Source of the DNA: a virus | Reading direction: 5' to 3' (one strand) | Length of the DNA: 24,849 nucleotides | IMG/VR virus record: IMGVR_UViG_3300042090_000917 | Span: 1-24,849 of that record | In this document: positions 1 to 24,849 of the stretch, one piece after another | How positions within the stretch are numbered: position 1 is the stretch's first letter | How the letters are laid out: every line of letters starts with the position of its first letter | Translations under genes and position numbers: made by a program | Notes under the pieces: generated by a model | What the model saw: only the letters and a program-made list of their open reading frames with translations | What the model was told of the DNA's origin: nothing | The model's database searches: none

Positions 1-369
1 GAAGGAGTTGGGCTGCAACCCCTTCACCTTGTCGTAGGAACTCTCCCCAGCGAGAACCTTCTTAGCTGCCCGCAGCGTGTACGCTGCCCAGGTGTCCTCC
101 CAGATGCCGCGTCCCACCTCGGTGCCCAAGAACTGGAGAGCCGTGCGGGGAGAGAGGAAGCCCTTGCCCTCCACGGGGTACCGCATGTCCTGCTTGTTCT
201 TCTCCTCCTGCGGACCCCAGAGCTGGTTGTCCGAGAAGTCGTAGACCTCCTTCGCGATGCGCTTCATCACATCCGCGAAAGCGATCTTCACGAAGTCGTG
301 CTTCTTCACCAGGTAGTCAGAGGCAGTGTCCTTGCCGGACTCGCTCTGACCCAAGAACCCTACGATCAT
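1..369 (-). CDS. Deoxynucleoside monophosphate kinase, phage type (3' end beyond window)
   Basis: Likely phosphorylates dNMPs to dNDPs in the cytoplasm to feed phage DNA synthesis, like T4 gp1. The visible 123 residues begin MIVGFLGQSESGKDTASDYL, so a P-loop (G7-x-x-x-x-G12-K13-D14-T15) sits at the very N-terminus, as in phage dNMP kinases, followed by VKIAFADVMKR. The gene runs off the left edge, so the lid and C-terminus are not seen. I chose the ATG at 369 because AAGGAAAG lies about 7 nt upstream and it puts the P-loop at the N-terminus. The frame is also open to a GTG at 417, directly after the previous gene's stop, which would add 16 residues. It is the most distal gene of the leftward block. 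The family assignment is by motif only; another P-loop nucleotide kinase is possible. Confidence 0.75.
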   Translation of the reverse strand, partial: MIVGFLGQSESGKDTASDYLVKKHDFVKIAFADVMKRIAKEVYDFSDNQLWGPQEEKNKQDMRYPVEGKGFLSPRTALQFLGTEVGRGIWEDTWAAYTLRAAKKVLAGESSYDKVKGLQPNSF

Positions 370-417
370 GAGGTCTTTCCTTTGCTTGCGGGGCACGTCT
401 TCCACAGGGACCTCCAC

Positions 418-1032
418 TCACCCACCATTCCTCTTCCGCCATTGAGGCGGAGTCATCGGGGCGCCGGCGACACTACCCTGTCGGACCTGTCGCTGGATAT
501 CCTGCCCTCGCTGCGTGATGCGGCGAGAGATGCTCTCCCAGTCTCTCTGGGAACGGTCGCGGATGGCGCGAAGGATGCGGTAGACAGCGGTCCAGTAGTC
601 CGCCTTCTTCTGAGCCTCGACGACTCGGGGCTCGGTGATCACCATGTCGGTCTTGTCCTTCTCCGACAGGCGGCCCCCAGTCTCTTCCTTGCTGAGGCCC
701 CGAAGGGTCAGACGGATGCGGGCGCTCACGTAGTCGAGAGCAGCCTGGGCGGCGTTCATCTCCACCTCCGCCTTGGCAAGCTCCACCTCGATGTAGCCGA
801 CGTACTGACTGCTGTCAGCCAGGAGGACGCCCAACGCCTCGTCATTCAGCGAGGTGATGTTGGGTGGCATCTCTCCTTGGTAGCCAGAGGTGGGGAGGCC
901 GGGGAACTTGATCCCGATGGCCGCCACGTTCTGGATGGCGAAGTGGCTGGGGTTGAAGCTGTTCGAGATCTGCTCGTTGAACTCGACTGCGGACTGCAGG
1001 TCAATGCGGCCCAGACTTCCGTGGTTGCTCAT
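418..1032 (-). CDS. Putative UvsY-like recombination mediator (inference)
   Basis: 204 residues with no recognised catalytic motif. Residues about 75-180 are mostly helical and charged, with the pattern Y-x3-VELAKAEVEMNAAQAALDY, then SEKDKTDMV, then ADYWTAVYRILRAIRDRSQR. This order resembles T4 UvsY, which has a helical segment ending in LDYYSGR, then a charged EKSEMKT segment, then LQYWGILLDFCSGALDAIKSR. UvsY loads the UvsX recombinase onto gp32-coated ssDNA. The context fits: a RecA/UvsX-like gene lies in the same block, and the immediate upstream neighbour is a RecB/Cas4-like nuclease whose stop overlaps this start by 4 nt (ATGA). The protein is longer than T4 UvsY (137 aa), with about 75 extra N-terminal residues rich in Asn, Pro and Gly and a basic Pro/Gln tail. 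The similarity was judged by eye, so the function is inferred and the gene could be another small helical DNA-metabolism protein. Confidence 0.5.
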   Translation of the reverse strand: MSNHGSLGRIDLQSAVEFNEQISNSFNPSHFAIQNVAAIGIKFPGLPTSGYQGEMPPNITSLNDEALGVLLADSSQYVGYIEVELAKAEVEMNAAQAALDYVSARIRLTLRGLSKEETGGRLSEKDKTDMVITEPRVVEAQKKADYWTAVYRILRAIRDRSQRDWESISRRITQRGQDIQRQVRQGSVAGAPMTPPQWRKRNGG

Positions 1033-1901
1033 GGAGCTCTCCGGGGTTGAGCGGCCAGCCGATCAGGGCAGGTAGCCGCGAAGGGACAGTCGTTGCAGTG
1101 GAAGCCCACCTCGCCTTTCGGGGGCTGACCGGCGTCGTACTGCTGCTTCAGGTAGCGGGCCTTCCTCTCCAGGAGGTCCCACGCCTCGGGGTTGTACTGG
1201 ACCGGGAAGTCGGAGAGGTTGGCGTCGTCCTTGTTGAGGTACAGGTAGACGACGACCGGACGGTTCAGGGCCTTCGCGTACAGCATCGCTTGCTGCTTGT
1301 GCTCTGGTTTGGGCTTGGTGAGGCCCTTGAACCCGTTGGAGTTGATGCTCTTGTACTCGTGGACCAGCCCCACCTCGTAGATGGGAGCACCGGGCTCGTC
1401 GATGACGAGGATGTTCTCTGCGTCAGCGTGTCCCTCCAGCATCAAGTCCTCAGCGATCTTCTGGTAGGTGCCGCTGATCTCCACCTCCTGCTTGTAGCTC
1501 GGACCCCAGGCCCCCTTGAGCCCGTAGGTCTGGAACATGTGGTGGACGGCGTGGCCCAGGTCGAAGATGAGCTGAACTCGTGGCTCAATCTTCTTCACCT
1601 GCGGAGCCCCGATCATCTCGTTGTAGACCTTCAGCAGACAGGGGTGGCCCATTGAAGAAGGGTGGATGCCGTCGTACCGAGGTTCCTTGAGGAACCAGCC
1701 GGGGTACTCGCTGTCAGCGCACTTCGAGCAGCGGACCCAGGTGGCCGTCTTCACATCCGGCCCACCCTTCTCGTTCTGGGCGTAGAGGAAGCGGTGAAGA
1801 CGGTCCTTCAGCTTGATGTTGCGTAGAACGAAGACCCGAGTGGCCTCATCCTGCTGCTGCCACTGCTCGATGGTGTGGAGGATGACGGTGGCTCTACTCA
1901 T
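1029..1901 (-). CDS. PD-(D/E)XK nuclease, Cas4/RecB-like with probable Fe-S cluster
   Basis: 290 residues. The nuclease core reads in the RecB/Cas4 order: DLGHAVHHMFQ (His117/His120), GHAD (Asp160), the E-Y-K triad (Glu182, Lys184), and QAMLYAKAL (Gln204). A cysteine at 88 before the core plus C269, C272 and C278 after it match the split four-cysteine 4Fe-4S arrangement of Cas4 and AddB nucleases. A further CxxC lies at 58-61. Such enzymes degrade or resect DNA ends, here probably making 3' single strands for the phage recombinase or degrading host DNA. The start at 1901 overlaps the stop of the upstream zinc-ribbon gene (ATGA), and its own stop overlaps the UvsY-like gene, so the three are translationally coupled. 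No CRISPR locus is present, so a Cas role is not suggested. Confidence 0.85.
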   Translation of the reverse strand: MSRATVILHTIEQWQQQDEATRVFVLRNIKLKDRLHRFLYAQNEKGGPDVKTATWVRCSKCADSEYPGWFLKEPRYDGIHPSSMGHPCLLKVYNEMIGAPQVKKIEPRVQLIFDLGHAVHHMFQTYGLKGAWGPSYKQEVEISGTYQKIAEDLMLEGHADAENILVIDEPGAPIYEVGLVHEYKSINSNGFKGLTKPKPEHKQQAMLYAKALNRPVVVYLYLNKDDANLSDFPVQYNPEAWDLLERKARYLKQQYDAGQPPKGEVGFHCNDCPFAATCPDRLAAQPRRAP

Positions 1902-2038
1902 CTAGGCTCCTGCCTTTTCTTGTGCCAGTTCTTGGCAGGCATGAAGAACGTACAGCTCTTGCAGCGCACCATGTCGTCGTTGATGACGTATTCCATGTTC
2001 GTGCCACACGACGGGCACTTGGCCTTGTCATCCGCCAT
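1898..2038 (-). CDS. Zinc-ribbon mini-protein (46 aa)
   Basis: A 46-residue protein starting MADDKAKCPSCGTNMEYV and ending KKRQEPR. It has one zinc ribbon, CPSCG then CKSC 14 residues later, and a basic tail. The start ATG at 2038 is preceded by GGAAAGAAC. The first 11 nt overlap the resolvase gene, and the stop overlaps the nuclease start as ATGA, so it sits within a coupled gene series and is very likely real. Function is unknown. Small single zinc ribbons in phages often bind nucleic acid or a partner enzyme, and the position between two nucleases suggests a helper role, but that is inference only. Confidence 0.75.
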   Translation of the reverse strand: MADDKAKCPSCGTNMEYVINDDMVRCKSCTFFMPAKNWHKKRQEPR

Positions 2039-2645
2039 GTTCTTTCCTCCAGGCCTCGACGATGGGAATCACCTGCTCCACCGTCAGCCCCGCATTGACA
2101 GCGGGCGCCAACTGAGCGGCGTAGTCCATGAGACCGACGGCCACCTGAGCGATGTCCGTCTCCATCATGAACCTGCGGTAGCCGCCATCCGCTGCCGTCG
2201 TGCATGCCTCGAAGATCAGCTCCTTCAGCTTCTCCTCAGCCACTGTGTTTCGCGGAGGCATCACGTCCCTGTAGGAAGGCTCCTGGATGTCCTTCATCAT
2301 CCCCGTCAGCAGCTCTTGGGAGTTCCGAAGGTCCAAGAAAGACTGCCAGTCGATGATGGCGAATCGCCTCTTCCCGGTGGCCGCCTGGAACTCCACCTGC
2401 ATGGCCCACTCAGAGTCGTTGCCCTTGAGAGCCTCCACCTTGATCTTCTCCAGATCGGAGAGGTGGAGGCTGTAGCTCTTGGCCGAGGTGGTCTTGCACT
2501 CCACCCGAATGTCGCCCTGCTTCCGGACGTCACCCTTGTAGAACGCGGGAGCCCCGCTTCCTGGCTGCTCCCTTCCGCCCAGGTCTTTCGCCGCCCTTCG
2601 TTCCTGGAGGCGGCTCTTTCTTCGATTGCTGCTTTGCTGACTCAT
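2028..2645 (-). CDS. Holliday-junction-resolvase-type PD-(D/E)XK endonuclease
   Basis: 205 residues. The first 70 hold a compact nuclease core: E15 in QERRAAKDLGGREQPGSGAP, KGDV (D39), D45, and the E49-C-K51 motif, followed by KSYSLHLSDLEKIKVEA. The arrangement of E, GSG, D and ExK matches archaeal Hjc-type and phage resolvase-like endonucleases that cut branched DNA before packaging. The remaining 135 residues form an unrecognised C-terminal extension. The start ATG at 2645 is needed to include E15. As a result the N-terminal 116 nt overlap the end of the upstream unknown gene in another frame. The position between recombinase and nuclease genes supports a recombination or junction-processing role. 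The substrate is not shown by sequence alone. Confidence 0.8.
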   Translation of the reverse strand: MSQQSSNRRKSRLQERRAAKDLGGREQPGSGAPAFYKGDVRKQGDIRVECKTTSAKSYSLHLSDLEKIKVEALKGNDSEWAMQVEFQAATGKRRFAIIDWQSFLDLRNSQELLTGMMKDIQEPSYRDVMPPRNTVAEEKLKELIFEACTTAADGGYRRFMMETDIAQVAVGLMDYAAQLAPAVNAGLTVEQVIPIVEAWRKEHGG

Positions 2646-2931
2646 CGGTTAGCAGTCTCCGGTAGGTGCTGAGGGTGATGATGCACTTGTGGATGGCCCC
2701 GGCGAAGGAGTCGGCGGTGCCGCCGAACTCCTTCTTCAGGCCCTGGCTGTAGACCTCCACGGTGAAGAGATCCTTCTTGAGGTTGTGCTGGAGAAGGATC
2801 TCGAAGTCCCGCTGAGACGCTCTCGCCAGCATCTGTACCTCGACGAGAAGGATCTCGAAGGCAGAGGAGGGTACAACCCTCTCCGAGTGGTTGCTGACGT
2901 GCCCAATGTGGATGGCGGACTTCATGAGCAT
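2530..2931 (-). CDS. Hypothetical protein, long overlap with resolvase gene
   Basis: 133 residues starting MLMKSAIHIGHVSNHSERVV. I placed the start at the ATG at 2931, immediately after the recombinase stop and preceded by GGAAG. A longer reading into the recombinase gene exists but has no ribosome site. The first 95 residues look globular (AFEILLVEVQMLARASQRDF; a Phe/Leu-rich helical segment; AIHKCIITLSTYRRLL). The last 38 residues are Lys/Arg/Gly/Pro-rich and lie entirely over the start of the resolvase gene in a different frame. The basic tail may simply be read-through of overlapping sequence. I do not recognise the family. The location directly after the recombinase suggests a recombination accessory, without proof. 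Confidence 0.65.
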   Translation of the reverse strand: MLMKSAIHIGHVSNHSERVVPSSAFEILLVEVQMLARASQRDFEILLQHNLKKDLFTVEVYSQGLKKEFGGTADSFAGAIHKCIITLSTYRRLLTDESAKQQSKKEPPPGTKGGERPGRKGAARKRGSRVLQG

Positions 2932-2933
2932 GG

Positions 2934-4238
2934 CTACTTCCACGCATCCCAGTTGTTGGGGACGATGTTGTTGCGGCGGAAGCATTGGTCTTGGATGAAC
3001 TCGAAGTAGGACATCTCATCCGTGTTCGCCTTGGCCTGGAAGTCAGCCGCCAAGGCAGCGATGAAGTTCTCCCGTCCCTGAATCCGCATCAGGAACTTCT
3101 CCGGGTCATTGGGATCGGGGATGCCGATCCACGCACCCTCTGCGATCACCACGCCGTTCATGACGCCAGCGACGAAGGCATCCGCGAAGTAGTTCACGCT
3201 GTTGGTGTCGAAGTCGTAGACGTACGACCCCTTGGCACCCTCGTGAAGGCCAGCCTTGCCCTTCTCGATGGTCCAGAACACCTCCTTGCCGTGTGCTCTC
3301 CAGCGGTTCTTCCGACCCTCGGGAGTCATGATGGACTCCTCCCCACCGATGAAGCCGCCGCTCTCGACGTAGAGGTCAACGAGCTTGGCGTGCTCCAGAG
3401 AGTTGCCGCCAGGGGCCTTGTACTTCTTGTTGGGGTCCTTGATGTTGTCCCGGACCTGGTTGATGCCCAGGACGCAGGTGTCTCGAAGCTCTCCCCACTC
3501 CGTACGCATGGTCAGGAGGTTGGTGAGCTTCTTGAGGAAGGTGGTGTTGGGGGCCGAGGTGCCGCCGTAGGTCTTGTCCTTGATGGACTCGTTCTCCTGC
3601 TCAGCAGCCGCCAGGGCGTTGCCGATGGAGTCGATGACCACCAGGTGGAACATGTTCCCCTCAACCGCCCGGAGGATGATGTCGTAGAAGTCCTCCGCCG
3701 ATTCAGCGTGGATCTCCTTGATGGTTCCGACCTCATGCTTGAAGTTGGCGACCTCCTCCTTGGTGAAGGGAGGCCACCCAGCGGCCTTGCGGGCGTCGTT
3801 CATCATCTCGATGTCGGTATCGCCCAGCGAGATCTGAGCCCCCAGAAGCCGACCCTGCTTTCGGTCAGCGGGGATCTCGGTCATTGCCAGGAGGACCCGT
3901 GTCTTCTCGCCCAGGAATGCCTGGAGCTGACGGACGGTCATCCACATCAGAGCGGTCTTGCCTGCGTTCTTCCGACCGATGAGTTGGCTCAGTCCGCCTG
4001 CCGGCCACCCACCCTTGAGCTCCACGTCCAAGGTCGGAAGACCTGTGGGCAGTCGCTTGTAGTAGTAGGGGAGCACGTAGTCGGAAGCGTTCATCATCAC
4101 CGCCCGACCTCGGAACTCCTTCTTCACATCGGCTTCCAGAGCGTCGATGCGATCACGGTGAGAGGGCACCTTGTCCTCTGGCTTCCGCTTGACCTTGGGC
4201 AAATCCTCCTCTTCAGCCTTCTTTTTCTTGGCCGCCAT
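2934..4238 (-). CDS. RecA/UvsX-family recombinase
   Basis: 434 residues. The protein should form ATP-dependent filaments on ssDNA and drive strand exchange and recombination-dependent replication. The Walker A motif is GRKNAGKT (88-95), a Walker B-like strand is HLVVID (198-203), and the NQVRDN segment (260-265) corresponds to the conserved Gln-containing RecA loop. PGGNSLEHAK (276-285) corresponds to the PGGNAL region near L2. The N-terminus (1-45) is Lys/Glu-rich, and a C-terminal domain of about 110 residues (FADAFVAGVM to NNWDAWK) has no obvious RecA counterpart. The start ATG has GGAG upstream. It is flanked by a zinc-ribbon gene and by resolvase, nuclease and UvsY-like genes, a T4-like recombination group. 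Confidence 0.9.
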   Translation of the reverse strand: MAAKKKKAEEEDLPKVKRKPEDKVPSHRDRIDALEADVKKEFRGRAVMMNASDYVLPYYYKRLPTGLPTLDVELKGGWPAGGLSQLIGRKNAGKTALMWMTVRQLQAFLGEKTRVLLAMTEIPADRKQGRLLGAQISLGDTDIEMMNDARKAAGWPPFTKEEVANFKHEVGTIKEIHAESAEDFYDIILRAVEGNMFHLVVIDSIGNALAAAEQENESIKDKTYGGTSAPNTTFLKKLTNLLTMRTEWGELRDTCVLGINQVRDNIKDPNKKYKAPGGNSLEHAKLVDLYVESGGFIGGEESIMTPEGRKNRWRAHGKEVFWTIEKGKAGLHEGAKGSYVYDFDTNSVNYFADAFVAGVMNGVVIAEGAWIGIPDPNDPEKFLMRIQGRENFIAALAADFQAKANTDEMSYFEFIQDQCFRRNNIVPNNWDAWK

Positions 4239-4260
4239 TCACTGCTCCTGTGGTGAGGGT

Positions 4261-4431
4261 TTACTTCTTGGAAGGGGGAGCCGTGGGACGCTTCTCCCAC
4301 GGTTCGGTGCCACACTTGTCGCAGTACTGCGGCGTGCGGATGGTGGTGCCGCACTGAGGGCAAGAAGCACCTGCGGCCCCAGTCTTCGTCTTCTCCGGAG
4401 ACCCATCCAGCTCGACCGCGTACTTGTCCAT
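4261..4431 (-). CDS. Zinc-ribbon mini-protein (56 aa)
   Basis: A 56-residue protein starting MDKYAVELDGSPEKTKTG and ending APPSKK. A zinc ribbon is formed by CPQCG (24-28) and CDKCG (37-41), with charged flanks and a Pro/Lys tail. It lies between the HU-like gene (3-nt gap) and the recombinase gene, in the same direction, and the recombinase start follows 22 nt after its stop. Start ATG at 4431 and stop TAA at 4261 are clear. Function is unknown; its size and single ribbon resemble the other 46-residue zinc protein in this block, though the two share no further visible similarity. Confidence 0.75.
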   Translation of the reverse strand: MDKYAVELDGSPEKTKTGAAGASCPQCGTTIRTPQYCDKCGTEPWEKRPTAPPSKK

Positions 4432-4434
4432 GGG

Positions 4435-4698
4435 CTACTTTCCTCGGGACATCTTGAAGGTGATGACGGGCGGAGTCTGGACCAAACCAGCCGTTTCGGT
4501 GCCGTCCGGAAGCGTCATTCTTCTAGCACGATACGACTTCTTCCGGAAGCGTCCGAGGCCTGGAATCTTCACGTCCAAGCACTCGTAAATACAGGCCCTT
4601 TTGACCTCGAAAGCGAGGGCCCGAAGGACCGTTGCGACCTCGCTTTGAAGGAGCCCAGAACGGTCCGAAACCCTGACCACCAGCTCGGCAAACGTCAT
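4435..4698 (-). CDS. HU/IHF-family DNA-bending protein
   Basis: 87 residues, close to the usual 90. Two helices (MTFAELVVRVSDRSGLLQSE and VATVLRALAFEVKRA) precede the beta segment VKIPGLGRFRKKSYRARR, which matches the V-x-I/L-x-G-F/L-G-x-F segment of HU/IHF. A DNA-contacting arm follows (LPDGTETAGLVQTPP) and then ITFKMSRGK. The usual Arg-Asn-Pro at the arm tip is replaced by R-M-T-L-P, so intercalation may differ. HU-type proteins bend and compact DNA and assist initiation, recombination or packaging. The ATG at 4698 overlaps the upstream stop as ATGA with GGGGA just upstream; a GTG three codons earlier is less likely. Confidence 0.85.
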   Translation of the reverse strand: MTFAELVVRVSDRSGLLQSEVATVLRALAFEVKRACIYECLDVKIPGLGRFRKKSYRARRMTLPDGTETAGLVQTPPVITFKMSRGK

Positions 4699-5063
4699 GT
4701 TCCCCACCCGTGCGGAAGCTCCACGTTCGATGGCGCTCCCTTGAAGAGGGGACCCATCTGTTCGTCGGTGAGGCCCGCAAGACCGCAGCCCACGCGGGTC
4801 ACGAAGAACTGCATCTTGGGGAACGAGGCGGCGTAGACCAAGAAGCGGTGAACGTGCTCTTCGATCTTGTAGAGGGGAAGAGTCACCAGCCGCTCGTCCT
4901 TCGTTGGCAGGGCATAGGCGTGTCCCTGAAGACCCTCCCCTATGCCCATCACCGCCCCGTACTTCTCCACGGCTTCCGCCGCAGCGCCGGCCCCGTGGTA
5001 GCCCTTCAGATTGGAACCGAAGACGAAGATCTGTCCCGGCTTGATGACCTTGTCGATGCTCAC
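4695..5063 (-). CDS. Phage macrodomain-like conserved protein
   Basis: 122 residues beginning with GTG (GTGA overlap with the polymerase stop). It contains IFVFGSNLKGYHGAGAAAEA, then GEGLQGHAYALPTKD, then FFVTRVGCGLAGLTDEQMGP and FKGAPSNVELPHGW. This order (FGSN.xG.HGAGAA, G.GLQG..YA.PTKD, FFVTR.GCGLAG) is a conserved single-domain family common in tailed phages and resembling macrodomains, which bind ADP-ribose-type ligands. What it does in infection is not established here. A role in reversing host ADP-ribosylation or in nucleotide sensing is conceivable but unproven. It sits between the polymerase and HU-like genes and is translationally coupled to both. Confidence 0.7.
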   Translation of the reverse strand: MSIDKVIKPGQIFVFGSNLKGYHGAGAAAEAVEKYGAVMGIGEGLQGHAYALPTKDERLVTLPLYKIEEHVHRFLVYAASFPKMQFFVTRVGCGLAGLTDEQMGPLFKGAPSNVELPHGWGT

Positions 5064-7156
5064 TTTGCGGTGCTCCAGGTGTAGCCGCTACCTACCTCAG
5101 CGGGGAGGGGGACCTGCAGTGGTTCGCTGAACGGGTTCTCCATGATGAACTTCACCCGAGCCTTCACCGCCTTCACGACCTCGGGGCGGTCAGGGCACTC
5201 GAAGATCAGCTCGTCGTGGATCTGCAGGAGCATCTGAGCCCCAAGGCTCCTCAGCTCCGGATCGGCCTCCGCATTCAGCATCGCCCTCTTGGCGATGTCG
5301 GAGGCGGTGCCTTGGATGATGCTGTTGACGGACTGCCGCTCTGCACGAGAGGCATCCATCTTCGACATGCCACGCAGGTCCCCGAACCGCCGGTAGCGGC
5401 CAACGAGGGTCTGGACGAAGCCCTTCTTGAGGAGGAAGTCCTTGGTGTAGTCGATGTACGCCTTGACACCGGGGAAGACCCCGTACCACTTGTGGATGAG
5501 CTGGATTCCTTCTTCCTGAGTGACCAGCCGCTTCAGCTCCTTGGTGAGGTTGGCTGCCAGGTGGGGACCGCCGATGCCGTAGATGATGCCGAACCCGGTG
5601 GCCTTGGCAGCCTGTCGGAAGAACAGCAGCTCCTCCTCACGGGCAGTCAGGGGCTCCTTCCGCTTCCCGCTCTTGACGTCCTTGTCCGCCTTCTTGGCAG
5701 CGATGACATCGTCGTAGGGGATGCCGTACATCTCAGCGACCGTCAGACAGTGGAGGTCGATGCCGTTCTTGATGGCGTCGATCATCTTCTGGTCTCTGGA
5801 GAAGTGCGCCATCAGGCGCATCTCCAACTGCTCGTAGTCGGCTACGATGAAGACCATCCCTTCACCGGGGATGAAGGCGTCTCGGATCCTGAAGATGTCG
5901 TCTCCAGGACGGGGGATGTTCTGGAGGTTGGGCTCACTGGAGGACAGGCGCATGGTCACAGCGCCGGTCTGATTCAGGGAGGTGTGGATGCGGAAGAAGG
6001 GGTCAATCCACTTGTCGAGCCCGACGATGTACGTGCCGTGAATCTTGGAGTACGTCCGGTACTCCAACATCCTCCGGGCCCAGACATCGCCCTGACCAGC
6101 CCAGGTATCGAGCGTGTCAGCATCGACAGATGGAAGCTTGATGCCCTTGGCCCCGCCCTTCGTCATCTTGTGAGTCTCTCGACCCAGGTGCTCGATGAAG
6201 AACCAACGCACGTCGTTGGTGGAGTCGAGGTTGATCTCGCGACCAGCCTCTCGGTTGAACTCCCAGTTGATGGAGACCATCTTCTCTTCCATCGGCCCGC
6301 GAAGAGCTTCGAGGTAGCCCTTGTCGGCGGTGATGCCCCGGCGCTCCAGCTTCCACAGGAGCTTCGTGAACGGCACCTCCACGGCGTAGTAGTAGTCGCA
6401 GAGAGTGTAGTTGCTGGAGATCTTCTCGTCCTCCAACCGTTGGTCGAAGTAGGCCCGCAGGGAGGTGGAGTTGTAGGCGTCCAGGCTGGCGTAGTCGACC
6501 GCCCTCCGGAACAGGTCCAGCTTCGCCTGCCACAGCGTGATCTGGGCGTCGATGGCGGCGACGGTGGCTTCGGTGGAGTACTCCAAAGCCTTTGCCGGCG
6601 GAGGTCCTGGGTCGGTGTACGCCTCCCGCAGGATGTCGCCCACGGTCTTGTTCATGTTCTGACCGGTGAGCTTGTTGATCTTCTTCGGCGGGACCTTGCC
6701 AAAGGTCTGCTCGAAGGTCGGGGTCGCCCGACCGAAGTGGTCGACGATGCACTCCTTCAAGCCGTGGCGTCCGGTGTTGTTCTCGTTCAGCAAGAACGAC
6801 TGGACGTCGGTGCTTCTCCAGTCACCTGCCTTGGAGAGGTCCACGCCCATGTTGGCGAACATGTGGGCATCGAACTTCGCACGAGTGAAGTCGAAGTTGA
6901 TGTCCGGGTTCTCCAGCAGGGGCTCCTTGAAGACGGGGATCATGGACGCCGGGAGACAGATGCGGTCTTCCCCGTCCGACAGCGACCACACGATGATGCG
7001 GTCGTTGAACTTGTGGAGGCCAGTGGTCTCAGTGTCCAACCCGAGCCCTTCGTTCTTCAGGTGGGTCTCCAGGAACTTCGCCAACCATCTTCTTGCTTCA
7101 CTCTCAGTATCGACCCAATGCCCTCTCGGAATGCTGATGTCGAAGCTGAAGCTCAT
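5060..7156 (-). CDS. polA: DNA polymerase, family A, with 3'-5' exonuclease
   Basis: 698 residues; the phage replicative polymerase. The 3'-5' exonuclease has Exo I LDTET (D41, E43), Exo II FDAHMF (D96) and Exo III YASLDAY (Y222, D226). Polymerase motif A is VADYEQLEMRL (D440), motif B is RQAAKATGFGIIYG (R514, K518, F522, Y526), and motif C is IHDELIF (H647, D648, E649). There is no 5' nuclease domain, typical for phage Pol A. F522 is at the position of E. coli Phe762. Exo II and Exo III are about 130 residues apart, some 50 more than in E. coli Pol I; the extra segment (about 150-215) is Lys/Pro-rich then helical. The start ATG has GGGAG upstream and follows an intrinsic terminator, so it may be expressed at a different level from the upstream gene. 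Confidence 0.95.
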   Translation of the reverse strand: MSFSFDISIPRGHWVDTESEARRWLAKFLETHLKNEGLGLDTETTGLHKFNDRIIVWSLSDGEDRICLPASMIPVFKEPLLENPDINFDFTRAKFDAHMFANMGVDLSKAGDWRSTDVQSFLLNENNTGRHGLKECIVDHFGRATPTFEQTFGKVPPKKINKLTGQNMNKTVGDILREAYTDPGPPPAKALEYSTEATVAAIDAQITLWQAKLDLFRRAVDYASLDAYNSTSLRAYFDQRLEDEKISSNYTLCDYYYAVEVPFTKLLWKLERRGITADKGYLEALRGPMEEKMVSINWEFNREAGREINLDSTNDVRWFFIEHLGRETHKMTKGGAKGIKLPSVDADTLDTWAGQGDVWARRMLEYRTYSKIHGTYIVGLDKWIDPFFRIHTSLNQTGAVTMRLSSSEPNLQNIPRPGDDIFRIRDAFIPGEGMVFIVADYEQLEMRLMAHFSRDQKMIDAIKNGIDLHCLTVAEMYGIPYDDVIAAKKADKDVKSGKRKEPLTAREEELLFFRQAAKATGFGIIYGIGGPHLAANLTKELKRLVTQEEGIQLIHKWYGVFPGVKAYIDYTKDFLLKKGFVQTLVGRYRRFGDLRGMSKMDASRAERQSVNSIIQGTASDIAKRAMLNAEADPELRSLGAQMLLQIHDELIFECPDRPEVVKAVKARVKFIMENPFSEPLQVPLPAEVGSGYTWSTAK

Positions 7157-7168
7157 GGTGCTCCCGTG

Positions 7169-7197
7169 AAAAACCCCCGGCCATTGCTGACCGGGGG
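7169..7197 (-). terminator. Intrinsic terminator between the zinc/ssDNA-binding candidate and polymerase
   Basis: Read leftwards, CCCCCGG (7197-7191) pairs with CCGGGGG (7180-7174) around a 10-nt loop and is followed at once by five T (7173-7169). This 7-bp GC stem plus U-tract is a textbook factor-independent terminator. It lies 26 nt past the stop of the 456-aa gene and just before the polymerase ribosome site, so it probably lowers read-through into polymerase. Confidence 0.85.
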
Positions 7198-7222
7198 CTA
7201 GTGAGGACTGCGGTGCTACGAC

Positions 7223-8593
7223 CTAGCTGAAGTTCGGGCCTCGGGGAGGAGGCGGGAACCCGGGCGCCGGCGCAGCGGCAGGAGCCGGAGCGTACGGAGC
7301 GGGTGCAGGGTACTGCGGGGGCGGGTAGCCAGCCGGCTGCTGAGGCGGGGGATACGCCCCGACCGGAGGAGGCTGAGCATAGCCCTGACCCGGAGCGGGC
7401 CACTGACCCTGAGCAGGACCGCCCTGCTGCGGTCCCGCGAGCTCCATGTTCTTCGCCTGCTCTGCGGGGGTGTGCGGTGCGAGCAGCTTGTCGAACTCGT
7501 AGGGGACTGCGAGCTCGGTGATGTACTGCTCGAACGTCTTGCCTCCGAAGAAGCCCGGGTCGATGGTGCGACCGAACTCCTCCAGGGTTGCGAACTGCCG
7601 GGGCCCAAGGGTCAGGTGGCTTCCCGTTCCCTCACCCTGCTTCGTGCCGAAGACCACCGTGTTGAAGACCCCGATGGGACGAACCGTCCGTCCCTGCGAC
7701 TCGCAGGTCTGGCAGCCCACGACCTCTTGCAGCATCGTGTGGCGACCGCACTGCATGCAGGGGTGCGGGTTGGCGATGAGCTTCCGGATGTCCTCTTCGG
7801 AGCGGGTGTCCGTGCTCAGGTCGATGACCATGTTCTTGCAGAAGTCGCAGGTGAAGCCATCGACGATGACCTCCGACCGGCAGTTCCCGCAGAGCTTCCC
7901 GAGCGTGTCGTTCCATCCCAGGATGTCCTGGAGGTGGTTCTTTCCCACGTCCATGTAGCGACGGCGACCGAAGATCGTGGAGATGGTTCCCTGCGGGTAC
8001 TGCGGCCAGGTCTCGCCCTGCTCCAGGACGGGAGGATGGCCCTGCAGGACGCGGCAGAAGTTGCAGGTGCGGCCCTCGCACTCGTCGTAGACGATGACCA
8101 GGGACCGGTCCTGCTGCTTCTGGATGAACCCACCGGACTGGCGGTCCACCATCGGGTGACCGTGGTAGTACGCCAGGTGGACGATGGTGATCGCGAACCC
8201 ATCGTAGGTGGTGATGCTCTTGTCGCCGGCGTCGCTGGCGGCACACGGAGCACACGGTTGGGGGTTGTGCTGGTCAGGGCCAGCACTGCAAACCTCCTCG
8301 ATGAACCGCTCCTTGCCGTTCTTGAAGATCTTCCGCTTGTGCTTCTGGAACTTGTAGTACGGGGTCGACTTCACCACCATGGTGTTGGTGGCCAGGTCGA
8401 GCACGAGGTCTTCGGGGCGGGGGTTCGGGTTCAGGTCCTTGTAGGCACCCGGGACGAGAAGCATGGGAAGGACGTGCTCCTTCTCCAGCCAGATCTTCTC
8501 GTAGAAGGCCCTCTTGTTGAAACCCCCCGGCTTCTTCTTGGTGTCGTTCTGGACGCTGCGGCGGAAATCACTGCTTCGGTATCCTGCGGTCAT
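7223..8593 (-). CDS. Multi-zinc protein in the replication cluster, candidate ssDNA-binding protein
   Basis: 456 residues with 14 cysteines: C102, CxxC at 114-117, C172/C177/C180, CxxC 235-238 with CxxC 249-252, and CxxC 279-282 with CxxC 294-297. The last four pairs form two clear zinc ribbons. The N-terminal part has basic and aromatic stretches (TPYYKFQKHKRKIFKNGKER; AITIVHLAYYHGH). The last 75 residues are Pro/Ala/Gln/Gly-rich and end RGPNFS, a disordered tail. It lies between primase and polymerase and is followed by a strong terminator, as expected for a gene made in quantity. That context and the flexible tail fit a gp32-like ssDNA-binding protein, but no OB-fold motif can be proven by eye. 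A zinc-rich replisome scaffold is the alternative. Confidence 0.5.
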   Translation of the reverse strand: MTAGYRSSDFRRSVQNDTKKKPGGFNKRAFYEKIWLEKEHVLPMLLVPGAYKDLNPNPRPEDLVLDLATNTMVVKSTPYYKFQKHKRKIFKNGKERFIEEVCSAGPDQHNPQPCAPCAASDAGDKSITTYDGFAITIVHLAYYHGHPMVDRQSGGFIQKQQDRSLVIVYDECEGRTCNFCRVLQGHPPVLEQGETWPQYPQGTISTIFGRRRYMDVGKNHLQDILGWNDTLGKLCGNCRSEVIVDGFTCDFCKNMVIDLSTDTRSEEDIRKLIANPHPCMQCGRHTMLQEVVGCQTCESQGRTVRPIGVFNTVVFGTKQGEGTGSHLTLGPRQFATLEEFGRTIDPGFFGGKTFEQYITELAVPYEFDKLLAPHTPAEQAKNMELAGPQQGGPAQGQWPAPGQGYAQPPPVGAYPPPQQPAGYPPPQYPAPAPYAPAPAAAPAPGFPPPPRGPNFS

Positions 8594-8605
8594 TGTTGCG
8601 GCTCC

Positions 8606-9685
8606 CTATTGGTAATGGCCATTTCTGCGAGAGTTGATGTAGCTCAGGTACGGCTTGCTGCTCCTTTCCATCTCTTTCAACAACCACGGCTCGTAGTCAT
8701 CTGGCTGCGACTCCTCTTCCTCTGCGTCCTGCGGGTACTGCATCACCAAGACCCTCCCGTACAGCGGTCTCCAGAGAAGGTCCCCGATACGGAGGGTGGC
8801 GTTTCTTCCCGCCGTATCGTTGTCCAAACACAGCACTGCGGTGCAACCGAGCCGGTGAAGCATCTGCTGCTGCCGGTCGCTGATGTAGCTGCCCATCAAG
8901 GCGACCGTGTTCTCGAACCCGTTCTGGATCATCCAGAGGCAGGCCTTGAACCCTTCCACGACGTAGACCCTGGTGTTGGCATCTGCCGCCGCGATGACTG
9001 CTGCAAATACCACATCGTAGTTCCACAAGAAATCGTGGTTCTCGAAATGGTAGTCGGGGTGTTTCTCATCGAACCATTCCCCGAAGTCGCTGGAGATCCA
9101 CTTGCCGTTGAAGCCCTTCCGGCGACCTTCGTAGACCTTGTACTTCGGGAACTGCTGGTCCGACCAAGGGGTGACGCCTCCAGAGAAGCCGGCCAGGTTT
9201 CCATAGAGGTCTCGGATGGGATACGTGATGCGGTTGTTGCGCTTATCGTACCCCACGTCGAGCTTCTTCAACACCCCCACGTCGAAGCCCTGGTCCACCA
9301 GAATCTGGGGGCACCAGTCGTACACCCCGAGCAGGGACTCAGGGAGGATGTACTCGGCCAGAAAGGGGTCGCGGTTGGAGAACGCGTGCTCCTTCATGAA
9401 CTTGTTGAGCTGGGCCTGCCGCTCCATGGCCGGTTGGATGACTGCCAGCTCGGAGTCGATGGTTGAACGAGGGAGGTTCAGGTCCCTCATCAGGGTCCGG
9501 ATGGTCCCCGTCTTGTGGCAGGTGAAGCAGTTGAAAACCCCCAGGTCGATGTTGATGGAGAACGACGGCTTCCGTTCTTCACCGCCCTTGTGGAAGGGGC
9601 ACTTCGTCAGGACGTTCGACTGCCCTGACGGCCGGAGGGTGGCGGGGAGGTGCTTCCGGAGGAGGGCTAAGATGTGATCGCGCAA
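8606..9685 (-). CDS. DnaG-like DNA primase
   Basis: 359 residues. The N-terminal CHC2-type zinc finger is C29-x2-H32 and C53-x2-C56 (KCPFHKGG and FNCFTCHKTG). The TOPRIM domain has VYVVEGFKA (E244) and CLDNDTAGRNA (D288, D290), the metal-binding residues of DnaG primases. The protein makes RNA primers for lagging-strand synthesis, probably with the DnaB-like helicase encoded just upstream. It is shorter than bacterial DnaG (about 600 aa) because the C-terminal helicase-interaction domain is missing or reduced to about 60 residues. The start is a TTG at 9685, chosen because a perfect AAGGAGG lies four bases upstream and just after the helicase stop. Confidence 0.9.
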   Translation of the reverse strand: MRDHILALLRKHLPATLRPSGQSNVLTKCPFHKGGEERKPSFSINIDLGVFNCFTCHKTGTIRTLMRDLNLPRSTIDSELAVIQPAMERQAQLNKFMKEHAFSNRDPFLAEYILPESLLGVYDWCPQILVDQGFDVGVLKKLDVGYDKRNNRITYPIRDLYGNLAGFSGGVTPWSDQQFPKYKVYEGRRKGFNGKWISSDFGEWFDEKHPDYHFENHDFLWNYDVVFAAVIAAADANTRVYVVEGFKACLWMIQNGFENTVALMGSYISDRQQQMLHRLGCTAVLCLDNDTAGRNATLRIGDLLWRPLYGRVLVMQYPQDAEEEESQPDDYEPWLLKEMERSSKPYLSYINSRRNGHYQ

Positions 9686-9694
9686 CGAGCCTCC

Positions 9695-11077
9695 TTACGG
9701 TCCTCTTGGCGCTGGGATGCGTGGGTCAACGAAGGTACGGCGGAACTGCTTGTTCTTGTCTCCGTACCCCTCCTTCTCCTCTTCGCCCTTCAGCACTCGA
9801 AGGAACTCGAAGTGCGTGGCGGGGTGAGCCCTCAAGACGATGCCGTCGAAGTTGCCTTCGCGGAGCCCTGGGGCGGTGAGAGTGATCTCGATGTTCTGCT
9901 GCTTCGTGGCCTCGTCGATCACCTTCTTCTTGGACACACGGAACACTGCGTCAGCGTCCTGTCCAAGAGCGTCGGCGTAGGAGAGCTCCGTGAGGTCCTC
10001 TCCCTTCGACTTCTCAGCACCACGGTTCGCCTGGGTGACTCCCACGAGAGGGATGTCGAAGTCGCCAGCCATCATCTTCAGGTCCTGAGAGATGTGGGCC
10101 ACGTTCTTCCAGTCGATGCTGCGGGAGTTGGTGCGGTCGTCCTTCATCAGGTACATGCCGTCCACGAACACGATGTCCGGGTGGAAGTCCCTGACCTTCT
10201 GAGCCAGCCAACCAACGCCACCACCATCCCCCTTGCTGCCCTTCTTGCGGTCCGAGACCACCAAGAGGGCGGGCTGGTGCTTCTGAGCCATCAGCTCGTC
10301 GTTCTTCAGGTCCGCCATGGTGTCGAAGACGTGGTCCTTGATCACCTCTTGCAAGCGGCCCTGGCAGAAGTTCTTGTAGTCCACCCGGGTCATAGCGCAA
10401 GCAGCACGCTGGATGACCTGCCTCGGTGGCATCTCTCGGGTGTAGAACAACACCCGCTTCCGGGAGTACTTGTAGAGGTAGACCGCCATCCAGATGGCGA
10501 TCCAGCTCTTCATCGACTTCGGCCGTCCGTACAGCACGATGAACTGGCCGTTCTGCATGCCCTGCGTCTCGTCGTTGACGGCGGCCCATGGGAACGGAAG
10601 TCCCAGCAAGCCATCCATCTGCGAGACCCTGTTGTAGTTCTGACGCAACAGGTCGTGTGCCCCAGCCATCGACATCTCATCCCCGCTCTCTTCGAGGGTG
10701 GAGATGATGGATGTCTTCGACTTCAGCAGCGCCAGGGCTGCCATGGGGTCGTGCTCGGCCAATGCCTGCACGTCTTGAGAGAGGGAGAGAAGGTCGAGCT
10801 TGATCCTCTCTTTCCGAAGCTGGTCTGCCAGGACTGGTACCCCATCGAAGGATGCGAAGGGGTAGAACCCTGGGAGATTCAGTGAGGCCATCTCCCTGCT
10901 TGGAATTTGTCCGCTGGTTGTAGCGCCGTGGTACACGCTTCGGATGTACTCGAAGAGAGCCACAGCCTCTGGGTTGGTGAAGAACTCCTTGGTGACCTGA
11001 GCCTTCTCCAGAGAGGCAAAGTCCTTGTCGTCGATGACGCGGGTAAGCAGGGCGAGTTCAAGGTTGTTCTGCGGCAC
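9695..11077 (-). CDS. DnaB-like replicative helicase
   Basis: 460 residues. The N-terminal 130 residues correspond to a DnaB N-domain (EFFTNPEAVALFEYIRSVYH). The RecA-like domain begins with LPFPWAAVNDETQGMQNGQF. The P-loop is GRPKSMKS (184-191), in which Met replaces the usual second Gly, followed by TREM (E215), Walker B DIVFVDG (301-307), and GVTQANRGA, the loop with the conserved Gln and Arg. This SMK variant occurs in phage DnaB-like helicases. It should unwind the fork 5'-3' and work with the primase directly downstream. Start is GTG at 11077 with GGAGG at good spacing; 84 nt upstream carry no gene. Confidence 0.9.
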   Translation of the reverse strand: MPQNNLELALLTRVIDDKDFASLEKAQVTKEFFTNPEAVALFEYIRSVYHGATTSGQIPSREMASLNLPGFYPFASFDGVPVLADQLRKERIKLDLLSLSQDVQALAEHDPMAALALLKSKTSIISTLEESGDEMSMAGAHDLLRQNYNRVSQMDGLLGLPFPWAAVNDETQGMQNGQFIVLYGRPKSMKSWIAIWMAVYLYKYSRKRVLFYTREMPPRQVIQRAACAMTRVDYKNFCQGRLQEVIKDHVFDTMADLKNDELMAQKHQPALLVVSDRKKGSKGDGGGVGWLAQKVRDFHPDIVFVDGMYLMKDDRTNSRSIDWKNVAHISQDLKMMAGDFDIPLVGVTQANRGAEKSKGEDLTELSYADALGQDADAVFRVSKKKVIDEATKQQNIEITLTAPGLREGNFDGIVLRAHPATHFEFLRVLKGEEEKEGYGDKNKQFRRTFVDPRIPAPRGP

Positions 11078-11161
11078 TCAAACCTCCGATCATGGTGAAG
11101 TCATTGCCCCATACCTAAGGAAGGGGTGCAGAGCCTTATGCCGATGTTCCAGCAAGGCTTG

Positions 11162-11467
11162 CTACATCCCTGGAACGCCGTCTCCTGCGAGTTCAACGTC
11201 CACAGTCGAGCCCGGTGCAGGCTCGCTGCCTTCCTCGAACACGTCGTGACAGATGTCGTTCTCTGCTGCGGCCAGGAACGCAAGGAAGGCGGTCATGGTC
11301 TGCTCCGACCAGCCGCCTTCCTTGGTCCCTCGACCGAACCGCTCACCCGTCTCCACGTTCGTGAAGGCGTAGATGCCTGTCACCCGAATGGAAGGGCCGA
11401 GAAGGTCGACTGACAGCTCTCCCACCGCCACTCCATTGAACCTGGGCTGACCGCCTCCACGTTGCAT
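11162..11467 (-). CDS. Hypothetical protein (101 aa)
   Basis: 101 residues starting MQRGGGQPRFNGVAVGELSV. Features are a beta-rich first half (VDLLGPSIRVTGIYAFTNVE), a short helix QTMTAFLAFLAAAEN, and an acidic Pro/Gly-rich tail (FEEGSEPAPGSTVDVELAGD). It lies 3 nt after the 123-aa gene and 84 nt before the helicase start, in the same direction. I do not recognise it. It ends the group of small genes upstream of the replisome genes and is probably co-transcribed with them. Confidence 0.6.
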   Translation of the reverse strand: MQRGGGQPRFNGVAVGELSVDLLGPSIRVTGIYAFTNVETGERFGRGTKEGGWSEQTMTAFLAFLAAAENDICHDVFEEGSEPAPGSTVDVELAGDGVPGM

Positions 11468-11470
11468 GGG

Positions 11471-11842
11471 CTATCCGTAGTTGGGGTTGGAGGGCAGGGC
11501 TGGTTGACGGCTGGCGAGGATCTTCTGAATCTCCCCATCAGCCTCCGCCCGGTACTTCGAAGCGAACCACTTTGCCGCTCCGGCTGCAAGCTCCGCAGCA
11601 CGGTTGATCGAGGCCTGGTCCTGGTTGCAGCTCAAGGTCACGGAACACATGGCGGATCCGCCCGTGCCGAAGTCCTTGATGCCCATGTCCATCGAGACCG
11701 AAACCTTCGCCAAGCTGTTGCCGATGATCTTCTCGAACTCGTCCACGTACTCTCTCGGTAATTCTCCAAGGTAGGTGTAGCTCTCGTCGGGCTGGCCCTT
11801 GATTGCCAACACGAAGCTTGCTGACCACTTCGGCAGTTCCAT
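11471..11842 (-). CDS. Hypothetical protein (123 aa)
   Basis: 123 residues starting MELPKWSASFVLAIKGQPDE. The start is the ATG at 11842, overlapping the upstream stop as TGATG; a GTG one codon earlier is also in frame. The first two-thirds look like a beta-alpha fold (ELPREYVDEFEKIIGNSLAK, VSVSMDMGIKDFGTGG, CSVTLSCNQDQ) followed by the helix INRAAELAAGAAKWFASKYR. No catalytic motif is seen. It is translationally coupled to the 201-aa gene, so the two products may act together. Confidence 0.65.
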   Translation of the reverse strand: MELPKWSASFVLAIKGQPDESYTYLGELPREYVDEFEKIIGNSLAKVSVSMDMGIKDFGTGGSAMCSVTLSCNQDQASINRAAELAAGAAKWFASKYRAEADGEIQKILASRQPALPSNPNYG

Positions 11843-12447
11843 CACTTCTCCGTCTTCTTGTCCCCCAGGAAGGCCAGCTCCTTCGGCCCAGTCACGGCAG
11901 GAGTCTTCTCGTACTCAGCGTAGGCCCCGTCGATGACCTCCTTGAGTTGGTTGGCCTTGAGGAAGGACAGGATGTCCTCGTACTCCACGACCCACTCCTG
12001 TCGGAGGATGTGAACGGTGTCCCCATCCTTGAGCCGCTTCGTTCGACCCTTCACCTCTTCCAGCTTCCCGTTCTTCTCCAGCAGGTGGAGGAGGAACTCG
12101 GTGTTGAAGGAGCGGCTGGTCACCGACGAGACCTTGAAGTCTCCCTGCTCGATGATCGTGGCCTTCCCATCGGGCCCGCGCCGCTGCGTGGGGCCCAAGA
12201 CCACGGCCTGCCGCAGTGCGTCCTTGGCCGACTTCAGCTTCGCGTTGCGGTCCTCCAGAAGCTCTCGGGCCTTGGCCCAGATCATCTGGTACTGCAGGAC
12301 CAGCTTGGCCGGGTCGAGGTGCTGCAGGTCTTGACCCTCGAACATGGCCAGAATGACGTTGCCCGAAGAGAGCAGCGTCTCGTACTGCTTGTAGGCCTGG
12401 TCTGCTGCGTCGAATGCCTCGACTGCGATCTGTGCATCGGTCTTCAT
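11842..12447 (-). CDS. Hypothetical helical protein (201 aa)
   Basis: 201 residues starting MKTDAQIAVEAFDAADQAYK. The N-terminal 80 residues are strongly helical (AAVEAF-type heptads, YQMIWAKARELLEDRNAKLK) and probably form a coiled coil. The middle has TIIEQGDFKVSSVTSRSFNT, a likely beta segment, and LLHLLEKNGKLEEV. The C-terminus is Lys/Glu-rich and ends DKKTEK. No enzyme motif is visible. It begins 2 nt after the uracil-DNA glycosylase stop and is coupled to the next gene by a TGATG overlap. A role in DNA metabolism is suggested by position only. Confidence 0.65.
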   Translation of the reverse strand: MKTDAQIAVEAFDAADQAYKQYETLLSSGNVILAMFEGQDLQHLDPAKLVLQYQMIWAKARELLEDRNAKLKSAKDALRQAVVLGPTQRRGPDGKATIIEQGDFKVSSVTSRSFNTEFLLHLLEKNGKLEEVKGRTKRLKDGDTVHILRQEWVVEYEDILSFLKANQLKEVIDGAYAEYEKTPAVTGPKELAFLGDKKTEK

Positions 12448-12449
12448 TG

Positions 12450-13301
12450 CTACCTCTGGGGGATGGGGGTGCCGTGGTAGTGGTGGCGAAGGAAGTCTGC
12501 GACTCGCAGCGCCTTCCTCACGTCGTCCACCGTCTTGGCCCAGTCACCGTTCTTCGAGTTCCAGTCGGCCTTTCGAAGGAGGTAGCTGGGGTGGTAGATG
12601 GGGAACACCGGATAGGTGATGGTCCCGAAGCGACCATCGAAGCGGCCGTCGTACACGTTCCCTCGCATCTGGGTGATCTTCACCGAGACCGAACGGAACA
12701 GCGTGGTGAGGGCTGAGTTCCCGCAGGCGATGACGATCAGCGGGTCCAGGATGTAGAGGATGTTCATCAGCCTCTCCCGGCAAGCCTTCAGCTCGTCCGG
12801 GAAGGGGGTGCGGTTCTCTGGAGGTCGGCAGGCCACCGCGTTGGTGACGAAGAACCTCTCGTACCTCCAGTCGATGATCTGCTTGTGGAAGTGGTTCTTC
12901 GCCTCCTCCCCCTTCTTCCCCGTCCGAGGCATCTTCGAGTACTGCTCGTAGAAGGCCCGGATGGCGGGGTCGTCGGAGGTCATCGCCAAGATCTGGTTGA
13001 GGAGTTGACCGCTGTTGCCCACGAAGGGCACAGAGGTCGCCTCCTCTTCCTCACCGGGAGCCTCCCCGATGATCAGGATGTCTGCGGTGTCGGGGTTGCC
13101 TTCACCGAAGACGATGTCTGACTTCGTCGGGTCTGTCTTGAGGGTGCAGAGGGTGCAACGAGTGCAGCCGAACCACTGGTTGTAGAGCTGCTGCAGTTGC
13201 TCCTTCTTGGTCCCTTGGAAAGCGTGAAGAGGTGTCGGGGTGTCGTCCTTTCGGGCTTTGCCCCGAACCTTCTTCTTAGGTGCTGCGGTGGTCTCGGTCA
13301 C
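12450..13301 (-). CDS. Uracil-DNA glycosylase, family 4 type (4Fe-4S)
   Basis: 283 residues. The protein removes uracil from DNA. Motif 1 is GEAPGEEEE (79-87) followed by VPFVGNSGQLL; the Fe-S ligands are C46/C49 (with C52 nearby), C158 and C174, the last two 15 residues apart in ACRPPENRTPFPDELKAC; the active-site loop is YHPSYLLR (H237). All match family 4 glycosylases. Unusual features are a 40-residue basic N-terminal extension and an insertion of about 40 residues (108-147, Lys/His-rich) before the beta strand FFVTNAVAC. The start is the GTG at 13301, overlapping the upstream stop as GTGA with GAGGGAAAGG upstream; a longer GTG start at 13331 is less likely. It probably protects the phage genome from deaminated cytosine or dUMP incorporation. 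Confidence 0.9.
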   Translation of the reverse strand: MTETTAAPKKKVRGKARKDDTPTPLHAFQGTKKEQLQQLYNQWFGCTRCTLCTLKTDPTKSDIVFGEGNPDTADILIIGEAPGEEEEATSVPFVGNSGQLLNQILAMTSDDPAIRAFYEQYSKMPRTGKKGEEAKNHFHKQIIDWRYERFFVTNAVACRPPENRTPFPDELKACRERLMNILYILDPLIVIACGNSALTTLFRSVSVKITQMRGNVYDGRFDGRFGTITYPVFPIYHPSYLLRKADWNSKNGDWAKTVDDVRKALRVADFLRHHYHGTPIPQR

Positions 13302-13600
13302 TGGCCCTTTCCCTCGACATGGCGAAGCCACTTGGCTCCGGCCCGTCGTAGCTCATCCTGCGCGATTTGCAGCATCCGCATATCGTCGAGTCTGCTCCTT
13401 GGCACATTCAGTTCGGTCAGCCATGTGCGTAGGGCAGCCAGCACTTCTTGAACTTCGGGACCGCTGGATCCTTCCGTCACCTCCCCATCCTCTACGTGCA
13501 TCGCCTCAATCTCCTCTTGGAGATCGTTCGATAGGTCATAGAGCTTGGCATAGTCGTCATCCCGAAGAGGGACTACATCAAGCGGAGTCCGTAGCTCCAT
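13298..13600 (-). CDS. Hypothetical acidic protein (100 aa)
   Basis: 100 residues starting MELRTPLDVVPLRDDDYAKL. The first half is acidic (DLSNDLQEEIEAMHVEDGEV) and the second half is a basic helix pair (VQEVLAALRTWLTEL, MRMLQIAQDELRRAGAKWLR). No cysteines or catalytic motif. It overlaps the glycosylase start by 4 nt and follows the next upstream gene by 3 nt, so it is part of the coupled series. I do not recognise it. Confidence 0.6.
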   Translation of the reverse strand: MELRTPLDVVPLRDDDYAKLYDLSNDLQEEIEAMHVEDGEVTEGSSGPEVQEVLAALRTWLTELNVPRSRLDDMRMLQIAQDELRRAGAKWLRHVEGKGQ

Positions 13601-13603
13601 GAG

Positions 13604-14113
13604 CTACTGCCGGCGGAAGGGGAGAACGTCCTTCTCCGTGGGGAGAACCAGACCCGAAGCTCGGGTCCTCTCGGCCTTCTGAGCCGCATCCTTGCCCCGG
13701 AGGAACTGCTGGAGCATGGCCAGGTAGTTCTCCGTGGACTGCTCGTTGAGCCAGCGGATGTAGTAGCCGACTCCGGCCTGAACCGTGACCTCACCTCCGG
13801 TCATCATGTCCAGGTCGCCCAGCATGTACTGGATCTGCATCCCAGCCGGCTCGCCTCGCTCATTGCGAGCAACCTGCTGGATGCGGAGGTAGCGGATGGG
13901 CCGCTCCATCTGAACAGGCACGCCGACCAGGTTCGGGTACAGGTCTGCGTCGACCTCTCCGATGAGCTGCTCAGGCCCGATGGTCAGAACGCAGAGGTTC
14001 TTGGCGACGATGCCGAAGGTCTCCTGCAGTTCTTTGACGATGCGCTCACCGGCTTCGGTCGTCTTCAGCGTCCTCGATGTCTTCTTCGACGAGGTCTCGT
14101 TCGATTCGTTCAT
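13604..14113 (-). CDS. Hypothetical protein (169 aa)
   Basis: 169 residues starting MNESNETSSKKTSRTLKTTE. A Ser/Thr/Lys-rich start is followed by a mixed alpha/beta region (FGIVAKNLCVLTIGPEQLIG; VQMERPIRYLRIQQVARNER; MQIQYMLGDLDMMTGGEVTV) and a helical end (YYIRWLNEQSTENYLAMLQQ). No known motif. Its first 68 nt overlap the 3' end of the SF2 helicase gene in another frame, and no later start is convincing. Its position directly after the helicase suggests a replication or repair accessory role, not shown by sequence. Confidence 0.6.
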   Translation of the reverse strand: MNESNETSSKKTSRTLKTTEAGERIVKELQETFGIVAKNLCVLTIGPEQLIGEVDADLYPNLVGVPVQMERPIRYLRIQQVARNERGEPAGMQIQYMLGDLDMMTGGEVTVQAGVGYYIRWLNEQSTENYLAMLQQFLRGKDAAQKAERTRASGLVLPTEKDVLPFRRQ

Positions 14114-15521
14114 AGGCTTCTTGCACCTGGGGTGGGAGTTGGGGTGGGACGCCGGAGGGTAGCAGGACTTCGAAGTCGAAGTTCCACTCCTTCAGCAACT
14201 GCTTGAGCCTGTTGCACAGCCTGTGCAGAGGCGGGACCCGCTTGTCGTCGAACACGACCATCACGGGGTGCTTCTTGTCGGGGTGCCGCCGTTGGATGCG
14301 GCCCATCGACTGCTGCATGGCGTTCTTGGACCTGAAAGGAGAGAGCCAGAAGAGCGTGTCCAAGCGGTCGTCATCTACGCCCTGCGAGCCCAGCTTTGCA
14401 ATCGCAAAGCAGACCTGATGACCCCTCAGCTCCTCCATCCGCTCTTCCGTCTCCTTCATGATGAGGCCAGAGCCGGGGAACATGGCGTGGAAGAGGCGGA
14501 GCTGGTTCCTGGAGTGGGACAGGCAGAGCACCTTCCTGCCCTTCTCCAAGGCATCCTTGATGGCGAAGTACCGGATGCGGTTGGCCAACTGATCCCTGCC
14601 CAGGATGGTGCGGAGGACGGAGATGTTCGTCTCCCTCTTCACGTTCTTCGCCCTCTCCCAGTCGAAGTCCGCTGCCGTGTTCTGGAAGTAGATGCGGGGA
14701 GTCAGGTCCTGGGTGAGGTCCGAGTAGAAGGGTTCGCCCAGGTGGTAGCGGTAGATGGGGTCGAGACCGTCCTCCCGTTGGACTGTAGCAGTCAGCCCAA
14801 GCCTGTTCCCGTAGAACGGGTAGGCGGTGAGGGAGAACTTGGGAGCCCCGATGAGGTGGCATTCGTCCCACACCACCAGCCCGAAGTAGCGGAACATCTC
14901 CTCCGGGATGAGGCCCTTCTCGATCTTCTGCCAGAGAGTGGTGACGAGAGCTAAGGTAAGCGGGCGCTTCCAGTCGAAGGTGGTCCCCTGAATCAGCCCC
15001 ATCTTGCCGTTGAACCGGATGCTGGGTTTGACCCCCTTCACCCGGTTCCCGTTGATGGACTCGATCCACTGCTCCAAGATCCCGGAGTCCGGGACCACAA
15101 CCAGGGTGGGAGTCCTGTGGTTGGCGATCTTCTTGATGCCGAGACGGGTCTTCCCTTTCCCGCACCCCATGTTGAGGATGCCGTTGTCGTTCAAGACAAG
15201 AGCCTGCCAGGCCCTCTCTTGATCTGCGTCTCGGGGAACAACCAGGTCTTCAAACTCCGCCTTCTCGAACTCAGGTCTGAGGTCTACGAAAGGGAATGGG
15301 AACCTCGGGTACTGAGTCGCCGGAAGAAACTCTCTTGGGCAAACGATGTGGTGAGAAGACTCGTCCCACATCTTCATCAAGACCTGAGTCCCCTTTGCAC
15401 CGGAGACCGTGAACTCCAAAGCTCTCTGGACAGGACCTGGGCGAAGAAGGTCCTTCGGCAGCCAGAGGCGTTCTGCAACGTATGCCTTGTTGGCTTCTTT
15501 GCGCATGAAAGACAGGTTCAT
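14046..15521 (-). CDS. SF2 DNA helicase, UvsW-like
   Basis: 491 residues from the ATG at 15521 (MNLSFMRKEANKAYVAERLW), preceded by GAGGACCTG; an open reading extends upstream into the hairpin but lacks a start signal. Walker A is MGCGKGKTR (118-126), motif II is DECH (219-222), motif III is TAT (244-246), and motif VI is QSMGRIQR (404-411). The first 95 residues form an N-terminal domain before the Q-motif-like DADQERAWQAL. The order and size resemble T4 UvsW (about 500 aa), which remodels branched DNA and R-loops and switches T4 from origin- to recombination-dependent replication. With the UvsX- and UvsY-like genes this suggests a similar strategy. The acidic C-terminus (EEDIEDAEDDRSR) overlaps the next gene. 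Confidence 0.85.
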   Translation of the reverse strand: MNLSFMRKEANKAYVAERLWLPKDLLRPGPVQRALEFTVSGAKGTQVLMKMWDESSHHIVCPREFLPATQYPRFPFPFVDLRPEFEKAEFEDLVVPRDADQERAWQALVLNDNGILNMGCGKGKTRLGIKKIANHRTPTLVVVPDSGILEQWIESINGNRVKGVKPSIRFNGKMGLIQGTTFDWKRPLTLALVTTLWQKIEKGLIPEEMFRYFGLVVWDECHLIGAPKFSLTAYPFYGNRLGLTATVQREDGLDPIYRYHLGEPFYSDLTQDLTPRIYFQNTAADFDWERAKNVKRETNISVLRTILGRDQLANRIRYFAIKDALEKGRKVLCLSHSRNQLRLFHAMFPGSGLIMKETEERMEELRGHQVCFAIAKLGSQGVDDDRLDTLFWLSPFRSKNAMQQSMGRIQRRHPDKKHPVMVVFDDKRVPPLHRLCNRLKQLLKEWNFDFEVLLPSGVPPQLPPQVQEAYERIERDLVEEDIEDAEDDRSR

Positions 15522-15537
15522 CAGGTCCTCAGGTAGA

Positions 15538-15567
15538 GCAGGTGCCCCGCCGAAGCAGGGCACCTGC
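15538..15567 (-). promoter_or_regulatory. UUCG-capped hairpin before the UvsW-like helicase gene
   Basis: In the leftward transcript GCAGGTGCCCTGC pairs with GCGGGGCACCTGC (13 bp including one G-U) around a C(UUCG)G tetraloop. The same stem on the other strand has a C-A mismatch, so it is built for the leftward RNA. No U-tract follows; the helicase ribosome site begins a few bases later. It may be an attenuator, an mRNA processing or stability element, or a U-less terminator. Confidence 0.7.
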
Positions 15568-15571
15568 CTTT

Positions 15572-16108
15572 CTACTTCTCCACTCGGGTGGCGTCTACCA
15601 GCCTCTCTGGGTCTTTCTTCGGCGCCCATACTGCTTGCCGAACACCAAGAACCAGATTTATGGCAAACGCTTCCAACATGCCGAGAGCCACGTTCTTGAA
15701 CATGCGCTCCATGAACGTCTCACCCGGCATCTGCACTCGATGCACCGGAGGAGCCGCGTACAACTGCGGGGTGATGGGATCCCAGGTTGACCCATACCCA
15801 TACGCCGGGATCACCGACTGCTGACCTGGGGCTGCTTGATACGGCACCGGCACCGCTCTTGGCGCTGGAGCAGCTACGGGCGGCTGGTACGGGAGAGGAA
15901 TCGGAGCTTGCGGCAACGCATAGCTGGGAGCCCCGTAGTACGGCCGCTGTTGGGCTGCGTGCTTCTTGAACACCTCGTCTCTGCACGTCCCTTGAACCTG
16001 ACAACCTCGGCACTCACGATTCGTTTCATCGAACGACAGGCCCCAACAACGGGGCCTTTCAACAGCCGGTACAGGGACCGGGGCATACTGGTACTGCGGA
16101 GCAGACAT
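15572..16108 (-). CDS. Proline-rich protein with N-terminal Cys4 cluster
   Basis: 178 residues; the first gene of the leftward block. After YQYAPVPVPAVERPRCWGLS a four-cysteine cluster occurs (C21, C33, C36, C42, in the pattern CWG-x9-C-x2-C-x5-C), which could bind zinc or an Fe-S cluster. Residues 52-125 are a disordered Pro/Ala/Tyr/Gln-rich stretch. The last 45 contain a hydrophobic helix FMERMFKNVALGMLEAFAIN plus LVLGVRQAVW. The start ATG has GGAGG four to five bases upstream. I do not recognise the family. The combination of a metal cluster, a flexible linker and an amphipathic or membrane-associating helix suggests an anchor or adaptor, which is a guess. Confidence 0.65.
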   Translation of the reverse strand: MSAPQYQYAPVPVPAVERPRCWGLSFDETNRECRGCQVQGTCRDEVFKKHAAQQRPYYGAPSYALPQAPIPLPYQPPVAAPAPRAVPVPYQAAPGQQSVIPAYGYGSTWDPITPQLYAAPPVHRVQMPGETFMERMFKNVALGMLEAFAINLVLGVRQAVWAPKKDPERLVDATRVEK

Positions 16109-16240
16109 GAACCCTCCGAGTTCTAACGTTGTGCTGCCAAAACCTTATTCCGAATAAGGAAAGCGTCTTGCCAGAGGGGGAGTCAGGCCCTACACTCGCA
16201 AGCATCGCCGCTGTGCCCTCCCTCAGCCGAGGAGTTGTCC
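16109..16240. promoter_or_regulatory. Divergent intergenic region between replication and virion blocks
   Basis: 132 bp without a gene separate the two diverging blocks, so promoters in both directions are expected here. I could not find a convincing sigma70-type -35/-10 pair; TTGTGC, 17 nt, then GAATAA on the + strand is a poor match. The region contains the 17-bp palindrome listed separately and ribosome sites at both ends (GGAGG leftward, GAGGAG rightward). Confidence 0.6.
16143..16159. promoter_or_regulatory. 17-bp palindrome, candidate operator
   Basis: CCTTATTC, a single C, then GAATAAGG: perfect 8-bp arms around one central base, AT-rich within GC-rich DNA. It lies in the middle of the divergent region, where a regulator could control both blocks. 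A short hairpin in RNA is possible but the one-base centre favours a protein-binding DNA site. Confidence 0.5.
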
Positions 16241-17674
16241 ATGAAGACCGCCGGTGTGGTGCTGGATTTCTACGACGACCCCAACGGTGCTGGTCTCAAG
16301 CGTGCGTTCCCGACTGCCGCCGAGCTCCCCGAGAGCATCAAGACGGCCCACATCCTCACCCCTGAGGAGCACGACGTTCTTCGGAACGAGGCCTACGCTC
16401 TGATCCTCCGGGACGAGGGGAAAACCTTCCGCAAGTTCGCGTGTGTGGACGAGGGGAACACCATCCTCTCCGCTGTCTACTTCGAGCAGAACGCGGACAA
16501 GCTTCCGGCCGAAGCCATCAAGGTGGCGGCCACGAACCTGGCGTCCTTCTGCGCCGAGTTCGGCCTGGAGCCCACCCCCTTCATCAAGATGGCGGCGGAG
16601 GATGGGCCCAAGAAGCCGGCGACCAGCGGCGTGGGGAAGCAGCGAGACCCCGGCCTGCAGCCCTTGGTCGGTGATGAGGCCGACTGGGCGGCCCGCACCA
16701 ACCTTGTCTCGATCCGGGGCGGTGCTGACTCCGGTCGCGTCATCCCCACGGCCAACCAGATGAAGACGGCCGGAGTCGCTGGTGAGGGAGGCTTGTCTCT
16801 CGCCGACGACAAGAAGGACAACCCTCCTTCTTCCAAGAACCCCGCCAAGCTGAACACGAAGGACCAGAGCCCCAAGCCGCCGGTCAACAAGAAGCCCAGC
16901 GACGGCCCCGGGGCGGAGATCACCGGCGAGAACCGGGAGAGCACGGACTGGCCGAAGGTGGCCAACATGGTGGACGTGTCGGGGAAGCAGGCCGACACCT
17001 TTCTCTACCAGCGGCAGGCCGAGAAGACGGCGCTCGATGGGCGCTACTCTCTCGACAGCTACGGCGACGTGGTGAAGGCCGTGCAGTACTTCGACGAGAA
17101 CTGGGTCAACATGGACCCCTCTGACCGCCACCAGTACGCGGTGAAGACGGCGGCCCGTGCGGAGGAGCTGGGCATCGCCTCTTCGGAGATGCTGAACCGC
17201 TACGGCTCCACGGAGTACTCCCCTGACGTGGAGGCCCACCTCTCGGCCCGCAAGGCGAACTGCGACCGCGAGCACCACCCGATGTTCGACACGCTGAAGG
17301 AGAAGAGGTCGAGCATCGAGCCCGAGACCTTCGCCGAGCTCCTGAAGCAGGCCGACACTGTCGCCGGCCTGAACTGGTACTACGGCAACGGGACCATCTT
17401 CGATCCCTACCTCGCCACGTTCGGCGGCATGAACGAGAAGCAGGCTGCGGCTGCCTGGCGGTGGACGGGTCGAGTCGGCGACACCGTCAACCAGGACCAG
17501 ATCCAGAAGCTGGCCCGCGAGGGCCGGAAGCTGTTGATGAAGTACTTCAGCCACGAGATCGTGAACGGGTTCCAGAAGGATCCCATCACCGTCTTCGAGT
17601 CCCTGCCTGACGACTCGAAGGTGATTCTTTCCCGACTCGCCAGCGGCGAGTTCGACGCCATGCCCACGAACTGA
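16241..17674 (+). CDS. Putative virion-associated protein (477 aa)
   Basis: 477 residues starting MKTAGVVLDFYDDPNGAGLK, first gene of the rightward block. The ATG at 16241 has GAGGAG 7 nt upstream; a TTG two codons earlier is not needed. Three parts are visible: a folded N-terminal domain (1-125, ILTPEEHDVLRNEAYALILR, AVYFEQNADKLPAEAIKVAA), a disordered Lys/Pro/Asp/Asn-rich linker (about 126-235), and a helical C-terminal domain (VVKAVQYFDENWVNMD, AAAAWRWTGRVGDTVNQDQI). The opening hexapeptide MKTAGV recurs exactly at residues 174-179. No catalytic motif is seen. Its place three genes before the portal suggests a structural, scaffold or internal virion role; this is inferred. Confidence 0.7.
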   Translation: MKTAGVVLDFYDDPNGAGLKRAFPTAAELPESIKTAHILTPEEHDVLRNEAYALILRDEGKTFRKFACVDEGNTILSAVYFEQNADKLPAEAIKVAATNLASFCAEFGLEPTPFIKMAAEDGPKKPATSGVGKQRDPGLQPLVGDEADWAARTNLVSIRGGADSGRVIPTANQMKTAGVAGEGGLSLADDKKDNPPSSKNPAKLNTKDQSPKPPVNKKPSDGPGAEITGENRESTDWPKVANMVDVSGKQADTFLYQRQAEKTALDGRYSLDSYGDVVKAVQYFDENWVNMDPSDRHQYAVKTAARAEELGIASSEMLNRYGSTEYSPDVEAHLSARKANCDREHHPMFDTLKEKRSSIEPETFAELLKQADTVAGLNWYYGNGTIFDPYLATFGGMNEKQAAAAWRWTGRVGDTVNQDQIQKLAREGRKLLMKYFSHEIVNGFQKDPITVFESLPDDSKVILSRLASGEFDAMPTN

Positions 17675-17683
17675 GGAACCCTC

Positions 17684-18208
17684 ATGAACGCGGTCTCTTA
17701 CGTTGCATTCAAGGATGAGCTGGAGAAGATCGCGGGCTGGGGCGATCTCGCTACTCATGCTGCCGAGGTTGGTGGCCTCGGCATCCTGGCAGCTCCCACC
17801 ATCCAGAAGATGCGTGGGAAGAAGATGTCAGAGAAGGGCGAGCACGCTGCTGAACTGGGTGGGCTTGGCGTTCTGGCCGCCCCCTCTGCAGCTCACCTGG
17901 CGAAGCACCTGATCAAGCGGGGCTCGGCTGATCCCTTGCACATCGCCTTGCAGTATTTGGTGAAGCAGAGCGCCTCCAAGACCGCTCAGAGTGGGCGAGC
18001 GATGCTCAGCCTTGCTGAGAAGGGGATGCAAGCTGTGGGGACCGGAGCTGCCCGCGTCTCCCAGGGGGCGCATTCACTGGGTCCTTCTACAGTGAGGAAC
18101 CTTGGTGCCACGGCTGGCCGCGATGCAGAGGCCGCCCGCAAGGCTCGCATCGCGGAGGTCATGGCGAGGAACCGGGCTAACCCCAACGCTGGACGCATGT
18201 CCGTCTAG
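17684..18208 (+). CDS. Small protein with DELEKIA motif and duplicated Gly-rich segment
   Basis: 174 residues, ATG at 17684 with GAGG upstream. It begins MNAVSYVAFKDELEKIAGWG; A8-F9-K10-D11 to A17-G18 is a motif shared with the 231-aa protein encoded further on. The segment HAAEVGGLGILAAPT (about 25-39) is repeated as HAAELGGLGVLAAPS (about 55-69). These Gly/Ala/Leu-rich segments look membrane-active or packing-type. The second half is Ala/Ser/Arg-rich (RDAEAARKARIAEVMARNRA), basic and helical. The composition would fit an internal virion protein ejected with DNA or a head-interior protein, but no family is recognised. Confidence 0.65.
   Translation: MNAVSYVAFKDELEKIAGWGDLATHAAEVGGLGILAAPTIQKMRGKKMSEKGEHAAELGGLGVLAAPSAAHLAKHLIKRGSADPLHIALQYLVKQSASKTAQSGRAMLSLAEKGMQAVGTGAARVSQGAHSLGPSTVRNLGATAGRDAEAARKARIAEVMARNRANPNAGRMSV
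17714..17738 (+). repeat. 25-nt repeat encoding DELEKIAG, copy 1
   Basis: Twenty-five bases starting GATGAGCTGGAGAAG are identical to 19363-19387. Both copies are in the same frame and encode residues D-E-L-E-K-I-A-G. Synonymous positions are conserved too, which argues for recent duplication or sequence-level constraint. Confidence 0.85.
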
Positions 18209-18209
18209 G

Positions 18210-18228
18210 GGTGTTTCGTGGAAACACC
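18210..18228 (+). promoter_or_regulatory. Start-codon hairpin
   Basis: GGTGTTTC (18210-18217) pairs perfectly with GAAACACC (18221-18228), leaving only the GTG start codon (18218-18220) between the arms. In RNA it could close as a shorter stem with a larger loop. It overlaps the AGGGG ribosome site, so it could limit initiation, or as DNA it could be a protein-binding palindrome. Confidence 0.55.
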
Positions 18229-19150
18229 AGAGGAGCGGTTCCTTGCCACAATGAGAGGGGCTGCTCCAACAGCCCCCTCTGAGAACTCCGAGACGGAGAA
18301 GGAACTCCTGCGTGCGGACCCTGACACCGGGGTGCCCATCACGCTCAAGAACTTCCTCACCCACCACGACACCCACCCCATCGTCCTCGACTTCGCCATG
18401 CTCCGGGCCTTCAAGTTGGAGTGGCTGCTGTGGGAACCGGAGACGCTGTGGTCGGAGATCCAGCGGACCTTTGAGTCCCCGGTCTCCGAGCTCACGCGGG
18501 CCAAGCTGCAAACCCTGCGCACCCTTCACGTCGCCAACGGCCCCTGGGAGCACTGGCAGGTCTTCGAGAAGATCATCCAGGGGTTGAACAACAACATCCC
18601 CCGCTTCGACCTGATGCAGGCCCCCAGCCTGGAGCAGCTCTTCGCCGGCATCGACATCATGGACCACCTTCGGGCGATGGACTTCTCCCAAGAGGTGAAG
18701 CTCTACATCGCGGCTGCGGTTCTTCACGAGGACGTCTGTCTCGTCCCTCCGCCTCTCGACTTCGTGCAGATGGAGGTGAGCCAACCCTTCTACCACTGCA
18801 ACGACTGCGGGAACGAGGAGAGCGCCCTCTTCAGCGATGGCCTCTGCTCTACCTGCACCAAGAGGTTCTCCCCGGAGCAGGGCCTGTCGATGGCTCCCTC
18901 CCAAGAAGCTCTTGACCAAGGGAAGGGGCGCAACATGTCCCTGCTCTTGAAGTACGACCCGGACGTGGTGTCGGAGAAGTGGGAGAAGGCCAAGACCAAG
19001 CCGATGGCTGACGTGCCTGTGGAAGAGAACAACGCGGCCGACATTCAGATCGAGAAGCTCTTGGCCGCCAGGGACTACATGAACATCCGCCGGCGTCAGC
19101 TCGCGGACCAACTCACAGGGTTCAAGTCCTGGCTGGGAGCCGGCGTATGA
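18218..19150 (+). CDS. Zinc-ribbon protein in virion block (310 aa)
   Basis: 310 residues, starting at a GTG (METPEERFLATMRG if read as Met); AGGGG lies upstream. An ATG at 18251 is in frame but its nearest AGGAG is 15 nt away. The body is mostly helical with many Trp/Glu (FKLEWLLWEPETLWSEIQRT, GPWEHWQVFEKIIQGL). A zinc ribbon is formed by C194/C197 and C210/C213 (CNDCG to CSTC). The C-terminal third is charged and helical (DIQIEKLLAARDYMNIRRRQ). Its stop overlaps the next start as ATGA. I do not recognise the family. It sits two genes before the portal and may be a head or connector-associated factor; the zinc ribbon could equally mean a nucleic-acid binder. Confidence 0.65.
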   Translation: METPEERFLATMRGAAPTAPSENSETEKELLRADPDTGVPITLKNFLTHHDTHPIVLDFAMLRAFKLEWLLWEPETLWSEIQRTFESPVSELTRAKLQTLRTLHVANGPWEHWQVFEKIIQGLNNNIPRFDLMQAPSLEQLFAGIDIMDHLRAMDFSQEVKLYIAAAVLHEDVCLVPPPLDFVQMEVSQPFYHCNDCGNEESALFSDGLCSTCTKRFSPEQGLSMAPSQEALDQGKGRNMSLLLKYDPDVVSEKWEKAKTKPMADVPVEENNAADIQIEKLLAARDYMNIRRRQLADQLTGFKSWLGAGV

Positions 19151-19842
19151 GCCACCCCTACGAAGATCGCGGGCCATGCCCTGAGTGCGGAGAGTTTGCC
19201 ATCTCCTCCTGTCGCTGCCGTATCGGGAACCTTCGTTGTGCGAACGGGCATGACTGGCACAAGGTTGATGGAAAGGTGGTGCTCGGAACCGGTCACCACG
19301 GGGAGAAGACCGCCAGCGTCAGTAGTTCCGCTTTGAGTCCCATCACCATCGCGGCGTTTGCAGATGAGCTGGAGAAGATCGCGGGCTTCCAGCAGAACGT
19401 TGGCAACGCCATCGTCCACACCGCCAAGGGAGCTGGCAATCTGGTTCAGAAGGGTTGGCATGAGAGTGGGAACTGGTGGGGCATGGGCCAAGGCCGTATT
19501 GCTCGGATGCTTCCGGGCGGTAAGGCGCTGACCGTTGGTGGCTCTGCCATGATGCTTCCTGGAGCAGTTGCCAAGGAGGATCCGACAGGTCAGGGTCGGA
19601 CACGGACGGAGAGGTTGGCAGGTCTGGCTGGTGGGACTGTGGCTGGTCTTGCTGGAGGGGCTTCTCCGAATCTTGCGAAGAGCCTCATCGGCGGCACCGC
19701 TGCTGGTATCGGAGGAGAGTACATCGCTGGTCGAGCAGCCAGGGTTGTGTCTCCTCGCAAGAAGCCCGTTGCACAGCAACCGGAGCAGGCACCTGCTCAG
19801 CCGGCCGCTGCACCCGCACCCGCACCTGTGCCGCAGCAGTAG
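19147..19842 (+). CDS. Zinc-ribbon/glycine-zipper protein with DELEKIA motif (231 aa)
   Basis: 231 residues, ATG at 19147 in an ATGA overlap. The N-terminus is a cysteine cluster (CPECG 11-15, C22, C24, C31, H35). After a linker comes A70-F71-A72-D73-E-L-E-K-I-A-G80, the motif of the 174-aa protein. Residues 150-200 are a long Gly/Ala/Leu stretch with GxxxG-type spacing (LAGLAGGTVAGLAGG, SLIGGTAAGIGGEYIAGRAA), likely able to insert into or pack within membranes. The end is Pro/Ala/Gln-rich. It lies just before the portal. A membrane-active internal virion or ejection protein is an attractive inference; no family is recognised. Confidence 0.65.
   Translation: MSHPYEDRGPCPECGEFAISSCRCRIGNLRCANGHDWHKVDGKVVLGTGHHGEKTASVSSSALSPITIAAFADELEKIAGFQQNVGNAIVHTAKGAGNLVQKGWHESGNWWGMGQGRIARMLPGGKALTVGGSAMMLPGAVAKEDPTGQGRTRTERLAGLAGGTVAGLAGGASPNLAKSLIGGTAAGIGGEYIAGRAARVVSPRKKPVAQQPEQAPAQPAAAPAPAPVPQQ
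19363..19387 (+). repeat. 25-nt repeat encoding DELEKIAG, copy 2
   Basis: Identical over 25 bases to 17714-17738, 1.6 kb upstream, in the same reading frame. Flanking bases differ at once on both sides except for the shared Phe two codons before it. Confidence 0.85.
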
Positions 19843-19851
19843 GGAGTTCTC

Positions 19852-21894
19852 GTGAGCTTCGACAACGTAGCTCTAGGCCTCGGTGGTACGTCACGCTTCT
19901 CGGGAAACCGGGGGCGCACTGCCGATGGCATGAGTCGGAGCGGAGTCCGCTACCCGTCTCCCTTCTTCGACATCGGCCACACCTACCTGCCGCCTTCCGT
20001 CAAGGCGCTGCTGCGGTGGTGCCGGTACTACTACCTCGTCAACCCCCTCATCAACACCGTCATCCACAAGATGTCGGAGTACCCCATCACAGAGATCGTG
20101 ATGGACGAGAAGAACCCCGACATCAAGGAGAAGTGGGAGACGATGCTCGGGCAGCACCTGCGGTACCGAGCCTTCCAGATCGAGTGCGGTCTCGACTACT
20201 TCACCTACGGGATGTGCATCACCACCATCCACTTCCCGTTCACGAAGAACCTCATCTGCCGTTCGTGCGGCTACAAGGAGAAGGCCTCCAAGATCTTCTA
20301 CAAGTGGAGGAACCTCGACTACGTCATCGAGTGCCCGAAGTGCCACCACGTCGGTCCGGCCAAGGTCCAGGACTACTACGAGAAGGACCCGCAGCGGATT
20401 CGGCTGCAGCGGTGGAACCCGGAGTACGTCAACGTCGACCCTGGGTTCGCTGGGTCGGATCCCACGTACACCTTCGAGCTCCCGCTTCAGACTCGCAACG
20501 ACGTGCTGCTGGGGAAGAAGAACGTCCTCGACACCATCCCGGACATCTTCATCGAGGCGATGCGGCGGAACAAGTTCATCGCCTTCGCCCCCGAGAACGT
20601 CTTCGTGATGAAGCGGCCCATCATCTCTCAGAAGGATGAGGGATGGGGCATGCCGCTGATCTTCCCCGTCCTCAAGGACACCTTCTACCTGCAGATCCTG
20701 CGCAAGGCTCAGGAGGCCATCGCCCAGGAGCACATCGTTCCTCTGCGGCTGCTCTTCCCCCAGGCCGGCAGTGCGAGCTCCGATCCGTACACCACCATCT
20801 CCCTGGAGGCGTGGAAGACCCGCATCGAGGGTGAGATCGCGAAGTGGAAGTACGACTCGAACTACATCCCCATCCTGCCGCTGCCCATCGGCCAGGAGAG
20901 CATCGGAGGCGACGGCAAGGCGCTGATGCTGAACGAGGAGATGAGGGTCTGGTCGGAGCAGATCATCGCCGGCATGGGCGTGCCTCAGGAGTTCGTCTTC
21001 GGCGGGATGCAGTACAGCGGCAGCAACGTCTCGATGCGGATGCTGGAGAACAGCTTCCTCGGCTACCGCATCGACCACGAGAACATGCTGAACCAGTTCG
21101 TGATCCGTCGCATCGCGAACTACATGGACTGGCCGCAGACGTCAGCCCACATGCGTCGGTTCAAGATGGCCGACGATCTGCAGAGGGCCAACCTCTTCTT
21201 CCAGTTGAACCAGGCTCAGAAGATCTCCGACACGACTCTCCTGCAAGAGGTCGATCAGGATCCGGTGGTCGAGAAGGAGCGGATCAAGTCGGAGATGGAC
21301 CAGCAGCTTGAGACCCAGCGGAAGATGCAGCTCGCTCAGGCGTCCGTCCAGGCAGAGGTGGTGAAGCTCACCACCAAGGCTCAGATGGAGGCCCAGGCAG
21401 AGGCTGGCATGATGCCCGGTGCGGCTCCTCCCGGAGGAGCTCCTGGTGCAGAAGGGGCCGCAGGCGCTGCACCTGCCGGTCCGCCTGGCGCAGAAGGTGC
21501 GCCTGGGGCTGGTGGCCAAGAGGGAGAGATGCTTCCTGGACAGCAGGTTGATCCCGCGATGCCGCAGGGCTCGACCGTCTCCATGGAGAACGCCCAGGAA
21601 GCACCTACGGACGGCATCCCCACTGAGGCCGCCAGCCCCCTGACCATGGGGATGAAGGGAGGGGGAGCCAACCTCCTCTACCTCGCCAAGCGTGCTGCCA
21701 ACGCTCTTGAGGACATGGACCAGATGACCAAGATGATGGAGCTCTCGCGGATGCAGGCGTCCAATCCGCAGCTCTACATGCTGGTCATCAACATCATCCG
21801 CTCGCAGCAGGGCAGCCAGGCGAACCCGCTCGACGCCTCTCAGAGCCCGCTGCCGGAGCAGAAGCCCAGCCGCCGTGCCGCTCCTGTAGGGTAG
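19852..21894 (+). CDS. Portal protein with embedded zinc ribbon
   Basis: 680 residues; forms the dodecameric DNA-entry ring at the head vertex. GTG start at 19852 with GGGAG upstream. Portal signs are YYYLVNPLINTVIHKMSEYP near the N-terminus, the wing/stem region with FYLQILRKAQEAIAQEHIVP, and GMGVPQEFVFGGMQYSGSNV followed by MRMLENSFLGYRIDHENML, as in many phage portals (late helix with QxxS/RxLE). Uncommonly, a zinc ribbon interrupts the clip/wing region: C136/C139 and C161/C164. The C-terminal part (residues about 520-570) is Gly/Pro/Ala/Glu-rich and collagen-like, followed by a helical end. The function is inferred from fold-level sequence pattern and gene order; terminase is not in the window. 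Confidence 0.85.
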   Translation: MSFDNVALGLGGTSRFSGNRGRTADGMSRSGVRYPSPFFDIGHTYLPPSVKALLRWCRYYYLVNPLINTVIHKMSEYPITEIVMDEKNPDIKEKWETMLGQHLRYRAFQIECGLDYFTYGMCITTIHFPFTKNLICRSCGYKEKASKIFYKWRNLDYVIECPKCHHVGPAKVQDYYEKDPQRIRLQRWNPEYVNVDPGFAGSDPTYTFELPLQTRNDVLLGKKNVLDTIPDIFIEAMRRNKFIAFAPENVFVMKRPIISQKDEGWGMPLIFPVLKDTFYLQILRKAQEAIAQEHIVPLRLLFPQAGSASSDPYTTISLEAWKTRIEGEIAKWKYDSNYIPILPLPIGQESIGGDGKALMLNEEMRVWSEQIIAGMGVPQEFVFGGMQYSGSNVSMRMLENSFLGYRIDHENMLNQFVIRRIANYMDWPQTSAHMRRFKMADDLQRANLFFQLNQAQKISDTTLLQEVDQDPVVEKERIKSEMDQQLETQRKMQLAQASVQAEVVKLTTKAQMEAQAEAGMMPGAAPPGGAPGAEGAAGAAPAGPPGAEGAPGAGGQEGEMLPGQQVDPAMPQGSTVSMENAQEAPTDGIPTEAASPLTMGMKGGGANLLYLAKRAANALEDMDQMTKMMELSRMQASNPQLYMLVINIIRSQQGSQANPLDASQSPLPEQKPSRRAAPVG

Positions 21895-21909
21895 TTGAGG
21901 GCTAACAGC

Positions 21910-21929
21910 AGGCGGGGTTTCCCCCGCCT
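21910..21929. terminator. Hairpin between converging genes, possible bidirectional terminator
   Basis: AGGCGGGG pairs with CCCCGCCT (8 bp) around TTTC on the + strand, or a GAAA (GNRA) tetraloop on the - strand. It lies 15 nt after the portal stop and touches the stop of the convergent leftward gene. Neither side has a U-tract, so termination efficiency is uncertain. Confidence 0.55.
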
Positions 21930-22165
21930 CATTCACGGGTTCCTGTGTCCGGGGGGAACCAAGGTTCCAACGTCCCAAGACGGTCTACAGCCTGCTTCAG
22001 CAGCGTGTGAACTTCCCAAACCGCGTGCTGAAGTTCCAACGGAGCATTCTGCACCTGCAACCTCCTGTACCAGCCCTCCGTCACCTTCACGAAGTTCTGG
22101 GTGAGGTCCTCCTCCACTTCTACTACGTCGTGCTTCCAAATCTGTTCTCCCTCATTCACGCTCAT
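21929..22165 (-). CDS. Hypothetical protein (78 aa)
   Basis: 78 residues starting MSVNEGEQIWKHDVVEVEED and ending EPWFPPDTGTRE. It is acidic and probably helical (LTQNFVKVTEGWYRRLQVQN; LELQHAVWEVHTLLKQAVDR). I chose the ATG at 22165, which overlaps the upstream zinc gene by 14 nt with GGAGCC upstream; a GTG two codons later is an alternative. It is the last gene of the leftward island and ends at a hairpin. No recognised family. Confidence 0.55.
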   Translation of the reverse strand: MSVNEGEQIWKHDVVEVEEDLTQNFVKVTEGWYRRLQVQNAPLELQHAVWEVHTLLKQAVDRLGTLEPWFPPDTGTRE

Positions 22166-22565
22166 GGAGTTCGGCTCCACAGAACGGACAGTAGTCAGCA
22201 CCACCAACGCGGACTCCGCTTCCGCATCCTCTGCATATTTCCCCCTCGTCGTAATCCCAGCCCTCACAAAGATTCTCTTCCATCGCGTAGGACGGTAGGC
22301 AATCCAGATGAAGATCCGGGATAGGGTTGGTCAGCTCTTTGTCATCGAGGATCATGGGGCGCCCACTCTTCTGGCCCCTCCCCACTCGACCGATGATGAG
22401 GCTGATTGCGATCTCGTCGTACTCAATGACCTCGTCGCAGTATGAGCACTTCAGGTACTGCGGCTCTACATACGGGAACTCAGGGGGTACGTAAGGCACC
22501 TCTGGGGCCCGCTGTGCTACCTCTACGTGCGAGGTGAATGGCCACCTCGTGTACACGTCATCCAT
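22152..22565 (-). CDS. Double zinc-binding small protein (137 aa)
   Basis: 137 residues starting MDDVYTRWPFTSHVEVAQRA. The ATG at 22565 overlaps the upstream stop by 8 nt and has AGAAGGA upstream. A Pro/Tyr-rich start (EVPYVPPEFPYVEPQ) precedes CSYC (40-43), which may pair with H87 and C89 (HLDC), and a clean zinc ribbon at C111/C114 and C126/C129 (CRGCG, CPFCG). This looks like a nucleic-acid- or protein-binding adaptor. I do not recognise the family. It belongs to the short leftward island between portal and RNA polymerase genes. Confidence 0.65.
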   Translation of the reverse strand: MDDVYTRWPFTSHVEVAQRAPEVPYVPPEFPYVEPQYLKCSYCDEVIEYDEIAISLIIGRVGRGQKSGRPMILDDKELTNPIPDLHLDCLPSYAMEENLCEGWDYDEGEICRGCGSGVRVGGADYCPFCGAELHERE

Positions 22566-23010
22566 TCCTTCTCCCTGTGGGGTTTCGAAGAACAAGCTGC
22601 AGCAAAGAGCTCTCCTTCCCGCACCTCGTGCAGCCGGTCAGGCCGGGGCGGTCAGGATCAAAGTTGGGGTCGTCGGGTTCACGCGACGGGTCTCGCCCCG
22701 AGTTGTAGTGGGCGGTCAGTTTTCGACCGCCGTTCTTCTTGTCCTCATCTCGGGTCTCTTCCAAGCACACCCAGCACTCCCAGGAGACTACCCACCCCTG
22801 TGCGATCCGGGCCTCCACCCACTGAGAGAACAGGGGGCAGGTGCCGCAGTCGAAGGCGTGGGAGCACATGCTCCGGACTTCGAAGGTGAGCTGCTCTGCC
22901 TCGCTGGTGATGGGGTGGATGATCGGCTCCCCCTTCTCGTTGAAGGTCCCGCCGTTGCTGGCGAAGAGGTGGGAGCAGAAGGCTTCACGGACGGGGGAGT
23001 CGTGATCCAA
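22558..23010 (-). CDS. Cysteine-rich small protein (150 aa)
   Basis: 150 residues starting at TTG (LDHDSPVREAFCSHLFASNG, read as Met first). The TTG at 23010 has AGGAG five bases upstream, overlapping the stop of the tiny gene before it; no ATG fits better. Cysteines lie at 12, 49, 55, 58, 79, 82, 127 and 130 (CSHAFDCGTCPLF, CWVC, CTRCG), enough for two metal sites. The middle (NSGRDPSREPDDPNFDPDRP) is Asp/Pro/Arg-rich and probably disordered. Function unknown. Confidence 0.55.
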   Translation of the reverse strand: MDHDSPVREAFCSHLFASNGGTFNEKGEPIIHPITSEAEQLTFEVRSMCSHAFDCGTCPLFSQWVEARIAQGWVVSWECWVCLEETRDEDKKNGGRKLTAHYNSGRDPSREPDDPNFDPDRPGLTGCTRCGKESSLLQLVLRNPTGRRNG

Positions 23011-23018
23011 GGCTTCTC

Positions 23019-23105
23019 CTAGAGATGGTCAGCCCAAATTACCCGCAGCCACTGCAGAACCTCAGTGAAAAGTAGACTAAGGAAGAGGTAGAGAAAGCGT
23101 TTCAC
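23019..23105 (-). CDS. Predicted 28-aa hydrophobic peptide
   Basis: A GTG-initiated 28-codon frame reading MKRFLYLFLSLLFTEVLQWL then RVIWADHL. It has two basic residues, then a hydrophobic stretch long enough for one membrane segment, then a charged end. GGAG lies 9 nt upstream of the GTG, and its stop codon sits inside the ribosome site of the next gene, as for coupled genes. A still shorter 15-codon frame (23102-23149, MEEDSSLNSKRSNHS) would overlap its start as GTGA, but lacks a clear ribosome site. Size makes this tentative; a small membrane protein acting on the host envelope is possible. Confidence 0.45.
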   Translation of the reverse strand: MKRFLYLFLSLLFTEVLQWLRVIWADHL

Positions 23106-23309
23106 GAGTGGTTGCTCCTTTTGGAATTGAGAGATGAGTCTTCTTCCATCAGGTTCTTATCCCGAGGAACCCTCAGGCCTTTTCATTGCCTCTAGAGCGT
23201 CCCTCCTGTACCCTCCACTTGTCACCGGTAGGCTCGAAAACCTTCTGTCTGCGCGGAGGGTAGAGCCCCGGAGAGATGTTCCTCCACTGGGCGCAGGGTG
23301 AGATGAGCA
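23106..23309. promoter_or_regulatory. Divergent intergenic region upstream of the RNA polymerase gene
   Basis: About 200 bp between the leftward island and the rightward RNA polymerase gene should hold divergent promoters. I see no convincing -35/-10 pair; TTGTCA at about 23219 has no matching -10. AAAACCTT at 23235 is also found at the divergent region near 16139, a match too short to interpret. Confidence 0.4.
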
Positions 23310-24849
23310 ATGGCTGACCTCCCTACGGGCACTCCTTTCGACGCTCTCAAGAAGAACGTCGTCGAATCCATCGAGAGCTACTTCCCCTTCGACGGTCGGA
23401 AGCAATCGGTCTCTGTGAGCAACGTGCGGGTCGAGGACAACCTCTCCCACGACGACATCCAGTCTCAGCTCGACGCCAAAGACAAGGAGGGCACCTGGGG
23501 CGTGCCGGTCAAGGCGGACATCAAGCTCATCAACCGGGCTACTGGCAAGGTGGTGGATGAGAAGAAGAACGCCACCCTGGCTCGCATCCCCAAGATCACC
23601 GACCGCCACAGCTACATCGTCGGTGGCAACGAGTACCAGATCGACCATCTCTTCCGACTGAAGTCTGGGGTCTATGCCCGCGTCCAGGAGAGCGGAGACC
23701 TGGAGTCGGAGTTCAACCTGAAGAAGAGCCCCATCGGTCGCGGGTTCTCCGTCGCCTTCAACAACAAGACCAAGAAGTTCACCTTCAAGGTGGGTGACTC
23801 CAACGTCCCTCTGTACCCGGTGCTGAAGAGCATGGGTGTGGCGGACGACCAGTTGGAGAAGGAGTGGGGCAAGCAGCTCTTCGACATCAACCGGATCCGC
23901 AGCGACGAGAAGACCCACAACGCCCTGCTGAGCTTCTGGAAGAAGACCACCAGTGAGGGGGATGAGTTGCCCACCACAACGGAGGGCCTGGCTAAGCACG
24001 TCGGGACCTTCTTTGGGGACACTGAGCTCCTGCCGGACACGACGGCCATCACCCTGGGCAAGCCCTTCACCAAGGTGAATGGAGAGACCCTGACTCTGGC
24101 TGCCTCCAAGATCCTGGGGGTCGCCGCAGGGACCAGCAAGCCAGACGACCGCGACTCTCTGGCCTTCAAGGAGGTGGCGGGTCTCGAAGACTTCTTGCCT
24201 GAGCGCATCCGGAAGAGTGCCAGGAACATCAAGGCCCGAATGCGGCACACGGTGGACCACAAGGAGTCGGTGGGGGACATCCTCTCGACCGATCTCTTCA
24301 ACCGTCCGGTCCATGAGTTCTTCACCAAGGGTGGCTCAGTCTCCGAGCGGTCGGAGCAGACCAACCCGGTGCAGATGCTCTCCGACAGTCGGAAGACCAC
24401 GCTCATCGCCCCTGACCTGGGCGGCATGAAGGGTGAGCACAACCTCGTCACCTCGATGCAGGTGGTGAACCCCAGCCACTTCGGCTTCCTCGATCCGATG
24501 CACACGCCCGAGAGCGAGAAGACGGGCATCACCCTTCACCTCGGCATCGGAGCTCGGAAGAACGGCAAGGACCTGGAGGCTCCCGTCTACGACCACGAGA
24601 CAGGGAAGAACACCCACCTCAACGTCCCCACCTTCCACGCTGCCTCAGTCGTGCTGCCTGATCAGGTTCGCTGGGTGAACGGCAAGCCGGAGGCCATCAA
24701 CGACCACATCAAGGTGAAGATGCCGGGCGGGGACATCGAGAAGGTGCCGGCCAAGGATCTGGGGACGAAGATCCGCTACGTCATGCGTTCGGCCAAGGGG
24801 ATGTTCGACCACGCCTCGAACCTCATCCCCTTCCTGCCCACCGACCAGG
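23310..24849 (+). CDS. RNA polymerase beta-subunit homolog (multisubunit type), 3' end beyond window
   Basis: 513 codons, open to the edge. ATG at 23310 with AGGGTGAG upstream (MADLPTGTPFDALKKNVVES). The beta features appear in order: ITDRHSYIVGGNEYQIDHLF (compare bacterial FIINGTERVVVSQLHRSPG), QTNPVQMLSDSRKTTLIAPD (350-369, compare [20 protein letters not shown] of the rifampicin region), GMKGEHNL, VVNPSHFGFLDPMHTPESEK (compare VHPTHYGRVCPIETPEGPN), and HASNLIPFLPTDQ (compare GASLIPFLEHDDA). It is about 160 residues shorter than E. coli beta up to that point, so the lobes are reduced. The catalytic C-terminal half and any beta-prime gene lie beyond the window. It would transcribe phage genes; whether it acts alone, as a fused chain, or is packaged in the virion cannot be told here. 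Confidence 0.9.
   Translation, partial: MADLPTGTPFDALKKNVVESIESYFPFDGRKQSVSVSNVRVEDNLSHDDIQSQLDAKDKEGTWGVPVKADIKLINRATGKVVDEKKNATLARIPKITDRHSYIVGGNEYQIDHLFRLKSGVYARVQESGDLESEFNLKKSPIGRGFSVAFNNKTKKFTFKVGDSNVPLYPVLKSMGVADDQLEKEWGKQLFDINRIRSDEKTHNALLSFWKKTTSEGDELPTTTEGLAKHVGTFFGDTELLPDTTAITLGKPFTKVNGETLTLAASKILGVAAGTSKPDDRDSLAFKEVAGLEDFLPERIRKSARNIKARMRHTVDHKESVGDILSTDLFNRPVHEFFTKGGSVSERSEQTNPVQMLSDSRKTTLIAPDLGGMKGEHNLVTSMQVVNPSHFGFLDPMHTPESEKTGITLHLGIGARKNGKDLEAPVYDHETGKNTHLNVPTFHAASVVLPDQVRWVNGKPEAINDHIKVKMPGGDIEKVPAKDLGTKIRYVMRSAKGMFDHASNLIPFLPTDQ

Follow-up and report, generated by a model that had tools for sequence, protein, structure and literature searches.

The viral DNA analysed here, in the following called the window, comprises 24,849 nucleotides and constitutes an entire IMG/VR record. 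Towards its 3' end, the plus strand carries two open reading frames (ORFs) encoding proteins of 174 and 231 residues, which share a short sequence motif, the tag. The features of this region are as follows:

16235–17674, plus strand: 479-residue protein upstream of the first tagged gene, a likely head protein and protease substrate (12 K-x-A motifs compared to 1.0 expected)
17684–18208, plus strand: 174-residue tagged protein with a Gly/Ala-rich helical body and an internal HAAExGGLGxLAAP repeat
17684–17734, plus strand: leader MNAVSYVAFKDELEKIA of the 174-residue protein with tag copy 1, fitting the consensus M-x(4-10)-AFxDELxKIA, information being at background right past A17
17714–17738, plus strand: 25-nucleotide stretch, copy 1, identical to 19363–19387
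18218–19150, plus strand: 310-residue protein between the two tagged genes, containing neither tag nor K-x-A
19147–19842, plus strand: 231-residue tagged protein with a zinc-ribbon-like N-terminus, linker, tag and Gly/Ala-rich C-terminus
19306–19314, plus strand: KTA (residues 54–56 of the 231-residue protein) upstream of the internal tag, a candidate second cut site
19357–19383, plus strand: internal tag FADELEKIA (residues F71–A79), tag copy 2
19363–19387, plus strand: 25-nucleotide stretch, copy 2, identical to 17714–17738
19852–21894, plus strand: portal protein, marker of the lineage
23310–24849, plus strand: start of the gene for a multisubunit RNA polymerase beta subunit, orthologue of Arash gp206

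The motif AFxDELEKIAG occupies residues 8–18 of the 174-residue and 70–80 of the 231-residue protein, with a core of the FxDELEKIA type that in the former extends from F9 to A17 (nucleotides 17708–17734). In both ORFs the tag is encoded by GATGAGCTGGAGAAGATCGCGGGCT, a stretch of exactly 25 nucleotides that is identical at 17714 and 19363 and that constitutes the longest exact repeat of the window and the only one of this length, the next unrelated exact repeat spanning 16 nucleotides. Outside the tag, the two proteins are unrelated to each other. ORF and repeat analysis thus confirm what a first-pass annotation had described, namely a common motif on identical DNA in otherwise differing proteins, located at the N-terminus in one protein and after a zinc ribbon and linker in the other. 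In the 231-residue protein, the region preceding the tag is zinc-ribbon-like, with CPEC and CRC. A third copy or loose variant was not found in any frame of the whole window. In a structure prediction of low confidence (pLDDT 55), the leader of the 174-residue protein forms a helix at residues 3–17. Scans of both tagged proteins against Pfam and PHROG assigned no family, and a search of named phage records with the 174-residue protein returned no match. Within its body, positions 17744–17896 encode the segment HAAExGGLGxLAAP twice in nearly identical form, which could reflect an internal duplication or form a membrane-active hairpin.

Beyond the window, a codon pattern for FxDELEKIA matches 109 IMG/VR stretches, compared to about one chance match calculated for a collection of this size. 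A relaxed pattern yields 74 matches in 16 long related records and none when reversed, and in 24 records that were chosen by their portal and not by the motif it yields 27, again with none in the reversed control, the strict tag being present in 13 of the 24 records (about half). From IMG/VR records we collected 197 distinct motif-bearing ORF copies, a set that includes a handful of probable chance matches; with start codons picked by a simple ribosome-site rule, the motif begins within the first 20 residues in 164 of them. The tag is the sole common feature in an alignment of 106 tagged proteins, where F, D, E, K and I are each conserved to at least 90%. The resulting profile, M-x(4-10)-[AS]-F-x-D-E-L-x-K-I-[AS], shows a column information of 2.6–5.0 over most of the motif, which drops to 0.28 and lower immediately past the terminal A/S. 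Paralogous tags within other genomes have 47–76% identical codons and identical DNA is not the rule, hence selection acts on the peptide. A tag that is mobile at the DNA level was considered and rejected, since paralogous copies differ in codons and in upstream DNA. In 257 Gb of cellular genomes the pattern is rare, with 60 matches, and the 40 that were re-read as FxDELEKIA are mostly internal in ordinary proteins, with two of them (L207 and L213) residing on what look like phage contigs. A tblastn search of named phages with concatenated tags gave chance-level matches only (E 4–8), and no paper naming the motif was found in the open-access literature. The shared motif is thus real and not a product of chance, and the proposal of a portable signal gains strong support. 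Its absence elsewhere or its random placement in non-virion genes, which had been named as observations that would speak against such a signal, is not what we find, as the motif recurs widely at the N-terminus of unrelated bodies and is specific to one lineage.

The carriers of the tag are tailed phages of a single lineage, to which Salmonella phage Arash is related. The window contains an Arash-type portal gene followed by the RNA polymerase beta gene. The same type of portal is present in 43 of 50 further records with the tag, and relatives of this portal were found in at least 404 viral stretches. The closest cultured relatives are Arash (OQ632216) and Vibrio phage D69 (OZ195729), and homologues of the Arash portal, both RNA polymerase subunits (beta and beta'), terminase, major capsid protein (MCP), protease, sheath and sigma factor are found in most fetched records. 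Although the portals of both cultured phages are homologous to that of the window, and Arash additionally has terminase, MCP, protease, RNA polymerase, helicase and K-x-A-rich head proteins in common with the lineage, the AFxDELxKIA tag was found in neither of them. Among tag-poor relatives, G081 contains one copy of a tag-like consensus and G074 none, and the motif PhixKxA is still enriched in both (50 compared to 18.6 expected in G081 and 28 compared to 12.8 in G074). The order of the 479-residue protein, tagged gene, 310-residue protein, tagged gene and portal is kept in records G001 and G009. G003 and G009 have an orthologue of the 174-residue protein at the corresponding place, and the 479-residue protein has orthologues that keep its position next to the portal in G001, G003, G004, G005, G009 and G011. 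Arash gp206, the orthologue of the polymerase subunit, is the most-detected protein of the Arash virion. On the minus strand of the window, the regions 12450–13331 and 4435–5063 appear by eye to encode a uracil-DNA glycosylase, a macro-domain protein and an HU/IHF-like protein.

The end of the tag is one instance of a wider motif, [LIMF]xKxA. The well-detected virion proteins of Arash contain 39 sites of the [LIM]xKxA type compared to 5.9 in composition-preserving shuffles, an approximately six-fold enrichment that chiefly originates from gp220, gp223, gp242, the protease and gp97 and also from gp225, which was detected with two peptides, whereas undetected proteins with 3 sites compared to 3.45 show no enrichment. 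Similarly, minus-strand genes of the window, mostly devoted to replication, contain 5 K-x-A motifs against 8.8 expected, and in relatives the motif clusters in the protease and in adjoining scaffold-like ORFs. Ala/Lys-rich helical scaffold proteins could be partly responsible for the enrichment, although the shuffles keep composition. The protease of the lineage, whose traits are taken from relatives because the window, with its 24,849 bases, does not extend to the gene, matches the PHROG head maturation protease, and its model (mean pLDDT 67, about 80–90 in the core, thus of moderate confidence) finds its best structural match in T4 gp21 (5JBL, Z 9.0), herpesvirus proteases being among the further matches. 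Within this Arash gp222 family, the fold contains an invariant histidine (H109) and serine (S160). The protease itself carries an N-terminal [LMIF]xKxA site, where K28 and A30 are invariant in 13 diverged sequences, and this site is located where the model passes from a disordered region (1–31) to an ordered one. The N-termini of the MCPs show only a partial K-I-A, hence the cut site of the major capsid protein is not cleanly explained by K-x-A. Among 25 tags located deep inside ORFs, 22 are preceded by K-x-A/S within at most 25 residues upstream, compared to 4.5 expected, which suggests that internal tags are bracketed by two cuts. The 231-residue protein of the window, itself outside this set, exhibits the same layout, with KTA at 54–56 and the tag at 71–79. 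A prohead protease gene at L055:2328–6392 (plus strand) contains an in-frame intein with Hint and LAGLIDADG domains, and the one at G010:141237–145256 has a similar-looking insertion. Some portal ORFs of the lineage are unusually long (1098–1634 residues) with split homology (G023:C1:73712–78559, G031:C1:171025–174333, G043:C1:72460–75717), suggesting that these contain inteins too.

The bodies attached to the tag match SNF2 helicases, C92 (papain-like) and NlpC/P60 amidases, a pyrophosphatase, NUDIX, GNAT and metallopeptidase proteins, DarB-like antirestriction proteins, an endolysin, a minor head protein and unknowns. Tagged helicases align with Arash gp217 along their length at 28–38% identity, those in L010 and L109 reaching 38% end to end, and proteomics of Arash virions recorded gp217 by 38 unique peptides and 1148 spectra (PMC10585845). 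Since Arash gp217 begins at the domain itself, with no in-frame leader upstream, Arash packages its helicase without it, and the leader is therefore not universally needed for packaging. The sigma factors of some relatives carry N-terminal extensions with K-x-A that are missing in the orthologous Arash gp10, a virion protein. Tagged genes cluster by the sigma-factor gene in several records (G001:12212–14507, G005:16252–30286, G010:45531–47221, G007:197508–198376), possibly forming a cargo island. Some single ORFs contain two tags or tag-like repeats (L011:3304–5397, L023:1284–2219, L070:6384–6866), for instance where a helicase precedes another domain with a tag of its own. The two window products, initially described as putative virion proteins, are better regarded as likely head cargo, since the link to the virion consists of the detection of the untagged orthologue gp217 in conjunction with the genomic and K-x-A context.

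We have thus found a conserved portable leader with a sharp boundary, attached to unrelated bodies in one phage lineage, which encodes a protease with a gp21-like fold and whose head and virion proteins are enriched in K-x-A. In its probable function, this leader would load cargo into the prohead and subsequently be removed, with AFxDEL as docking helix and KxA as cut site of the prohead protease. Accordingly organized in about 15–20 residues, usually at the N-terminus and with the motif as its conserved end, the leader would form an amphipathic helix ending in AFxDEL, by which the cargo docks onto the core or scaffold of the prohead. Its K-I-A/S end would then be cut by the gp21-like protease with a consensus of roughly [LIMF]-x-K-x-A, as many independent sites suggest. 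Cut cargo, in the window residues 18–174 and 80–231 of the respective proteins, would remain in the head and be ejected with the DNA. In the 231-residue protein, cuts at KTA (54–56) and at the tag would separate the zinc-ribbon-like from the Gly/Ala-rich domain. We infer docking, cleavage, the exact scissile bond, packaging and ejection from these patterns, with untagged orthologues providing the connection to the virion. Among the roles initially considered, loading into the head and serving as a protease site are both supported, seemingly as two halves of one leader. A direct docking on the portal was rejected, as no specific evidence points to it.

The leader is best read as a functional analogue of the capsid-targeting sequence (CTS) of phage T4, which precedes the internal proteins IPI, IPII, IPIII and Alt and is cut by gp21 (PMC3012670, PMC5694885). 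Both are short N-terminal leaders on diverse proteins in phages whose lineage encodes a gp21-like protease, and the N-terminal leader of 10–20 residues that is typical of the T4 kind has its counterpart here in 164 of 197 copies, on otherwise unrelated carriers, one of the window copies being internal. In sequence, however, they have only a general amphipathicity in common, the T4 CTS being MKTYQEFIAE-A with a cut at L/I-x-E in contrast to AFxDELxKIA with its putative K-x-A cut, and here there are many more carriers as well as an internal use with bracketing K-x-A. In phage P1, the N-terminal 30 residues of DarB send the antirestriction protein and a reporter into the head (PMC9024508). This N-terminal head signal resembles our leader, whose cargo includes DarB-like proteins, but the P1 Dar proteins have no common consensus, whereas here one consensus extends across unrelated cargo. 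SPN3US and phiKZ carry an RNA polymerase in the virion and process head proteins at the N-terminus, the propeptides containing multiple cut sites (PMC5694885). Virion polymerase and N-terminal processing would be common to the present lineage, but their propeptides are mostly long (over 100 residues) and cut at AxE/SxE.

Instead of a two-part leader, the tag might be a pure recognition site of the prohead protease, with packaging relying on the folded bodies. The presence of K-x-A in the protease, scaffold-like and head proteins without AFxDEL and its bracketing of internal tags would both fit such a site, but AFxDE, which is missing at other K-x-A sites, is as strongly conserved as KIA and the unrelated bodies could not all have a common docking surface, making this explanation improbable. 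We regard it as very unlikely that the tag is an uncleaved docking peptide for a head, portal or RNA polymerase component that is retained in the virion. Although tagged genes adjoin those of the portal and RNA polymerase in the window, G001 and G009 and are found near the sigma-factor gene in several records, conservation drops sharply right past KIA, and the end of the tag is identical to the propeptide boundary of the protease itself. The chances are slimmer still for an address label outside of the virion, for example of early proteins bound for the membrane, a vesicle or a replication compartment: many tagged proteins are small accessory products without an assigned function and some are Gly/Ala-rich and membrane-like, but the helicases that bear the tag have an orthologue that is abundant in virions, and the K-x-A half tracks virion and not replication proteins. 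Finally, chance or descent of both window proteins from one gene, of which the identical 25 nucleotides would be a remnant, has a negligible probability and is refuted by the comparative data, in which numerous copies are joined to unrelated bodies, their codons having diverged and their flanking DNA being unrelated.

Proteins that phages co-inject with their DNA are usually identified only by proteomics of the cultured virion. If the leader were a loading tag, the injected set, including candidates for anti-defence and host takeover, could be listed from sequence alone for many phages that are uncultured and bring their own RNA polymerase in the virion, and the leader could load chosen proteins into such heads. 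The motif [LIMF]xKxA provides a testable cut consensus for a family of prohead proteases distinct from the L/I-x-E type. Whether the two-part code designates the cargo that a large uncultured lineage ejects, in which bracketed internal copies would allow one gene to give rise to two separately released head proteins, is in our view evenly balanced.
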